From assembly GCA_032595675.1 (NCBI GenBank), contig JAVQMD010000003.1, positions 124,001 to 188,000 of the forward strand: a DNA stretch of 64,000 nt, given 5' to 3'. The DNA is from Candidatus Electrothrix rattekaaiensis (GTDB lineage Bacteria > Desulfobacterota > Desulfobulbia > Desulfobulbales > Desulfobulbaceae). The notes under the pieces were generated by a model. The model had not been told where the DNA came from, searched no databases, and saw only the letters and a program-made list of their open reading frames with translations. Every line of letters starts with the position of its first letter. The first letter of the stretch is position 1. Shown here one piece after another: positions 1 through 64,000 of the stretch. The translations under genes were made by a program, and so were the position numbers.

Positions 1-51
1 ACTCTGTTGTCGGCCAATCTTGATGGCAATATGCTGCCCCAGAGACATCAT
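1..51 (-). CDS. Partial 5' end of an unidentified gene
   Basis: A reading frame starts with two adjacent ATG codons and runs off the left edge of the window. A purine-rich AAAGGGGGG stretch sits 4-5 nt upstream of the first ATG and would serve as a strong ribosome binding site. Only 17 codons are visible (beginning MMSLGQHIAIKIG), too few to assign a function. It lies downstream of the SDR gene on the same strand and could share its transcript. The call rests only on the ribosome binding site and the open frame. Confidence 0.35.
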   Translation of the reverse strand, partial: MMSLGQHIAIKIGRQQS

Positions 52-188
52 ATAACCCCCCTTTGTCAAGACAGGCACTAATAGCTTTGGTCCAGAGTTC
101 TGTCAGGGCTTCATTCTGGTGTGTTTAAGTTGGTAGCCATAAAATATAAACTTAAACTCTGTATGGTGTGAGGGAAAGCTTGATCTTG

Positions 189-1016
189 CTACAGCACCCC
201 ATTCGGCATATCTGGCACCCGCTCGCTGCCCAGTACAAAACCACCATCCATTCTGAGACAGGATCCGGTCATAAAATCAGCATCCCGGATGAGAAAAAGA
301 ACAGCGCGGGCAACTTCATCGGGTGTGCCGGTTCGCCCTAAGAGCGTATGCTCCAGGAGCTGGCCCCTTTCTGCCTCGCTGAGTACTTCCCAGCCACGTG
401 TCCCAAGGCCGTGCCGTTGGTCCACCAGGCCCAGCATTAATTCGTTCACCCGAATAGTCGGGGCTCCCAACCTAGCCCAGGTCTCAGTTAAAGACGTGAT
501 TCCCCGGTTGGCAGCTGCATAGCCGTCATTAAAGAGTAGACCTGCCGGTCCTGAGCGTCCTGTAACAGCTGCTACAGAAGAAATATTTACAACAGCCGCC
601 TGCTCAGCTTGACGGAGCAAGGGGAGACATTGATTAAAAACAAACCACTTGGCATGAAGGGTCGTTTCCACTTCCAGCTGCCACTGCTCCGCATTCACTG
701 GACGACTGTAGCTGCCATGAACAACCGGCATTCCGCCTCGCTCAACATTATTAACAAGTACATGGAGTACACCGAATTCAACTTCCAAACGATCGACCAT
801 TTCTCCTATAGCGACCGGATTACGCAGATCAACCTCCAAGGTGATATGCCCGGCCCCCATCTTGGAAAACTCAGCTTCCATTTCCCGGCAGGAATTCGGC
901 CAGTCAAACCAAGGAAGAAAGAGACGCATTCCTTCGGAAGCCAATTTTCGGGCAATTGATCTCCCTAGCCCTCTGCTGGCTCCAAGAACCAATGCATTTT
1001 TTCTTTGTATTTTCAT
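189..1016 (-). CDS. SDR-family oxidoreductase with altered catalytic motif
   Basis: A 275-aa classical-length short-chain dehydrogenase/reductase. The Rossmann glycine motif GASRGLG is at residues 12-18, and NNVE at 89-92 stands where the family has NNAG. The catalytic Ser lies in NISS near residue 146, and the C-terminus ends with the usual MTGSCLRMDGG segment. Family members reduce or oxidise carbonyl/alcohol substrates with NAD(P)H in the cytoplasm; the substrate cannot be told here. The catalytic YxxxK reads YAAAN (residues 166-170), so the conserved Lys is Asn. GGAGAG is 5 nt before the ATG. The gene is divergent from secB across a 252-bp gap. Confidence 0.85.
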   Translation of the reverse strand: MKIQRKNALVLGASRGLGRSIARKLASEGMRLFLPWFDWPNSCREMEAEFSKMGAGHITLEVDLRNPVAIGEMVDRLEVEFGVLHVLVNNVERGGMPVVHGSYSRPVNAEQWQLEVETTLHAKWFVFNQCLPLLRQAEQAAVVNISSVAAVTGRSGPAGLLFNDGYAAANRGITSLTETWARLGAPTIRVNELMLGLVDQRHGLGTRGWEVLSEAERGQLLEHTLLGRTGTPDEVARAVLFLIRDADFMTGSCLRMDGGFVLGSERVPDMPNGVL

Positions 1017-1268
1017 TTACTCTCCTACTCAAAATCTGTGGTTGACATTCTGATCAGCGTCACCTATACGTCCCGAATTCTCAATACACTGAAAACTTCT
1101 TGAGTTCAAGAACACTCAATGGTTTAATGCAACTTATGTAAATTCAAGTCGTCAACTTGGCAAAATGCATCTTTATTTAACCGAGCAAAAGGCATAAATC
1201 CTCATGTCGCTTTTCGGCGCATTATCCAACTTGATTTCCACAAAGTAAATCCCTAACAAGGAAAAGAG

Positions 1269-1733
1269 ATGACTGAAGAAAAGGTAGAACAGCCGAATAT
1301 TCCTGTTTTTCGCATGCAAAAACTTTACATCAAAGATCTCTCATTTGAGAATCCCAATGCCCCACAAATATTTCTTCCGCAGGCCCAAGAGCCTAAAGTA
1401 GATTTCAACCTCCAGCTTGGTAACAAAAAAATTGATGATGATCATTATGAAATGACCATCTCCATTACCGCCAAGGTACTTGATCACAAAACTGACGATA
1501 CTGTAATGTTTGTGATCGAACTTGAGCATGCGGCTATCTTTCTGCTCAAGAACATCCCGGAGGAGCATATTCAGCGTGTTCTGGCCGTTGATTGCCCCCT
1601 GATGCTTTTCCCCTTTACCCGCCAGATTGCCTCCCAGCTTTCCGTTGATGGAGGTTTTATGCCCTTCCTTATGGAACCCATTAATTTTGTGGCACTGTAC
1701 GAAAAGGCCCAGCAGCAAAAGAAGGATTCATAA
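1269..1733 (+). CDS. secB: Protein-export chaperone SecB
   Basis: A 154-aa protein that matches SecB along its whole length: the N-terminal YIKDLSFENPNAP block, the central ITAKV beta strand, the hydrophobic AAIFLLKN segment and the C-terminal FMPFLMEPINF segment. SecB is a cytoplasmic homotetramer that keeps precursor proteins unfolded and hands them to SecA for export. The length is normal for the family. A purine-rich AAGGAAAAGAG precedes the ATG. It is monocistronic and ends in a clear terminator 30 bp downstream. Confidence 0.97.
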   Translation: MTEEKVEQPNIPVFRMQKLYIKDLSFENPNAPQIFLPQAQEPKVDFNLQLGNKKIDDDHYEMTISITAKVLDHKTDDTVMFVIELEHAAIFLLKNIPEEHIQRVLAVDCPLMLFPFTRQIASQLSVDGGFMPFLMEPINFVALYEKAQQQKKDS

Positions 1734-1762
1734 TAATCCTCTCAAACTGAATGAACACCACA

Positions 1763-1800
1763 AAAAAAAGCCCGAACAGCTAAGCTGTTCGGGCTTTTTT
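1763..1800. terminator. Bidirectional rho-independent terminator after secB
   Basis: A perfect GC-rich stem (GCCCGAACAGC paired with GCTGTTCGGGC, 3-nt loop) has an A-run on the left and a T-run on the right. It can terminate secB on the plus strand and the convergent pilus operon on the minus strand. Confidence 0.92.
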
Positions 1801-1839
1801 ACATCTTATCATACTACGCTTTGTTTCATTATCTCCTTT

Positions 1840-2871
1840 TCAAGGGAGGCCATACATTACAAAATTATTCATAAGCGCGGTTGTCGCCTTTCTGATTGCG
1901 TGCTCAAAAAGTGTATCGTACTGATTATCAGCGAGAACTGATTCTGGTGCGACCTTCACATCAACTCGATTCGTCCATACAACGCTTGCATCATAAGCAC
2001 TTTGCACCCAAATACGCATTTGAACAACCGCTTGATCGACTCTGCCACCGTGGGTCGCCATATCACCGAGTGCAGCTCCAGCAGCGGCCCATGCTATCGT
2101 ATTCGCGCCTGCACCACCACTGATACCTAAAAAGCCTGTTGAGCTATCAGGGTTCCATGGATTATTCGCGCTCGCACCGACGATGGTTCCCCACGTCCCG
2201 CCAGCAAGCAAGTTATCCCAATTATCATACTTAGCTGAGTCAGCAAATCCAAAAGCCATTCTGCTGGTGCTGCCGATAGCAAAAGGGAGAAGCCCACGTT
2301 TCCAAGGAGCCCAAGTATGCTCCTGTCTGGTTCTGAACTCAAGAATACGACCTCGAATGATATAGTCGGTTCCAAATTGTCTCCCGATTTTCACCACTTC
2401 CTGGGACGTCAGACCATGCGTTCCCGGTCCATCTGGTCGGGCTGTGCTGCTGCCAATATTCAGGTGCTGCATATATCCCTGCAGTTTTTCTTTCATAACG
2501 CCAGACCAATCAGGATCCTGAAGCTCATTAGCAATAGATGCAGAACCAGGATCATCATATGGTGCAATGCTGATAATTTTCTGATCAAGGAGATACTGAA
2601 AAACATCTTCCTGCACTGTTAACCGGAAGCCATTACTTGTGAGGTTGTCTGTCAGTGATTCTGTAATCAGAATATTGCGGCGAAATGCTGATGCAATATT
2701 ATCACCGTTGCTGTAATCGGCAAAAGGTAAAATAACAGCAGACATGCCTTTGCCTCGACCATTAGGATCTACCTGAGCCGGGACCATTAAGGTTTTAACA
2801 GTGTTTTTACCGCAACCGGTGACTGCACCGATTAATACTATCCCGATGGATATGTATTTCAGCAGGTTCAT
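1840..2871 (-). CDS. Unassigned lipoprotein ending the pilus operon (weakly CsgG/HfaB-like)
   Basis: A 343-aa protein with a lipoprotein signal whose lipobox VTGC puts the lipidated Cys at about residue 20. GGGAG stands shortly before the ATG. The mature part begins with a VILPFADYSNGDN-like strand, then has DYIIRGRILEF, a glycine/alanine-rich stretch around residues 215-265, and a QMRIWVQSAYDASVVWTNRV strand region. That order resembles outer-membrane lipoproteins of the CsgG/HfaB type, but this is pattern-based only. It is the last gene of the pil operon, 51 bp after the secretin gene, so a role as an accessory outer-membrane or pilotin-like factor is possible. Confidence 0.55.
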   Translation of the reverse strand: MNLLKYISIGIVLIGAVTGCGKNTVKTLMVPAQVDPNGRGKGMSAVILPFADYSNGDNIASAFRRNILITESLTDNLTSNGFRLTVQEDVFQYLLDQKIISIAPYDDPGSASIANELQDPDWSGVMKEKLQGYMQHLNIGSSTARPDGPGTHGLTSQEVVKIGRQFGTDYIIRGRILEFRTRQEHTWAPWKRGLLPFAIGSTSRMAFGFADSAKYDNWDNLLAGGTWGTIVGASANNPWNPDSSTGFLGISGGAGANTIAWAAAGAALGDMATHGGRVDQAVVQMRIWVQSAYDASVVWTNRVDVKVAPESVLADNQYDTLFEHAIRKATTALMNNFVMYGLP

Positions 2872-2922
2872 ATGCTACTCCCAAATAGAGTGAAAACGAA
2901 ACTAACCTATTTTCTCGCTAAA

Positions 2923-4773
2923 TTAAATAATACGTGGTCTCAGCAGAATGATCAACTCACGCTTTGTTTTTTTCTTTTCCTCGTAACCGAACAAATATTT
3001 CAAATACGGTATGTTTTCTGTTCCAAAAAGAAAATCTCCGTCACTCGCCTCCGTTTCAGAGATAAGCCCTCCGACCACGAGCATCGAACCATTTTTAACC
3101 TTCACAGTGGTACTCATTTCCCGCTTATTTACGATAGGGAGGCCAACCTTACCCTCACCGACCGTTACATACTCAATCGGTTCCATCAGCTCTGAAGTTA
3201 TCGGCACCAAATTCATAATGACTTCATCATTGTTCCTGATGACAGCAGATAAAGCAAGTCCAATACCAGAAAGAAGCTGTTCAGTATTCACCGTAAATGT
3301 GGTTTTATTCTCCGTAGTGCTGGATTCAATACTGTTGATAAAAGTGACCTCACGCCCAACGCTGATAAGCGCGGGCTGACCATTCATTACACTAATTTTC
3401 GGATTCGAAAGGACAGAGGTCTTTCCTTGCTGTTTCAGCGCATTGATAAACTTATCAAATGAAAAGGCCGTCAGATTTATTCCGGCAGCTGCCGCATTAA
3501 ATGCCCCACCGGTAATTAAAGTTGCTATTGTACTACTTGTCCCGGCAACAACTTCTCCAATGTTTGAAGCAATATTTTCGGTAAGATTTTCCCCTAGATC
3601 AGTAGTAGTTAGAGTTGCAGATGTTGCAGGTTCATCTCCAGTGGTATTTTCGTCAACCAGCTCATTTGATAGGCCACTTGTAATTGTATCTGTAACGGAA
3701 TTTAGAGTTGTATTCGTTGAAGTATTAACGCTTCCATACTCCTCACTCCTATCCTTGCTGTAGTAATCGCTGACTCCGATCGATCCACCAGCAAAAGTTA
3801 AATTTTGAAGTAATGTTTGCCAGTTAATACCAAGTGAGGAATTATTTGCCAGCTGAACTTCAATAATTTTGGCCTCAATAATAATCTGCTTATACAGTTC
3901 TCGCTCAAGCGTTTCCAGATAGTTAGCAATTCTCTTTTGTAAGGATTTGGGAGCATGGACTGTTATCAAACCAACAGGTTTATCAATGGTGTAGCTTGAC
4001 TCGGTGGAGGACACCCTACGCGACGGCCCTTTTGCTGGCTTTTCTTCCTCCTCCCCGTCCTTTTCTATATCTCCACCACTATCTTCTTCTTCTTCAGGAT
4101 TCGTTATTGTTGCACTCCATGTCGATAAGAGGCTATCAATATTCTTCTGAATGTTCTCCCAAATATCAAAGGCGTTTCCTTTACTGTCAATGCGTATATC
4201 ACTACCGAATGAATTCCCCCCGATTGCGGTATTATACTCCTGCTTAACAAAGGGCATAGCAATCTGATATTGTTTCGTTTCCCTGTATTTTACAATAAGA
4301 GTAGAACCCTGCACTTCATGGAAATAATCCAGCTGGCGTAATATATTATCAATCGCTTCATAAAAATTATCATCGGCAGTGACATCAATATCGACACTAA
4401 GATCCTGATTCACATCACTGGCCCAACTCAGGCTCATTTTTTTATTTCTGATCAGGGCTTTCATTGCTTCCCGCAGAGTTATCGGCTCATGCGTTGTGAT
4501 GTCTGCGCCGACCTTGAGCTGGAATTCGTCAGAAGCCTCGCTATCAAGCATAGCGTTCGCCTCATCATCGTTAATCATGTATCCTGCCCTTTGAAAACGT
4601 TGCGGCAACAAAGAAGGCTCAATCACCGTACGTTGTTTTTTTTCAGGGGCTGTAAGGCTAGCAGGTTTACTGTTTTCATCTTCTGACTTCTTACCCACGC
4701 ATGAGCAAAGGAGAAGAGCAACCCCTGCCACCGCTAACACACTGTGCAATAATCGAGTATTGCTTTTCATCAT
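2923..4773 (-). CDS. Type IV pilus/MSHA-type secretin (MshL/PilQ-like)
   Basis: A 616-aa secretin, the outer-membrane ring through which the pilus passes. A signal peptide ends at the lipobox LCSC, so it is probably lipidated. An N-terminal short domain (about 75-170) is followed by an acidic Glu/Asp-rich linker near residues 215-240 that looks like an insertion. An N1-type domain spans about 260-310 and the C-terminal secretin domain about 430-616, with SVMNGQPALISVGREVTF and VVGGLISE. The short N-terminal half without AMIN domains is more like MshL than classical PilQ. AMIN and a second secretin-N domain are in the preceding gene, which ends 53 bp upstream. Confidence 0.9.
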   Translation of the reverse strand: MMKSNTRLLHSVLAVAGVALLLCSCVGKKSEDENSKPASLTAPEKKQRTVIEPSLLPQRFQRAGYMINDDEANAMLDSEASDEFQLKVGADITTHEPITLREAMKALIRNKKMSLSWASDVNQDLSVDIDVTADDNFYEAIDNILRQLDYFHEVQGSTLIVKYRETKQYQIAMPFVKQEYNTAIGGNSFGSDIRIDSKGNAFDIWENIQKNIDSLLSTWSATITNPEEEEDSGGDIEKDGEEEEKPAKGPSRRVSSTESSYTIDKPVGLITVHAPKSLQKRIANYLETLERELYKQIIIEAKIIEVQLANNSSLGINWQTLLQNLTFAGGSIGVSDYYSKDRSEEYGSVNTSTNTTLNSVTDTITSGLSNELVDENTTGDEPATSATLTTTDLGENLTENIASNIGEVVAGTSSTIATLITGGAFNAAAAGINLTAFSFDKFINALKQQGKTSVLSNPKISVMNGQPALISVGREVTFINSIESSTTENKTTFTVNTEQLLSGIGLALSAVIRNNDEVIMNLVPITSELMEPIEYVTVGEGKVGLPIVNKREMSTTVKVKNGSMLVVGGLISETEASDGDFLFGTENIPYLKYLFGYEEKKKTKRELIILLRPRII

Positions 4774-4826
4774 GCCTTCCTTAAGAATAATTCTTTCTTA
4801 TCGTTAAGTTATTTTGGACGTTGGGA

Positions 4827-6488
<1,662 letters not shown>

Positions 6489-6490
6489 TT

Positions 6491-7018
6491 TTATTTATCT
6501 CCCTCTTTTTTCAGACGCATTATGATTTCCTTTGTAACGACCCTACCAGTCTTCGTTGTATAACTTTCTGTTATTTCAATTCGCTCATCTGTGATTCGAT
6601 TAATAGTACCATGTCTACCGATAAGCATATTTTCATCCAAGCGATAGCCTTTTCCTGCAACATCTTCAACCATAGCTACATTCCTGTTCCCAATTTTCAA
6701 TAGGGCAACCAGCCTCAGTTGCCCCGGTTCAAACAGTTGCATGCCTGTTAATGGTTTTCCTTTCTCGTTTTCTATTGGCGTATCGTCTATCTCGTCTCTA
6801 CCGCTATCTTTAGAAAGGAAAGGAAGAAAAGGGTCAGACCTTCCTTCAATCTTGTATTGAAATTTATCGACCTCCCGTAATTCTTGCTTTCCTCTTGCTT
6901 GCGTATCTTCACTGATAATATCATCTTCAACCGCCCAAATCACGCCGCCATTCAGTAATACTGCCACTACGAATAGCATTAATACAGCAACCAGATGTTT
7001 TTTTACAATAAGCTTCAT
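6491..7018 (-). CDS. pilP: Type IV pilus alignment lipoprotein-like protein PilP
   Basis: A 175-aa protein with an N-terminal membrane or signal segment (residues 8-29) and no lipobox Cys, unlike many PilP proteins. The periplasmic part contains YKIEGRSDPF and FEPGQLRLVALLKIGNRNVAMVED, the hallmark of the PilP beta domain. PilP links the inner-membrane PilN/PilO pair to the secretin N domains. It lies between pilO and the AMIN/TPR gene, with a 28-bp gap after pilO. Confidence 0.92.
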   Translation of the reverse strand: MKLIVKKHLVAVLMLFVVAVLLNGGVIWAVEDDIISEDTQARGKQELREVDKFQYKIEGRSDPFLPFLSKDSGRDEIDDTPIENEKGKPLTGMQLFEPGQLRLVALLKIGNRNVAMVEDVAGKGYRLDENMLIGRHGTINRITDERIEITESYTTKTGRVVTKEIIMRLKKEGDK

Positions 7019-7046
7019 TGAAATCTTTCAGCCTGTTTGTCTTTTT

Positions 7047-7667
7047 TCATTTCGCCGGGGCACTGACTTGCTGGTTAGTAAAACGATAGGTCAGTAAATT
7101 GCAGGAGGAGCTGAGCAGCATCTCTCCCTCTACTTGTTTAGGAGATCCCATTTTGATATCTTTCACGGTTACAATCCGTTCAAGCTTGCTTACTTGATCA
7201 AGAAAATAACCGACATTATGATAAGGACCGCTGACTTGGATACTAATGGGTATCTCTGCGTAGAAGTCTTTAGGCGTTTCATTACCCGGAGTAAACGTGT
7301 TAAAATCAAGGCCCGCACTTGTCCCGTGATCAGAAATACTCGTCAGTAGTGCTGGAATTTCCTTCGTCTTAGGTAGAACAATGGAAATCTCCTCAAATCG
7401 TTTTTCTGCCTCTGCCAGTTCGGCCTTATGCTGATCTAAATTCTTTGCAGCTTTTTCTGCCTTATCAACATCTGCCTGTAAGGAAACTTTTTGAGACTCT
7501 AATTTTTTAATCTCTTCTAAATTTGGTGCTAAAACAAGAAGATAAAAACCGACAAGCAGAGCTGCCACCACAACAATAACAGCAACTATCTTAATCTTTT
7601 GATCAAGAGGAACATACTTTTCTTCGACAAAAACATCAAACTTTGACTTTGTGCTTTCGGAGGCCAT
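7047..7667 (-). CDS. pilO: Type IV pilus inner-membrane protein PilO
   Basis: A 206-aa protein with a short cytoplasmic N-terminus, one membrane segment (about 26-47), a coiled coil (about 50-95) and a ferredoxin-like periplasmic domain with LPKTKEIPALLTSIS and ISIQVSGPYHNVGYFLDQVSK. PilO forms heterodimers with PilN in the inner-membrane alignment complex. Only 9 bp separate it from pilN, so the two are surely co-transcribed. Confidence 0.94.
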   Translation of the reverse strand: MASESTKSKFDVFVEEKYVPLDQKIKIVAVIVVVAALLVGFYLLVLAPNLEEIKKLESQKVSLQADVDKAEKAAKNLDQHKAELAEAEKRFEEISIVLPKTKEIPALLTSISDHGTSAGLDFNTFTPGNETPKDFYAEIPISIQVSGPYHNVGYFLDQVSKLERIVTVKDIKMGSPKQVEGEMLLSSSCNLLTYRFTNQQVSAPAK

Positions 7668-7676
7668 AATTTTTTA

Positions 7677-8264
7677 TTATTTCTTCTCGCCTGTTTCTTT
7701 TGAAGCCTCATCATCCGTTCCAGGGAGAGTGACAGAACAGGATAGAGAAAATCTTTTCAAATTTCTTCCTCCATACTTGCTCAAGGCAGAACGTTTCAAT
7801 GTCACATCTGTGAGATAATCAGACGTTTTTAACTCTTCAAGATAGTCGGCAATCGTCCGGTTATCCAGAGCCATCCCGCTCAATTGCAAGCTGCTGGCAT
7901 TCTGAGCGAAAGTGGTCAACCACATACGTTCATGTGGTGTTATCCGGGCAATCTCATCTAAAATACGCACTGTAAGTTGAGATTTTTTTTCCAGTTCATG
8001 AACAATGCCTATCTGTTGCTCTACAAGCTGCTTCTGCTTTTCCAGCTTAACGATCAAGTCGAGCGTCTTTTGCAGCTCTTTCTTTCGCGCTGTTAGATCA
8101 TCAATACTTTTTTCCAACCCACTGACTTTGACGGATAAGAAACCGGTCCCTAACAATAAAATGGTAAGAGTTGCAATTATAGCAGCTCCGCTCACGGCAA
8201 GTTGCCTTACCGCCCGCGCCTTCTGTTTCATCTGCCGCACAGGCAGGAGATTAATCCGGATCAT
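7677..8264 (-). CDS. pilN: Type IV pilus inner-membrane protein PilN
   Basis: A 195-aa protein that begins MIRINLLP, the conserved cytoplasmic PilN motif that docks in PilM. A membrane segment follows (about 22-47), then a Lys/Glu-rich coiled coil and a periplasmic domain with MWLTTFAQNASSLQLSGMA. It lies 3 bp after the pilM stop. The conserved motif, size and position make this call secure. Confidence 0.95.
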   Translation of the reverse strand: MIRINLLPVRQMKQKARAVRQLAVSGAAIIATLTILLLGTGFLSVKVSGLEKSIDDLTARKKELQKTLDLIVKLEKQKQLVEQQIGIVHELEKKSQLTVRILDEIARITPHERMWLTTFAQNASSLQLSGMALDNRTIADYLEELKTSDYLTDVTLKRSALSKYGGRNLKRFSLSCSVTLPGTDDEASKETGEKK

Positions 8265-8267
8265 ATC

Positions 8268-9323
8268 TTAAAATTCTGCTGGCCGAATTGCCAATCCAGC
8301 CGCTATAGACATTTCAGGAGCAACAGCTTCAAGGTATTCCAAATCGATCTTTTTTTCATTAACTTTCATCCCTTCAAAAGGATTAAAAACAATAACTTCA
8401 AGACCGGTTTCACTGGCAAGATAACTTTTCAAGCCGCGAACCTTGGAGCCACCGCCGCTAAGAACAAGAGCAGAAAGCGGCTTTTTGGGATTATTATTGC
8501 TATAAAGGTCAATAGCCTTTTTTACTTCCAACACCCACCTAGTACAAATCTGAGTAAAAATCTCATGCAACTCCTCCTTATGTTCCTCTTGAGCCTCAAC
8601 CCTGCCTATTTTAATCTGCTCAGCCTCTTCATAATCAAGGTCAAGAGTATTGGCAATTTCTCGGCTCAAATCGTCACTGCCCATGACCACATCTCGGGCA
8701 AGGACGGAGGCACCACCTGCAATAATATTGATATTCAATTTAGACGCTCCGATATCAATCAGGCAAACATTTTTATCACCACCCGATACCGTTGTCCAAA
8801 TATTTTCCAAGGCAAAACCATCAACATCGACCAATGCGGGCACAAGTTTTTGCGCTTCTAACATTGAACGATAACCGTCAATCACCTCTTTTTTGGCTGC
8901 CACCAACATAACTTCACTACGATCAAATTCATCTTCCCCGGCCTTGAGCACCTGGAAATCTAAATATACCTCATTAATATCGAAGGGAATGTATTGCTCA
9001 GCCTCTTCATTGAGGCGTTCTGCAAGTTCTTCCTCACTCTCCATTTCAATATTAATCTTCTTAACAATAACAGAATAGCCGGAGATTGACAGCCCGACAC
9101 GCTCTTTATTTTTTATTTTGAGATTCTTACATAATTCTGCAATGGCATTCCCAACATCCTCTGCATCCTGCAAAACGCCATCCTCAACAGCACCGGGCGA
9201 GATCGCAGCAGTACCGAGGGCGATAAGTTGATAACCGTCCTTGCCAGTTTTTTGAACCTGACAAATTTTTACCGCATGGGAGCCAATATCAATCCCAACG
9301 ACAAATTTCTCTTTTTTTGCCAT
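8268..9323 (-). CDS. pilM: Type IV pilus actin-like ATPase PilM
   Basis: A 351-aa cytoplasmic actin-fold protein. The phosphate-1 motif VGIDIGSHAVKI is at residues 8-19, NEEAEQYIPFDINEVYLDFQ lies in the middle, and LVLSGGGSKVRGL is the adenosine motif. PilM binds the PilN N-terminus and connects cytoplasmic motors to the PilNOP complex. It is the first gene of a seven-gene minus-strand operon. The pilin, motor ATPase and prepilin peptidase genes are not in this window. Confidence 0.96.
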   Translation of the reverse strand: MAKKEKFVVGIDIGSHAVKICQVQKTGKDGYQLIALGTAAISPGAVEDGVLQDAEDVGNAIAELCKNLKIKNKERVGLSISGYSVIVKKINIEMESEEELAERLNEEAEQYIPFDINEVYLDFQVLKAGEDEFDRSEVMLVAAKKEVIDGYRSMLEAQKLVPALVDVDGFALENIWTTVSGGDKNVCLIDIGASKLNINIIAGGASVLARDVVMGSDDLSREIANTLDLDYEEAEQIKIGRVEAQEEHKEELHEIFTQICTRWVLEVKKAIDLYSNNNPKKPLSALVLSGGGSKVRGLKSYLASETGLEVIVFNPFEGMKVNEKKIDLEYLEAVAPEMSIAAGLAIRPAEF

Positions 9324-9623
9324 GCTGTTTCTTTCTTATTTTTATGAGCAGCTACCAGCCAAGAGCAGTGGCACCGTAAAAAAAATGACTCCCCACCAAA
9401 AGTCCAAACGTATAAACATAATAGGTCATAAAAAAAGAAAAATGTCAAGAAAAGCATTTCTTTTTTCAGAAAATTAACGAACCGAATCAACGTTTCGTTC
9501 TCGCAGAATATTTCTCAAACAAAAACCCTTTTAAAAAACAACTAACTAGACTTCTCTTATGCTGCGACCAACAATTGCCGCTTGAATTTATTCTTTTTTT
9601 CGTCTATTTAACATTATTTCTTC
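9324..9623. other. Divergent intergenic region pilM-lepB
   Basis: An AT-rich 300-bp region that must hold the promoters of the pil operon (minus strand) and lepB (plus strand). I see no clear paired -35/-10 boxes, no long inverted repeat and no credible small gene. Confidence 0.5.
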
Positions 9624-10361
9624 ATGTTAAGCTCCATATATTCTGAAACCCTTACACGTTTTCAGACCTTAATCGACCTGAACTACTCTGAAAAACACAC
9701 CATCCAAACCATGAAAAATAATCAAGCCGGGAAACAGAAGTCAGCTGCTCGCGAATATACTGAAGCCATAGTGATAGCCCTTATCCTTGCGTTCTTTATA
9801 CGAACTTTTATAGTTCAAGCCTTTAAAATTCCGTCGGGTTCGATGTTACAGACTTTATTCATTGGCGATCACATTTTAGTGAGTAAATTTATTTACGGGA
9901 TTAAAAATCCTTTTTCCGGCTCAGTGCTGATCCCGATAAAATCGCCCAAACGAGGTGATATTGTTGTCTTTAAATACCCTAAAGATCCAAAGCTAGATTA
10001 CATCAAACGAGTCGTCGCCACTGCTGGTGACACTGTAGAAATAAAGGATAAAAAAGTTTTTATTAACGGTGCATCGCCGAAACATCGCTACGGAGAATTC
10101 AGAGACCCGCACTTCCTTCCGCCGTCTGAAGGACCGCGTGATAATCTCGGTCCGATCACTGTGCCGGACGGGCATATTTTCGTTATGGGAGACAACCGAG
10201 ATAACTCCTATGACAGCAGATTCTGGGGTTTTGTGAACCTTGATGCCGTTCGCGGCAAGGCTTTTATCATTTACTGGTCATGGGATGTCAAAAAGCCTCT
10301 CCTTTCTTGGGAGCGCTTCTCCTCTGTCCGCTGGAGCAGGATCGGCAACATTCTCCATTGA
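9624..10361 (+). CDS. lepB: Signal peptidase I
   Basis: A 245-aa inner-membrane serine protease that removes signal peptides from exported proteins. One membrane segment (about 48-66) is followed by box B KIPSGSM with the nucleophile Ser at residue 73. Box D DYIKRVVATAGD contains the catalytic Lys, and box E is GDNRDNSYDSR. Neither the first ATG nor the in-frame ATG at 9711 has a good ribosome binding site. The protein starting at 9711 would be 216 aa, closer to the usual size. Confidence 0.95.
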   Translation: MLSSIYSETLTRFQTLIDLNYSEKHTIQTMKNNQAGKQKSAAREYTEAIVIALILAFFIRTFIVQAFKIPSGSMLQTLFIGDHILVSKFIYGIKNPFSGSVLIPIKSPKRGDIVVFKYPKDPKLDYIKRVVATAGDTVEIKDKKVFINGASPKHRYGEFRDPHFLPPSEGPRDNLGPITVPDGHIFVMGDNRDNSYDSRFWGFVNLDAVRGKAFIIYWSWDVKKPLLSWERFSSVRWSRIGNILH

Positions 10362-10499
10362 TATTTGCTCTCTTTATTCGTCGAAGGCTCTTTTCCTCTT
10401 GCCATCATCGGATGATTGTTGCAAAGATAAACAGCGTGTCTTGGCGGACTCCTGTCCTACGCAGCCCGTAGATTTACTTTACTCTGGACTGGTTTGATT

Positions 10500-11438
10500 A
10501 TGACTACCGGCTATTTTTTTTCACATCGACATATCCTTGACATCGAACACCTGTCAGCCGATGATATTGATTATATTCTGACCACCGCAGAATCCTTCAA
10601 AGAGATCTCAGCTCGTTCCATAAAAAAGGTGCCTACCCTCAGAGGCAACACCATCATCAATCTTTTTTTTGAGCCTTCCACCCGCACCCGCCTTTCTTTT
10701 GAGATAGCTGCCAAGCGAATGAGCGCGGACACCTTTAATATTTCCGCCTCAACCAGCTCCGCGACCAAGGGTGAAACCCTTATCGACACGGCCCGTAATA
10801 TTTCGGCCATGAATCCTGATATTATTATACTTCGCCATTCCTTTTCCGGCGCACCCCATCTGCTCAGTCAATACGTCGATGCAGCGGTTATCAATGCGGG
10901 CGACGGCACCCATGAGCACCCCTCACAAGGCCTACTGGACATGATGACGGTACGTGAGCACAAGAAACGGCTGAACGACTTAAAAATCGCCATCATCGGC
11001 GATATCCTCCACAGCCGGGTGGCTCACTCCGATATCCTCGGCTTTCTCCGGATGGGATCAGAGGTCTTTGTGTACGGCCCCGGCACCTTAATCCCGCCGG
11101 GCCTGAAAGAACTCGGGGTCACGGTTTGCTCAACGATGAAAGAGGCTGTAGAGGATGCGGATGTCCTGATGACCCTGCGCATCCAAAAGGAACGACAGAA
11201 TGACCCCCTACTCCCTTCCTTCCGCGAATATGCGACTGAATACGGCGTCACAGCCAAGGTTGCCTCCTGGGCGCGGCCTGACGCCCTGATCATGCACCCC
11301 GGTCCGATCAACCGGGGCATTGAACTGATGCCGGATGTAGCGGACGGCCCGCAGTCGGTCATTCTTGATCAGGTGACCAACGGTGTTGCGGTTCGCATGG
11401 CCTTATTGTACTTGGTCACGGGAAACGGAAACAAATAA
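10500..11438 (+). CDS. pyrB: Aspartate carbamoyltransferase catalytic chain
   Basis: A 312-aa enzyme that joins carbamoyl phosphate and aspartate in pyrimidine synthesis. The carbamoyl-phosphate loop [12 protein letters not shown] is present, as are the [11 protein letters not shown] motif and the C-terminal MHPGPINRG segment. The ATG at 10500 was chosen over an in-frame TTG two codons earlier. It is followed by pyrC after 30 bp, forming a pyrBC operon. No regulatory chain gene pyrI is seen, so it probably acts as a simple catalytic trimer or associates with PyrC. Confidence 0.97.
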
Positions 11439-11468
11439 CAGATGACTCATGCTCTTGAGGTTTGAACG

Positions 11469-12749
11469 ATGCCAGCTTCCCTGCTGATAAAAAACGGACG
11501 AATCATTGATCCGGCAAATACAGTTGATTGTGTCCGTGACCTGCTGATAGTGGACGGGCGTATTGCTGACTCCGCAACCGCTCTTCCTGCCGGTGCTTCA
11601 GAGATTGAGGAGATAGATGCGAGCGGATGCTGGGTGGTTCCCGGTCTCATTGATATGCATGTCCACCTGCGGGAACCCGGAGAAGAGTATAAAGAAGACA
11701 TCCTTTCCGGCACCCGAGCCGCAGCAGCTGGCGGTTTTACCGCTGTTGCCTGTATGCCCAATACCAAACCGGTGAATGACAGCCGGGCCGTAACCGTCTT
11801 GATCCTTTCCCAGGCAGAAAAGGCTGATGCCCGAGTTTATCCGGTTGCCGCTATCAGCCAGAACAGCCAAGGCAGTGCGCTGACGGAATTCGGTGAGCTG
11901 CGGGCCAACGGCGCGGTGGCGCTGAGTGATGACGGCTTGCCGGTACGGGACAGCCAACTCATGCGCCGGGCCCTAGAATATGCTGCTGATCACGGGTTGC
12001 TGGTGATTTCGCACAGCGAAGAACCCAGCCTGAGTAACGGAGTCATGAATGAGGGTATCGTCTCCACCCGACTCGGCCTCAAAGGCATTCCCACAGCTGC
12101 TGAATCCATCATGGTGTACCGGGAGATCGCCTTGGCGGAATGCTTGGGTAAGCGGGTCCATATCGCCCATGTGAGCTGCGCCATGAGTGCGGAACTGATC
12201 CGCTCTGCCAAGGCCAGAGGTGTGCGGGTCACGGCGGAGACAGCCCCCCATTACTTCACCCTCACCGACGAGGCGGTTACAGGCTACAACACCAATGCCA
12301 AGATGAATCCTCCCCTGCGCACGGAACAAGATCGGCAGGCCATCCGGCAGGGTCTGGCCGACGGCACCTTTGATGCCATAGCCACGGATCATGCGCCGCA
12401 CTCCATCCTGGACAAAGAGGTGGAATTCGACCGGGCCATGAACGGCATCATCGGGCTGGAGACCTCCCTGCCCCTTTCTCTGGCCCTGGTCAGAGAGGGT
12501 GTGCTTGATGAGCAGAAGCTGATTGAGTTGCTGTCGGTAAACCCGGCGCACATACTGGGCGTGGAGGGCGGCACCCTCAGCGTAGGCGCAAGGGCAGATG
12601 TCACGGTGATCGATCCTGACCTCGCCTTTACCTATACCGAAGAGCAGGTGGTCTCCAAGAGCAAGAACTCGCCCTTCTTAGGCGAGAAACTCCAGGGGCG
12701 GGCAGTGTACACCATTATGGGTGGACGCATCACCCATACGTTATCATAG
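11469..12749 (+). CDS. pyrC: Dihydroorotase, class I type
   Basis: A 426-aa amidohydrolase that cyclises carbamoyl aspartate to dihydroorotate, the step after PyrB. The metal-binding [10 protein letters not shown] motif is near residue 58, and the residues [13 protein letters not shown] and ATDHAPHS follow in the family order. The length fits the long PyrC class. GAGG lies about 9 nt before the ATG. The gene ends 6 bp before a dispersed palindromic repeat that separates it from the convergent rtcB. Confidence 0.96.
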
Positions 12750-12754
12750 CATGA

Positions 12755-12816
12755 TGTAGGGGCGAATCCCTGTGTTCGCCCTTTCATATCGGGCAGGCAC
12801 GGGGGCCAGCCCCTAC
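12755..12816. repeat. Dispersed palindromic repeat, copy 1
   Basis: Begins TGTAGGGGCGAATCCC, passes through GTTCGCCC and GGGCAGGCACGGGGGCC and ends CCCCTAC, so the outer ends and two internal arms pair. It is related to copies at 16588-16655 and 43201-43272 and a short form at 46677-46703. It lies between the convergent pyrC and rtcB and contains the rtcB stop codon. Confidence 0.85.
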
Positions 12817-13988
12817 CCCTTAATCACTGCCAGGGGCCGCAGTTCCACCTGAATATCAACCAAGTCCTGCTGGTTCGCCATGACCACAGAGATGTCTTTA
12901 TAGGCCCCCGGTGCCTCATCCAGATCCTTTGCATTCCGTAGCCCGTGAATTACTCCGATAGCGTCGAGCCGCTCCTTCTCCGCTGCCAGATCAAGCTCCT
13001 TCTGGGCCTGCTTGCGCCCCATCCTCCGACCAGCCCCGTGTGAGCAGGACATAAAGCTCTCCGGCTCTCCCCTGCCCTGCACGATATAGCTGGCCGTGCC
13101 TTGGCTGCCCGGGATAATACCCAGCTGATCCGTAGAGGCCTTGGTCGCGCCCTTGCGGTGGATCATCACATCCTTCTTAAAATGATGCTCCATTGCCGCA
13201 TAGTTATGGGCGATGTTGATCATGTCGGCAAAGGCAACCTCACCCACCACCTCGGCAAAGACCTCCTGCAACCGCTCCATCATCAGTCGCCGGTTGGCCA
13301 GGGCAAAGTCCACGCAGTATTGCATCTCCAGCAGGTAATCCTGGCCCTTGCGACCGTCCAGGGGCAGAAAGGCCAGCTGCCATTGCTCCGGGACTGAGGT
13401 ATGCCATTTGCGGTTCAGGGCAATAGCCAGTTTGTTATAATGATGCGCCACCTTATAGCCGAGGTTCCGACTCCCTGAGTGAATCATCAGCCAGATATGA
13501 CCGTCGCTCCCCTGCTGGATCTCAAGAAAATGATTGCCGCCTCCCAGGGTGCCCAGCTGCTTCAGGGCTGCCTTGTATTCCTCTCGCACGATCCTGAGTG
13601 CATCAAGGCCGTCTTCCGCAGGGCCGTCCGGCATGAAGGACTCGTCCTGCGCCTTGTTATGGTGCTTGAACCCCACCGGTATCCGCTTACGGATATTACC
13701 CATGATCTGCTTGAGGCTATCCTGTTCAATGGCTTGCACAGAGGTCTGGACGGCACACATGCCACAGCCGATATCCACCCCAACCGCATTAGGGATGACC
13801 ACACCCTCAGTGGCGAGAACGCCGCCAATGGGCATCCCGTAGCCCTGGTGCGCATCCGGCATCAGAGCGATGTGGCGGAAGGCAAAGGGCAAGTTGGCAA
13901 GATGCTTTGCCTGCTCCAAGGCTCCGGCTTCGAGGTCATCGAGCCAGAGCTTGATAGGTTTCTTTTCCGTACTGATAACTTTCTTCAT
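12813..13988 (-). CDS. rtcB: RtcB RNA ligase
   Basis: A protein of about 390 aa of the RtcB family, which joins 2',3'-cyclic phosphate (or 3'-phosphate) and 5'-OH RNA ends using GTP and Mn. Seen are LMPDAHQGYGMPIGGV, VGVDIGCGMCAV with the metal-binding Asp and Cys, GGGNHFLEIQ, MIHSGSRNLG and the C-terminal SHGAGRRMGR segment with the guanylylated His. An ATG 17 codons upstream exists, but MKKVIST at 13988 fits the family start. It follows the M48 peptidase gene by 71 bp. No archease or rtcA/rtcR is nearby. The last codons and stop lie in a palindromic repeat. Confidence 0.93.
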   Translation of the reverse strand: MKKVISTEKKPIKLWLDDLEAGALEQAKHLANLPFAFRHIALMPDAHQGYGMPIGGVLATEGVVIPNAVGVDIGCGMCAVQTSVQAIEQDSLKQIMGNIRKRIPVGFKHHNKAQDESFMPDGPAEDGLDALRIVREEYKAALKQLGTLGGGNHFLEIQQGSDGHIWLMIHSGSRNLGYKVAHHYNKLAIALNRKWHTSVPEQWQLAFLPLDGRKGQDYLLEMQYCVDFALANRRLMMERLQEVFAEVVGEVAFADMINIAHNYAAMEHHFKKDVMIHRKGATKASTDQLGIIPGSQGTASYIVQGRGEPESFMSCSHGAGRRMGRKQAQKELDLAAEKERLDAIGVIHGLRNAKDLDEAPGAYKDISVVMANQQDLVDIQVELRPLAVIKG

Positions 13989-14059
13989 AGAGCGTTTTCC
14001 GGTGTCCTCATCATTCACTGATCCGCGTGCAGGCAGCATTTATCCGCGTTCCTGGTCTT

Positions 14060-15247
14060 TTATTCAGCAGGCTGACCTTGCTTTTTCCGGGCCTTCTCAT
14101 ACTGCTCCGTCCACCAGGAGCGGATGCCGTCCTGCCACTCTTTGTCCATCTGCTGTGCGACCGGCTGCAATCCGCTACCGAGCAGCCCTTCCGCAGTCTT
14201 CCCGGCCTGGGCCAACACGATGCGCGGGCTGGCCTGCAAGGCCTCGAATCGCTCCCGCAGACAGGGATGGGTGTGCTCCAGCTCGGTCTTGACCTGCATG
14301 GATTGACCCAGCCAGTACTCGACAAAGACATCAGGCAGCGCAGCGCAGAGATTCCCTCCCATGCGCTCATAGGGTGAGAAGCTTGGCTCGGGATGCTGTT
14401 CAGCCAGCTTGAGCACTGCGGGCCAGTACAGCTGCTCCAGGTACCCGTCAATGACATGGTTAAGGGAAAGCGTCTCCACAACGGTCTCGTATGACACCAG
14501 ACGGACAGACAGGGCATCAGCCTCGAATTCACTCATGCGGGCCTGGGGAAGGGCCCAGGCAGTGCAGTAGGGTATAAACCATTCAAGAAAGTGCTTGAAG
14601 AGCCAGCCATGCGGATCATCACCAAGGGTCTCAGCCAGTCCTGTCCAGCGGATCATCTGATAATGAACCCGGCGGGACGCTGCTGCGTCTCCCTGCTTGA
14701 CCAGATGCCCCAGCTCGTGGGCCAGCACGGCCTTGAACTGCTCAACAGTCATGGACTTGAGTAGGGGCAGGCCGAGCAACAGGGTTTTGCGGTGCCAGCC
14801 GAACACACCCAGGCGCGGCAGCTGATCCACGCTTGCATTGAACTCATTGGTGATCAGCACCCGCCGGAGAGGCCGTACATCGGCCTGAGCGCACAGGGTA
14901 TCAATCATGGCGTACAGCTCAGGGGCCTGCTCCTGGCTGACCGGGATGCCGGGTATGGGTTTCCGCCCGCCTTTCATCAGCAGCAGCATACGGGTCAGCC
15001 AGACTGCCGAGAGCAGCACAGGCACGGCAAGGGCTGTCTGCCAGCCTAAGGCTCCGGTCCACAGATCCCGGACAAGGAGAAACAGCGATCCCAGCAGGAG
15101 GCCCAGCAGGACCAGGATAATCGCTGCCAGATAAAGATCACCCAGCAGGATCAGGAACCGCATCTTGCGCCGGTACCGGCTTGGATCGTTCTTTGCCATG
15201 TCCTCGGATTGACTGAGGAGGGCATTGTACTTCTCGTCGGTCATCAT
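14060..15247 (-). CDS. Membrane-bound M48-family zinc metallopeptidase
   Basis: A 395-aa protein with two or three membrane segments (about 31-60 and 70-92) and the zinc motif HELGH at residues 177-181. The downstream EFEADALSVRL supplies the third ligand, a Glu. M48 proteins (HtpX/Ste24-like) degrade or process membrane proteins. It lies 12 bp after the HU/DUF4469 gene and upstream of rtcB on the same strand, so the three may form one transcript. The specific substrate is unknown. Confidence 0.85.
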   Translation of the reverse strand: MMTDEKYNALLSQSEDMAKNDPSRYRRKMRFLILLGDLYLAAIILVLLGLLLGSLFLLVRDLWTGALGWQTALAVPVLLSAVWLTRMLLLMKGGRKPIPGIPVSQEQAPELYAMIDTLCAQADVRPLRRVLITNEFNASVDQLPRLGVFGWHRKTLLLGLPLLKSMTVEQFKAVLAHELGHLVKQGDAAASRRVHYQMIRWTGLAETLGDDPHGWLFKHFLEWFIPYCTAWALPQARMSEFEADALSVRLVSYETVVETLSLNHVIDGYLEQLYWPAVLKLAEQHPEPSFSPYERMGGNLCAALPDVFVEYWLGQSMQVKTELEHTHPCLRERFEALQASPRIVLAQAGKTAEGLLGSGLQPVAQQMDKEWQDGIRSWWTEQYEKARKKQGQPAE

Positions 15248-15259
15248 CCGGGCTGCTCC

Positions 15260-16336
15260 TTAGGCCGTGGTTATCTGGAGGATATCCACCAGCCTGCCAC
15301 CGTAATCGGTGCGGATCATCTCCCAGAGGCCGGTGTAGTCGTTCACGGTCAGGTTGAGCGCGGTCAGGGGCGAACCGGCAAAACCGGAAAGGGTGACATC
15401 GCCGTTGTGGGTCACAGCCAGCTCCGGGCCTGCGGCCCCGTCTTGCTCCATGTCCAAGAGGCGGAAGACCAGCTCCTCCTGCTGGAGATCCTGGATCACC
15501 TCCACCCGCACTGTGCTGTCCGCAGACAGGGCACCGCCGGTGACCACCACGTTGGGCGCGGCTGCGCTGCCGGTCAGGATGCCGTGTTCCGGTGGGTTGG
15601 GATGACTGAATTGGCTCAGGGTCAGGGGCGTGCGCAGCGGCAGACTGAAGGCCCCGGTGCGCGGACTGCCGTTCTCGGTGTACCGGGTGGTGATGGAGAC
15701 CCGGTACTCGTTGTTCCACGGGTCGTCTTGGGGCGGCACATCCGGCATGACCAGCACCTCGGTGTTGTTGATTGGCCCGAAGCGGCTCTGCACGGTGCTG
15801 CCACTGCGGGTGCCGGTGAGCAGGCATTGCTCGCCCTGTTTCTGGGGATCAAAGAGCAGGTCTGTGCCGGTCAGGCGGAGCAGGCCCTGGGGGTTGAGGA
15901 CATTGTCCAGGCTCCAGACCGTGTCCTCGGCCCCGGCAAGCACCGGCGCCTTTTCCGTGGGCGGGAGCCGCTCAAACTCCACCTGCTGCCGCACCCGCTC
16001 AACAGAATCTCTGGCTGCAAAGGCTCTGACCTTGACAAAGCTCTTGTCCGCAGGCAGGGGCTGGTCCACTGAATCCAGGCGCACGGCAAGGGAGAGGTGA
16101 TAGGTGAAGGCGTTCTCAAAAGAGACCTGGTTGCCCTGAAGCAGCTGGTTGAGCAGCTCCTCGTCCCGGGCCCGGAGGATGCTTTCCACCAGATCCGCAC
16201 TCCAGAGCGGGTTCTTTTCCGAGAGAATCCGGGCCATGCCCGCATAATCAACGGTTTCCTTGGGCATAACCCGTGCGCGATAGGAGCGAGGTTTGGTCAG
16301 GGCATTCACATAGGGCCGCCATTCTACTTTCGACAT
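15260..16336 (-). CDS. HU-like DNA-binding/DUF4469-type protein, paralog 1
   Basis: A 358-aa protein. The N-terminal half (about 1-125) looks like the divergent HU-type DNA-binding domain found with DUF4469: VEWRPYVNAL, a YRARV strand, an LLNQLLQGNQVSFEN turn and FTYHLSLAVRL. The middle and C-terminal parts look like beta-sandwich modules and end in a GLWEMIRTDYGGRLVDIL motif. The start at 16336 has GGAGG 8 nt upstream; an ATG 29 codons earlier lacks this. The paralog at 28404-29483 matches along its whole length. TTGACA and TACGCT boxes (16395-16423) precede it, with a palindromic array behind them. No signal peptide is seen. The exact role is unknown. Confidence 0.75.
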   Translation of the reverse strand: MSKVEWRPYVNALTKPRSYRARVMPKETVDYAGMARILSEKNPLWSADLVESILRARDEELLNQLLQGNQVSFENAFTYHLSLAVRLDSVDQPLPADKSFVKVRAFAARDSVERVRQQVEFERLPPTEKAPVLAGAEDTVWSLDNVLNPQGLLRLTGTDLLFDPQKQGEQCLLTGTRSGSTVQSRFGPINNTEVLVMPDVPPQDDPWNNEYRVSITTRYTENGSPRTGAFSLPLRTPLTLSQFSHPNPPEHGILTGSAAAPNVVVTGGALSADSTVRVEVIQDLQQEELVFRLLDMEQDGAAGPELAVTHNGDVTLSGFAGSPLTALNLTVNDYTGLWEMIRTDYGGRLVDILQITTA

Positions 16337-16394
16337 AGCTGATCCTCCGATAGAGTTAAACGTTCCGCGTGATTGCGGAAAAGGTGAGAATCGA

Positions 16395-16423
16395 AGCGTA
16401 AAACTGCGGCAAGGATTTGTCAA
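16395..16423 (-). promoter_or_regulatory. Sigma70-like promoter of HU/DUF4469 paralog 1
   Basis: On the minus strand a perfect TTGACA (16418-16423) is 17 bp from TACGCT (16395-16400). The same pair with the same spacing stands before the second TPR gene at 26978-27006, inside a 52-bp stretch that is about two-thirds identical without gaps (16373-16424 versus 26956-27007). Confidence 0.6.
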
Positions 16424-16454
16424 GAGGGAATTTGAGGAATTGCGAAAGGAACAC

Positions 16455-16560
16455 GGACGGGAATCTCGATACCGTTATCGGGCTGGCCCGAAAGTACTAT
16501 CGGGCTGGCTCGCAAGTGGTATCGAGCTTCTCCCGATCACACTATCGGGAATTGTCGGTA
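16455..16560. repeat. Array of ~22-nt palindromic units upstream of HU/DUF4469 paralog 1
   Basis: TATCG cores occur at 16476, 16498, 16520 and 16543, that is every 22-23 nt, mostly as TATCGGGCTGG. Inverted partners CCCGA or CTCGC lie between them at 16487, 16509 and 16532. TCCCGAT and ATCGGGA at 16531-16550 form a perfect 7-bp inverted pair. The array lies about 30 bp upstream of the -35 box of the HU/DUF4469 gene. Confidence 0.75.
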
Positions 16561-16587
16561 GAGGGTGCCTATTGCTTGGTGCGCTGT

Positions 16588-16655
16588 TGTAGGGGTCGCC
16601 CCCTGTGGCGACCCTGCCTATGAAAGGGCGGGCAAGCACAGGGGCTTGCCCCTAC
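16588..16655. repeat. Dispersed palindromic repeat, copy 2
   Basis: Begins TGTAGGGGTCGCCCC, contains GGGCGGGCAAGCACAGGGG and ends GCCCCTAC. Same family as copies at 12755, 43201 and 46677. It overlaps the 3' end of the TPR gene and supplies its stop codon, just as copy 1 does for rtcB. Confidence 0.85.
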
Positions 16656-17923
16656 CGGGCCAGATTATCCAGCCATTGCTGCACCTTCTTGGCATCGGGA
16701 TGCTGCATTGCCCCCATTTCTTCATACAGGCTCAGACTCTTCCGCCATAGTTCTTCCGTCTGATCTAGGTCACCGCGTTGCTTATACATAATACCCAGAT
16801 TAGCGTGGTCTCTGGCTATACCTTCCTTGCTTCCCAGTGCTTCATTAAGCTCCAGGGCCTTTCTGTACATCTCCTCGGCCTTGTCCATCTCCCCGCGTGT
16901 CTTATACACAATGCCCAGATTGCCGTAAGCCTTTGCCATACTTTCTTTATTGCCCAAGGCTTCATCAATCTCCAGCACCTTCCCGTACATATCCTCCGCC
17001 TTGTCCAGCTCGCCGCGTATCCGATACACCACACCCAGATTGCCGTAAGCCTTTGCCATACTTTCTTTATTGCCCAAGGCTTCATCAAGCTCCAGCACCT
17101 TCCTGTACATCTCCTCCGCCTTGTCCAGCTCACCGCGTGTACGATACACATTGCCCAGATTGCCAAGAGCCACTGCCTGCTCCTTTTTGTCCTGATGCGC
17201 TTCAGCCAAGGCCAGTACCTTGCGGTGTGCTTCTTCCGCCTTATCCAGCTCGCCTGTGCGACGAAGCAGAAGCCCCAGCTGATTCCAGCCGTCCGCATTG
17301 TCCGGGTCAAGCTCCACCGCCTTTCGGTAGGCAACCAGTGCTTCCTTGGGGTTATTCATATACGCCAATGCCCCCAAGTGCCGGGCCGCTGCCGCTGCTT
17401 CCTTATTCGCCTGCCGCCCTTCAGCCTCCTTGCTGCGCAGCACCTCAGCAAAGATGGCCTGGGCCTTGGCTGTATCGCCCTGCTCCAATGCCCGCAAGGC
17501 ATCGTTGATGCTGGCAGTAGACGCGCCAGTCTTGGACAGAGCGGTGATGGCTTCCGTCAATGCCTTGATCTGCTCGTCCTTGGCCTCCAGTTGCCCTTGC
17601 AGCGGCCCAACCAACTTCTCAGCCAGTTTACCCGCATTCACCGCCACCACCTTCTCCTTCTCCATGTAGCTGTTCCACGCGGACAAGCCTATCCCGGAGA
17701 ACTGCAAGCCAAAGCCTGCCAGCAGCAGGACCAGGGCCAGCCAGAACCCGTAGCGGAGAAAGAGCCTGATGATCAGGGCACTGTCTTTCTTGGTCGCCTG
17801 GGCCAGTAACCCAGACCGCATCAGCTGCCAGTGAATGCCGTAAGCCAGCATCATTACAAAGCCCACCAGCACCAGCGGGTGCGTCAGATACGGGGCAACC
17901 TTGTCAAAGCCTGTGATGTTCAT
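16652..17923 (-). CDS. Membrane-anchored TPR protein, paralog 1
   Basis: A 423-aa protein. The N-terminal ~75 residues hold two membrane segments (about 13-30 and 51-70) and are nearly identical to the anchor of the paralog at 25485-26909. A coiled-coil stretch with KDEQIKALTEAITAL follows, then TPRs from about 175 to the end. Four to five central units are 40 residues (120 nt) long and almost identical, with the pattern AKAYGNLGVVYRIRGELDKA. Such TPRs bind partner proteins; the topology places them on one face of the inner membrane. AGGAG lies 7 nt before the ATG. The hydratase-fold gene ends 51 bp upstream. Function unknown. Confidence 0.8.
   Translation of the reverse strand: MNITGFDKVAPYLTHPLVLVGFVMMLAYGIHWQLMRSGLLAQATKKDSALIIRLFLRYGFWLALVLLLAGFGLQFSGIGLSAWNSYMEKEKVVAVNAGKLAEKLVGPLQGQLEAKDEQIKALTEAITALSKTGASTASINDALRALEQGDTAKAQAIFAEVLRSKEAEGRQANKEAAAAARHLGALAYMNNPKEALVAYRKAVELDPDNADGWNQLGLLLRRTGELDKAEEAHRKVLALAEAHQDKKEQAVALGNLGNVYRTRGELDKAEEMYRKVLELDEALGNKESMAKAYGNLGVVYRIRGELDKAEDMYGKVLEIDEALGNKESMAKAYGNLGIVYKTRGEMDKAEEMYRKALELNEALGSKEGIARDHANLGIMYKQRGDLDQTEELWRKSLSLYEEMGAMQHPDAKKVQQWLDNLAR
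16801..17160. repeat. 120-bp tandem repeats inside the TPR gene
   Basis: Three consecutive 120-bp units (16801-16920, 16921-17040, 17041-17160) differ at few positions. Each encodes one 40-residue TPR. The high nucleotide identity indicates recent unit duplication or ongoing gene conversion. Confidence 0.85.
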
Positions 17924-17974
17924 GGTTGTGCTCCTGCTGCGCTGTTCTCAGGGTAAACCGCTTGATTGCGTGCA

Positions 17975-18856
17975 TCATTCGCTGATTGTTACGGAGGTGC
18001 TGAGTGGACCACCGGGCAGTCCCATATAGGTAAGGGTATAGGTCTTGCCTGCTTCTTGCAGAGGGAAGAGCTTCCCAAAGCCACCCAGACTGATAACCTG
18101 ACCAGCACGCAGGGTCTCTCCGCGTGCTTGCAGCTCCTTAATCAGCCAGAGCACAGCTTGCAGGGGATGCCCAAGGAGGTTAGATCCTGGTTCCTTTTGC
18201 AGCACTGCGCCTGTCTCGTCCGTAAACACGGTTTCCATATCAGCAAGGGCCTGAACAAAGGCCGGAGTTGCCTCGACCTTACGCCCTGCCCCGGCAACAC
18301 CAGCACGGGCGGCAATATTGCAGGCTACCAGGGTTGTGCCGCTCAGCTTGGTTTCCTTGGTAAACGGAATGGCTGGCAGCTCCAGAAAAGGACGCACTTC
18401 ATCAAGATGGGCAGCCACTTCCAGCTCGTTCTGTGCCGCCATAATGCCCTCGTCCTTTATGGTCACAACGAGATCAGGCTCAATCACAGGACGATAGGCC
18501 GAGGCAAGGGAAAAGGTCGCGCCATCGGGCAGGAGCATCTTCTCCAGGAGGATGCCTAGGGCAGGCCCATCAATCTGAAAACGCTCTTGCAGGCCCTTAC
18601 TGGTAAAACCGACTTTATAGCCAATAGGCTGACCGAACCGGGGCATCAGGGCAGCAACGTACTTTTCCTGAGCGCAGTAGGCATCTGCCAGGGAAAGCTC
18701 AGTGGGGTAGAGATCCAGAGGACGCTTCTCCAGAAAGACCGTGGCCCGTGCCTCTATCTCCGCTGCTGGTGGGCAGGCAGCAAAGAGGTGCAGAGGGAGG
18801 AGGCAGAGCAGGGCACAAAGGGTTGAGCAGGTAATGGTGATGTTCCTTGTTTTCAT
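17975..18856 (-). CDS. Exported hydratase/FAH-superfamily-like protein
   Basis: A 293-aa protein with a clear signal peptide (residues 1-27, ending LFAAC). The rest resembles 2-keto-4-pentenoate hydratase-type enzymes of the fumarylacetoacetate hydrolase fold: YKVGFTSKGLQERFQIDGPALGILLE, VIEPDLVVTIKDEG for the metal site, and GHPLQAVLWLIKEL near the C-terminus. The enzymes of this family that I know are cytoplasmic, so an exported version is unusual. The substrate is unknown. It lies upstream of the TPR paralog 1 gene on the same strand with a 51-bp gap, perhaps in one operon. Confidence 0.75.
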   Translation of the reverse strand: MKTRNITITCSTLCALLCLLPLHLFAACPPAAEIEARATVFLEKRPLDLYPTELSLADAYCAQEKYVAALMPRFGQPIGYKVGFTSKGLQERFQIDGPALGILLEKMLLPDGATFSLASAYRPVIEPDLVVTIKDEGIMAAQNELEVAAHLDEVRPFLELPAIPFTKETKLSGTTLVACNIAARAGVAGAGRKVEATPAFVQALADMETVFTDETGAVLQKEPGSNLLGHPLQAVLWLIKELQARGETLRAGQVISLGGFGKLFPLQEAGKTYTLTYMGLPGGPLSTSVTISE

Positions 18857-19210
18857 GGTGTATTTTCTCTGTCATTTTTTATGCATTATGCTCAGGGGGT
18901 TCCCCGGAGCTGGTCTCATTGAACCCTTGCAGGGCTTTTCGGCACAGGTTGCGTCCGGCATCCTCTGGCGGGTTCCCACTGAAGCCTCTCATAACCATAA
19001 TCGCCTAACCGTACCTAACAGTACAGTGGAGCACTATTTTTCTCTTGACTATACAGGATTCGCTTGTGATAGTATCAAATTAATTGCAAGGTTACTATCA
19101 GTAAATCTGACAGTAATGTATGAACCACCCGCAAATCTGGCACGTACTGATGCTTTGTTACGGTTGCAGGTGGTATATAAGTTTCTTATTTCAAGAAAAG
19201 GAGGAAGATC
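18857..19210. other. Divergent intergenic region with cytochrome promoter
   Basis: A 354-bp gap between the exported hydratase-like gene (minus) and the cytochrome gene (plus). It holds the promoter candidate at 19045-19073. I see no RNA gene or long repeat. Confidence 0.5.
19045..19073 (+). promoter_or_regulatory. Possible sigma70 promoter for the cytochrome gene
   Basis: TTGACT (19045-19050) is 17 bp from GATAGT (19068-19073), which is preceded by TGT as in an extended -10. It would give a leader of about 130 nt before the GTG start at 19211. Confidence 0.4.
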
Positions 19211-19570
19211 GTGAGAACATCTGTTATTGGTATTACCGCTGCTTGTGTCTTGTTGTTTGCTGCGTCTGCATTTGCAAGTGAAGAAATGGCAGGGCAATAC
19301 GACTGCATGGGATGTCATTCAATAGAAGCCAACGAATCGTTGCCCAAAAAGTATGCTCCCTACTTCAAGGACATTGCGAAAAAATATAAAGAAAAATATA
19401 AAGACGACAATGACAAAGCGTTAGCGTTAATTGAGCAATCAATCCTCCGTGGTAGCCATAACAAATGGGATCGTCCTGTAGATATGAAGTCGCGGGCGGA
19501 AAACGGAAAAACTATAGACGCGGCTCATGCGAAAGAAATGGCTCAATGGATCATGACTCTGGCCGAGTAA
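19211..19570 (+). CDS. Small periplasmic class I c-type cytochrome
   Basis: A 119-aa protein with a signal peptide ending AFAS near residue 23 and one haem-binding motif CMGCH near residue 35. A Met in DMKSR (about 97) or EMAQW near the C-terminus could be the second axial ligand. Such monohaem cytochromes shuttle electrons in the periplasm. Translation starts at GTG, supported by AGGAGGAAG 4-5 nt upstream. It is monocistronic, between a likely promoter and a strong hairpin. Confidence 0.88.
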   Translation: MRTSVIGITAACVLLFAASAFASEEMAGQYDCMGCHSIEANESLPKKYAPYFKDIAKKYKEKYKDDNDKALALIEQSILRGSHNKWDRPVDMKSRAENGKTIDAAHAKEMAQWIMTLAE

Positions 19571-20071
19571 TGCCGTTCTCTGACGTACCCTCGGGTGCGA
19601 ACGGTGTGCGAAAGATGTGAATACGTATGAGGACAGGATGTACCTGTCCTCATACTTGCCAGAGTTGCTCAACCTTCCTTCCTCAACCTTCCTTCCTCAA
19701 ATTCAGTCTCAACCCTTCTTTCGGCTCAAACGCTCTTCAGCCCGACCACCCTCTCTTTACAATATCTTTACAATTTTCAACCGGAACAACACGTTTTCTT
19801 TACATGCTTCAGCTACAGTACAGACAGAGAGCTGGATCACGTTCCTTTGCCGACCCCTCCTCTCAGAAAGAAACATCCTCTTTCCGGCCCTTCCGCCGTT
19901 TTTCCTGCCGGTTGCCCTCCTTTTTTTCCGGCTATGCGGCGGTTGGGTTGGAATTATTACATAGAAGCAGCCAAGGTATCAGTTAAGGTGTACTATGATC
20001 AACAATGAATGCACTGCTCCGAAAATGACGATGTGCATTCCAGAGCCTGCTTCGGCAACTGTTCAAACAGC
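19571..20071. other. Intergenic region cytochrome-export operon
   Basis: About 500 bp. It contains the strong hairpin at 19625-19655 and, just after it, two tandem copies of CAACCTTCCTTCCT (19670-19700). The rest is pyrimidine-rich with no credible gene. The promoter of the downstream export operon should be here but is not obvious. Confidence 0.5.
19625..19655. terminator. Strong hairpin after the cytochrome gene
   Basis: A perfect 13-bp stem (GTATGAGGACAGG with its complement) has a 5-nt loop. No T-run follows, so it is either a weak intrinsic terminator or an mRNA-stabilising 3' end. Confidence 0.6.
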
Positions 20072-21532
20072 ATGAAAAAGCCTCCCCTCAGTTCCGCGCT
20101 CTGCTGCGGTCTTCTTCTCCAGCTCCTGACTGCCTGCACAGTGGTCGGGCCAAACTATCAACAGCCTGCGCTTCACCTGAATGAGCAGTGGAACTCCCCG
20201 CTGCTCAAAGGGTTACAGGCGGAACAGGCAGACCCCCAGCAGCTGGCAAGCTGGTGGGAAGTGCTGGAAGATGAGCAGCTCTCCTCCCTGATTGAACGGG
20301 CTGTTGCGGGCAATCTTGACCTGCAAACCGCAACAGAACGGGTGGAGCAGGCCCGCCTCCAACGAGAAATTCAGACAACAAGCAGGCAGCCTTCCCTGGA
20401 TGCCTCAAGTAATGCGTCCTGGAAGCGTGACGGCAACGACAGTTCCGGCGAAAGCTACGGCACCGGTCTTGATGCGGGCTGGGAAGCGGACCTGTTCGGC
20501 AGCGTTCGCCGCTCCATTGAAGCGGCAGAGGCAGATTTTCAGGCCAGTCAGGAAGACCTGCGGGACGTACTGGTCTCCCTGGTGGCGGAAGTCGCGTTGA
20601 ACTATGTTGATCTGCGCAGCTCCCAGGTACAACTGACCAATGTGCGCAAAAGCCTGGTCATGCAGCGCGAAACCCGGCAGTTGATCCAGTGGCAGTATGA
20701 GGCCGGGCTGGATGATGAGCTGGCCCTGCATCAAGCGCAATATAATCTGGAAAGCTCCGAAGCGCAGATTCCGGCTCTGGAAACCTCCCTTGCCTCCTCC
20801 ATGAACCGGCTGGCAATTCTGCTCGGCAAAGCACCGGGCAGCCTTCAGGCAGCGTTGACAAGAATGCGGCCCATCCCGCAGATCCCGGCAACGCTGGTGA
20901 TCGGTCTGCCTGCTGAGGCCATTCGCCGTCGGCCTGATATCCGTAAGGCGGAAAGCGAGCTGATTGCGCAAACTGCGCGGATCGGGGTGGCAACAGCAGA
21001 GCTGTACCCGAAACTCCGACTCAGCGGGGTCATCGGTATCAACGGGGTATCTGTTGCCCGCTTTGCCGAGAACCTGTTCAGTCCCGCCTTCTGGGCCGAA
21101 CAGGCCGGGCTGAGTGCATCCTGGCATCTGTTTGATGCCGGAGCAATCCGCAAAAACATTCAGGTTCAGACCTCGCAGCAGAAGCAGGCCCTGATCAAAT
21201 ATGAAGCCGCGATACTGGCTGCTCAGGAAGAGATTGAAAATGCCCTGACCGCCTATGTCAACGAACAGGCCAGAAGGGATTCCCTGCTCAGAGCCGTGAA
21301 AGAAGCGCAACAGGCGACTGCGCTGGCAGAGCAAAAATACAAGGCCGGTCTGATTGATTTCACCACGGTGCCAGCAACCCAACGCACCCTGCTTTCCTTT
21401 GAGAATCAGCTGGCAGGCAGTGAAGGCACGATGGCGGCCAATCTCATCCGCCTGTATAAGGCTCTGGGCGGCGGTTGGCCGTGCTGCCCGGAAGAACCTG
21501 CGGATGCAACAACCTTGAAGGAGAAAAGCTGA
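20072..21532 (+). CDS. Outer-membrane efflux lipoprotein (TolC/NodT family)
   Basis: A 486-aa outer-membrane factor. The start at 20072 gives a lipoprotein signal with lipobox LTAC; an upstream in-frame ATG at 20009 would add 21 non-hydrophobic residues. The mature protein begins VVGPNYQQPAL, the usual opening of NodT-type factors, and has two repeated efflux domains with LDAGWEADLFGSVRRSIEAAEADF and FDAGAIRKNIQVQ. It forms the trimeric exit duct for the MacA/MacB-like genes that follow. Its stop TGA overlaps the ATG of the next gene. Confidence 0.92.
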   Translation: MKKPPLSSALCCGLLLQLLTACTVVGPNYQQPALHLNEQWNSPLLKGLQAEQADPQQLASWWEVLEDEQLSSLIERAVAGNLDLQTATERVEQARLQREIQTTSRQPSLDASSNASWKRDGNDSSGESYGTGLDAGWEADLFGSVRRSIEAAEADFQASQEDLRDVLVSLVAEVALNYVDLRSSQVQLTNVRKSLVMQRETRQLIQWQYEAGLDDELALHQAQYNLESSEAQIPALETSLASSMNRLAILLGKAPGSLQAALTRMRPIPQIPATLVIGLPAEAIRRRPDIRKAESELIAQTARIGVATAELYPKLRLSGVIGINGVSVARFAENLFSPAFWAEQAGLSASWHLFDAGAIRKNIQVQTSQQKQALIKYEAAILAAQEEIENALTAYVNEQARRDSLLRAVKEAQQATALAEQKYKAGLIDFTTVPATQRTLLSFENQLAGSEGTMAANLIRLYKALGGGWPCCPEEPADATTLKEKS

Positions 21533-22827
21533 TGAGCGCAAAAGAAACAGCACCGGACATTGCCACAGTCCTGCAATCATCCCATCAAAAAGGCGGAAAA
21601 TGCAGGTTCTGCCTGCTGGTTCTGGTGCTTTGTTGTGCTGCCGGGGCTTTTCTCTATTTTCGCCAGCAGGGATCGGAAGGCGGCGGGCCGGAGATGAGCT
21701 ATAAGACAGAACCGGTGACCGTTGATGATTTGGTCGTTACGGTGACCTCCACCGGAACCCTGCAACCCACCAATGAAGTGGATGTGGGCAGCGAGCTTTC
21801 CGGTAATATCGAGGAGGTGCTGGTGGATTTTAATGATCAGGTAACTGTGGGACAGGTGCTTGCCCGGATGGATGTGTCCAAACTCGAAGCCCAGGTCAAG
21901 CAGACCCAGGCATCTTTGCGGACGGCAAAGGCCAAGGTGGTTCAGGCGCAAGCAACCATCAACGAAACAGCGGTTAAACTTCGTCGGCTGGAAAAGGTCC
22001 GCTCATTAAGCAAGGGCAAACTGCCTGCAAAGGCGGAAATAGACATTGCCGAGGCCGCAGCCGCACGGGCACGGGCAGATAAGAACGGTGCCGATGCCGG
22101 GGTTGCCGAGGTCCAGGCAAGGCTGGATATCACCCTGAACGAACTGGCCAAGGCGGAAATCATCTCGCCGGTCAACGGGATTGTCCTGAGCCGGAACATT
22201 GAAAAGGGTCAGACCGTGGCGGCTTCCTTTTCCGCGCCTGTGCTGTTCAAACTTGCCGAAGATCTGACCAAGATGGAACTGCATGTAGCGGTTGACGAGG
22301 CTGATATCGGCCAGGTCAAGGAAGGACAGGAGGCGACCTTTACCGTTGATGCCTATCCTGAACGTCATTTTTCCGCAGTGATCCGGCAGGTCCGGTTTGC
22401 CTCAACCGTTACCGACGGCGTGGTGACCTACGAAACCGTGCTCATGGTGGATAATACGGATCTGGCCCTCAGACCGGGCATGACCGCAACGGCAGAGATT
22501 GTGGCGCAGAAGGTGGAAAAGGCCCTGACCGTGCCTAATGCGGCCCTGCGTTTCCGTCCGCCGTCCCTAACCAGCAAAAAGGAGCAAAAGCCTTCCCTGT
22601 TAAGTGCTATCATGCCCCGACGACCAAGAAGGGAGCGGCAACGTCCGACCGGGAAAAAGGGGAACGGCCCGGAGAGCGTCTGGGTTCTGCTCAAAGACGG
22701 CCAGACCCGGCAGGTAAAGGTCAAGACCGGCTTCACTAACGGCAGCGGCACCGAGATTCTGGAAGGAGATCTCAGACCGGGAGAATTGGTCATTACAGCC
22801 GCCCTGAGCGGCGGAAAAACACGATGA
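21532..22827 (+). CDS. MacA-like periplasmic adaptor protein
   Basis: A 431-aa membrane fusion protein with one N-terminal membrane segment (about 22-42). Biotinyl-lipoyl halves follow (ELSGNIEEVLVDFNDQVTVGQVLARMD and AEIISPVNGIVLSRNIEKGQTV) around an alpha hairpin (about 110-190). Beta-barrel and membrane-proximal domains complete it, with a basic Arg/Lys-rich loop near 365-385. The start at 21532 overlaps the preceding stop and has AAGGAG upstream. It couples the MacB ABC transporter to the outer-membrane duct. Confidence 0.92.
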   Translation: MSAKETAPDIATVLQSSHQKGGKCRFCLLVLVLCCAAGAFLYFRQQGSEGGGPEMSYKTEPVTVDDLVVTVTSTGTLQPTNEVDVGSELSGNIEEVLVDFNDQVTVGQVLARMDVSKLEAQVKQTQASLRTAKAKVVQAQATINETAVKLRRLEKVRSLSKGKLPAKAEIDIAEAAAARARADKNGADAGVAEVQARLDITLNELAKAEIISPVNGIVLSRNIEKGQTVAASFSAPVLFKLAEDLTKMELHVAVDEADIGQVKEGQEATFTVDAYPERHFSAVIRQVRFASTVTDGVVTYETVLMVDNTDLALRPGMTATAEIVAQKVEKALTVPNAALRFRPPSLTSKKEQKPSLLSAIMPRRPRRERQRPTGKKGNGPESVWVLLKDGQTRQVKVKTGFTNGSGTEILEGDLRPGELVITAALSGGKTR

Positions 22828-23522
22828 GTGCCCCGCTCATCAGCCTTCGAGATATCACCAAAGCCTACGGCATCGGTCAGGCCCGAACCTATGCCCTGCA
22901 CGGGGTGGATCTGGATATCGGCAAGGGCGATTTTGTTGCCATCATGGGACCGAGCGGTTCCGGCAAATCCACCTGCATGAATATCCTCGGCTGTCTGGAT
23001 ACGCCCACCTCGGGTCAATACCGTTTTGACGGCGTAGAGGTCAGCGACCTGACCCGTAAGCAGCGGGCCATGCTCCGCCGTTTTTATCTCGGCTTTATCT
23101 TCCAGGGCTTCAACCTGCTCAACCGGACCTCGGCCCAGGAAAATGTTGAACTCCCGCTGGTGTACCGGGGCACTCCGGGCCGTCAACGGCGGCAGATGGC
23201 CCGCCATGCCCTGAAGGTCGTGGGGCTGGAAGGCCGGGAATCGCACACACCGGGTGAACTTTCCGGGGGCCAGCAGCAGCGGGTGGCTATTGCCCGGGCC
23301 ATTGTCGCTGATCCCTCGGTGCTTTTTGCCGACGAACCCACCGGCAACCTGGACACCTCGCGCAGTCATGAGATTATGGAGCTGCTGGTCGGCCTGAATC
23401 AGGAAAAAGGCATCACCATTGTCATGGTCACCCATGAACCGGAGATGGCCGAGTATACCAAGAGGACTATCCGTTTTGTTGACGGCAAGGTGGCATCTGA
23501 TGCCGGAAAGGAGGAAGGCTGA
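22824..23522 (+). CDS. MacB/LolD-type ABC transporter ATPase
   Basis: A 232-aa ATPase subunit with Walker [10 protein letters not shown] (about 42-50), signature [14 protein letters not shown] (about 146) and Walker [10 protein letters not shown]. The pattern is typical of the MacB/LolD/FtsE class, which drives periplasmic mechanotransmission rather than membrane transit. It overlaps the adaptor gene by 4 bp and abuts the permease gene, so the pump ATPase and permease are separate chains here rather than fused as in E. coli MacB. Confidence 0.95.
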
Positions 23523-24725
23523 ATGTTCCTGAAAATGATCCTGCTCGCCCTGCGCGACATCCGGCGCAATGTCATGCGCTCTGTCCTGACCGTGCTTGGT
23601 ATTATCATCGGCGTGGCCGCCGTTATCACCCTGGTCACCATCGGCAACGGCACCACGGCCCAGGTTACCGGCCAGATCGCGGCAATGGGCACAAACGTTC
23701 TGATGCTCTCACCGGGTCAGCACCGGGGGCCGTCCCATGATTCAGCACCTAAGTTCAACCTGCGGGATGTCCAGGCTATCCGCAAGGAGATTATTTCGCT
23801 GAATGGGGTCGCTCCGGTCTGCTCCGCCAGCACAACCGCTGTGGCGGGAAACCGCAACTGGTCCACCGGCATAACCGGTACCAGCAGCGATTTTTTCACG
23901 GTACGCAACTGGGAAATTGAGAGCGGCAGGATCTTTGAACCGGCGGAAGAACTGGGCGGCAAGGCGGTCTGCGTCATTGGGCAGACAGTGAACAAAAATC
24001 TCTTTCCTGGCGAAGACCCGGTGGGTAGGAGTATCCGCTTAGGCAAGGTCTCCTGTAAGGTGATCGGCCTGCTCCGGGAAAAGGGCCAGTCCAGCATGGG
24101 CCGGGATCAGGACGACCTGATCATCATGCCCCTGCCCGCAGTGCAGCGCAGATTCACCGGCAACCGGGATGTCTCCTCGATTCAGCTTTCGGTGATGGAT
24201 GGATTATCAACGGAAAAGATTGCCGACGACCTGCGGGCCTTGCTACGCAAACGCCGCCATCTGTCGGAAAATGAAGAGGATAATTTCAGCATCAGAGACA
24301 CCAAGGAGCTGGCCGCCATGCTCACCGGCACCACCAAGACCATGACCACCCTGCTCAGTTCAGTGGCTGCGGTCAGCCTGCTGGTGGGCGGCATCGGTAT
24401 TATGAACATCATGCTGGTCTCCGTGACCGAACGCACCCGAGAGATCGGCATCCGCCTAGCTATCGGGGCTTTTGAACACGAGGTACTGCTCCAGTTCCTG
24501 ACCGAAGCGGTGGTGCTCTCCTCCTTCGGCGGCATCTTCGGAATCATTCTGGCCCTGGGCGCATCCTTCGGCCTCACACATCTAATGGAAATTCCCTTTA
24601 TCCCGGATCTGAAGATCATCGGCATTGCCTTCCTGTTCTCCGCTGCTGTCGGGGTGGTGTTCGGGTATTTTCCGGCTTTGAAGGCTGCCCGGCTTGATCC
24701 TATTGATGCGTTAAGGCATGAGTGA
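23523..24725 (+). CDS. MacB-type ABC transporter permease
   Basis: A 400-aa permease with the FtsX/MacB layout: one N-terminal membrane helix (about 18-40), a large periplasmic MacB-core domain, and three C-terminal helices (about 275-300, 325-350, 360-385). GGIGIMNIMLVSVTERTREIGIRLAIGA is the conserved cytoplasmic coupling segment after the second helix. It completes the tripartite exporter; the exported molecule cannot be deduced. Its last 34 bp and the next 3 bp recur at 27044-27080. Confidence 0.94.
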   Translation: MFLKMILLALRDIRRNVMRSVLTVLGIIIGVAAVITLVTIGNGTTAQVTGQIAAMGTNVLMLSPGQHRGPSHDSAPKFNLRDVQAIRKEIISLNGVAPVCSASTTAVAGNRNWSTGITGTSSDFFTVRNWEIESGRIFEPAEELGGKAVCVIGQTVNKNLFPGEDPVGRSIRLGKVSCKVIGLLREKGQSSMGRDQDDLIIMPLPAVQRRFTGNRDVSSIQLSVMDGLSTEKIADDLRALLRKRRHLSENEEDNFSIRDTKELAAMLTGTTKTMTTLLSSVAAVSLLVGGIGIMNIMLVSVTERTREIGIRLAIGAFEHEVLLQFLTEAVVLSSFGGIFGIILALGASFGLTHLMEIPFIPDLKIIGIAFLFSAAVGVVFGYFPALKAARLDPIDALRHE

Positions 24726-24727
24726 GG
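24691..24727. repeat. 37-bp direct repeat, left copy (end of macB-like permease gene)
   Basis: Identical over 37 bp to 27044-27080. This copy covers the last 11 permease codons, the TGA stop and two further bases. The bases just outside the repeat differ on both sides. Confidence 0.95.
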
Positions 24728-24792
24728 TTGGAATGAACGGACAGAAGCCGGTGGTATGCCGAAGCGAGTGATCTTGCATAATCTCTTTACAG

Positions 24793-24820
24793 GAGATATA
24801 ATCAATATACGATGTATCTC
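24793..24820. promoter_or_regulatory. Possible operator of the toxin-antitoxin pair
   Basis: GAGATA and TATCTC are an inverted pair separated by 16 AT-rich bases, about 30 bp before the antitoxin start. DinJ/RelB antitoxins commonly repress their own promoter through such inverted repeats. The site is short, so the call is tentative. Confidence 0.35.
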
Positions 24821-24850
24821 AAAAGATAGAAAACAGAAAGAGGTTGTATT

Positions 24851-25129
24851 ATGTCGGCAACAACTATGGTGCATGTTCGTGTGGATAAGAAAATGAAGGC
24901 GCAGGCCACGGAAACACTGTCCGCAATGGGGCTTTCCATGTCCGATGCTGTCCGCGTTTTCCTGACCCATGTGGTTGCGGAGCAGCGGATACCTTTTACA
25001 GTACGGGTGCCGAACTCGGAAACCAGAGAGGCTATGGCGGAGGCGGATGAGCTTGCTCAAGCGCATCACGCCCGTTTTTCCGATCCTGAAGAATTATTTG
25101 AGAGCCTTGAAAAAAACAGCGGCGAGTAA
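24851..25129 (+). CDS. RelB/DinJ-family antitoxin
   Basis: A 92-aa protein with the RelB/DinJ ribbon-helix-helix N-terminus (VHVRVDKKMKAQATETLSAM, then GLSMSDAVRVFLTHVV). A charged C-terminal half would wrap and neutralise the toxin. AGAGG lies before the ATG. The next gene overlaps its 3' end by about 23 bp, the usual antitoxin-toxin arrangement. The pair lies just after the macB-like gene, within the segment bounded by the 37-bp repeats. Confidence 0.92.
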   Translation: MSATTMVHVRVDKKMKAQATETLSAMGLSMSDAVRVFLTHVVAEQRIPFTVRVPNSETREAMAEADELAQAHHARFSDPEELFESLEKNSGE

Positions 25130-25430
25130 GCGGGCGATTTTGCCCCGCGCGGCGGATTACACGAAAAAGTTCCTTAAAGACTGGACTCGGCTGTCACGTT
25201 CAGGCCGATATGATATGAATCGCCTCAAAGAGGCTATGTTGCTCCTGATCAGGAATGATGCTCCGTTGGGAAAAGAGTGGCTTGACCATGCTCTGACCGG
25301 AAATTGGGCAGGATATCGTGAATGTCATATCGGCGGTGATTTTCTTTTGATCTATCGGCTTGATGACAGCAGAACGCACGGTATAGTATTTTTTGTTCGA
25401 GCCGGTACCCATTCAGAGCTTTTCGGGTAA
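25107..25430 (+). CDS. YafQ-family mRNA interferase toxin
   Basis: About 107 aa of RelE/YafQ fold, which cleaves mRNA on the ribosome. The active-site region is complete: DHALTGNWAGYRECHIGGDF holds the catalytic His and Asp residues, LLIYRL follows, and the C-terminus is RAGTHSELFG with the last catalytic His. The frame is open further upstream, but that part lies in the antitoxin gene. TTG at 25107, 23 bp inside the antitoxin gene, is the most plausible start and gives a normal toxin length. The module appears intact. Confidence 0.9.
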   Translation: MKKTAASKRAILPRAADYTKKFLKDWTRLSRSGRYDMNRLKEAMLLLIRNDAPLGKEWLDHALTGNWAGYRECHIGGDFLLIYRLDDSRTHGIVFFVRAGTHSELFG

Positions 25431-25484
25431 GTCGAGAACAGGGCATGAAAAGCACCGTAAATGTGGTACGGCCCCTGATTACGC

Positions 25485-26909
25485 TTATTGGGTGGAGGTG
25501 GTGCGCTGTTGGGCCAGCTTGTCCAGCCATTGCTGCACCTTCTTGGCATCGGGGGAACTTATTTCCTGAAACAGGACCAGACTTTTTTTGTGCATTTCCT
25601 CTGCCCGGTCAAGCTCGCCACGTTTTTCATACAAGAATCCCATATTACCATACTGCTTCGCCATGCCTTCCTTGCTGCCCAAGGCTTCGTTGATTTCCAG
25701 AGCTTTCCTATACATCTGCTCTGCTTGGTCAAGCTCACCGCTAGCTGCGTATAGATTACCCAAGCTGCCGTATATGTTCGACAATATCTTTTTATCTCCC
25801 AATAACCGACTCATTTCGAGAGCTTTTATGTACAACTGTTCAGCTTGATTGAGATCACCGCGCATGTTGCATACAATGCCAAGATTGACGTAGGTTTTCG
25901 CTGTATTGCGCTTGTCTCCTAAAGCCTGACTCATTTCAAGTCCTTTCCTGTACCATTGCTCCGCCTGATCAAGATTGCCACGCTTTGCGTACATAGTACC
26001 CAAATTAATGCAGGCTCTCATCATAGCTTTCTTGTCTCCCAAGGATTGGCTTGTTGCAAGGACAGCTTTGTATAACTGCTCCGCTTTGTCTAATTCGCCG
26101 CGAATCAAATATACAGTGCCTAGGTTGATGTTCGCACAAGCTGTGCCTTCCTTACACCCAGAGTGCTTATTGATTTCAAGAGCTTTCTTATACATCTGCT
26201 CCGCTTGGTTAAGCGCACCGGTGCGCGTCAACAAAAGCCCCAAATGATTCCAGCCATCCGCATTGTCCGGGTCAAGCTCCACTGCCTTTTGGTAGGCAGT
26301 CAAGGCTGCCTTGGTGTCGTTCATATAGGCCAATGCGCCCAAAGATCGAGCCGCTTCTGCGGCTTCCTTGTATGCCTGTTTCCCTTCCTCCTCCTTTCTT
26401 TTGGAGAAATCAACAAGAAGGGCCTTGGCTTGCTCCCCATTGCCCCGCCTCATAGCCTCCAATGCCTGCTGTTTCATTTTGGCAGAGGCATCGGTTTTGA
26501 TTACTGTAGCAACTGCTTCTGTCAGCGAGTTGAGCTGCTGATCTTTCGTCTCTATCTGCTGATCTTTTGCCTTGAGCTGCTCCTGAAGAAAGTATTGCTC
26601 TGCTACCTGTCTCTGGTTGATTGCTCGTAATTGCTCTACTTCCTTTTGCAACTGTTTCGCTTCTGCGTCTATATAGCTATTCCATGCTACCAACCCAAAA
26701 CCCGCCAACAGCAGCACCAAGGCCAACCAGAACCCGTAGCGGAGAAAGAGCCTGATGATCAAGGCACTGTCTTTCTTCGTCGCCTGGGCCAGCAACCCGG
26801 ACTTCATGAGCTGCCAGTGAATCCCGTAAGCCAGCATCAGCACAAAGCCCGCCAGCACCAGCGGGTTTGTCAGATACGGGGCAACCTTGTCAAAGCCTGT
26901 GATATTCAT
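25485..26909 (-). CDS. Membrane-anchored TPR protein, paralog 2
   Basis: A 474-aa paralog of the protein at 16652-17923. The first ~75 residues (two membrane segments) are nearly identical also at DNA level. The adjoining coiled coil is longer here (KEVEQLRAINQRQVAEQY, then KAKDQQIETKDQQLNSL). About seven 40-residue TPRs follow to the end. The central TPRs have diverged much more than in paralog 1. ATG at 26909 matches the paralog start. A TTGACA-17-TACGCT promoter lies about 70 bp upstream. The function is unknown; the constant anchor with variable repeats suggests a family with changing binding partners. Confidence 0.8.
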   Translation of the reverse strand: MNITGFDKVAPYLTNPLVLAGFVLMLAYGIHWQLMKSGLLAQATKKDSALIIRLFLRYGFWLALVLLLAGFGLVAWNSYIDAEAKQLQKEVEQLRAINQRQVAEQYFLQEQLKAKDQQIETKDQQLNSLTEAVATVIKTDASAKMKQQALEAMRRGNGEQAKALLVDFSKRKEEEGKQAYKEAAEAARSLGALAYMNDTKAALTAYQKAVELDPDNADGWNHLGLLLTRTGALNQAEQMYKKALEINKHSGCKEGTACANINLGTVYLIRGELDKAEQLYKAVLATSQSLGDKKAMMRACINLGTMYAKRGNLDQAEQWYRKGLEMSQALGDKRNTAKTYVNLGIVCNMRGDLNQAEQLYIKALEMSRLLGDKKILSNIYGSLGNLYAASGELDQAEQMYRKALEINEALGSKEGMAKQYGNMGFLYEKRGELDRAEEMHKKSLVLFQEISSPDAKKVQQWLDKLAQQRTTSTQ

Positions 26910-26977
26910 GGTTCTGCTCAATGCTCCTCAGGTCAAGGGTAACTGCTTTATGTAACTGCGAAAAAGACGCAAAGGTC

Positions 26978-27006
26978 AGCGTAGGACAGCGGAGGGGCTT
27001 TGTCAA
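26978..27006 (-). promoter_or_regulatory. Sigma70-like promoter of TPR paralog 2
   Basis: TTGACA (27001-27006) and TACGCT (26978-26983) on the minus strand are 17 bp apart. It is the same promoter as that of HU/DUF4469 paralog 1, inside the shared 52-bp leader. ATCGG elements lie just upstream (27013, 27031), perhaps the stump of an array. Confidence 0.6.
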
Positions 27007-27043
27007 GCGGAATATCGGCGGCAAGGGCGCATCGGCACAGGCT

Positions 27044-27080
27044 GGCTTGATCCTATTGATGCGTTAAGGCATGAGTGAGG
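27044..27080. repeat. 37-bp direct repeat, right copy
   Basis: A perfect copy of 24691-24727, the tail of the macB-like permease gene with its stop codon, now without the rest of the gene. Together the two copies bracket 2.3 kb holding the toxin-antitoxin pair and TPR paralog 2. Confidence 0.95.
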
Positions 27081-27081
27081 A

Positions 27082-27156
27082 ATGAATGAGTCATCTGCCT
27101 TCGTTGCATGCAAGCAAGACCTACGCGGCTTCATTAGAGAGACAGAAACAATATGA
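27082..27156 (+). CDS. Tiny ORF 1 with AFVAxKQDL motif
   Basis: A 24-aa frame beginning MNESSAFVACKQDLRG. GTGAGGA, the end of the 37-bp repeat, lies just before its ATG and may serve as its ribosome binding site. Its stop overlaps the ATG of the next small ORF. It shares AFVAxKQDL with that ORF's C-terminus. It may be a gene fragment; function unknown. Confidence 0.3.
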   Translation: MNESSAFVACKQDLRGFIRETETI

Positions 27157-27284
27157 CAAATGTCCGTAATGTATTCATCGGCCTAACGCTAAGATGCGCA
27201 GATCTGTTTAAGAACAACGAAATCAGCCAAGTTGAGAATGCGTTGTTCGCTTTCGTTGCACTCAAGCAAGACCTTCTTGGCTGA
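27153..27284 (+). CDS. Tiny ORF 2 with AFVAxKQDL motif
   Basis: A 43-aa frame beginning MTNVRNVFIGLTLRCADLF and ending AFVALKQDLLG. It overlaps ORF 1 by 4 bp. The DNA of the shared motif (27099-27121 and 27247-27273) is an imperfect repeat. Translational coupling is possible, but nothing shows that it is expressed. Confidence 0.35.
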   Translation: MTNVRNVFIGLTLRCADLFKNNEISQVENALFAFVALKQDLLG

Positions 27285-27308
27285 TTGATTGACATCACAG
27301 CGGGTTAT

Positions 27309-27905
27309 TTAATTCCAGCAGTTGCCGGACTGGTCATTAATAGAGACCCAGAAGCGGCGTTCATTATTAACATTCCCGTAAGCATACCAAGCCCAGCCTC
27401 CTGATGATAAGGAACTTGTCAAAGGCCAAGTATCGCCATAATATTTCTCCGATCCCATCCCTTTGATGTACTTTCCATCGTGAAACTCTGCCATGCGATA
27501 ACCTTCTCCCAAGGCCATTGCGCATGCAGTATTCGCCGCCTTAAGGCTCTCTATCGTTTTCCCCTGCATCGGTTCTGTCAAGCCTATCCTTCCGCCTGCC
27601 CATCCGCGATAATACGCTGCAGGCATTGCATGTGCTTGGCCTGTCATTGCATAGTTAGGGCGAGGACTCTCGTCTGGTTTGATGCATAAGATCGGCAAAG
27701 CGACTGAACAGCTCGTGTCTCCTTTTATCGGATCACACTGCTTTTTCCCTTCGATCTGAGGTTTACCGGCGCAGGCTACCAGATCAATCTCATGTTGATT
27801 ATCATGCGCAGCTACTCCCCAAGTCATCCCCTTTCTGTCATTCTCAGCAGCACAGGGGTATGCACAGAGAAGCATCATTGCAATCCAAATCCATTTTATA
27901 CTCAT
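27309..27905 (-). CDS. Exported protein of unknown function
   Basis: A 198-aa protein starting at 27905, with AAGGAAG just upstream. The signal peptide covers about residues 1-19 and ends PCAA. Several Cys suggest disulfides in the periplasm or outside. The C-terminal 90 residues contain ANTACAMALGEGYRMAEFHDG, a Trp/Tyr-rich stretch and RFWVSINDQSGNCWN at the very end, a compact domain style seen in secreted proteins that I cannot name. It lies between TPR paralog 2 and the palindromic array, with no clear operon partner. Confidence 0.6.
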   Translation of the reverse strand: MSIKWIWIAMMLLCAYPCAAENDRKGMTWGVAAHDNQHEIDLVACAGKPQIEGKKQCDPIKGDTSCSVALPILCIKPDESPRPNYAMTGQAHAMPAAYYRGWAGGRIGLTEPMQGKTIESLKAANTACAMALGEGYRMAEFHDGKYIKGMGSEKYYGDTWPLTSSLSSGGWAWYAYGNVNNERRFWVSINDQSGNCWN

Positions 27906-28090
27906 AGCATTCTTCCTTGAATCTATGGTGATGTGCAGGAAATCAAAACAGTTTATCTGCTCCTTCCGCTCATCTTGAACAGACAACAATACTTGTGGCG
28001 CAGAGGGAAAGCAATATAAAAACATCAATTTTCCTGAAAAATTGCATATATCCACTTAGAACCCCGCCCTCCCTGCTTCTCCCGGAAAAA

Positions 28091-28290
28091 CATAGAGAGT
28101 GCTTTTTCCAAAACCATTCCCTATGTCGTACCACGACCATTCTCTATGTCATAGACGAGGACTCCCTATGTCGTATGACGAGATAGGGAATGGTCGTCCT
28201 GCGAGGACTCCCTATGTTTTGATACGAGATAGGGAAAGGTTTTCCGACGAGCATTCCCTATGTTTTATAACGGGACAGGGAATGGTTTTT
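28091..28290. repeat. Array of ~23-nt palindromic units upstream of HU/DUF4469 paralog 2
   Basis: The forward core ATTCCCTATG (or ACTCCCTATG, ATTCTCTATG) starts at 28116, 28139, 28161, 28207 and 28253. The inverted core ATAGGGAA or CAGGGAATGG lies near 28183, 28229 and 28276, and a further inverted half near 28091. The unit spacing is 22-23 nt, and 46 nt once units alternate in direction. Three strong hairpins can form. The array ends about 27 bp before the TTGACA box of the next gene. Confidence 0.85.
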
Positions 28291-28316
28291 TATTCGCACG
28301 GGACAGCAGAAAACTG

Positions 28317-28345
28317 TTGACAGGGGAAAACTCTCGTCTTAGGTT
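28317..28345 (+). promoter_or_regulatory. Likely promoter of HU/DUF4469 paralog 2
   Basis: A perfect TTGACA (28317-28322) with a weak TAGGTT -10 candidate 17 bp later, about 60 bp before the gene. The -35 box is convincing, the -10 is not. Confidence 0.4.
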
Positions 28346-28403
28346 GAACAGTACATACTTTTCATGCAGCTATCTCAACTATTTGAACAAAAGGAGACAG
28401 ATC

Positions 28404-29483
28404 ATGGCAACAGTTCAATGGAGGCCCACACCTAACGCACTCACCACTCCCGTCTCATACCGGATGCTTTTCCTGCCGAGAAACGTGGTGAACACTGAGG
28501 AACTGGCTGCACGCATGGCTGCGGCCCTGCCCAATTATAGCGCGGAGGAGCTTCGCACCATCTTGGCTACCCGCAACGAGATCGTTCAGCAGAGCCTGAT
28601 CAACGGCGAGCAGGTGACCGAGGAGAATAATTTCACCTATGCCCTCTCCTTTACCGGCAGGCTGGATGGCCCGGATGATCCGCCTCCGCCGGTGGACCAG
28701 TGTCTTCAGGTGCGCGTCCATGCCTCGCCACCCTTTGTCAACGAGGTCCGTCATGCCGCCCGGCTGGAGCGGCTGTCCCGTGAAAAGAAACTCCCTCTGA
28801 TCAACACGGCTGAGGACACCCTGCTCAGGCTGGATAATGTCCTCAACCCGAACGGTGTGCTGCGGCTCACCGGGGAAGATCTTTCTTTTGATCAGGATCA
28901 GGGCACGGGCGAGTGCGTGATTGAGGGGACCGAGAGCGGTCAGACTATGCAGAGCCGGGTGAATCTGGTGACTAACACTGCAATCATGCTCATGCCGGAC
29001 ATCCCGGCACAGGCCCATCCTTGGAATAATGAGTACACCGTCTCGCTGACCACGCACTACAGCACCCACGGCACACCGCGCACCGGCACGTATGATCGGA
29101 TGCTACGCACTCCGCTGCCCCTGACCAATTTCAGCCACCCTAATCCACCGGAGGTCGGCATCCTCACCGACGATGCGGCTGCCCCCTATGTCTCGGTCAC
29201 CGGCGGAACGGTTTCGGCGGATGAAACCGTGCGCATTCAGGTCACCCAGGATCTGACCGAAGAAGAGCTCCGGTTCTCGCTGCTTGATATGAAGGAGGAA
29301 GGCGCGGCGGGCGACGAGGTGGCCGTGACAGCAAACGGGACATACACTCTGCCCGGCTTCAGCGGCTCGGCCCTGAGTTCCCTGGAGATTACGGTCAATA
29401 ACTATAGCGGGCTGTGGGAGATGATCCGCAATAGCTACGGTGGCAGGTTGATTGATGTGCTGGAGATTGAGGTTGGTTCATAA
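28404..29483 (+). CDS. HU-like DNA-binding/DUF4469-type protein, paralog 2
   Basis: A 359-aa protein matching the one at 15260-16336 in every segment: VQWRPTPNALTTPVSYR at the start, LINGEQVTEENNFTYALSF for the HU-like arm, and DTLLRLDNVLNPNGVLRLTG and MLMPDIPAQAHPWNNEYTVSLTT in the middle. It ends with GLWEMIRNSYGGRLIDVLEI. AAGGAG lies 9 nt before the ATG. It likely binds DNA through the N-terminal domain, while the rest looks like beta-sandwich modules of unknown role. It stands alone behind the palindromic array rather than being followed by the M48 gene as in paralog 1. Confidence 0.75.
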   Translation: MATVQWRPTPNALTTPVSYRMLFLPRNVVNTEELAARMAAALPNYSAEELRTILATRNEIVQQSLINGEQVTEENNFTYALSFTGRLDGPDDPPPPVDQCLQVRVHASPPFVNEVRHAARLERLSREKKLPLINTAEDTLLRLDNVLNPNGVLRLTGEDLSFDQDQGTGECVIEGTESGQTMQSRVNLVTNTAIMLMPDIPAQAHPWNNEYTVSLTTHYSTHGTPRTGTYDRMLRTPLPLTNFSHPNPPEVGILTDDAAAPYVSVTGGTVSADETVRIQVTQDLTEEELRFSLLDMKEEGAAGDEVAVTANGTYTLPGFSGSALSSLEITVNNYSGLWEMIRNSYGGRLIDVLEIEVGS

Positions 29484-29771
29484 TACGATAGCATGATTGC
29501 AACAGGAGGAGGTGATGAAGGCAAAGGAGAAGGCCGGTTGGGAAAAGAGGCGTGTGCCGGGCAAGGCTTGGTAACGTGTGTCACCAAGAGAGATGTTATC
29601 AGGCGAATATACCAGCATCAGGCTGTATTGTTTTGTATTTCCCCTTGACCATCATTGCTTCGTATGTCAATATTTTTAGGCAAAAGCAGCATGAGCAGCA
29701 TTACTCAACCACAACACAACTATAAAGGTGAGTTCATGACGTAGCATCATCTTTACAAAGGAGGAGAAACC

Positions 29772-30563
29772 ATGGCAGACAAACCACTGAACACACCCAC
29801 AGAGGCAGAGAAGATTCCCTCAAATCAGTCAGGGACATCGGAACCACCAAGTGCCAAGATGGCCTACAGAATGGTCATGACGATGCTTGGCATTTTGTGT
29901 TTTCTTATCCTTGCTGTGTTGCTTCTTGTCTATACCACGTCAGGCGGCAACGCGGAGGATGTTGTTGAATTCGGTAAATGGACGGTGTCTGTGCTGCTGG
30001 GCGCATTCGGCGCATGGATCGGCGGAGGTGCTGCCTATTTCTTTGGGAAAGAGAATATGGTTGAGAGCAACCGTTCAACCGAAGCTGTGTTGCAGATTCA
30101 GAAGAATGCATTGCAGAACACAGGCAAGCGCGATTATATCAAAGAACTGACCTTGTCCACTATCAACAGTACCTTTAACTTCAATCCTCACTCAACAAAA
30201 GAAGATATTGTCAACTGCCTTACCGGCCATGCTGATTACTGGTGGGTGCCGGTCTTTGATGAGGAAGGAAAGGGAATAATAGAGGACCTCCTGCATGTCA
30301 GGATTATCTGGGATGATCAGTTTGATAACGGGGAGACGGTGGCGGCGTTGCTGGAGCACCTTGCTGACGACGAAGAGCTTGGCAGGAAGTACGACAAACT
30401 GCACGGCCCCTCATTCTTCATCAAAGTAACACCTGATGACAAGGTTGCCGACACAGCCCGCAGAATGGAGAAGTCAGGGGCAGCTATTGGCGTGGTCACT
30501 GACGAGAAAGGCAAGCCGACCCACTGTTTTACCAAACATAACCTGTTGACAACGCAGAGCTGA
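29772..30563 (+). CDS. Membrane protein with CBS-like C-terminal domain
   Basis: A 263-aa protein with a Pro/Ser-rich cytoplasmic tail, two membrane helices (about 33-55 and 69-92) and a short amphipathic linker. The soluble part (about 120-263) has two halves resembling a CBS pair, with WWVPVFDEEGKGIIEDLLHV and then KVTPDDKVADTARRMEKSGAAIGVVTDEKG. CBS pairs sense nucleotides. GGAGGAG stands before the ATG. The CBS call is by eye only. It is monocistronic, near the bacteriohemerythrin gene. Confidence 0.6.
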   Translation: MADKPLNTPTEAEKIPSNQSGTSEPPSAKMAYRMVMTMLGILCFLILAVLLLVYTTSGGNAEDVVEFGKWTVSVLLGAFGAWIGGGAAYFFGKENMVESNRSTEAVLQIQKNALQNTGKRDYIKELTLSTINSTFNFNPHSTKEDIVNCLTGHADYWWVPVFDEEGKGIIEDLLHVRIIWDDQFDNGETVAALLEHLADDEELGRKYDKLHGPSFFIKVTPDDKVADTARRMEKSGAAIGVVTDEKGKPTHCFTKHNLLTTQS

Positions 30564-30788
30564 TCTAGACACGGGATCGGCAGGAAGGGAGGTTCGGTGA
30601 AGGGGTTGGTCAGAAAGGAAGTCACCGACAGTTTCATCACCCGATCAAATCAGGGACAGTCACAGTGTCCGGGAAGTTAAGTGTTGATACCCCTCCCGGT
30701 ACGCTTAACAGTGTGCTGAAGCAGACCGAGCACCTTCGTGGAAATCCACGCCTGATATGCTCATGAGAAACGGCTATGATCCTCCTGC

Positions 30789-31466
30789 TCATCCGTTCTT
30801 CAACATCTCCTGCCACTTGAGATCTTCCTTCAGAATATGATTGGCGATCACGTCAACTATAAGAAACCTGAGCAGCTCACGCGAGGTTGCCTCCTCCTCA
30901 CGTATACGGTTGACCAATGACATAATCCGACTGAGCAGTTTCTTATGTATATCCTTGTGCAGGGAGGCTATTTCCGGAACCATTGCGTTCAGAAACTTTT
31001 CTTCATCCCTGAAGTGCCTCTGGATCTCCCCCAGGAGTTTGAGTACGGTTGTATCGTAATCTATTTCCTGCTTATCATCTATGATCGCTTCAGTAATCTT
31101 GTTTGCTGCATAAAAGAGGGATTGATGCTGGCGGTCAATAAGCTTGTTGCCACAGTTGAAGGATGAACGCCAGACAAGCGTTCCCACTACTTTGAACTCT
31201 CTATTCTCCTCCTCCTTTTCCACCTCCTCCAGCACCTTCTGTCGCCTGTAGCTGTATCGTTGACTCAGAACAACCGCACTCGTCATAATCAGTATACCAC
31301 CGCTGAACAGACCAATTCCGTTACGTAACCGGGCAATGGCGAGCACACCGGAACTTATGTATAACAACGGCATTGACTGGTACAGCCATTCAGGTTTGTA
31401 CCAGTCGCGATAGGCATCAATAATATGGCGAATTATACTCATCACGTTGACGTTCTCCGGTTGCAT
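30789..31466 (-). CDS. Membrane-anchored bacteriohemerythrin
   Basis: A 225-aa protein. The N-terminal part has one or two membrane segments (about 28-45 and 50-70) and a charged Glu/Lys helix. The C-terminal 125 residues are a hemerythrin domain with every di-iron ligand visible: IDRQH, HFRDEE (HxxxE), HKDIH (HxxxH) and HILKED (HxxxxD). Such proteins bind O2 for sensing, storage or delivery, which fits an organism meeting oxygen gradients. An ATG at 31442 with GGAG 12 nt upstream is an alternative start. No signalling output domain is attached. Confidence 0.88.
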   Translation of the reverse strand: MQPENVNVMSIIRHIIDAYRDWYKPEWLYQSMPLLYISSGVLAIARLRNGIGLFSGGILIMTSAVVLSQRYSYRRQKVLEEVEKEEENREFKVVGTLVWRSSFNCGNKLIDRQHQSLFYAANKITEAIIDDKQEIDYDTTVLKLLGEIQRHFRDEEKFLNAMVPEIASLHKDIHKKLLSRIMSLVNRIREEEATSRELLRFLIVDVIANHILKEDLKWQEMLKNG

Positions 31467-31656
31467 GTTGACGGTAAGAAAGCGACACAGAAAGGCGGAT
31501 CTACTTTATCTTATAAGATAGCAGATCCTTTTCCGCAAAATCAATGAAATATTTAGACACCGTTAATTCTCCCGAGAACCTTTGGCAGAGATTGAGGAAT
31601 CTGCATAGACTGTCGGGGGAAGAAAGGAAGGGATACAAAGAGAAGGAGGCAGGACG

Positions 31657-31679
31657 GCTCGGGGGAAGCTCCCCCGAGC
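31657..31679. terminator. GC-rich hairpin downstream of the epimerase gene
   Basis: A perfect 10-bp stem GCTCGGGGGA with its complement and a 3-nt loop, between the bacteriohemerythrin and epimerase genes. No T-run on either side; it probably acts as an mRNA 3' end. Confidence 0.55.
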
Positions 31680-31706
31680 ATAAAGACATGCAGAAAACCC
31701 AGAGTG

Positions 31707-32690
31707 CTAAATATACCCTTCTGCTCTGTACCAATCACCGGTCCGCTTCAGGCCCTCATCCAGACCAATCTTGGGAGCATACCCGAGATCCCGCTTGGCC
31801 TTGCTGATATCAAAGGCGCGGTTCTGGCGGAACCAATCCACCCGGCGCGGGAAGATAGGCGGCGTGATCTTCAAAGGCTTGCAGACCTTTTCACAGACAT
31901 GACCGGCAATGACCAAGGGCATAATAGGATAATGGGGCACATCAACCTCCACCCCCAAGGCTGTACCGGTCTTGCGAACTAGGGTCTCAATGGTGACATA
32001 TTCCTCATCAGCAATCAGATAGGCCTCTCCCACCCCTTTACCCGGCTCCATAGCCAACATCAGGGCATCCACCAGATTATCAATATACAGGGGATGATAC
32101 AAGGTCTTACCCGATCCGAACATAGGAAAGCTGCCCTTGCTGACTCGCCTAAAGATCATCTGAAAACGCTCTGGATCACCAGGACCATAGATAGCAGCAG
32201 GTCGGATGATAATGGTATCCATGCCATGTTTACAGTAATCGTTGACAACAGGCTCAGCATCATACTTGGTCTGCTGATAGTAATCACCGGGCTGGATGGG
32301 CGCATCCTCAGCTGCTGGCGGATGATCCACATTTCCATGCACACCGCAGGTGGAGCAGTAAACAAACTTCTTTACCTTATGTTCTAAAGCGGACGCAAGT
32401 ACGATCTTGGTGCCGCCTACATTCACCTCGTCGTAGTAGTTGTTCGGGACATCCAGCTCCCGGAAGGCTGCGGCAAGATGCTGGACAATGTCCACGCCTT
32501 CCATGCACTCATCAACAACCGCACGATCAGTCACCGTGCCGATGACGACCTTGGCACCCCAGGAGCGGATTTCGTCGGTTTTTAACCCTTCCTGATAATC
32601 CAGGCTCACGACCTCGTGACCTTCATCAATCAACCGTTTGACCAGAGCCTTACCGGTAAAGCCGGTACCGCCTGTTACAAGTACTTTCAT
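31707..32690 (-). CDS. NAD(P)-dependent epimerase/dehydratase (extended SDR)
   Basis: A 327-aa extended SDR. The N-terminal TGGTGFTGKALV motif (about 6-18) binds the nucleotide, YYQQTK gives the catalytic YxxxK, and IIRPAAIYGPGDPERF is the typical active-site segment. It is closest in style to the 3-beta-hydroxysteroid dehydrogenase/nucleoside-diphosphate-sugar epimerase group. Being next to polysaccharide genes, it may make a sugar nucleotide, but a lipid or sterol-like substrate cannot be excluded. Confidence 0.85.
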   Translation of the reverse strand: MKVLVTGGTGFTGKALVKRLIDEGHEVVSLDYQEGLKTDEIRSWGAKVVIGTVTDRAVVDECMEGVDIVQHLAAAFRELDVPNNYYDEVNVGGTKIVLASALEHKVKKFVYCSTCGVHGNVDHPPAAEDAPIQPGDYYQQTKYDAEPVVNDYCKHGMDTIIIRPAAIYGPGDPERFQMIFRRVSKGSFPMFGSGKTLYHPLYIDNLVDALMLAMEPGKGVGEAYLIADEEYVTIETLVRKTGTALGVEVDVPHYPIMPLVIAGHVCEKVCKPLKITPPIFPRRVDWFRQNRAFDISKAKRDLGYAPKIGLDEGLKRTGDWYRAEGYI

Positions 32691-32856
32691 TGTTATTGCT
32701 TCCTTAAAAATTTATGAGGCCGCTTTGCAGCGGAATGTTTAATGAGTAGGGAGCCCTTCCTTTTGTACAGTCTCTATGACCACCCTAATCCTCGCGCCAT
32801 TTAAAAACAACCGACCTAACGCCGGAAAAAATAAGGCCGAGGGGAGGAATCCTCTG

Positions 32857-34467
32857 CTATCTCTGGCTCGCAACAGCCTTCACTGTCAACGAACGAAGGA
32901 GATAATCCCCCGGTCTCTTGCCCGGATCAATACGCAGCAGGCCGCGAACATCCGGATGAGGCAAGCGAAGGAAAAAACGATTTTTTCCCTTATGTATTTT
33001 CTGCTCCACCACTTGGTGCGGCACTATTATATCACTGGTATTTTCTCCAGTAGTAAAATACAGGGCAAAGGTAGTGTTCTGTGGAGCATCCACTTTAACT
33101 TCAACCAAATAGCGTTCAGGCCTTTCCGGGGGCGTGAACGGAAGCACAAAAAACGGATCATCACCGTGCGCATGGATGAGCAATCCCTCGGGATGGTGTT
33201 CCAAGCTGACATCGTTACGCAAGAAATTTTTTTGCAAATCCAATGAGTCGTCTATCCGCATGCGTACTGTCTCGGATGCCGCATATTGTTCTTCAAGTAC
33301 TTTGTTCGTCCATGCAGTTGGATTGGGGGCAAGTGCTCTACCGAGATTTCTAGCCACCCATATCTCAATAACGATATCAGGGCGTTCTTGAAGAATCAAG
33401 TCCTGAAATTTATCCAGCTTAATATAACGAGAATAAATAACCCGTTTAAAACGTTCATTAAAGAATCGCTGGAGAGGACTACCAAAGGAATCATGCACAA
33501 CAAGAGCGGCCAGTTTTTTCTCCGAACAACCATTTTCAGAAGGTAACCTTGAAACAGGAATATCCGCTCCCTGAAAATATTGTGCGGCAGGAGAAGGATA
33601 AATATTTCTCCCTGTAGCACAGGGCTCTGCAATACTCACAATATCTACGTACTCACTCACCGTCTTTTCTTGATGCATAAGCCGACAAAGGTCGCCAGAA
33701 AAATTAACCTTTTCCCGAACCACCTCCTTATCAGTCATATACTCAATTTCATCAGGAAACCAATCGGAACATCGCTTCATAATCTGATTAAAAGCCAGCA
33801 ATGCTCCAGAATTATTCCAATGGGTATCAGTCTTGAAATAAAGCTGCTTTCTCTGTTTGTTTCCTCGTAATACAGGGTAAAGATTTGCAAAATCTTCGAA
33901 AAGCATATCTCGCTCTAAAAAGGAGGTAAACTGCTCATAAAAAGTTATTCCTCTACCACTTTGTATTCTGTCAGGAAGATATTCATCATAGATAGAAATT
34001 TTATTAGGAACCGGAACAAAAAGATACCTCACACCAAGACTGGCAAACCAATCTCGCCGATCAATCAGCGTCGCGGCATGTTTCTCAAGGGATATCTGAT
34101 CGCTCTGCTGCATCCCGTTAAAATCTTCAAACACCCCTTCGGCAGTATAAAAAAACCAACCGTCCCTGCCTTTAAGAACAAAATCAGAAGGTGATACCTG
34201 AAAAACCTTCAGAGAGATAATATTATATAATCTAATGAGGTTATCACGCAACCCGAAATGATCCCTGTAAAATGTATCAAATTTCTTCGGGAATTCAGCC
34301 AATCCGGTCATAGTCGGAACTATCTTGGGGAAAACAGCAAGCTTTCGTTTTTCCGCTTCTGAAATTTCTTTATGCGGACCCACCATAAACAGGCAAAAGG
34401 GCAAGAGAAGAAAAACCAGGAAAATGACAGAAACAGCTGCCGGATAAACTCGTCTCTTCAAGCTCAT
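32857..34467 (-). CDS. AlgJ/AlgX-like polysaccharide O-acetyltransferase
   Basis: A 536-aa protein with one N-terminal membrane anchor (about 8-28) and an SGNH-hydrolase-like periplasmic domain. Seen are FVLKGRDGWFFY, YLFVPVPNKISIY, TDTHWNNSGALLAFNQIM (the catalytic Asp-His block) and VVHDSFGSPLQRFF (the Ser block). A C-terminal beta-rich region follows. Such proteins accept acetyl groups passed by an MBOAT partner and transfer them to a secreted polymer. It starts 5 nt after the MBOAT gene stop. Confidence 0.87.
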   Translation of the reverse strand: MSLKRRVYPAAVSVIFLVFLLLPFCLFMVGPHKEISEAEKRKLAVFPKIVPTMTGLAEFPKKFDTFYRDHFGLRDNLIRLYNIISLKVFQVSPSDFVLKGRDGWFFYTAEGVFEDFNGMQQSDQISLEKHAATLIDRRDWFASLGVRYLFVPVPNKISIYDEYLPDRIQSGRGITFYEQFTSFLERDMLFEDFANLYPVLRGNKQRKQLYFKTDTHWNNSGALLAFNQIMKRCSDWFPDEIEYMTDKEVVREKVNFSGDLCRLMHQEKTVSEYVDIVSIAEPCATGRNIYPSPAAQYFQGADIPVSRLPSENGCSEKKLAALVVHDSFGSPLQRFFNERFKRVIYSRYIKLDKFQDLILQERPDIVIEIWVARNLGRALAPNPTAWTNKVLEEQYAASETVRMRIDDSLDLQKNFLRNDVSLEHHPEGLLIHAHGDDPFFVLPFTPPERPERYLVEVKVDAPQNTTFALYFTTGENTSDIIVPHQVVEQKIHKGKNRFFLRLPHPDVRGLLRIDPGKRPGDYLLRSLTVKAVASQR

Positions 34468-34471
34468 AGTC

Positions 34472-35914
34472 TTAAAATCTAAAATAGATAAAAGGATTAT
34501 AAGCTCCGACAGAGATGGAGCCCGCTGCACATAATAAAATCATCGAAGTGAGCACCAATTTTGTAACCTGTACGGATACAGCGGCAAAGTGATTTTCTTT
34601 TGCCCAAACCTTCCAGTATGTCCGTAGCCAGGGATAAAGAGGAAGACTCAGCAGAATGCCGGCCACAAGAGAACAGATAAATAAGGCATTACACTCCAAA
34701 CTGATTCGAGGGTGCATTCTCTCCGCACCCGATAAACCGTACATAACAGAAAAATACGAACCAGCTTCCGCGAGTTGTTCAAGACGAAAAAAAACCCAGC
34801 CGTTGATCACCACCAGCAGGGTATAACAATGCTGCCCGATCGGATGCATGCCAGTCACGATTCGGCCCCAGCTCCCCCGTTCCGCAACCAGAAAAAAGCC
34901 GTACATCAGGCCCCAAAGGATGAAATTCCAACTCGCACCATGCCAAAGGCCGCAAAGTAGAAAGACTATTAAGAGGTTTAAATTCGTCCTTTTATTGCCG
35001 TGCCGATTCCCCCCTAAGGGAATATAGAGATAATCTCTGAACCAAGTCGATAAGGAGATATGCCAACGCCGCCAAAATTCACGAATAGACCGACTGATAT
35101 ACGGATAGTTGAAATTTTCCAAAAAATGAAAACCGAACATACGCCCGAGTCCGATGGCCATATCCGAATACCCGGAAAAATCAAAATAAATTTGCAGGGT
35201 GTAACAAATAATACCGAGCCATGCCGTCCCAGTTGACAACAGCTCCGCCTGCATACCAAAGATATGATCCGCCATAAGCCCCATAGGGTTGGCGATCAGC
35301 ACCTTTTTTCCTAAACCGAAAATAAAACGCTCCACTCCGCAGGCAAAATCATGCAGACTGACTGTACGTTTTTTTATATGCTCCGCAATATCACTGTAGC
35401 GAACAATGGGACCTGCAATGAGTTGTGGAAAAAGGGAGATATACAGTCCAAGATAGAGAGGATTCTTTTGCGCCTTATATTCCTGACGATACAAATCAAT
35501 AAGATACGACATGGCCTGAAAGGTAAAAAAAGATATACCGATAGGAAGATGCACCTTCTGTAGGTGCATAAGGGGCATATTGAGCCAACTAAACAGGAGA
35601 TTGAGATTATCCACAGCAAAATTTGCATACTTAAAAAAACCAAGCATACCGAGATTGGCAACAAGAGCCGCTGCCAAAAGGAACTGAGCTGACCTGCTGC
35701 CCTGTATTCCGTCCCGATCTAAAAAAAGACCGAAGAAATAATTCATCACGATGGAGGCAAGCATAACAAGCACAAAGAGCTGCTCGCCCCAAAGATAGAA
35801 GAAAAGACTGGCTAACAGTAAAAAAAGATTACGTCCTCTTTTACCGACACCGAGGTAACCCATCAGAAAAACAGGAAGAAAAAAAAAGAGAAATGTAATA
35901 GAGCTGAAAACCAT
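34472..35914 (-). CDS. MBOAT-family O-acyltransferase (AlgI-like)
   Basis: A 480-aa polytopic membrane protein with about 10-12 helices. MBOAT signatures RRWHISLSTWFRDYLYIPLGG and the catalytic His in CGLWHGASWNFILWG are present. AlgI-like enzymes move acetyl groups from the cytoplasm to the periplasm for polysaccharide O-acetylation. It is directly followed by the AlgJ/X-like gene and preceded by a glycosyltransferase gene, so this is an exopolysaccharide or O-antigen modification operon. Confidence 0.94.
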   Translation of the reverse strand: MVFSSITFLFFFLPVFLMGYLGVGKRGRNLFLLLASLFFYLWGEQLFVLVMLASIVMNYFFGLFLDRDGIQGSRSAQFLLAAALVANLGMLGFFKYANFAVDNLNLLFSWLNMPLMHLQKVHLPIGISFFTFQAMSYLIDLYRQEYKAQKNPLYLGLYISLFPQLIAGPIVRYSDIAEHIKKRTVSLHDFACGVERFIFGLGKKVLIANPMGLMADHIFGMQAELLSTGTAWLGIICYTLQIYFDFSGYSDMAIGLGRMFGFHFLENFNYPYISRSIREFWRRWHISLSTWFRDYLYIPLGGNRHGNKRTNLNLLIVFLLCGLWHGASWNFILWGLMYGFFLVAERGSWGRIVTGMHPIGQHCYTLLVVINGWVFFRLEQLAEAGSYFSVMYGLSGAERMHPRISLECNALFICSLVAGILLSLPLYPWLRTYWKVWAKENHFAAVSVQVTKLVLTSMILLCAAGSISVGAYNPFIYFRF

Positions 35915-35924
35915 ATCGGTTATG

Positions 35925-37184
35925 TTAGGCTGAATCTCTACTTAACGGCTTGATAAACCGCCCATACACCTCATGGAGAAGTTGTCCCGCCGCCGCTGAA
36001 GAATACTGCGCACGAGCCACCTTCCTTCCCTGCTCCCCCCTACTGCAAGCCCGTTCTCCCTCAGCATCAGCAAGGGCAGACTCTACCCCCGCAGCCAAGC
36101 CCTGCCCGTCACAGGAAGGTGCGTAATACCCAGCTTCCCCGAGCATTTTTTGATTATTCTCTGTGGCAAAACAGACCACTGGCAGCCCAGCAGCCATATA
36201 ATGAAGTAATTTCCCACTAGCCTCGCCGGAATCCGCTTCCTTGGGCTCAAGAGCAAGATCCCCTAAGGCCAACCAGTCACTCAGATCACAATAAGCGACC
36301 TGACCCGGTAACAGGCAGAATTGCTCCAGCTGATGCTGCCGGATATACTGTTCTGCATCCTCCAAAGGATAGCCGACGAGGACAAAAAAGAGATCCTCAC
36401 GTTCTGCGCAGAGAAGCTCCATTGCCTGAAAAATATGTTGTACCCCTTTTCCTGGGAGCAAGGAGCCGGTATAGAGAATGATCTGTTTATCCTGGGGAAT
36501 CATATCCTGAAAGCGATTTTTTTGAACGACCTGCTTGGGAGCTACCTCGAAAAAAACATCAGGAACAACATCCTGAAGCAGCAGAATCTTCTCTGGAGAG
36601 ACCTTAAACTCTTTTTCCAGGACCTGACAGCTCTGTTGAGAAGAACAGAAGAAGAGATCCGGCATTCGGCAGATCACACCTTCGATTGCCCGAAAAACGC
36701 CCAGGAGAAAAGAAAACGGACTAAAGGAGTCAAAGGCTTTATAGGCAGCCAGTTCCCCGGAAAGACTGCCCTGCATATCCATCAGCACCGTCATTTTTCG
36801 CCAGAACAGGCAAATTTTAACAGCCCAGCCTATCAGGGCACCTTCATGGAGGTGGCAGTGGAGCAGGGCAGGACGCTCCTGCCAAGCGGTTTTAAGGACA
36901 AGAAAGAAGAGGAAAAAATCCGCAAGAAAACGAAAGGGCGAATAGCCCGCATCCAGTTTGGTATAACCGGGAACAGCAGGAATACGCCGGATATCCATCC
37001 CCTCAACATCATCACCATGATGATAGGTACAGATGATGAGCTGATACGGGTAGGATCGCAGGGCCTCAACCTCATTACGAATCCGGATATGGCATCCTCG
37101 ATCGGCAAAAAACGGGGTGGGCGCAATATGCAGGACGGTTTGCCGCACTGTTTGCCTCGGTTCAACACCCTCCTGCCTGCTCAT
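35925..37184 (-). CDS. Glycosyltransferase family 4
   Basis: A 419-aa GT-B-fold enzyme. The C-terminal half has ILYTGSLLPGKGVQHIFQAM and a KEADSGEASGKLLHYMAAGLPVV block, the GT4 nucleotide-sugar site with the EX7E-type pair. The N-terminal half begins HIAPTPFFADRGCHIRI, a common start for such transferases. It would add a sugar to a lipid-linked glycan at the inner-membrane face. Its start overlaps the glpD stop by 4 bp. Confidence 0.88.
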   Translation of the reverse strand: MSRQEGVEPRQTVRQTVLHIAPTPFFADRGCHIRIRNEVEALRSYPYQLIICTYHHGDDVEGMDIRRIPAVPGYTKLDAGYSPFRFLADFFLFFLVLKTAWQERPALLHCHLHEGALIGWAVKICLFWRKMTVLMDMQGSLSGELAAYKAFDSFSPFSFLLGVFRAIEGVICRMPDLFFCSSQQSCQVLEKEFKVSPEKILLLQDVVPDVFFEVAPKQVVQKNRFQDMIPQDKQIILYTGSLLPGKGVQHIFQAMELLCAEREDLFFVLVGYPLEDAEQYIRQHQLEQFCLLPGQVAYCDLSDWLALGDLALEPKEADSGEASGKLLHYMAAGLPVVCFATENNQKMLGEAGYYAPSCDGQGLAAGVESALADAEGERACSRGEQGRKVARAQYSSAAAGQLLHEVYGRFIKPLSRDSA

Positions 37185-38896
37185 TCTTTGCCGCCTTCCT
37201 TAGAGCTATTATAGCTATAACGCGCAAGAACCCGCTCCTTTTCTTCTTCCTTTTGCTGCTCTGTCCAACCGAGTTCGGTAGCCATGATAGAGGCGGCTTG
37301 CTCCAAGGCGGTCTCGTCAGGCTGACCAATGGTCCCTGCCCCGGTACGGCGAAAAAAGACATCATCCAGATGCATGGCCATTTCCTCCTGCACAGCGTAG
37401 AGGACGTCTACTGCAAGGGTGGCAAGTGCTGGTGAGAGGGGCAGCAGGAGCTCAGGCCGATCAGCAGCCAAGGCCATGACCCGATCAATCTCAGCCCCAT
37501 GATAACGAATCAGGTGACGGACACCATCGCCGGAAAGCCTCTCTTTATATTGTTCTTCCTTCTCTTGGATAAAGTCGGGCAGATCGGCAATATTACCCTC
37601 CAACAGGGGCGTCGAAACCGTACAACAGGGCCTTTTCTCTTCCGTGACCTTTTGCACTGCCAGGTTCATAGTCTTTTCCGCCATATTTCGGGCTGTGGTA
37701 AATTTAGCCCCCAAGGCGGTGATGAGCCCGGCTATCTCGTCCTTTGCCTGATGATCCACCAGCTGATATTCGCCGGTTCCCTGATATTTATCCTCTTCAA
37801 TCTTGCGGACGATCAGGGGATAGAGGCCGGTATAGGCATAATGCACATCCTGCCGGGTCAGATGCAGATCCGGCAGGGCCTCATTAATATCAACGAGAAA
37901 ATCATCAATATCTTTCTGTGTCACGTTGACCTGATCAAAGGTTCCCTTAAAGGGCACATTGGTGGTGCCGATAAGAGAACGTCCTCGCCAGGGAATGATG
38001 AAAAAATGGCGTCCGCCTCGGGTAACAAAGCCCTCGGTTTTTTCAGGGGTGGTCAGGGCTAAGGCATATTCCGAGTGAACCTGACGGGTAACCAAGTGTA
38101 CGCCACGGGCAAAGCCGGTGAGTTCTTTTTGCAGGCGGAGATGGAGATCCGGAACCGAACGATTCAGGGCCTGGGTTGCCGGACCTGCCGAATTGATGGT
38201 CAAGCGTGCCCGCATAGAAAACTGCTCGCCTGTCAGGGTATCGCGCACAGCTACGCCTTCAATCCTGCCCTGTGCTGTGATATACTGCTCCGCGTCCAAA
38301 TAATTGGCAATGGTCGCTCCGTTGCTGACAGCAGTCTTGAGAAAGGCCAGAGTCATTCGCTCGGAGCTGTGCATATGTGACTCAAAGAGAATCTGGGCAC
38401 CACTCAACCGACCAACACTGCTCAACTGGGGGGCCGCAGCCAAGGCCGCCTCAACATCAAGAAACCCACCCTGCGGCGGTTTCTGAGCAGGATTATCCAA
38501 CAAATTCTTCAGCCCGAAATGACAAAGGCCGTAAATTTTCATTGCTATTTTGAGAGCCCAAGCCCCCTTGGTCAAACTCAATCCATGCTCTGTCGGAATC
38601 AGAAAGGGTTTCCAGCTGACAAGATGGGGAGCAAGTTGCTGAAGAATCATCTGCTCGCGTCCTGACTCGCGTACCTTCCAGACCTGACCTTTGGGCAGGT
38701 AGCGAATACCGCCGTGGAGCAATTTCGAAGAGGCAGACGAGGTAAAACCGCCAAAATCCCGACGCTCAATCAGGGCCACGGAAAAACCGCGCAAAGCCGC
38801 ATCATGGGCAATACAGGCCCCGGTAATGCCGCCGCCGATAACCAAGATATCAAACTGCTGTTCCTTGAGTCGCTGAAGATGTTCACGTCGCCGCAT
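37181..38896 (-). CDS. glpD: FAD-dependent glycerol-3-phosphate dehydrogenase
   Basis: A 571-aa flavoenzyme that oxidises glycerol-3-phosphate to dihydroxyacetone phosphate and gives electrons to quinone. The FAD site ILVIGGGITGACIAHDAALRG is at about residues 15-35, followed by FTSSASSKLLHGGIRYL and FIIPWRGRSLIGTTN. The length is normal. It is oddly placed between glycosyltransferase genes and overlaps the GT4 gene by 4 bp. No glycerol kinase or uptake gene is near. Confidence 0.94.
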   Translation of the reverse strand: MRRREHLQRLKEQQFDILVIGGGITGACIAHDAALRGFSVALIERRDFGGFTSSASSKLLHGGIRYLPKGQVWKVRESGREQMILQQLAPHLVSWKPFLIPTEHGLSLTKGAWALKIAMKIYGLCHFGLKNLLDNPAQKPPQGGFLDVEAALAAAPQLSSVGRLSGAQILFESHMHSSERMTLAFLKTAVSNGATIANYLDAEQYITAQGRIEGVAVRDTLTGEQFSMRARLTINSAGPATQALNRSVPDLHLRLQKELTGFARGVHLVTRQVHSEYALALTTPEKTEGFVTRGGRHFFIIPWRGRSLIGTTNVPFKGTFDQVNVTQKDIDDFLVDINEALPDLHLTRQDVHYAYTGLYPLIVRKIEEDKYQGTGEYQLVDHQAKDEIAGLITALGAKFTTARNMAEKTMNLAVQKVTEEKRPCCTVSTPLLEGNIADLPDFIQEKEEQYKERLSGDGVRHLIRYHGAEIDRVMALAADRPELLLPLSPALATLAVDVLYAVQEEMAMHLDDVFFRRTGAGTIGQPDETALEQAASIMATELGWTEQQKEEEKERVLARYSYNSSKEGGKE

Positions 38897-38900
38897 ACAG

Positions 38901-39872
38901 TTACCTCATGTTACGCAGTTTTTTGCGCAACTTGTATTTTATTGCCAAGATGAGCTGCTGTAAGTGCTCACTCACACTGGGCTCTGCAACCCCAGCCAGC
39001 TCATGCCCAGACAGCTCGCTCCGTACCTGCTCCAGCTCATCGCGAAGCTCCAGCAAACGTTCTATTCCGGTTGAAGCGATCATTCTCGAACCTTCTGGCA
39101 GAGCAGCCAACAAATATTTACTGATCACCTCAACATCCTGCTGTCGCCCAGAAATTGCTGCCTCACCCAAGGTATTGCCATCATGGATACGGTAATACAG
39201 TAGTTGCTCATCAGCCACATAATGTACCTGATCAGGAAACGCCAACATCATTCTGAAAATATAATCATAATCATGGAGATAGCGAAGTGAGCAGAATTTC
39301 CCCACCCGCTGCACAGCTTCTGTGGTCATAAAAAGGTTGGAGGTGGTTACCATGAAATTACCCTTGAGAAACGCTGTGTACAGGTCTTCGCAGGCAAAAT
39401 ACCAGTCCCGGTTTTTTCGATGCCAGCTATTCCAACCAAACTCAGGGTCCGTAAACACGGTGCCTGCATCGGAAATAGGAATCACATCAGTAAAAAGACA
39501 GGCCGCATTGCTTGCCTGCTGATGCGCCACAAGCTTTTCCAGCCGATCCTGAGCATAAATATCATCAGAATTGAGGATCGTGATATACTCTCCCTGAGCC
39601 AAGCTCATCCCCCGATTAATGGTATTAAAGGCATCCTGATTTTCCTGATAATAATACGTCAGGCGAGGATCGGTATACGCCTTGACTATGGTGCCGGTCT
39701 CATCGGTTGACCCGTCATCAACAACAATCAGCTCCAGATTTTCCCAGGTCTGATGAAGAACAGAATCCACAGCCGCTCCGATAAACCGCTCATGATTATA
39801 GGCAGGGATAACAACAGAAATACGTTTCTTTTTTTCCATAAGGCAGTACACAGCTTTTATTTTGTCCCGCAT
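38901..39872 (-). CDS. Glycosyltransferase family 2
   Basis: A GT-A-fold enzyme of 312-323 aa: ISVVIPAYNHERFIGAAVDSVLHQT, then VVDDGSTDET for the nucleotide site and ILNSDDIY as the DXD-like metal motif. A helical C-terminal tail follows. Two in-frame starts, 39872 and 39839, both lack a clear ribosome binding site; the latter fits the family start better. It is the first gene of the minus-strand polysaccharide/glpD cluster, 4 bp before glpD. Confidence 0.9.
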   Translation of the reverse strand: MRDKIKAVYCLMEKKKRISVVIPAYNHERFIGAAVDSVLHQTWENLELIVVDDGSTDETGTIVKAYTDPRLTYYYQENQDAFNTINRGMSLAQGEYITILNSDDIYAQDRLEKLVAHQQASNAACLFTDVIPISDAGTVFTDPEFGWNSWHRKNRDWYFACEDLYTAFLKGNFMVTTSNLFMTTEAVQRVGKFCSLRYLHDYDYIFRMMLAFPDQVHYVADEQLLYYRIHDGNTLGEAAISGRQQDVEVISKYLLAALPEGSRMIASTGIERLLELRDELEQVRSELSGHELAGVAEPSVSEHLQQLILAIKYKLRKKLRNMR

Positions 39873-40106
39873 GACGAATTCCCAAAAATGTTAGCAGAAG
39901 GTATCATAACCGGCTGCTTCTGTCAAAAGTCAATATCTTGCGGAGCAAAGCTTCTGCGCTCCTTTTTCTTCTTATTGACTTCGCAATACGCTTCCTTTAC
40001 AGTATCTGTTGTACTTTCCTTTTATCGAAAGTCGTGAAGAAATAGAGTGTCGGCAAAGACATCTGCTCTCTTGACTTCGCCCCGTAACCAATATGTTATA
40101 TAAAAA

Positions 40107-40125
40107 TGGTCAGCAAAGCTGACCA
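40107..40125. promoter_or_regulatory. Perfect 8-bp inverted repeat before the REC-HisKA gene
   Basis: TGGTCAGC, AAA, GCTGACCA. It lies 64 bp before the response-regulator gene. It could be an operator or the end of a transcript; there is no T-run directly behind it. Confidence 0.45.
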
Positions 40126-40156
40126 AATAACCGGCTAATTTTCATTTTTTGTTATT

Positions 40157-40173
40157 CCGGCCCGCCGGGCCGG
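40157..40173. promoter_or_regulatory. GC-only hairpin next to the REC-HisKA start
   Basis: CCGGCCC, GCC, GGGCCGG, a perfect 7-bp stem ending 15 nt before the ATG at 40189. It may limit ribosome access. The flanking TTTTTTG and GGGATGGG blocks recur at 41801-41833 before cysK. Confidence 0.5.
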
Positions 40174-40188
40174 GATGGGTATTATATA

Positions 40189-40806
40189 ATGAAACTTCTC
40201 ATCGCGGACGACGAGCTGTCAACCAGAACCTTACTCAGGACTTGTATGACAAAATGGGGATATACTGTTGTCGAGGCCGGAGACGGCCTTGAGGCGATGA
40301 CCTTTCTGCGCAGCCAAGATCCGCCTCGAATAGCGGTGTTGGATTGGATGATGCCCGGTCTTGACGGGGTTGAAATTTGCTCCCGGCTTCAGGAAAAACC
40401 GAATGAACAGCTGACCTATACGATTCTCCTCACCTGCAAATCAGATAAAGAGGATGCCATCCATGCCCTTGACCAAGGGGCTCATGATTTTCTGAGCAAG
40501 CCGGTGCATATAGGTGAGCTGCATAGCCGTATAGCGGTGGGGAAACGCTTGGTGGAGGCTAATGATCGCCTGCTCGAACTTGATCATCTTAAAGATCGTT
40601 TTCTTCAGATGGCAGCCCATGACCTCAAAAATCCTTTGGGATTCATCATCTCCATGTCTGAACTGCTGACCGATAAAGATTTCCCTGAAGTACACCAAGA
40701 TCAGGATAAACACCTTGGTGCTATCCATGATGCTGCTTCAAAAATGCTGGGGCAGGTCAATAATCTTCTGAAGGTATCGACGGTTAAAAATGAAGAGACA
40801 AGCTGA
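40189..40806 (+). CDS. Response regulator receiver fused to a HisKA domain without ATPase
   Basis: A 205-aa protein. REC domain 1-120: acidic ADDE at 6-9, phosphoacceptor Asp in VLDWMMPG near 55, LLTC, and Lys in LSKPV near 105. A short coiled helix follows, then a HisKA dimerisation domain (about 138-200) with the H-box MAAHDLKNPLGF. The protein stops there; no HATPase_c domain follows before the convergent cysK. It could be a phosphotransfer protein needing a kinase in trans, or a truncated hybrid kinase. Confidence 0.88.
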   Translation: MKLLIADDELSTRTLLRTCMTKWGYTVVEAGDGLEAMTFLRSQDPPRIAVLDWMMPGLDGVEICSRLQEKPNEQLTYTILLTCKSDKEDAIHALDQGAHDFLSKPVHIGELHSRIAVGKRLVEANDRLLELDHLKDRFLQMAAHDLKNPLGFIISMSELLTDKDFPEVHQDQDKHLGAIHDAASKMLGQVNNLLKVSTVKNEETS

Positions 40807-40858
40807 AACGCGCAGACCTTCCGGCCTCTCTTCTCTCTCAGAGAAATAATCAGGCTGC

Positions 40859-41785
40859 TCAGGTGGGTTCCATCAGCTCTGTGCTCAGATACCGCTCACC
40901 CGTATCCGGGAGTATGACCACGATCCGCTTTCCTTGATTCTCCGCCCTGCCCCCGATTTCCAGAGCCGCCGCCGCAGCTGCACCCGAGGATATCCCGCAA
41001 AGAATGCCCTCTGTTCGAGCAAGGCAACGGGCTGCCTGGAAAGCCTCCTCATTGCTGACCTGCACCACCTCATCAATAAGCGTCTGATCCAAATTTTCCG
41101 GCACAAAACCGGCCCCGATCCCCTGAATTTTATGCGGCCCCGGCTTGCCGCCGGACAACACCGGTGAATCAGCAGGCTCCACAGCCACAACCTGAATCTG
41201 CGGATTCTGCTCTTTTAAAAAACGTCCTGTCCCGGTGATAGTTCCGCCGGTCCCTACCCCGGCAACGAGGATATCCACGGTGCCGTCGGTCTGCTCCCAA
41301 ATCTCCAGGCCGGTTGTCCGCTGATGCATGGCCGGATTGGCAGGATTGGCAAACTGGTTGGGCATCCAGCTCGGTGCATTCTCCTCCAGTAACTCCTCAG
41401 CACGGGCAATGGCACCCTTCATGCCCCCTGATCCGGGTGTCAGGACAAGCTCCGCCCCGAGATAGGCAAGGAGCTGCCGCCGTTCCACGCTCATGGTCTC
41501 CGGCATGGTCAGGATCAGCCTGTAGCCACGGGCGGCACAGACAAAGGCCAGCCCTATCCCGGTGTTTCCCGAGGTCGGCTCAATAACAGTGGTCTTCGGG
41601 GTAAGCAGACCGTCCGCCTCTGCCGCATCCAGCATAGCCACGGCAATACGATCTTTCACACTGCCCAGAGGGTTGGAGGATTCCAGCTTTGCCACGATCT
41701 CTGCTGCACAGCCTGCCCCAATCCTGCCCAGACGAACCAAAGGGGTATTGCCCACGCTCTCTGCCAGATTTGCATAAATCTGCAT
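40859..41785 (-). CDS. cysK: Cysteine synthase (O-acetylserine sulfhydrylase)
   Basis: A 308-aa PLP enzyme that makes cysteine from O-acetylserine and sulfide. The PLP Lys lies in NPLGSVKDR near residue 43, the substrate loop in TSGNTGIG, and the phosphate-binding [13 protein letters not shown] and C-terminal [11 protein letters not shown] are present. ATG at 41785 has AAGGAAG upstream; an ATG 19 codons earlier overlaps the preceding gene and is less likely. It lies 50 bp after the unassigned gene at 41835-43172. Confidence 0.95.
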
Positions 41786-41834
41786 CTTCCTTCCCTCGCT
41801 TTTTTTGTCCCGCCCCAGAGGACTGGGATGGGCG

Positions 41835-43172
41835 TTATTCATTAAAAATCAGAACCGGACTGAAGCCGTATCCGGCCATATTATTGTCACCGAAATGAAT
41901 CTTGTACGATTTCCGCCCTGCCTGATCTTGCTGCACATGCCCTATTCGTGCCATAGGCACGGTTATTGTCTGCTCGTTATGCCGAGCAGTCATAAATCGT
42001 AACTCGACGATCTTTTCCTGTCCGTCATCGGTGACAAAGGTTGTATAGTCCACCTTTTTCTGGGCAATATATTCGTCCAGCACATCGGCCAGCTTGTCTA
42101 ATACCTCCTCTGACGGCGAAAGGAAGAGACGATGGCCAGCAGCCCCCCATTTATGCTTCCAAACATAATCATCATAGGCCAGAATACCCTGGCGAAAAGC
42201 AGAGGCTGCCTCAGACAATTCATAACTGACGGGATTCAAGGGATGGTCAATATACGGAGCAAGCCGCTTGGAGACGAGAAATTGTTTGATGGGGTGATTG
42301 ACCAGCTGCAACTCTTCATAGACTTTATCAAAACGAAACTGCCAAGAAGACCCTTCCGGGTAGTTTTCCAGAAACAGGGCATCCGGCAAATTAACCCGGC
42401 TGTACAGGCGGGTTATCCTCACCGGCTGACCGGCAGAGTCGGTATAGTACAGCCCGCTGTCCTGCTCAAAAAAATCCTCCATATCCACAATATCAACAGG
42501 AAGGCCAAGCTCTTTCTGCGTGGCATAGAACTCAAAATTGGTTTTTTGCTCCTGCACCTTCCTGTCCGTGAGTACAACCCGCTCACCCTGCTCGCCCCCC
42601 AATATTTTCCGATAGAGTCCCAGGAAATCATTCCAGCCCTTGTGCAGGCCGTCGGCAAAGAGAAAAGCCTTCTCAGTCTGCTCAACATCAGAAAGATGCT
42701 GCAACAGCATCCTGTTGAGCAAAGCAGCACTGATGGGATAGGTGGCAACAGCCTGGGATTCAATATTGCGCAGCCCCTTATCGGTTACCGCCATATCAAA
42801 GCTGCCCATCGAAAAACCGCCGCCCTGTTCCGTGGGTAGAAGATTTTCCTCTTGCGGGGCAAAACCGTTGGGAGGCTGAAAAGCAGGCAAGCGATCGTTG
42901 GTTGCTTCCTGTTCAATCGCGGCGATGAATTGATTAAAACTCCGGGCCAGGGTTGCGCTGATGCCGACAAAATAATTGGCAATCCGCATTCTGCCGCCGT
43001 TCTCCAGCCCATTGAGAAAGTGGTATTTCCGGGAAAAAGTATCCACCATTTCCTGATATACGGCATCGGGAATACGCTGAAGAAAGACATCCTGCTGCCC
43101 AGTGGTGCCTACAGTGCCTCTGACACAATCCGCTTCTTTTACTCTTTGATTCTGATCTATTATGACTGACAT
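41835..43172 (-). CDS. Unassigned 445-aa protein (possible ATP-grasp relative)
   Basis: A soluble protein with no signal peptide or membrane segment. The start at 43172 ([15 protein letters not shown]) is preferred over 43256, which lies in the palindromic-repeat region. The middle has [22 protein letters not shown] followed by [13 protein letters not shown], an alternating pattern seen in glutathionylspermidine-synthase-like and other ATP-grasp proteins. The [18 protein letters not shown] segment and an [17 protein letters not shown]-terminus are also notable. I cannot assign a function. It is transcribed toward cysK with a 49-bp gap. Confidence 0.6.
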
Positions 43173-43200
43173 AGTATTTCTGATAAGAATATGCAGGGCG

Positions 43201-43272
43201 TGTAGGGGCGAATCCCTGTGTTCGCCCTTGATTCCATGCAATAAATGGGCAGGCACAGGGGCCTCCCCCTAC
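43201..43272. repeat. Dispersed palindromic repeat, copy 3
   Basis: TGTAGGGGCGAATCCCTGTG, then TTCGCCC, a central ATGGGCAGGCACAGGGGCC arm and CCCCCTAC. Almost the same as copy 1 at 12755. Lies between the M20 peptidase gene and the unassigned gene. Confidence 0.9.
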
Positions 43273-43301
43273 GATCCTGCACTGGAAAAAAATTTTGCTT
43301 T

Positions 43302-44450
43302 TCAATTTTGAGCAAGAGCCAATACCAAGGCAGTTAAATTGCTCATATCCTCAAGACTGACCTGCTCATCTGTGGAATGAACATGGGTCATGCCGGTGGC
43401 AATAATGGCGGTGGGCAGACCACAGCCGTTAAAGATATTGGCATCACTGCCGCCGCCAGCAATCTCATGCTCCATAGGGATATTGATACGGGCTGCCGCC
43501 GCATCAAGCCGTTGCAGAACCGCATCCTCTGCCGAGAGCTGCATGGCCGGGAAATCCTGTTCCGCCCGAAAATCAAGCTCGGGTAGGCCACGAGCCTTGC
43601 CTGAAGGATCGCTCCATTCCTCAATAACGCCACGAAAGGCCTGCTCAATTTCAGCGGTCAGGCGATCCAATTTTTCCGGGGAATGACTACGCACTTCACC
43701 CACAATCACCACCTCTTCGGCAACAATATTAGAGGCTGCCCCGCCATGAATGGTGCCAAAGTTGGCTGTGGTTTCTTCATCAATCCTGCCGCAAGGAGCG
43801 ACAGCAAGGGCCTTGCCAGCTAAAACAATGGCATTAATGCCCTGCTCCGGGCTTAAACCGGCATGAGCCGCCACACCCTTGACGGTGATATAGAGCCGGT
43901 TGGATGCCGGTGCCCCAACAATTACCCTGCCGAATCCGGTGGAATCAAGGGCATAGCCCATCCTGGCCCGAACATGTTCAGGATTCAAGGCCTTGGCCCC
44001 GAGCAGCCCGATCTCTTCGCAGGTGGTGAAAACAAAGTCCATCGGCGCATGGGAAAGTTTGTTTTCCTGCAGCACGGTCAGGGCCTCGATCATGGCGGCA
44101 ATGCCGGATTTATCGTCACTACCCAGGATGGTGTCGCCCAGGCTGGTAAAGATATCATCTTTGCGCACCACTTTGATGCCGATGCAGGGTTCCACCGTAT
44201 CGAGGTGGCAGTTAAAAAACAAGGGTTCCAGCTGTGGATCACCTGCAAAACGAAAGATCAGGTTACCGCATTCCGAACCGGTTTGCGTGGCAGAATCATC
44301 TTCAAAGGGAGGGTCTGCACCAAGAGCGCAGAGCAGCTCCGTGACCAGAGCAGCCATGCGCCCTTCCTTGCGGGAGGGGCTGTCGGTTTCACAAAGGCGA
44401 ATAAAGGTCTGGGCAAGTCGTTCCTGGTTGATCAGTTCGTGCAACTGCAT
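43302..44450 (-). CDS. M20-family metallopeptidase (PepT-like)
   Basis: A 382-aa zinc exopeptidase. The metal ligands are visible: FFNCHLDTVEP (His-x-Asp), LGSDDKSGIAAMIEAL with the bridging Asp, TTCEEIGLLGAK with the catalytic Glu pair, ALDSTGFG, and a C-terminal His in THVHSTDE. A dimerisation domain spans about 180-290. The family removes N-terminal residues from small peptides in the cytoplasm. It is 12 bp downstream of the Uma2 gene. The exact substrate is not known. Confidence 0.88.
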   Translation of the reverse strand: MQLHELINQERLAQTFIRLCETDSPSRKEGRMAALVTELLCALGADPPFEDDSATQTGSECGNLIFRFAGDPQLEPLFFNCHLDTVEPCIGIKVVRKDDIFTSLGDTILGSDDKSGIAAMIEALTVLQENKLSHAPMDFVFTTCEEIGLLGAKALNPEHVRARMGYALDSTGFGRVIVGAPASNRLYITVKGVAAHAGLSPEQGINAIVLAGKALAVAPCGRIDEETTANFGTIHGGAASNIVAEEVVIVGEVRSHSPEKLDRLTAEIEQAFRGVIEEWSDPSGKARGLPELDFRAEQDFPAMQLSAEDAVLQRLDAAAARINIPMEHEIAGGGSDANIFNGCGLPTAIIATGMTHVHSTDEQVSLEDMSNLTALVLALAQN

Positions 44451-44462
44451 TATTTTCTGTCC

Positions 44463-44930
44463 TTACAGGTTTTGCGCATCAGGGGCGAACACGCTTTGTT
44501 CGATTTCTCCGACATGACTGTAGGTCGTGATTTTGCCATCCTCGTACACCACCCAAACCTCCTGGGCTCCCTTAGCCAGATAAAGATTCACTTTGCCCGT
44601 GATTTCTACTTTGGAGTTTGACGGGGAAACAATCTCAATGCAGATTTCCGGGGCCTTGGGGTACGGGGTTTCGTAGGCAAAGGTGCGGATGAACTCATCT
44701 GAGGCCCAGGCCACATCAGCTACCTTGACACCTTCCGAGGTTTGAACAGAGCACTCTGTGATCACCTCACCGTTGGGCAGTTTGTTGATGAGATTGGCTG
44801 CCATACGGCCCTGAATGCGTCCATGCTGATTAGACGCCGGAGTCATGAGGATTTTGCCGAAGCGATTCAGCTCAATCTTGAAGGGAAGATTCTGCAAAAA
44901 GGGATTACGTATGACTTCAGCCCATTCCAT
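44463..44930 (-). CDS. Uma2-family (DUF820) putative endonuclease
   Basis: A 155-aa protein with the Uma2/DUF820 restriction-endonuclease-like core: VADVAWASDEFI with the Asp, PEICIEIVSPSNSK with the Glu-x-x-Ser pattern, and KVNLYLAKGAQEVWVVYEDGKI. Such genes occur in many copies in cyanobacteria and some other bacteria, often with mobile DNA; their role is unknown. Its length is slightly short at the N-terminus. It may be co-transcribed with the M20 peptidase gene. Confidence 0.87.
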   Translation of the reverse strand: MEWAEVIRNPFLQNLPFKIELNRFGKILMTPASNQHGRIQGRMAANLINKLPNGEVITECSVQTSEGVKVADVAWASDEFIRTFAYETPYPKAPEICIEIVSPSNSKVEITGKVNLYLAKGAQEVWVVYEDGKITTYSHVGEIEQSVFAPDAQNL

Positions 44931-45096
44931 GATGCATTACCAAGGATATTTTTGATGTCCAATTATTGCGGATAATTTCTACTATAGCATAAAAAAAATC
45001 AAAAGACAGGAGACTTTCCTTTCCTATCAGCCCCAATATGTATTACCCTGAAATCCACTTATAATCCCTGTGATACAAAAAATAAGAGAGTCCCAT

Positions 45097-45732
45097 ATGC
45101 CCCCCTCTTCACTCTATAATATACCTGAAGGTACCCCGGAGATACACCTCATCCCGGCTCAAACCGTGTCAGATGCAATCATAGCCAGCGTTCTGGCAAT
45201 TGCTTGTAAGATTCCGGCCTACTGTCTTCTTTGGTTTATTTTCTTCATGTCGCTGTCCGGCTTTCTTGTTGGCTGCGTCAATATTATCGGACATGAGAAT
45301 GCATATCAAATGGCCTTAGCTTTCCAGGAATCCATTCTACCTGGGAAAACGACGATAACATTAGATGATCTGGAGCCTTTCTTCCCCTCTATTCTCTCTA
45401 CACTCGTAGTGCTATCAATTATTTTTGAAACATTATTCTGGTATGTAACAAGGAACAACGAGATAGAAGAGATGTGCAAAGAGTTTCATCGACGCCTTCA
45501 ACGCAATTCTATCCTGATCGGAGGTGCATACGTAGTGGCTGTCATCTTGGCAATTGCCACGAGTCCTTTGGTCGACTACCCCGAAGGGGTCACTATCATG
45601 TCGATACCAGCTGGTTTTGCAGGCCTATATATCGTAGCACTTATAGCAAATGTGTTCTTTGTGATCATTGACACCTTTGCTCACCAGCTACTGTGGCACG
45701 CAGGAGTGGTGTTTCGCAAGAGATTCTTTTGA
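45097..45732 (+). CDS. Multi-pass membrane protein of unknown function
   Basis: A 211-aa protein with about four membrane segments (about 30-60, 90-120, 140-160, 165-195) and short charged loops. The ATG at 45097 has GAGAG upstream; a GTG at 45070 would add nine residues. I recognise no family. It stands alone between the Uma2 gene and the long 21-nt array, and its 3' flank begins the direct repeat that brackets the array. Confidence 0.6.
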   Translation: MPPSSLYNIPEGTPEIHLIPAQTVSDAIIASVLAIACKIPAYCLLWFIFFMSLSGFLVGCVNIIGHENAYQMALAFQESILPGKTTITLDDLEPFFPSILSTLVVLSIIFETLFWYVTRNNEIEEMCKEFHRRLQRNSILIGGAYVVAVILAIATSPLVDYPEGVTIMSIPAGFAGLYIVALIANVFFVIIDTFAHQLLWHAGVVFRKRFF

Positions 45733-45744
45733 TTATGCGGGAGC

Positions 45745-45796
45745 TTTCCAGCCTTACTGCCCTTGGTGATGTCCCGGCCCGGATGTTCTGATAGGG
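45745..45796. repeat. Flanking direct repeat, copy a
   Basis: Core ACTGCCCTTGGTGATGTCCC (45756-45775) followed by a GGATGTTCTGATAGGG tail. It matches 46311-46363 with few changes and stands just left of the 21-nt array. A shorter relative is at 46708-46735. Confidence 0.85.
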
Positions 45797-45807
45797 CCTC
45801 CCTCTGT

Positions 45808-46246
45808 GCGGAATCATTCCGCAGGATCGCAGCGTCATCCTTTTCTTGTGCAGAACGATTCTTCGGCGGTGCTGAACCGTCCTCATCTATCGCGGCAGCA
45901 TTCTACAGCGTTGCAGAACCATTCTTCGACAGCGCAGAGGGGTTCTGACCTTGTGCAGAATGCTTCCACACTGCCGCAGAGGCATTCGACACCGTTGCAG
46001 GATCGTCCTGACCTGTCGCAGGATCATGCGGCGGCGTTGCAGAACCACTCGTACCTGTTGCAGAATCGTTCCGAGGCAGGGAACCATGACGCTACGCAAT
46101 ATTTTTGTCATCATTCGGTAGTATTTCGTCATGATTCGACACAAATTAGTCATCCTTCATAAGGAGATGATCATTATCCCCCGGTGACGCAGAACAATCC
46201 CCTTGTGACGAGGCATCATCCCTCGGTGACGAGACATGCTCGCCCT
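45808..46246. repeat. Degenerate tandem array with exact 21-nt period (about 21 units)
   Basis: The first unit is at 45808 and the phase is kept every 21 nt up to about 46246. Typical units read GCAGAACCATTCTTCGACAGC or GCAGGATCATGCGGCGGCGTT. Best-conserved positions are GCAG at 1-4 and an AT-C block around 8-12. Units near 46100-46165 change to GTCATCATTCG forms and the last ones to GTGACGAGGCATC forms. Because 21 is divisible by 3, both strands have long frames (45806-46162 plus, 45887-46153 minus) encoding heptapeptide repeats. No CRISPR-like repeat/spacer structure. Confidence 0.9.
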
Positions 46247-46310
46247 CATTCAAATATAGATTTTTCTATTTTTGCACGTTGAAAACCGGGTGCGGAGGGC
46301 AAGGCGGAAA

Positions 46311-46363
46311 CTTCCCGGCTTCACTGCCCTTGGTGATGTCCCAGCCCATGTGTTCTGAAAGGG
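46311..46363. repeat. Flanking direct repeat, copy b
   Basis: CACTGCCCTTGGTGATGTCC core followed by CAGCCCATGTGTTCTGAAAGGG. Partner of 45745-45796 on the other side of the 21-nt array, same orientation. Confidence 0.85.
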
Positions 46364-46386
46364 AGCGCAGAGTTTCTGGCTTGCAC

Positions 46387-46607
46387 TCACGCTTTCGGAC
46401 GATATAAGCTTAAACCGGAAATGAAGCGAAAATCTTTAATGCGCTGTAACTCTGCTTTGTTCAAAGCACCGAAATACAGTTCAGCTTGGGTGATCGCGCT
46501 GATTGCCAAGCGGTTCAGGCCGATCCGGCGCAGTTCAACGCTGTCAGCAGATCAAGCAGCATTTTGGCCTTTTCTTTATCCTGTACTTGGACAACTATTT
46601 GTTCCAT
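46387..46607 (-). pseudogene. Decayed vapBC-type toxin-antitoxin module
   Basis: ATG at 46607, with AAGGAG 8 nt upstream, opens a 30-aa frame starting MEQIVVQVQDKEKAKMLLDL, the typical start of a small antitoxin that normally runs to about 70 aa. It stops at 46515. In a different frame, 46387-46530 encodes LAISAITQAELYFGAL, a PIN-domain (VapC) segment, ending soon after. Both genes are thus truncated and joined by an internal deletion. Confidence 0.75.
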
Positions 46608-46676
46608 ATCGTGTCTCCTTGCTGCTGTTTCCTTTCTATATCATTGCGTCGTAATGATTTATTATAGCATGAAACA

Positions 46677-46703
46677 GTAAGGGCGAAAATTTTCCGCCCC
46701 TAC
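46677..46703. repeat. Dispersed palindromic repeat, short copy 4
   Basis: GTAAGGGCGAAAATTTTCCG ending CCGCCCCTAC: the two outer arms of the repeat family with the interior lost. Lies 70 bp upstream of the vapBC remnant. Confidence 0.75.
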
Positions 46704-46707
46704 ATCA

Positions 46708-46735
46708 GCTTCCCAGCCTCGCTGCCCTTGGCTTG
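46708..46735. repeat. Third, partial copy of the array-flanking repeat
   Basis: AGCTTCCCAGCCTCGCTGCC followed by CTTGG, matching the left parts of 45745-45796 and 46311-46363. It directly follows short copy 4 of the palindromic family. Confidence 0.65.
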
Positions 46736-46836
46736 ACGCGAAGGTCACACAGGCAAAAGCCGCCTAAAGCGAAAAGACCATAAAAGAGAGAATTATTCGG
46801 ATAGTTGGAAATGTAATTTACTTTGATTTTAAATAG

Positions 46837-46877
46837 AAAAAGGCCGTTAGCTAGTTAAAGCTTACGGCCTTTTTTTG
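46837..46877. terminator. Bidirectional intrinsic terminator
   Basis: An A-run, the arm AGGCCGTTAGCT, a short loop, the complementary AGCTTACGGCCT and a T-run. It lies about 80 bp left of the IS630 element. Confidence 0.88.
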
Positions 46878-46966
46878 TACCTTATCAACAGGCAAGATAT
46901 CCAGAAAATACTCTCTTCATAGGGGAGGTGCCAACGTCCTCATATTGAAAAGGGCCTAGTGCTCCG

Positions 46967-47662
46967 TCAGAGCTCAATTTTAGGGTAAACGGATTTTAAT
47001 TTGCACCGGGCGTCAGAGATTTTCATTTGCCAATCAACACCACGTTGACTGTTGTTCACATCGGTTGACCATGCGGCAATCTCTTCTTGTAACGTCTCAA
47101 GCTCCCCTATGCGACGACCAGAGAGGCATTGTCGAGTCATGGAACTCAGCTCATTTTCTGCTATATTGAGCCAGCTTCCATGCTTCGGGGTATAACAGAA
47201 CTCAATCCGGCGCACTAATGCACGGGCACGATCAGGGGCAAAAGCTTCATAAAACGCTCCCTTTGTATGGGTATTGAGATTATCAGATACCAACGTAATC
47301 TTTTCAGACTCGGCATAGCGGCCTTCAAGGAGGCGGGCCACTTCGACGGCCCAGTCTGCTTTGGTTCGCCGTGGGCGTGCGGAGGCTTCACGCCACCCTG
47401 AAAGTGGCTCGGTAAACATAAAAATACTAGCGGTGCCGTTGCGTTCATACTCATAATCAACACGTTTCGGATGATTCTCTGTCGCCAGGATAGGCTTGCG
47501 AGTTTCCTTTATCAATTGAACGGGCTGCTCGTCCATGCAAATAAGAGGATAATCTTGATTATACGGTCTTTCATAGGCTTCCAGTACATCCTCCATATTG
47601 GCCGCAAATTCCGCATCTTTTTTTGGAGGAATAACCCAATATTGGATTTTTCGGTTGTTCAT
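46967..47662 (-). CDS. IS630 transposase, catalytic part (second frame)
   Basis: A 231-aa DDE domain. The first catalytic Asp lies in ICMDEQPVQL, the second in LVSDNLNTH and the Glu in TPKHGSWLNIAENELS. The stop codon lies inside the left inverted repeat. It starts one base out of frame with the upstream part; the ATG overlaps that part's stop as ATGA. It is probably made by -1 frameshifting on the A8 run just before (47667-47674). Confidence 0.92.
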   Translation of the reverse strand: MNNRKIQYWVIPPKKDAEFAANMEDVLEAYERPYNQDYPLICMDEQPVQLIKETRKPILATENHPKRVDYEYERNGTASIFMFTEPLSGWREASARPRRTKADWAVEVARLLEGRYAESEKITLVSDNLNTHTKGAFYEAFAPDRARALVRRIEFCYTPKHGSWLNIAENELSSMTRQCLSGRRIGELETLQEEIAAWSTDVNNSQRGVDWQMKISDARCKLKSVYPKIEL

Positions 47663-48087
47663 CCCGTTTTTTTTATTACCTGTCGAACACTTTCATGACT
47701 AATCGACGGAACAATTTCCAATTCAACAACATGGCGGGCCAGCAGACGCAATGACCAGTTTGCATATCCCGGGCGAGTGGCAATGATTCTGGCTTCTTGC
47801 TCGCCGTTCAATAGTTTTGGAGTAGGCGGGGTTACACGTTTTTTTCCGTCAAGTGCTTGTTGAAAGCCGTGCAAAACAAAATTCTGACGGATATTCTCAA
47901 CAGTTTTTGTCCTACAGTTGAACGCTTCTGCTATCCTACTGTCTGTCCAGCAGGGGCCATTTGCATCAGCCTTCAGTAATATGTGAGCACGACGTACTTT
48001 TTGACTGCTCCCCGAAAGTTTTTTGATAGTCTCGTGTAAATGAGCGCATTCTTCTTGGGTCAACCGAACAATGTATTTTTTGGGCAT
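47659..48087 (-). CDS. IS630 transposase, DNA-binding part (first frame)
   Basis: A 142-aa helix-turn-helix part: RRAHILLKADANGPCWTDSRIAEAF, then TVENIRQNFVLHG and a Lys/Arg linker that ends SVRQVIKKTG. ATG at 48087 has GGAGG 6 nt upstream; an earlier ATG at 48117 lacks this. Frameshifting at the A8 run would replace the ending KKTG by KKNG and continue into the DDE part, restoring a standard IS630 transposase of about 375 aa. Confidence 0.9.
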   Translation of the reverse strand: MPKKYIVRLTQEECAHLHETIKKLSGSSQKVRRAHILLKADANGPCWTDSRIAEAFNCRTKTVENIRQNFVLHGFQQALDGKKRVTPPTPKLLNGEQEARIIATRPGYANWSLRLLARHVVELEIVPSISHESVRQVIKKTG

Positions 48088-48188
48088 GAAGAGCCTCCGA
48101 GTGTTTTTCGGCTTCATGTAACATACTTTCGGCAGGATTACTCTAAAATTTAGCTTTTACATAGCACTAGCCAGCCTTTTTCAACAGG

Positions 48189-48623
48189 TTACCCCCCAAA
48201 GGGATCATCTTCTGGTGAAATTCGCATGATAGAAGTTATGACAGAATCGACTCTTTTACTCTTTAAAATCACCCCAAGAACTTTTACAAAAAGATCCTCA
48301 CTTTCCACATTGATAACCTCATCCTCATTGATTTCACGAGCTACTTCTTCATCTAGTTTTATTGTCACAGGATAATATATAACATCATGCGAAAAGCTAA
48401 ACAGAGAAAAAGAATAGTGCCTGATAAACTTGCTTTTAAGCTTAAACACATAACGAAAATCATGTTTAGCGTGTTCACTGTAACTAGTCATTCCCAATTT
48501 CTCAACTTCTCCGTAGACTTTATCACCAGTTAATGACGGGAGATAACTCAACTGCTCTTCAAGAATTTTTGAGGGTGGTAAGGTCTTAGGTTCTTTAAAG
48601 GTAGGAGGCCATAAATTATCCAT
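48189..48623 (-). CDS. Hypothetical protein, second gene of an AT-rich nuclease pair
   Basis: A 144-aa soluble protein beginning MDNLWPPTFKEPKTLPPSKI. GGAG lies 6-7 nt before the ATG at 48623. There is a central Phe/Tyr-rich stretch (FIRHYSFSLFSFSHDVIYYPV) that may be a beta hairpin, then a charged EEVAREINEDEVINVESEDL segment. No family recognised. It begins 20 bp after the EEP nuclease gene and shares its low GC, so the two were probably acquired together. Confidence 0.6.
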   Translation of the reverse strand: MDNLWPPTFKEPKTLPPSKILEEQLSYLPSLTGDKVYGEVEKLGMTSYSEHAKHDFRYVFKLKSKFIRHYSFSLFSFSHDVIYYPVTIKLDEEVAREINEDEVINVESEDLFVKVLGVILKSKRVDSVITSIMRISPEDDPFGG

Positions 48624-48643
48624 TATTAACTCCAAAAATCGAA

Positions 48644-49453
48644 TTAAAAGTTAAACTCAAATAATATAGGAAGATGATCGCTTACTTTAGGTCTCCCCGC
48701 ACTATCAACTAATGATAACTCGCCTATCTTTTTCAAAATACAGAGGTTACGCGTATTAAAAAATTTCACAAGAGAAGGTCTAATGATAACTTGATCTAAT
48801 ATATGCCAGAAATATTGATCCTGCTCAGATTTTCTATAAAAATAAGTCCCTGGATTACCATCATCATCTCCGAACATGTTCCACATAGGGTTATAAAAAA
48901 ATTTATGTTTCCTGTCAGATATAACACGTTCTATTTGATTAGCAGTTTTTCTACAAGAAACAGAATGAAACGCGGAAGCACTAACCATCCCTTTTTCAAA
49001 AGGATTCATATTAAAATCACCGACAACAAATGTTTCATTTACTTCTAATCCCTCTTCTATTTTTTCGATTTCTTTTTTAAATTCTGCTGATTCAAGAGTT
49101 TGTGTATTTTCATTCCGATGCATCTTGCTAGGCAAATGAACTGCAACCATTAACAATTTTATTTTATTATCTAATAATATTTTTCTTGATGTGTAATAAC
49201 TTGATTCAGAACCAGGATATGTTTCAATTCTCACTTTATTGCAAAAAATAAATAGCCTACTACATCCAACCTGGCCTATCTCTTTAAATTTCAGTCTATT
49301 TTCTCCACTTAGCCTTTCAATAAAATTATTATTTTTTTTATCAAACTCTGCAAGAATTAAAAGATCTACGCCATAGTCATCTATGACAGAAACTAAACTA
49401 TCAGTTACCTTTTGATTATCTGTATTCCAAAAGAATATTCTAAATGGAGGCAT
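48644..49453 (-). CDS. Endonuclease/exonuclease/phosphatase (EEP) family protein
   Basis: A 269-aa EEP-fold hydrolase. Metal and catalytic blocks are in order: FFWNTDN near residue 8, LLILAEFD with the metal Glu, VAVHLPSK, FVVGDFNMNPFEKG (Asp/Asn pair) and the C-terminal SDHLPILFEF with the catalytic Asp-His. The family includes DNases, RNases and phosphoesterases. No signal peptide, so cytoplasmic. Much more AT-rich than the surrounding genes, and next to IS630, which points to transfer. A defence role is possible but unsupported. Confidence 0.85.
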   Translation of the reverse strand: MPPFRIFFWNTDNQKVTDSLVSVIDDYGVDLLILAEFDKKNNNFIERLSGENRLKFKEIGQVGCSRLFIFCNKVRIETYPGSESSYYTSRKILLDNKIKLLMVAVHLPSKMHRNENTQTLESAEFKKEIEKIEEGLEVNETFVVGDFNMNPFEKGMVSASAFHSVSCRKTANQIERVISDRKHKFFYNPMWNMFGDDDGNPGTYFYRKSEQDQYFWHILDQVIIRPSLVKFFNTRNLCILKKIGELSLVDSAGRPKVSDHLPILFEFNF

Positions 49454-50168
49454 TACAATTAGATCGACACTATTTTACATTTGCCAGAACCTTCAAAAGG
49501 CTCACCCAGTAACTCCATAAATAAGCAAATGAATTACAGACAAACAGACAGCTTTTTTACATATTCTTCAAAAGGAGATAATGAATCACAATTATCTTCA
49601 CAAGTAAACATAAATTAACCCAGATTAAGAAAAAAATATTCCTTACGGTATCACACCCCATTTTTAAACCCCGCAGCCATGCGGTTTCAGACCGTGACAC
49701 ACAGGCTCAAATCCCAATACCCCAGCTCAATGCGTAAAAAAGAGAAAACAGCTGCTCTTTTCCCTTGCAATTTCAAGCAACAAGAGCTAATTCTTTAATC
49801 CTATTTAAGGAACGGCATTCATCGCCTTTTTTGCAGAAGCTCATCCCCCAAAGGCGACCAACAACGCATATTTTGTTGTTTGCAGTACCCTGTTTGCCGA
49901 TTCAATCAAAGCGATTCACACTTGAATTGGTTCAAAGTCAATTGGGTGTGGATCTTTTGCTTCGACGGTCACGAAAAGTCAGTTAGTTAGTTACGGGTAC
50001 CATGGTATTTTTTCTAATAAAATCAATGGTAGTTGTTTTAAAAGAGCCATACCCAAGTCAATTGGAATCATCCCAATGTCAATTTGAATCAAGGCAATTC
50101 CAATCGAAAATGGCCCCGCAGAAGTCGGGAAAAAAACGCATGGTATCACCTCTGTGTTGGTTTTCTGA
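49454..50168. other. Non-coding AT-rich region with short 21-nt-spaced repeats
   Basis: About 715 bp without a credible gene. CAAGTCAATTGGAATCATCC (50054), a similar CAATGTCAATTTGAATCAAG (50074) and CAATTCCAATCG (50095) follow one another at 20-21 nt. Related TCAATTGG and GATTCAATC elements occur at 49896-49950. TTAGTTAG is tandem at 49982-49992. Nothing else is evident. Confidence 0.5.
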
Positions 50169-51380
50169 TCATACTGTTTCGGTAAGCAACACCACCGCAT
50201 GGGCAGTAATCCCCTCACCCCGCCCGGTATAGCCCATCTCCTCAGTAGTGGTAGCCTTAATATTTACCTGCTCCGTCGTAACTCCACAAACAGCAGCAAG
50301 ATTCTTTTGCATAGTTTCCAGATAAGGAGCAAGCTTGGGCTGCTGGCAGACCACCGTGATATCCGCGTTACCCAAGTGCATCTTTTTCGTCCTGACCAGC
50401 CCCATGACCCGTTCGAGCAACTTGAGACTGTCCGCACCCCGATACTGTTCATCGGTATCCGGGAAATGCCGTCCGATATCGCCAGCACCCAGCGCACCGA
50501 GCAGAGCATCCATCAGGGCATGAACCAAAACATCAGCATCAGAATGACCCGCCAGACCCAGCGCATAGGGAATTTCCACCCCGCCGAGAATAAGCTTGCG
50601 CCCTTCCACCAATCTATGAGCATCAAAACCATGTCCTATCCGCATTGCTGTCTCTCCTTCCTGATTCTCCCGGAGCAGAGTGGCAGCAATCCGCAGATCC
50701 TCTGGTCGGGTAATCTTGATATTCTCTTCACTGCCCATAACCACGCTCACCGAAACCCCGGCATGTTCCAGCAGAGAGGACTCGTCCGTGCCGATAAATT
50801 CAGTGGCTTCCGCATATTCATAGGCACGCTCCAGCAGATGCAGATCCATAGCCTGCGGGGTCTGGGCCTGCCACAGTTGCGAGCGATCAACAGTTCCTAT
50901 GATCTCTATGCCGCCTTCGACCTCCTCAACCTCTTTCAAGGTATCCTTGACCGGCACAGCCGCGATCACAGCCCCATGCTCCTCAATGCCTGCAAGGCAT
51001 CTATCAATAATCTCCCCTTTGACCAGAGGCCGCGCCCCATCATGGACAAAAATCCGCTCAATAGAAGCAGGCAGGGCTTTGATCCCGTTCTGGACCGAGT
51101 GCTGACGGGTGTCGCCCCCAGCCACATACATAATCCTGCTCTGTTCTTCTTTGCTCAGAAAGGGAATAAGTTGATCTTTGCCGGTTTCAAGATGTAGAGG
51201 AGGAAGGATCAACATAATCAGGTCAATGGCCGGGTGGGCAAGAAAAACCCGCAAGGTGCGAACCAGGACAGGCTCGCCAGCCAGTTCAAGAAATTGTTTC
51301 GGGATGTCGGCTCCCATTCGGGTGCCGACACCTGCCGCCGGGATAATAGCGGCGACGGAATGTATATTATTATCAAGCAT
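50169..51380 (-). CDS. ispDF: Bifunctional IspD/IspF enzyme of the MEP isoprenoid pathway
   Basis: A 403-aa fusion. Residues 1-235: IspD cytidylyltransferase with AIIPAAGVGTRMGADIPKQF and VHDGARPLV. Residues 242-403: IspF cyclodiphosphate synthase with RIGHGFDAHRL, LAGHSDADVLVHALMDALLG for the zinc site, and a C-terminal ATTTEEMGYTGRGEGI. Both active sites look complete, so it catalyses two non-consecutive steps of isoprenoid precursor synthesis. IspE is not here. Its start overlaps the preceding gene by 8 bp. Confidence 0.96.
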   Translation of the reverse strand: MLDNNIHSVAAIIPAAGVGTRMGADIPKQFLELAGEPVLVRTLRVFLAHPAIDLIMLILPPLHLETGKDQLIPFLSKEEQSRIMYVAGGDTRQHSVQNGIKALPASIERIFVHDGARPLVKGEIIDRCLAGIEEHGAVIAAVPVKDTLKEVEEVEGGIEIIGTVDRSQLWQAQTPQAMDLHLLERAYEYAEATEFIGTDESSLLEHAGVSVSVVMGSEENIKITRPEDLRIAATLLRENQEGETAMRIGHGFDAHRLVEGRKLILGGVEIPYALGLAGHSDADVLVHALMDALLGALGAGDIGRHFPDTDEQYRGADSLKLLERVMGLVRTKKMHLGNADITVVCQQPKLAPYLETMQKNLAAVCGVTTEQVNIKATTTEEMGYTGRGEGITAHAVVLLTETV

Positions 51381-51981
51381 TCTGCTTCACCATAGCAAGT
51401 AAAATTCCTAAAATCTTCTCCGGTTGTTCAATGGAATACTCATCCAGATCAATAACGACCTCAAGTTTCTCCATTTTAAGAAATTTCCAGGCCGTTCCCG
51501 TTGTAACAACCCCGTAAATCGTCCCTATATGCTCAACACCCTCTGCCTCATTGAACAATTTTGCCGCAACCATCTCAGCAATGCATTGCCCCAATCCACC
51601 GATGATATTTTCATTCTTTGCTTCAACAAGCGCAATCACCGGACTGTTCAGCAGTAATTGTTCCTGAGATGCGCTGATGATGAAATCGCAGAACCCGTTC
51701 AGCCCCTTCTCCTTATCAACATTAAACTCAATACCGGAAAATAAACTGATCTGATGCTTGAGGATCTTGCGTAATTCAACCAAGATATTGGCAATAATCA
51801 GCTCTGAACGAGCCTTCTCGGTATTAATGGCACGGGCAAGAGGAACATTCTCTTGGAGAATTTCCTGAAATGAAAGGCTGACGACAATATCCGGAACGGT
51901 GGAAAAAAGCCCTTCCTGCTCGGCCAGATGAACACCAAGCTTTTGCTTAACCGTTTTCAGATCAAAATCGCTATAGGGCAT
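51373..51981 (-). CDS. PD-(D/E)XK nuclease-fold protein of unknown role
   Basis: A 202-aa protein. After a helical N-terminal half (with TEKARSELIIANILVELRKI) comes GFCDFIISAS (the Asp) and ALVEAKNENIIGGLGQCIAEM (Glu-x-Lys and the following helix), the PD-(D/E)XK core. It ends with VVTTGTAWKFLKME. Such stand-alone proteins are common in cyanobacteria and multicellular bacteria; their role is unknown. It overlaps ispDF by 8 bp and is co-transcribed with it. Confidence 0.7.
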   Translation of the reverse strand: MPYSDFDLKTVKQKLGVHLAEQEGLFSTVPDIVVSLSFQEILQENVPLARAINTEKARSELIIANILVELRKILKHQISLFSGIEFNVDKEKGLNGFCDFIISASQEQLLLNSPVIALVEAKNENIIGGLGQCIAEMVAAKLFNEAEGVEHIGTIYGVVTTGTAWKFLKMEKLEVVIDLDEYSIEQPEKILGILLAMVKQNA

Positions 51982-52016
51982 TATTCAACCTCAAAATTTG
52001 AAGTTACAAGGAGTTG

Positions 52017-52484
52017 TTACTCTCGGCCTTCCGGTTTATCCCGCCACGCCTTTCCCTCAACCCAGCCGTTACTTGCGTCCTGCCGATAATCAAATCTGGG
52101 TATATAAGGTTTTATATCAAGAAGTGGCGTTTTATCCAAGATATCAATTTCACTCACTTCCAGGATATTCCCTTTTCTTGCTTCAAGGCGGACAATGGAC
52201 ATACCGATACTGTTTGGTCGGCAGGGATGGCGGGAGGCAAAGACCCCGTGCGGGGCATCGTCAAGAAAGGTGGGGCGGGATAATTGTATTTCCCCGGCTC
52301 GATCAAACCGGTAGAAGAGAAAGATATGCGAGAAGGTCTCAATGGTTTCCAAGGCTTCTTCATATTCCAGGAACACCTCAACCCTGCCGATGCCTTCAGG
52401 GGCTGCTCTGCCCTGGACCGGGCAGGCTTCTTTGCCAGCATAGGGAGAGTGGATGATCCCGATTTGTTCTATTGTATATTGCAT
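52017..52484 (-). CDS. trmO: tRNA N6-threonylcarbamoyladenosine methyltransferase TrmO (TsaA family)
   Basis: A 155-aa protein of the YaeB/TsaA/TrmO family: IGIIHSPYAGKEACPVQGR at the start, FSHIFLFYRFDRA, GVFASRHPCRPNSIGMSIVRL in the SAM-binding loop, and LDKTPLLDIKPYIPRFD. TrmO methylates t6A37 in certain tRNAs. The C-terminal domain present in enterobacterial TrmO is absent, as in many short family members. It lies just after rnpB on the same strand. Confidence 0.88.
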   Translation of the reverse strand: MQYTIEQIGIIHSPYAGKEACPVQGRAAPEGIGRVEVFLEYEEALETIETFSHIFLFYRFDRAGEIQLSRPTFLDDAPHGVFASRHPCRPNSIGMSIVRLEARKGNILEVSEIDILDKTPLLDIKPYIPRFDYRQDASNGWVEGKAWRDKPEGRE

Positions 52485-52500
52485 ACTCGTGTAAAAAAAA

Positions 52501-52868
52501 CAGGGCGGACTATAAGCCGAATTCTGTTCCTGCCGAAGCAGGCCATGATCATTTGACTGGGATGCCGGTTGCCCGGCACCTCGTGCAACCTACCCGGAAA
52601 CTTTGGACGGAGCCGCCCTCAAACGTTTCCCTATTTGGTCTTGCACCCGGTGGGGTTTACCCTGCCCTTTATGTCACCATAAAGGCGGTGAGCTCTTACC
52701 TCACCATTTCAACCTTACCTGTAAACGACACGTCGTTCCATCGGCGGTGTATTTTCTGTGGCACTTTCCCCCGGTTTCCCGGAGTTCCCGTTAGGAACCA
52801 CCGTGCCCTGCGGTGTTCGGACTTTCCTCACCGGCGTAAAGCCGGAGCGACCATGCGTCCGCCCTGAA
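52501..52868 (-). ncRNA. rnpB: RNase P RNA (class A)
   Basis: On the minus strand the P1 arms CAGGGCGGAC (52858-52867) and GTCCGCCCTG (52501-52510) pair perfectly and close the molecule. The universally conserved GAGGAAAGTCCG lies near the 5' end (52818-52829), ACAGAAA occurs in the middle, and AGAATTCGGCTTATAGTCCG precedes the 3' end. The length of about 368 nt is right for type A. A run of eight U follows directly (52493-52500). It cleaves the 5' leaders of pre-tRNAs. Confidence 0.96.
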
Positions 52869-53038
52869 ACTGTTTACATCTTTCTACCGTAGCCCCATTA
52901 AAAGCCAGGCTTCTTCTGGGTAAAGGCGGCAACTTTCCGGGTTGAAAATAGAAATTTTCTGGAAAAAGCCAGAAGCGTCCTGGCTTCAGCCCTCAATATT
53001 TCTCAAAGATACAAGAGAATTCCTTACCCGGCAAGGAA

Positions 53039-53656
53039 TCAGGCTGCCTTTTCATCAATCCCCCGGTTCGCCAACTCATCCGCCCGCTTATTCTGCTCCC
53101 GAGGCACATGGGCAATTGACCAATTATTTACCTTGGCGAGCAGCCCTTTCACCTCCTCAAACAGGGGCTTCAGGGCCGGATGTTTGACCTTGTACTGTCC
53201 CTGAATCTGGCGGACAATCAATTGCGAATCAAGAAAGATCTCCACCTTGCCGCAGTCCAATTCAAGAACGGATTGCAGCCCCATAATCAAGGCCTTGTAC
53301 TCGGCCACATTATTGGTGCATTGACCGAGATAAAGCGACCGAGCCGCAAGCTCCCCGCCGTCTCCGTCGAAAAGAACACTCCCGGCCCCGGCTTCTCCCG
53401 GATTCCCCCGAGAGGCACCGTCGGTAAAAAGTTTGCAGGTCGAAACGGAACCGGCAACTGGTTCAGCAAACAGGCTTTGCTGCTGAGCAGGAGAAGAGGT
53501 AATCGCAACCGGGCCTGCTGTCTTCTTTGCACCTCGTAAAACAGCGCGTACCTCTGCAAGAGCATAGTCAGGGAACAGCTTTGCCAGAATCGCATCCGGT
53601 AACTGTTCCCCCAGAACTGCTGCAAGAGCGGCCCTGTCCAAATAAGGTTGAGACAT
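53039..53656 (-). CDS. Ribonuclease HI-family protein
   Basis: A 205-aa protein. An N-terminal ~80 residues of unknown type (LAAVLGEQLPDAILAKLFPD) is followed by an RNase HI-like domain: LFTDGASRGNPGEAGAG (first Asp), NNVAEYKALIMGL (Glu), IFLDSQLIVRQIQGQ (Asp) and a final NKRADELANRG (Asp), so all four acidic residues are present. It is of the plant/archaeal-like type that degrades RNA in RNA-DNA hybrids. ATG at 53656 is 1 nt after the preceding stop; ATG at 53674 is an alternative. Confidence 0.88.
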   Translation of the reverse strand: MSQPYLDRAALAAVLGEQLPDAILAKLFPDYALAEVRAVLRGAKKTAGPVAITSSPAQQQSLFAEPVAGSVSTCKLFTDGASRGNPGEAGAGSVLFDGDGGELAARSLYLGQCTNNVAEYKALIMGLQSVLELDCGKVEIFLDSQLIVRQIQGQYKVKHPALKPLFEEVKGLLAKVNNWSIAHVPREQNKRADELANRGIDEKAA

Positions 53657-53657
53657 T

Positions 53658-54383
53658 TCAGGTATCGTCTTCATCAGACGGCGGCAGATAATACAGGGTA
53701 CGCTGGCAGGTCGGGCAAGTGAAGATCTGCTCTCCCAGACAAATATCATTATACTTCTGGGGCGGGATAGTCATAAAACAACCCTGACAAACAGCATCAA
53801 TGACCTGAACAACAGCAAGCCCATCACGTTTCTTGAGTAATTTATCATAGCGTTTTACCCATGAGGACGAGACCTTTTTGGCAAGCTTATCGCGTTTATC
53901 CTGCACAGCCAAACGCCGCCCGTTAAGCTTTTCAATCGCCTTGTCAACCTTGCCGGTTTCCTCGGCAAGAAGCTTTTTTTCTCCTGTACAAAGATTCTCC
54001 AGCTCTTTTGCTTTGGCCTCTTCCGCCTCCACCTGCTCCATCACCTGAAGCTGCTGTTCTTCCGAATCCTTGATCGTTTTCTTCGCCTCTTCGATCTCTT
54101 TCAGCAAGGCCTGATGCTCCCGGCTGGTCTGCACCTGCATCATCTTGCTCTGGCGATCCTTAATGCGTTCCGCCGCATCCTCGCTGCCCGCCTTGATATC
54201 ACGTCGGCTCTGCTCCAGCTCCGCCGCTTTTTCCCGGCATTGCCCGGCAAGAGCTTCTTTCTCGGCGATGGCCTGCTCGCGCTCTACCAGTTCCTGTTTC
54301 TTTTCCTCAATTTTCCGGTCAAATCCAGAAAGTTCCGTATCAAGTTCCTGCAGGGCTATAAGCACGCTGATATCTTCTTTCAA
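53658..54383 (-). CDS. Coiled-coil protein with C4 zinc ribbon
   Basis: About 241 aa. A long antiparallel coiled coil (about 5-185) with many Lys/Glu is followed by a zinc ribbon whose four Cys lie in CQGCFMTIPP and FTCPTCQRTLYY. Such proteins are widespread, usually next to the Nif3 gene as here, and their role is not settled. The likely start is TTG at 54383, because GAGGAG lies 7 nt upstream of it; an earlier TTG at 54404 has no such site. Confidence 0.87.
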   Translation of the reverse strand: MKEDISVLIALQELDTELSGFDRKIEEKKQELVEREQAIAEKEALAGQCREKAAELEQSRRDIKAGSEDAAERIKDRQSKMMQVQTSREHQALLKEIEEAKKTIKDSEEQQLQVMEQVEAEEAKAKELENLCTGEKKLLAEETGKVDKAIEKLNGRRLAVQDKRDKLAKKVSSSWVKRYDKLLKKRDGLAVVQVIDAVCQGCFMTIPPQKYNDICLGEQIFTCPTCQRTLYYLPPSDEDDT

Positions 54384-54537
54384 GGTAAACTCCTCATGTA
54401 TCAAATTCCGACCGACATAAAGGTCGGCATGTTAAATATTGAAAAAAATAGTATCAAAAATCTGTGGCAATGCTCGTTCTCTCTCATGTTACATGATACA
54501 AAAGCCGCCATGTTTCTCTGCAACGTTCCTCAGTTCC

Positions 54538-55380
54538 TCAGCCACTCTTTCCTGCTGCCAAGCGCAGTGGAGGCTCCTGCCGTACGCACTGCACCTGCAC
54601 CGCCATACCAAAGGCTTCCAGCCTCTCAACAAGCAACTGTCGCAGTCCTTCCATTGCCGGATATTCTGTGGCAAAATGACCGCCGTCGATCAGCCAGAAC
54701 CCGGCCTCTTCAGCCCACCGGGCTACATCATGCTTCACTTCAGAGGTGATAAACACATCAGCTCCAGCCTCCAAGGCTGTCGCAGAAATATCAGAGCAGG
54801 ATCCGCCGCACACCGCGACCTTGCTCACCGTCTCAGGTCGCGACCCAGCTTCCAGCAACCAAGGAGGTGAAAGCACTGTATACAGTCGTTCCAGAAAGCT
54901 CTCCGGAGAAACTGGTTCCGTGAGTACCCCTACCCTGCCTAATCCGGTCTCTTTCCCGCTGCACTCCCCACCGTCCGGCAACAGAGGAACTGTTTTCTCC
55001 AAGTTAAGCAGCTGCGCTAACACATCATTCACCCCGCCATAGGCCGCATCAAGATTGGTATGGCAAGCGATGACATGTATCCCCGTCCGCACAGCGGCAT
55101 GAAGAAATTTTTCCGAGGGACGATCCGAACGCAGGCTTTTCAAAGGGTGAAAAAGAGCAGGATGATGGGTGATGATAAGTTCGGCATTGCATTGCTCAGC
55201 CTCGGCAATCAGAGCCGTGGTTGGGTCCAAGGCAAGAAGAATCGAGGACACTCGCCCGTCAGGACTGCCGACAAGCAAACCGACATTATCCCAGGACTGA
55301 GCAAGGTCGAACGGCGCGATTCCCTGAAGAATATTGAGTATATTCTGAACTTTTACCACAATAAAAAGAAAAAGAGGCAC
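54538..55380 (-). CDS. Nif3-like dinuclear metal-centre protein
   Basis: A protein of up to 280 aa of the NIF3/YbgI family: FDLAQSWDNVGLLVGSPDGRVSSILLALD near the start, ELIITHHPALFHPLKSL with the metal His pair, IACHTNLDAAYGGVNDVLA, and VCGGSCSDI plus SEVKHDVARWAEE in the C-terminal half with further ligands. Family members form hexameric rings; some have GTP cyclohydrolase-like activity. The GTG at 55380 lies within a terminator hairpin, so the GTG at 55359 may be the true start. Confidence 0.9.
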   Translation of the reverse strand: MPLFLFIVVKVQNILNILQGIAPFDLAQSWDNVGLLVGSPDGRVSSILLALDPTTALIAEAEQCNAELIITHHPALFHPLKSLRSDRPSEKFLHAAVRTGIHVIACHTNLDAAYGGVNDVLAQLLNLEKTVPLLPDGGECSGKETGLGRVGVLTEPVSPESFLERLYTVLSPPWLLEAGSRPETVSKVAVCGGSCSDISATALEAGADVFITSEVKHDVARWAEEAGFWLIDGGHFATEYPAMEGLRQLLVERLEAFGMAVQVQCVRQEPPLRLAAGKSG

Positions 55381-55403
55381 AGCCCGTAAAGGGTGTACCT
55401 CTT
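55360..55403 (-). terminator. Intrinsic terminator downstream of the tRNA gene
   Basis: On the minus strand a hairpin with AAGAGG/CCTCTT and inner CCC/GGG pairs is followed by a T-rich tail. It lies about 170 bp after the tRNA and overlaps the first possible start of the Nif3-like gene. Confidence 0.6.
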
Positions 55404-55572
55404 ATATTGACGTTTGCTCTATGCTGCCCTGCAAGGAAAACCTCCTTTGCGGGCAGAAATTTTTACTCAAGGTATGAAGAATCAAAAGACGAAGAATGAA
55501 AAGGTTATCAAAAATGAGCTGGATTATACTTCCCAACCACTTGATTTTCAGCTTTATAATTTCTCGGAAAAT

Positions 55573-55649
55573 TGGTGGGCCTACTTGGACTCGAACCAAG
55601 GACCTACCGGTTATGAGCCGGTGGCTCTAGCCAGCTGAGCTATAGGCCC
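55573..55649 (-). tRNA. tRNA with CAU anticodon (Met or lysidine-type Ile)
   Basis: A 77-nt cloverleaf with CCA encoded. Acceptor GGGCCTA pairs fully with TAGGCCC. The D-arm starts AGCTCAGCTGG, anticodon arm ACCGG/CCGGT encloses loop CTCATAA, and the T-arm CTTGG/CCAAG encloses TTCGAGT. The anticodon CAT gives elongator Met, or Ile2 if C34 is modified to lysidine. The GGGCCTA acceptor looks more like bacterial tRNA-Ile. It is not an initiator: its 1-72 pair is G-C. Confidence 0.95.
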
Positions 55650-55786
55650 CCAATCAACACAAACGCTCTATAATACCAGCGAAACTTTTCTGGTCAAGAG
55701 AAAACGAGCAGGATCGTGAAAAAATGTCTCCCCCTCCAAGCCTAACCGTTATCAAATCCTCACAAAAAGATAACCGATAGCCAGAG

Positions 55787-56503
55787 CTACATAACCAGCT
55801 TTAAAACTAAAAATCCTCCAACCAACAAAACAATAAAGGCAATGGTCAGCAGATTAAAATAGCGATCAATAAAACGACGAGCAGGATCTCCCCATTTACT
55901 GAGAATCCAGGCGACCAAGAAAAAACGCAAGGCCCGGGAAAGGATTGAGGCAACCAAAAAAACAGGCAGGTTGACTCGGGCCACGCCAGCGGTAATGGTG
56001 ACCAGCTTATAGGGTAGCGGGGTCAGGCCAAAGACAAAGACAATCCAGGCATTCCAATGATCATAGACCTGAAACAGGTACTCGCCGCCCAAGGAACTGC
56101 CCATACCGGAGACAAGATAGGCTGGCAGCGCAATATCCATGCGGCCATTGACTTCCGTCAGATTCATGTGAGCAATATGCTGAACAATCCATTGCCCGAT
56201 CGTCTCCCAACCGAACACCCCTATTCCATAACCGGCTAGGCCACCAACCACCGAGGCCAAGGTACACCAAAAGGCAAACTTATACCAACGGGTACTTGCT
56301 CCGAGCACCAAAGCAATCAGCAACACATCAGGAGGAATGGGGAAAAAGCTGGACTCGGCAAACGAAATAATAACCAGAGCATGGAGCCCATAGCGACTGT
56401 CTGCCCAGCTCAGCATCCAATCATACATGCGACGTATGAGGCCGGGCTTTTCTTTCTTTTCAGAGCTGAATTCCTGCCCCTTATTTTCTTCCTTCATCTC
56501 CAT
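55787..56503 (-). CDS. DedA/YqaA-family membrane protein
   Basis: A 238-aa inner-membrane protein. After a charged cytoplasmic tail, it has ALVIISFAESSFFPIPPDVLLIALVLGA (the DedA FxE...PxPxD/E-type motif), a glycine-rich GGLAGYGIG helix, FGLTPLPYKLVTITAGVARV with the second conserved Gly/Pro motif, and a C-terminal helix. DedA relatives are linked to undecaprenyl-phosphate or phospholipid flipping. It is 18 bp downstream of pcm on the same strand. Confidence 0.9.
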   Translation of the reverse strand: MEMKEENKGQEFSSEKKEKPGLIRRMYDWMLSWADSRYGLHALVIISFAESSFFPIPPDVLLIALVLGASTRWYKFAFWCTLASVVGGLAGYGIGVFGWETIGQWIVQHIAHMNLTEVNGRMDIALPAYLVSGMGSSLGGEYLFQVYDHWNAWIVFVFGLTPLPYKLVTITAGVARVNLPVFLVASILSRALRFFLVAWILSKWGDPARRFIDRYFNLLTIAFIVLLVGGFLVLKLVM

Positions 56504-56521
56504 CCCGTTCTCTCCATCTTA

Positions 56522-57169
56522 TTATTCTCTCCAGCCATGTTCCCCTATCAGGTTGACAAAGCGAACATGCCCGATAGATTGCATCCGAATTCTTCTGTTG
56601 CGCTTCTCCAGAAGTTGCAATTCCTGCTCTTCCTGCGTCCCCACCGGCATGACCATTCTCCCCGGATCTGCCAACTGCTCTATCAGAGGCTCGGGAATTT
56701 TCGGGCCACCCGCCGTTACCAAGACCGCATCAAAAGGGGCCTGATCAGGCCAGCCGACAGTACCATCATCTATGCAGGAAATAATATTATAATAATGTAA
56801 TTGATCAAAGACCTTGCGCGCACGCCCCAGCAGGGAATGGATTCGCTCGACCGTGTACACCCGCTTACAGAGGCGAGAAAGCACCGCAGCCTGATAGCCA
56901 GACCCGGTTCCGATTTCCAGCACACGCTCGTGCCCTTTAAGCTGGAGGGCCTGCGTCATTTTGGCAACAACAAAGGGCTGTGAAATAGTCTGATTAGAAC
57001 CAATAGGCAGGGGGAAATCCCCGTAGGATCGGGCCTGCATGGCATCTTCAACAAACTGATGCCGAGGCACTTCGGTCATGGCACGCAGCGTCGCAGGATC
57101 CTGAATGCCACGCTCAATAAGCGTGTCCATCATTCGCTGCCGATGAATAGAAAAAGCCCTTGCACTCAC
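56522..57169 (-). CDS. pcm: Protein-L-isoaspartate O-methyltransferase
   Basis: A 215-aa SAM-dependent enzyme that starts repair of isoaspartate in aged proteins. The conserved VPRHQFV and [17 protein letters not shown] substrate loop is followed by [15 protein letters not shown] (SAM motif I), [17 protein letters not shown] and the C-terminal MVMPVG segment. The size is normal. It overlaps the stop of the lipoprotein gene by 4 bp. Confidence 0.96.
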
Positions 57170-57543
57170 GGAAGCGAGTCTCCGCTAGAGTCGTTTGCCC
57201 ATTCACCATCGCTTTCTTTATGGACCAAAAAATCACAATCCGTGACCATATCCCCATCCAGAGTGACCAAAATCATTTCATAGCTGTCAGGATCAACCAA
57301 ATTGCCGACAAAGGGCAAACCGCCGAAAAAACCTTTACGCTCGTTATAGTAAACATACTCTTCCACGCCCGGAGAAAGGCTTCGACGCCTGTCAGGCTGC
57401 CCGAGATAGCGCACCACATCCTGCCGTGTGGATTTTCCCGGCTCAACTAAAGCGGCATCCGAGGCCAAATGACGAACCGGCTTTGATGAGCAGCCAGCAA
57501 GGAGGAACAGGACGGCAAATATTGAGAAAATAAAGCGTTGCAT
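57166..57543 (-). CDS. SmpA/BamE-like outer-membrane lipoprotein
   Basis: A 125-aa lipoprotein when started at 57543, giving [18 protein letters not shown] with lipobox LAGC at about residue 18. The mature part has [22 protein letters not shown] and VEEYVYY, the SmpA/OmlA/BamE fold pattern, and an acidic C-terminus. It may stabilise the outer membrane or assist BAM. A frame extending 39 codons further upstream has no signal and is not used. It overlaps pcm. Confidence 0.75.
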
Positions 57544-58001
57544 TATAGATGGACTCCGCTCAGAAAGTTTCAGTAAGATACAGCTCAAAGCATAAAAATT
57601 GATAAGCAACTCGGACGAGTCGCCAATCATTTTCATATAACCCGTAAACAACAGCGGCATATTCTACACTCTCCACGATAAACCTTCAACCTGTAGCTTG
57701 ATCTTCCCCGCAGCCCCTGGTTTCTTCCTTCACTTTTCTCTGTATATTGTCGCCTATCTCTTGCCCGGCTATTTTTATCGACATCCTACTATTTGCTTGA
57801 TCTTTGCCTAGGCATAATATAGGTTCCCAGCATCTGTATCAACACATGTATCAACGCGTCTTCCCGTGTCCTCAGCTGCCGGTTTTCCGTGCTTCCCCAT
57901 ACATCTCGTTGAGGGATCTCATTCGGGAGAAGCAACTGTTTTTCGTCCTGCTGAGAGGGCAAGGGATCTGCTCAAGGCGGAGCAAAATGCCTTGAGAAAA
58001 A
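57544..58001. other. Divergent intergenic region lipoprotein-msbA
   Basis: About 460 bp. The promoter candidate at 57793-57820 serves msbA with a 180-nt leader. The sequence is pyrimidine-rich and I see no small gene or RNA. Confidence 0.5.
57793..57820 (+). promoter_or_regulatory. Possible sigma70 promoter of the LPS operon
   Basis: TTGCTT (57793-57798), 16 bp, TAATAT (57815-57820). It is the best -35/-10 pair in the gap before msbA. Confidence 0.4.
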
Positions 58002-59756
58002 ATGAAAAAACGATGTTCTTCCATGACAAATAAAACCATACTCATCCGCCTGTACCAGGTACTACAACCGTACAGGAAAAAGCTGTTTATCTCCATGCTG
58101 GCAATGATTGTTGTTGCCGGTTTCAATGCGGCCCAGGCTTACATGGTCAAGCCGCTACTTGATGAAATATTCTTACACAAAAAAAAAGAATGGCTGGTTA
58201 TTCTACCCGTTGCCCTGCTCGCTATTTTTTTCGTCAAAGGGATTTTTTATTTTATCTATTCCTATCTCCTTGAATGGATTGGGCAATGCGTGATCAAAGA
58301 TTTGCGCAACAGCATCTATAGCCATATCAATGACCTGTCTATGGGGTTCTTCCATAAGAATTCCACCGGCGAGCTGATATCCAGGATCATGAATGATGTC
58401 AGCATGCTTCAGGGATCCGTCTCCCACGCCCTGATTCATCTGCTGCGAGATTTTTTTACTGTCTGCGGCCTGCTCGGCGTTATTTTTTATATGGACTGGC
58501 GGCTGGCCTTTGTCTCTTTGATCTTCATTCCTATGGCTGCGGTTCCTATCGTGGTCTTCGGGAAAAAATTTCGCCGTATCAGCACCAGCTACCAGCAGGG
58601 TATGGGCGAGGCCAGCGATTTTCTCAATGAGACCATCCGTGGGGCCAGAATCGTCAAGGCCTTCTGCATGGAAGACCACGAAAAGAAACTGTTTAATCAA
58701 AAGATGCAGTATCTTTTTGACACCCTAATGAAGGAAACCAAATTCCGCAGCCTTTCTCATCCTCTGATTGAATTCCTTGGCGGTATTGGCATGGCCTTAA
58801 TCCTCTGGTTCGGGGGCATGCAGGTACTGGCTGGAAATTCAACACCGGGTACTTTTATGTCCTTTTTGACCGCCTTGGTTATGCTTTATGAACCGGTCAA
58901 GGGCGTAAGCAAGATCAACTCGACGATTCAGTCCGGGATGGCCGCAGCAGTTCGTGTCTTTCACCTGCTCGACATAGATCCCGAGATCAAAGAAAAAACG
59001 AACAGTACAGTACTACCCCGTTTTCATAATGCCATTGAGTTTGACAAGGTCACCTTTTCCTATGATAAGGAAGAACCCGTGCTCCGAGATATCCAGCTCA
59101 AGATTGTTCAAGGAGAAATCCTGGCCGTTGTCGGCCCGTCGGGCGGAGGGAAGACGACCTTGGCCAGCCTCATTCCCCGGTTTCACGATGTAAGCCAGGG
59201 AGCTGTGCGTATTGACGGTCATGATATTCGGAACTTGACCCTGCACTCTCTGCGAAACCAGATCGCGCTGGTAACCCAGCAGACCATCCTGTTCAACGAT
59301 ACCGTGCGCAATAACATCGGCTACGGCAGCCCGAACTGCACTGAGGAAGAGATCCGACAGGCCGCTGAGGCCGCCTTTGCCCTGGAATTTATCGAGGCCC
59401 TACCCAAAGGTTTTGACACCGTGATCGGTGAATCAGGAACCCGCCTTTCCGGGGGCCAACGCCAGCGGATCTCCATTGCCCGCGCTATCCTCAAAGATGC
59501 CCCGATCCTAGTGCTGGACGAGGCCACCTCGGCCCTGGACACGGAATCAGAACGCAAGGTCCAAAAGGCCCTAGACAACCTGATGAAAAACCGAACCACT
59601 CTTGTGATCGCTCACCGCCTCTCCACGATCAAGAATGCCGACCGAATCATTGTCATGCAGGACGGTCGTCTGGTGGAAGAGGGAAGCCATGAGAACCTTT
59701 TGGAGCAACATGGTGTCTATGAAGGTTTGTACACCATGCAGTATGCCGACAGATAA
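58002..59756 (+). CDS. msbA: Lipid A/LPS export ABC transporter MsbA
   Basis: A 584-aa half-transporter. Six membrane helices occupy about 25-310, with the exporter motif DLRNSIYSHINDLSMGFFHKN in the intracellular loop. The ATPase domain has GPSGGGKTT (Walker A, about 380), LSGGQRQRISIARA and ILVLDEATSALDTESE (Walker B). As a homodimer it flips lipid A-core to the periplasmic leaflet. A second start seven codons later (58023) is possible. The following genes for glycan ligation and glycosyl transfer support the LPS role over other exporters. Confidence 0.92.
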   Translation: MKKRCSSMTNKTILIRLYQVLQPYRKKLFISMLAMIVVAGFNAAQAYMVKPLLDEIFLHKKKEWLVILPVALLAIFFVKGIFYFIYSYLLEWIGQCVIKDLRNSIYSHINDLSMGFFHKNSTGELISRIMNDVSMLQGSVSHALIHLLRDFFTVCGLLGVIFYMDWRLAFVSLIFIPMAAVPIVVFGKKFRRISTSYQQGMGEASDFLNETIRGARIVKAFCMEDHEKKLFNQKMQYLFDTLMKETKFRSLSHPLIEFLGGIGMALILWFGGMQVLAGNSTPGTFMSFLTALVMLYEPVKGVSKINSTIQSGMAAAVRVFHLLDIDPEIKEKTNSTVLPRFHNAIEFDKVTFSYDKEEPVLRDIQLKIVQGEILAVVGPSGGGKTTLASLIPRFHDVSQGAVRIDGHDIRNLTLHSLRNQIALVTQQTILFNDTVRNNIGYGSPNCTEEEIRQAAEAAFALEFIEALPKGFDTVIGESGTRLSGGQRQRISIARAILKDAPILVLDEATSALDTESERKVQKALDNLMKNRTTLVIAHRLSTIKNADRIIVMQDGRLVEEGSHENLLEQHGVYEGLYTMQYADR

Positions 59757-59767
59757 CCAAAATTTTG

Positions 59768-62368
59768 ATGAATCCGACACCTGAACAGAACAGCTCTTTC
59801 CAGAAAAGCCCTCTTGCCCACTCCTTCCAAGATCGAGTCGGGCAGATCAACAACCTGCTTCCGGCCCTGCTGGCCTTTGCTCTGCCCCTCTCCACCTCAG
59901 CAGTATCCGTGCTGGCAATGCTGATTCTCCTGCTCTGGCTGATTGAGGGACGGTTTGCAGAAAAAGGGGTTGAGATCTTTTCTCATCCGGTTACTGTTGC
60001 CGTTCTCGCTTTCCTGACCATGCTCTGCCTGGGACTCCTCTGGACCGATAACTTGGTCACAGGAATCGAGGTGCTGAAGGATCAATGGAAGCTCGCCTTA
60101 CTGCCTGTTTTCCTGACCGCAGTAGCGTATCGACATCGCTCGCTCTATCTGTATGCCTTTTTAGGGGGAATGACGCTGGCTATGGGTATCACCTTTCTGG
60201 CCCGGTTCGGCCTAGTGCATTATGCCGATGTCAGTCCCACTCACCTGACCCCGAAGACCTTTCACGTTATCTATAACCCTCTCCTGGCCTTTGCAATCTA
60301 CCTCACCTTTCACGAGGCGTTCTGGGGCCGGGCCGGGCAACGATTGCCTGTTGTCCGAGCCGCGTTATTCGCTCTTGCTGGCTTGATGACAGTGAATATG
60401 TTTATGACCGAGGGCAGGACCGGACAGGCGGTTTTCCTTGTCCTTATGGGTCTGCTGCTGTTTCAGATCTTTGCCAAAAATCGGCTCAAGGCGATAGTAG
60501 CGACATTCCTGCTCCTGCCCGCAATCGGCATAACAAGCTACCTATACAGTCCGACTTTCCAACAACGGATGGACATAGCCCGACAGGAAATAACGGGCTT
60601 CAGGGAAAACCCTGACACCTCGGTGGGCATGCGGCTGCTATTCTTCCAAAATTCTCTTGAAATAATTCAGCAGCACCCTTGGTTTGGGGTGGGAACCGGT
60701 GATTTTCAATCTGCCTATGCCGAGATAAACCGAATAAGAAGCCCTTCTAGCATCGCAACAGATAATCCGCATAATCAGTATGTGCTAGTAGGTGCTATGC
60801 TTGGCCTGACAGGTATCCTTTTCTTTTTGTTAATCTTCATCATCATGTTTGTGCAGGCAAAACTGCTCCCAGATGACTACTGGCGAATCCGCATAGCCCT
60901 GCCCCTTTTTTTCCTGGTTATTATGCTGGCGGAATCATATCTTACGGTCTATCAAACCGCCTTCTTTTTTGTCGTTATGATAGCAGCCCTGTATAAACAA
61001 AAACCGGATCAACGTCTCGAAAAATTTCTTGCCGGAAAAGAGCGCAAAAAATGCTGGTTGATCCTCTCCTATCGAGCCAATATTCCGGGATCGGCCTGTT
61101 CTCAGCATATTGATGATCGACTGCCTTTTTTTCAGGAGCAGGGGATAGAGCCGATTCTGCTCAGCGGCCCGGTCGGCAAACCTTCAGAGAGATGGCTGCA
61201 TTACAGAACCCTGAGCCTTGCACCATCAGGAATCCGTTTTGAACTGCGTCATTTCCTCCGGAAATATCTCCATAAACGTTGGCAATTCAAGCTGGTTGAA
61301 ACGATCTGCATGGTGCCGATTTTTCCTTTTTATCTTCTGGAAAAAATCATTATCAATATGGAAAGCGAATGGTCCTGGTGTTTTCTCGCCTCCTTGCGAG
61401 GATTCCTGCTCTGTCGACAACTGCAACCGGAGGTTGTCTATTCCACCGGCGGTTCTGCTTCCGCCCATGTTGCCGCCCTGCTGATAAAACGCTGGACCGG
61501 TTGCATCTGGATTGCTGAAACCCAAGATCCCTTGGTGCATGATCACGGCTGGCGACGGGGCAAAAGGGTTTTACAGTTGTACAAGGCCCTTGAAAAACAG
61601 ATATGCCGCCATGCGGATGTCTTTATCTTTCTTGTTCATGCGGCGATGCAGCATTGCAGCACCAGAACCCAAGGACAATGTCAGGGTGCTGTTGTTTATC
61701 CCGGCTCAATCCCGGCTCTTTTTCAGCAACAATTTACCAAAGGAACGCGTTGTCATTTTGCCCATTTCGGTTCTTTGGCCGGAACCCGCAATCTGGAGAC
61801 TTTTTTTCAGGCCCTGCACCAAATTCTGCTTCGTAACACAGGCAATGCCAATTTACGGGATAAAATACGAGTCGATGTGTACGGCTCTTTTGACGGCGAT
61901 TCCGAACGTGCAATGGAGCGATTAGGCCTTACCGATCTGGTCATTCGCCACGGAACCGTATCACGACAGAAGGCCCTGACAGCCATGCAGCAGACCGATT
62001 GCCTGCTGGTTATCCAGAATATTATCTATTTCTCCTGCGAAACCATCCCCTCCAAGGTGTATGAATATCTCCTGACCGGACGCCCGATCATCGGTCTGGT
62101 ATATAATAATGAGGAGCTGGGCAACATGCTCACAGAACATGGTCATCAGGCTGTGCCAGCCGATAATGTTCAGGACATTGCCGAGGCTGTTGAAAAAATT
62201 CTGGATGATTTTATACAGGAGGAACAAAACGGAAATCGCCCGGCAATGACCGGAAAAAAATCCGACAGCCTCCCGACCGTTGCGGATGCCGTGCGAAAAC
62301 TCATCGCATTGACTAAAGAAACTGAAGGGACTGAAAAGGCTGAGGGGAAGACTGTAACATGTTGCTGA
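59768..62368 (+). CDS. O-antigen ligase domain fused to a GT-B glycosyltransferase
   Basis: An 866-aa two-part protein. Residues 1-410: about 10-12 membrane helices with the large periplasmic loop of Wzy/WaaL proteins (LEIIQQHPWFGVGTGDFQSAY and DNPHNQYVLVGAMLG with the conserved His). Residues 425-866: a soluble GT4-like domain beginning KKCWLILSYRANIPGSACSQH, with VYSTGGSASAHVAALLI, FAHFGSLAGTRN and a C-terminal IPSKVYEYLLTGRPIIGLV block. The fusion is intact, with no stop or frameshift between the parts. ATG at 59768, 9 bp after msbA. Confidence 0.85.
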   Translation: MNPTPEQNSSFQKSPLAHSFQDRVGQINNLLPALLAFALPLSTSAVSVLAMLILLLWLIEGRFAEKGVEIFSHPVTVAVLAFLTMLCLGLLWTDNLVTGIEVLKDQWKLALLPVFLTAVAYRHRSLYLYAFLGGMTLAMGITFLARFGLVHYADVSPTHLTPKTFHVIYNPLLAFAIYLTFHEAFWGRAGQRLPVVRAALFALAGLMTVNMFMTEGRTGQAVFLVLMGLLLFQIFAKNRLKAIVATFLLLPAIGITSYLYSPTFQQRMDIARQEITGFRENPDTSVGMRLLFFQNSLEIIQQHPWFGVGTGDFQSAYAEINRIRSPSSIATDNPHNQYVLVGAMLGLTGILFFLLIFIIMFVQAKLLPDDYWRIRIALPLFFLVIMLAESYLTVYQTAFFFVVMIAALYKQKPDQRLEKFLAGKERKKCWLILSYRANIPGSACSQHIDDRLPFFQEQGIEPILLSGPVGKPSERWLHYRTLSLAPSGIRFELRHFLRKYLHKRWQFKLVETICMVPIFPFYLLEKIIINMESEWSWCFLASLRGFLLCRQLQPEVVYSTGGSASAHVAALLIKRWTGCIWIAETQDPLVHDHGWRRGKRVLQLYKALEKQICRHADVFIFLVHAAMQHCSTRTQGQCQGAVVYPGSIPALFQQQFTKGTRCHFAHFGSLAGTRNLETFFQALHQILLRNTGNANLRDKIRVDVYGSFDGDSERAMERLGLTDLVIRHGTVSRQKALTAMQQTDCLLVIQNIIYFSCETIPSKVYEYLLTGRPIIGLVYNNEELGNMLTEHGHQAVPADNVQDIAEAVEKILDDFIQEEQNGNRPAMTGKKSDSLPTVADAVRKLIALTKETEGTEKAEGKTVTCC

Positions 62369-63549
62369 ACAGTAAACGCATCCTGATTATCAAGCCCAGT
62401 TCGTTGGGGGACATCGTGCATACCCTGCCGGTTGCCCATGCCATCAAACGCTGTTTTCCCAACTGCTTTATCGGCTGGATTGTCCAACACGCCTTTGCCC
62501 CTTTATTGCAAGCAGATAACAGCATTGACGCTGTCTACCCTATTCAAATCCCTTCTACCAGCGACCCGCAGGCAGGTCGCTGGGCATGGCTCAAGGCCTT
62601 CAAGGCAACAGTCGGTACCCTGCATAAAGTACACAGGGAATTTCAGCAGAAGCCGTACGATCTGATCCTTGACCTGCATGCCTCCTTTCGCAGCGGCCTA
62701 CTGGGGCGCACTAACCCTGGTGGTCGGCGAGTGGGATTCAGCCAAGCCAAAGAGCTGAATCCCTTTTTTCAAGAGCACCTCATTGATATCCCCAAGACAA
62801 CAGAGCATGCTCAGGATAAAAATTTGCTGTTCTGCACCTATCTGGGGATCAAGGTAGCGGATGAGGATTTTCATCTCTGCACTGATGAAGAAGATCGTCA
62901 GGTTATACGGCAATTCCTGCAGCCTCTTCTTCGATCCCATACGGTTACTGAGGCTACTGATCCCTCTCCCCTGATTTATGCCAATCCCGCAGCACGCTGG
63001 CAGACAAAATTTTGGCCGATTGAGTATTGGGCCGCTCTCGCCGATAAACTGCATGAGCAAGGTGTACCGTTGGTATTCGGCGGGAGCCCGCAGGACACGG
63101 AGTATATTACCTCCATCGCTCACTTGATGAAGACAGACCAGATCATTGCAGCTGGTCGCCTGACGCTTCCCCAATCAGCTGCTCTGATCCAGCAGGCCTC
63201 CCTCTATATCGGCCTTGATTCCGGGCCGATGCACATAGCAGCCCTAGCACGCACACCGGTGGTTGCTCTTTTTGGCCCTACCCATCCGAGCAGAGTCGGC
63301 CCCTATAATCCGGGAGGAAGCAAGCATCGAATTAAGCATCGAATTATCCGGGCAGAGGGGCTTAACTGCCTGGAATGCAGAAAGCGCAGCTGCTCACATT
63401 GCTCCTGCATGCGCAAGATCTCCCCGGAAATGGTCTACGAAGCAGCGATTTCCCTTTTACACTTAGGTCTCACCCCTAGGAAAGCGAGGAGAGTATCCGA
63501 AGAGCAGCAGAAGCAGAACCGAAAAACAAACTCCCATGACATATCATGA
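62359..63549 (+). CDS. Glycosyltransferase family 9 (heptosyltransferase-like)
   Basis: A 396-aa GT-B enzyme of the ADP-heptose:LPS heptosyltransferase type: ILIIKPSSLGDIVHTLPVAHAIKR at the N-terminus, VGFSQAKELNPFF in the acceptor half, and LYIGLDSGPMHIAALARTPVVALFGPTHPSR, the GT9 donor-site motif. A Cys-rich CLECRKRSCSHCSCM segment near 345-360 is as in many heptosyltransferases. It most resembles WaaC. It overlaps the fusion gene by 10 bp. Confidence 0.92.
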   Translation: MLLNSKRILIIKPSSLGDIVHTLPVAHAIKRCFPNCFIGWIVQHAFAPLLQADNSIDAVYPIQIPSTSDPQAGRWAWLKAFKATVGTLHKVHREFQQKPYDLILDLHASFRSGLLGRTNPGGRRVGFSQAKELNPFFQEHLIDIPKTTEHAQDKNLLFCTYLGIKVADEDFHLCTDEEDRQVIRQFLQPLLRSHTVTEATDPSPLIYANPAARWQTKFWPIEYWAALADKLHEQGVPLVFGGSPQDTEYITSIAHLMKTDQIIAAGRLTLPQSAALIQQASLYIGLDSGPMHIAALARTPVVALFGPTHPSRVGPYNPGGSKHRIKHRIIRAEGLNCLECRKRSCSHCSCMRKISPEMVYEAAISLLHLGLTPRKARRVSEEQQKQNRKTNSHDIS

Positions 63550-63550
63550 A

Positions 63551-64000
63551 ATGAAGGTCAGCCTCATTATAACCACCTATAACTGGAAAGACGCCTTAGA
63601 GCTTTCTTTGCTGAGTGGACTAAGCCAAAAAGAAAAACCCGTCGAGATCGTTGTTGCCGATGACGGCTCAAGGCCGGATACAGGAAAAATGATTGCAGCG
63701 ATTGCTGCACACTCACCTATCCCAGTGATCCACTCCTGGCAAGAGGATAATGGATTCAGGCTTTCAGCAAGCCGGAATAAAGCGATAGCAAAGACATCTG
63801 GTGATTACATCGTCCTGATTGACGGCGATATTATTATGGAAGAGCATTTTATTGCCGACCATATCCATTTCGCCCAACCTGGCTGCTTTGCCCAGGGAAC
63901 CAGAGTACTCCTCAAGGAAGGGTTGTCAGAAGAGGTATTGGCCCGAAAAAAAATGCCAGAAACCCTCTGTAAGAAAGGGGTTGAAAACAGAAAAAACTGC
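63551..64000 (+). CDS. Glycosyltransferase family 2, 3' end outside the window
   Basis: An open frame from ATG at 63551, 1 nt after the preceding stop, to the window edge (150 codons). It begins MKVSLIITTYNWKDALELSL, continues IVVADDGSRPDTGKM (nucleotide site) and has DNGFRLSASRNKAI and VLIDGDIIMEEHFI with the DXD-like GDGDI-type motif. This pattern is that of GT2 enzymes of the galactosyltransferase-related type seen in LPS core operons. It belongs to the msbA operon. Confidence 0.88.
   Translation, partial: MKVSLIITTYNWKDALELSLLSGLSQKEKPVEIVVADDGSRPDTGKMIAAIAAHSPIPVIHSWQEDNGFRLSASRNKAIAKTSGDYIVLIDGDIIMEEHFIADHIHFAQPGCFAQGTRVLLKEGLSEEVLARKKMPETLCKKGVENRKNC

Follow-up and report, generated by a model that had tools for sequence, protein, structure and literature searches.

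In the window, by which we mean the whole stretch of 64,000 nucleotides that was analysed, a gene for an HU-like protein with a DUF4469 domain (paralog 2) is preceded by a promoter and, upstream of it, by an array of short inverted repeats (array 2). A second gene of the same family (paralog 1), on the opposite strand, has its own array (array 1) and its own TTGACA box (Table 1). This common order of array, promoter and HU-like gene had been noticed in a sequence-only reading of the window, and it holds at both loci. The same reading described array 2 as units spaced plainly at 22-23 bp. The array is real and counts nine copies, against at most four copies of the best 12-mer in 60 dinucleotide shuffles, but the copies alternate in orientation and the centre-to-centre steps are, in order, 25, 23, 22, 21, 25, 21, 25 and 21 bp. 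The TTGACA box is indeed perfect, but the gap of about 27 bp that had been given for it is longer (Table 1). Array 1 is weaker taken alone, its best 12-mer occurring five times against a maximum of four in 60 shuffles. The two arrays had also been credited with a matching core differing in one base (C versus A); since the two cores are unrelated, the likeness is superficial. TPR genes lie near both arrays (window positions 16652-17923 and 25485-26921), and a TAC trinucleotide microsatellite occupies positions 6384-6457.

Table 1. Features of the two array-bearing loci, in window positions
Feature	Position	Strand	Description
Paralog 1	15260..16336	-	same family, 358 aa; in Pfam only a sub-cut-off HU-HIG match, 18.3 bits vs 26.2
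-35 box TTGACA, paralog 1	16418..16423	-	precedes the paralog 1 gene
Array 1	16465..16549	-	unit CCCGATA-N4-TATCGGG, repeated every 22-23 bp in front of paralog 1
Array 2	28090..28284	+	nine alternately inverted CATTCCCTATGT copies (at most 3 mismatches, both strands), 46-bp super-period
-35 box TTGACA (perfect), paralog 2	28317..28322	+	32 bp past the last unit
-10 box TAGGTT, paralog 2	28340..28345	+	17-bp spacer after TTGACA
Paralog 2 (HU/DUF4469 gene)	28404..29483	+	ATG at 28404, 359 aa; from Pfam, translation, AlphaFold and fold search

The protein family and its distribution

Paralog 2 consists of an HU-like N-terminal domain (residues ~1-125), an Ig-like DUF4469 domain (134-223) and a C-terminal part that is mostly beta. 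Its DUF4469 match (PF14734) scores 24.9 bits, above the gathering score of 22.6, while that to HU-DNA_bdg (PF14848) stays below its own (23.2 vs 30 bits), so that the relation to the latter family rests on the fold. Paralog 1 has no DUF4469 match in Pfam at E 0.1. With the AlphaFold model of paralog 2 (mean pLDDT 89.1, pTM 0.62), Foldseek gives matches at E below 0.001 to 4fmr alone, in its four chains. This is the structure of BVU_2165, a putative DNA-binding protein from Bacteroides vulgatus, and the best match has E 8.3e-12 and a TM score by target of 0.49. Chains of HU and IHF follow at E 0.004-0.007, amid antibody matches to the Ig-like parts, with TM scores by target of 0.65-0.81 (for example, 0.73 for 5l8z and 0.81 for 6n2l). 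The predicted structure of the N-terminal domain thus has an HU-like fold. A divergent paralog, P0003, gives a weak sequence match to IHF-alpha (E 0.52 and 0.0026).

The closest known relatives are the Bacteroidota proteins with HU-DNA_bdg and DUF4469 domains (PF14848 and PF14734), to which 4fmr belongs: they supply the top fold match, and the DUF4469 domain of paralog 2 passes the Pfam cut-off. They differ in sequence (17-18% identity over the structural alignment with 4fmr) and in length (265 residues vs 359 in paralog 2). Three homologs from Parabacteroides, on plasmids of one strain, have no upstream array, unlike most of the copies examined in cable bacteria, and the arrays were therefore perhaps added in the latter. 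With the nucleoid proteins HU and IHF the family shares the fold of its N-terminal domain, but not the RNP intercalation motif that is a trait of the HU/IHF beta-arm and that is absent from all 106 proteins inspected. It also differs from them in an apparent strong sequence specificity and in being acidic on average, the HU region having a mean net charge of -2.0 and being basic only in residues 1-30 and 105-125. If these proteins bind DNA, the mode of binding would differ, judging by the residues, from that of HU. Clades of the HU/IHF superfamily are reportedly described in a paper of 2017.

The genome of Candidatus Electrothrix rattekaaiensis contains 15 matches to the family. Among 57 relatives searched, this genome counted, the family occurs in 11, which belong to two genera: all eight genomes of the same genus, all three of the second, and none of the other 46. 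As many as 35 matches are found in one genome. When 198 genomes were sampled across the phylum, at least six of them also among the 57 relatives, this genome alone had the family. A genome collection yielded 52 related loci, from Candidatus Electrothrix, Electronema, Desulfobulbaceae MAGs, Desulfobulbus sp. F5 and a single Fermentibacteraceae MAG; the last copy (L065) is in a MAG labelled Candidatus Fermentibacteraceae, which may be misbinned. DUF4469 by itself exceeds the Pfam cut-off at 34 places in six of 18 genomes searched, all of the same genus, in a list from which paralog 2 itself is absent. No relatives of paralog 2 or of P0003 were found in the plasmid collection, nor any of the family alignment in IMG/VR, and on these grounds an origin from a phage, plasmid or virus was rejected. 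Neither window paralog has a match in PADLOC.

The analyses below rest on 111 copies. Eleven of them are from the genome itself, whose two second halves of split genes and two small C-terminal fragments were left out. The other 100, from nine relatives, were fetched from 114 candidate places picked among the matches listed, after removal of two copies cut by a contig end and twelve fragments or divergent copies. Some family genes are split, decayed or fragmentary (L009/L011, L010/L012, L014, L219), and the array is still present at L011, L012 and L219, which suggests a birth and death of family copies.

Upstream arrays, their units and the promoter

Arrays are a property of the family as a whole. 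At a fixed threshold and with lags of 22, 23, 24, 45, 46 and 47, an upstream array is detected in 93 of the 111 copies, compared to 21 of 1517 windows of equal length that were drawn as controls from 798 kb of the same genome (the 64-kb window included); with lag 23 alone, the figures are 87/111 and 5/1517. The upstream regions of the 111 copies have autocorrelation peaks at lags 23, 46 and 69, the peak at 23 being sharp (0.381 vs 0.254 after shuffling), and no other lag between 4 and 79 rises above 0.278. In 92 of the 111 regions, lag 23 is better than all 43 other lags. The 18 copies with no array at the threshold include the one full-length copy of genome G006, and several of them fall just under it. 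Arrays reach about 12 units. Departures from the 23-bp pitch partly track relatedness: copies of the CCCGATA group have 22-23 bp and those of the GTATGC group 23-24 bp, and in each case a satellite or relic array of the group has kept its pitch.

It had been considered that the array might be simply a 3' REP cluster of another gene. This is not so, given the 93 arrays upstream of the 111 family genes and the lack of a conserved neighbour gene in 51 family loci, where the commonest neighbours are TPR/STAND genes (11 of 51). A plasmid-type partition system was also rejected, as no partner ATPase or GTPase or other conserved neighbour accompanies the family in these 51 loci. CRISPR arrays were rejected as an identity for the repeats in view of palindromic units of ~18 bp at 23-bp pitch, with ~5 bp between units.

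A palindromic motif search describes the units as palindromes of about 18 bp, with most of the information 3-9 bases from the dyad, a region that the fit itself favours. A quality rule was passed by 76 of the 111 arrays and failed by 35, among them both window arrays, which are thus in neither the register test nor the co-variation test. An exact TTGACA is found in 107 of the 111 copies, and the 73 arrays that have it among the 76 were used to examine the register. The distances from the last dyad to TTGACA form a ladder, at about 3, 26, 49 and 72 bp. Taken modulo 23, they fall at 1-5 in 64 of the 73 arrays, for a chance expectation of 5/23, and in 54 of 62 once near-identical orthologs are removed; the motif search imposes the pitch but not this register. 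In the L003 group, a weak unit sits on the -35 box itself. For the window arrays the register was worked out by hand. In array 1, the four dyads nearest to the promoter lie 2-4 modulo 23 from the -35 box; in array 2 it is the midpoints of adjacent units that lie 1-3 bp modulo 23 from it, and only these fit, the 12-base units themselves being half a step off the usual register.

Comparison of the arrays of orthologs bears on how the units might be read. Substitution frequencies are 0.05 at one base from the dyad, 0.12 at two, 0.03-0.09 at 3-9 and 0.14-0.18 at 10-11, from 16 of 17 ortholog pairs (one has too few shared units; the pair L156/L195, with 36 substitutions in 88, was kept). The units are foldable inverted repeats, and hairpins can be drawn from array 2, as the sequence-only reading had proposed, so that the repeats might work as RNA or as single-stranded hairpins, in a non-coding RNA or a cruciform. 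We find this scarcely credible. In the 76 well-resolved arrays, from which the window arrays are excluded, compensated pairs are fewer than in shuffles (112 observed vs 147 expected, z -4.0); an Rfam search of window positions 27000-30000 gives nothing at E 1; and the array sits upstream of the promoter of the gene. The hairpin or RNA reading was rejected on the compensation test and Rfam. Since the deviations within arrays are uncompensated, recognition of half-sites in double-stranded DNA is likelier than hairpins.

Motif variation and the HU-like domain

Within a genome, the arrays have different motifs: only 3 of 355 motif pairs are alike, one of them a recent duplicate, while between genomes 58 of 2346 are. 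The sequence-only reading had proposed a co-evolved specificity between each protein and its array, from the one-base difference that, as seen above, does not exist; across the family, the motif does follow the HU domain. For 73 copies (the 76 arrays minus L012 and L194, whose proteins are short, and the divergent L013), motif similarity correlates with the identity of the HU domain (r 0.437), of DUF4469 (0.338) and of the C-terminus (0.196). For the 64 non-redundant copies, the coefficients are 0.376 for the HU domain, 0.240 for the rest of the protein and 0.134 for the leader between promoter and gene. The correlation with the HU domain persists given the rest of the protein (partial r 0.308) or given the leader (0.360; permutation p 0.001 each), whereas that with the rest of the protein given HU drops to 0.079. 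The leader is physically nearer to the array than the HU domain, yet it has the lower correlation; linkage as the sole cause of the co-variation is thus insufficient with this control, even if leader similarity may saturate.

Natural swaps illustrate the point. In L175/L191, HU domains of identity 0.91 go with C-termini of 0.45 and a motif similarity of 0.94, and in L118/L142 the corresponding values are 0.89, 0.57 and 0.93. The motif of paralog 1 is common to its two nearest copies by HU domain, L106 (0.90) and L110 (0.89). The core of paralog 2 is likewise found at its nearest HU copy, L104 (identity 0.87; motif ATAGGGAATG), and is not visible in the next-nearest L107, L100 and L120 (0.81 to 0.74). 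There are also counter-pairs, in which similar HU domains accompany unlike motifs (L005/L102, 0.82 and 0.25; L136/L147, 0.86 and 0.40; L122/L130, 0.82 and 0.30), and among the 15 non-redundant pairs with HU identity of 0.80-0.93, motif similarity exceeds 0.6 in 67%. Such pairs, near in HU and unlike in motif, may be the most informative for a specificity code.

Whether the co-variation follows the residues of the HU-like arm had been put forward as a check, and it cannot be pinned to them. In a per-column partial correlation with the motif, five of the top 20 columns belong to HU, that is, the signal is not localised to HU. When 25 concordant pairs are set against 59 discordant ones, residues 105-120 stand out (identity 0.70 vs 0.50), in disagreement with a windowed correlation along the protein, which peaks over about residues 16-80. 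At the level of the domain, these sequence comparisons over further paralogs, a check that the sequence-only reading had proposed, support the idea that each paralog has its own array and that the array core varies with the HU-like protein.

It might be argued that the repeats are passive, tandem or REP-like sequences that expand without a function, so that co-variation would reflect mere linkage to the gene start. Near-perfect tandem arrays do exist (for example, L198 and L210), and arrays last beside split or decayed genes. Against this stand a mostly fixed pitch of 23 bp in arrays of independent sequence, the register with the -35 box, the more conserved core and the low correlation for the leader, with the reservation made above about saturation, and we hold a functionless expansion to be highly improbable.

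The same genome has a second multi-copy family (14 matches) of ~115-127-aa proteins ending in ...EYEMxGGTRxSERKKPKKK (L272-L276, L278-L281, L283, L284), two members of which have no Pfam or NCBIfam match. In all 11 copies examined, the best upstream lag is 21 bp (or 42), each with a different sequence; 21 being a multiple of 3, a coding explanation of this pitch is possible. That an unrelated family also has arrays, that arrays precede other genes as well and that the RNP arm is missing from an acidic HU domain would all suit a reading in which another DNA-binding protein or a partner recognizes the arrays, the HU-like protein being merely an output or cofactor. This is unlikely in our opinion, since motif and HU domain of neighbouring array and gene vary together and since the many motifs would need equally many regulators, with no linked regulator gene conserved.

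Satellite arrays and a possible mode of action

For three of the four motifs searched, arrays also occur away from the cognate gene (satellites); no clustered sites were found elsewhere for paralog 2. The motif of L006 forms arrays at three further places of its own genome. One stands in front of a family-gene remnant of 18 N-terminal residues, promoter included; another has a weak C-terminal match (E 0.007); the third (L198:4060-4300) has eight units in exact 23-bp steps and lies between a Cas3e gene and a lone CRISPR-repeat-like sequence, which we take to resemble a type I-E repeat. Satellites that abut remnants of family genes may be relics. One satellite has the paralog 1 motif: its four units, spaced by 22-23 bp, lie between maf and a gene that by eye is glycosyltransferase-like.

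Satellites of the motif GAGNATGCNNGCATNCTC were found in two single-contig genomes that carry the cognate gene. In the window's own genome, where the intact copy nearest to that gene has an HU identity of 0.59, the motif has no occurrence with 0-1 mismatch and 21 scattered ones with two mismatches (7 for the reversed pattern). In both GAGNATGCNNGCATNCTC genomes, one satellite adjoins a CRISPR array and another precedes an LRR gene, which Pfam identifies as LRR-Roc-COR in G004 and which in G007 looks by eye like a homolog. The start of a TPR gene in G004 has two units as well. The CRISPR arrays are directly beside the 23-bp satellite (L287:3368-3894 and L292:4199-4714) and have a repeat that contains TACCCTATGAAGAGGGTATTAAGAC. 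Satellite positions are conserved between the two genomes (L287/L292 and L288/L291).

Several other arrays were observed in passing. At L288, L291 and L210, near LRR-Roc-COR or STAND genes, the satellite or orphan array is, by eye, next to another lattice, which is AGTATCGGGCGAGG-like. Two 22-bp arrays, L226:6453-6612 and L234:14031-14260, which by eye have one common motif (CCTCAGCCTATCC..GGTATG), precede recC and a 154-aa gene without a Pfam match. A 23-bp array at L231:18197-18382 lies ~340 bp before a gene with a match to MqsR, which is the toxin in a toxin-antitoxin pair. An apparent preference of satellites for conflict genes is no more than a lead, and other satellite or orphan arrays adjoin purB, maf and recC.

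We think it probable, from sequence comparison, that each HU-like paralog reads its own operator array and thereby regulates its own gene and a few distant loci. In this model, the family, expanded in cable bacteria, would comprise paralogs each with a sequence specificity of its own. The protein, presumably as a dimer, would read a palindromic operator of ~18 bp, repeated about 4 to 12 times, mostly at a 23-bp pitch, just upstream of its own sigma-70-type promoter. As lattice and -35 box share one register, a further step lands on that box, and the array may nucleate a nucleoprotein filament that forms cooperatively and either covers the promoter or controls it. The result would most likely be negative autoregulation; the promoter being already near consensus, repression and activation are alike compatible with it. 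At the few other loci with the same operators, the protein would act in trans.

A bolder version, which we regard as unlikely, would make of the paralogs nucleoprotein 'keys' that are self-addressed and orthogonal to one another, with as many as about 35 in a genome. Each protein would polymerise only on its own array, set its own level through the promoter lattice and silence or organise private satellite loci, CRISPR-cas and STAND/LRR conflict genes among them. The pitch would then be a property of the family (23 bp here, 21 bp in the second family) and the sequence a property of the paralog. Another reading makes the arrays address labels or anchors, centromere-like or nucleoid-organising, which the paralog coats, with only secondary effects on promoters. 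A regular lattice of up to about 12 units, motifs that differ within a genome and satellites outside family genes, in places conserved between the two single-contig genomes, are what one would look for in anchors. The -35 register in 64 of 73 arrays would then be unexpected, and the 51 loci contain no partner ATPase or other conserved neighbour; anchoring as the main function appears quite unlikely.

Autoregulators with iterated operators are known from the omega repressor of pSM19035, ParR/parC and TubR/tubC, where a regular array of short repeats at the promoter precedes or accompanies the protein gene. These are single plasmid systems, most of them with a partner. The present family resembles them in the regular repeat array at its promoter and differs in its numbers (up to 35 matches per genome), its differing motifs, its 23-bp palindromic pitch and the lack of a conserved partner gene. 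The literature searched contained nothing on such gene-specific arrays; the accessible portions of PMC10926707, PMC10580974, PMC10030654 and PMC11976967 treat insertion sequences and other repeats and not arrays of this kind. According to the abstract of PMC13064052, cable bacteria have yet to be brought into pure culture.

Should every paralog indeed read an array of its own, the family would be a large natural experiment on the specificity of the HU-like fold, with dozens of protein-operator pairs. Some of these pairs differ in few residues and yet in their motif, which would make an HU-like specificity code testable. The proteins might also provide orthogonal regulators for synthetic biology and open up gene control in cable bacteria. 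Finally, with satellites next to cas3, to a CRISPR array and to STAND or LRR genes, one may ask whether defence genes of a multicellular bacterium are under the control of these proteins.
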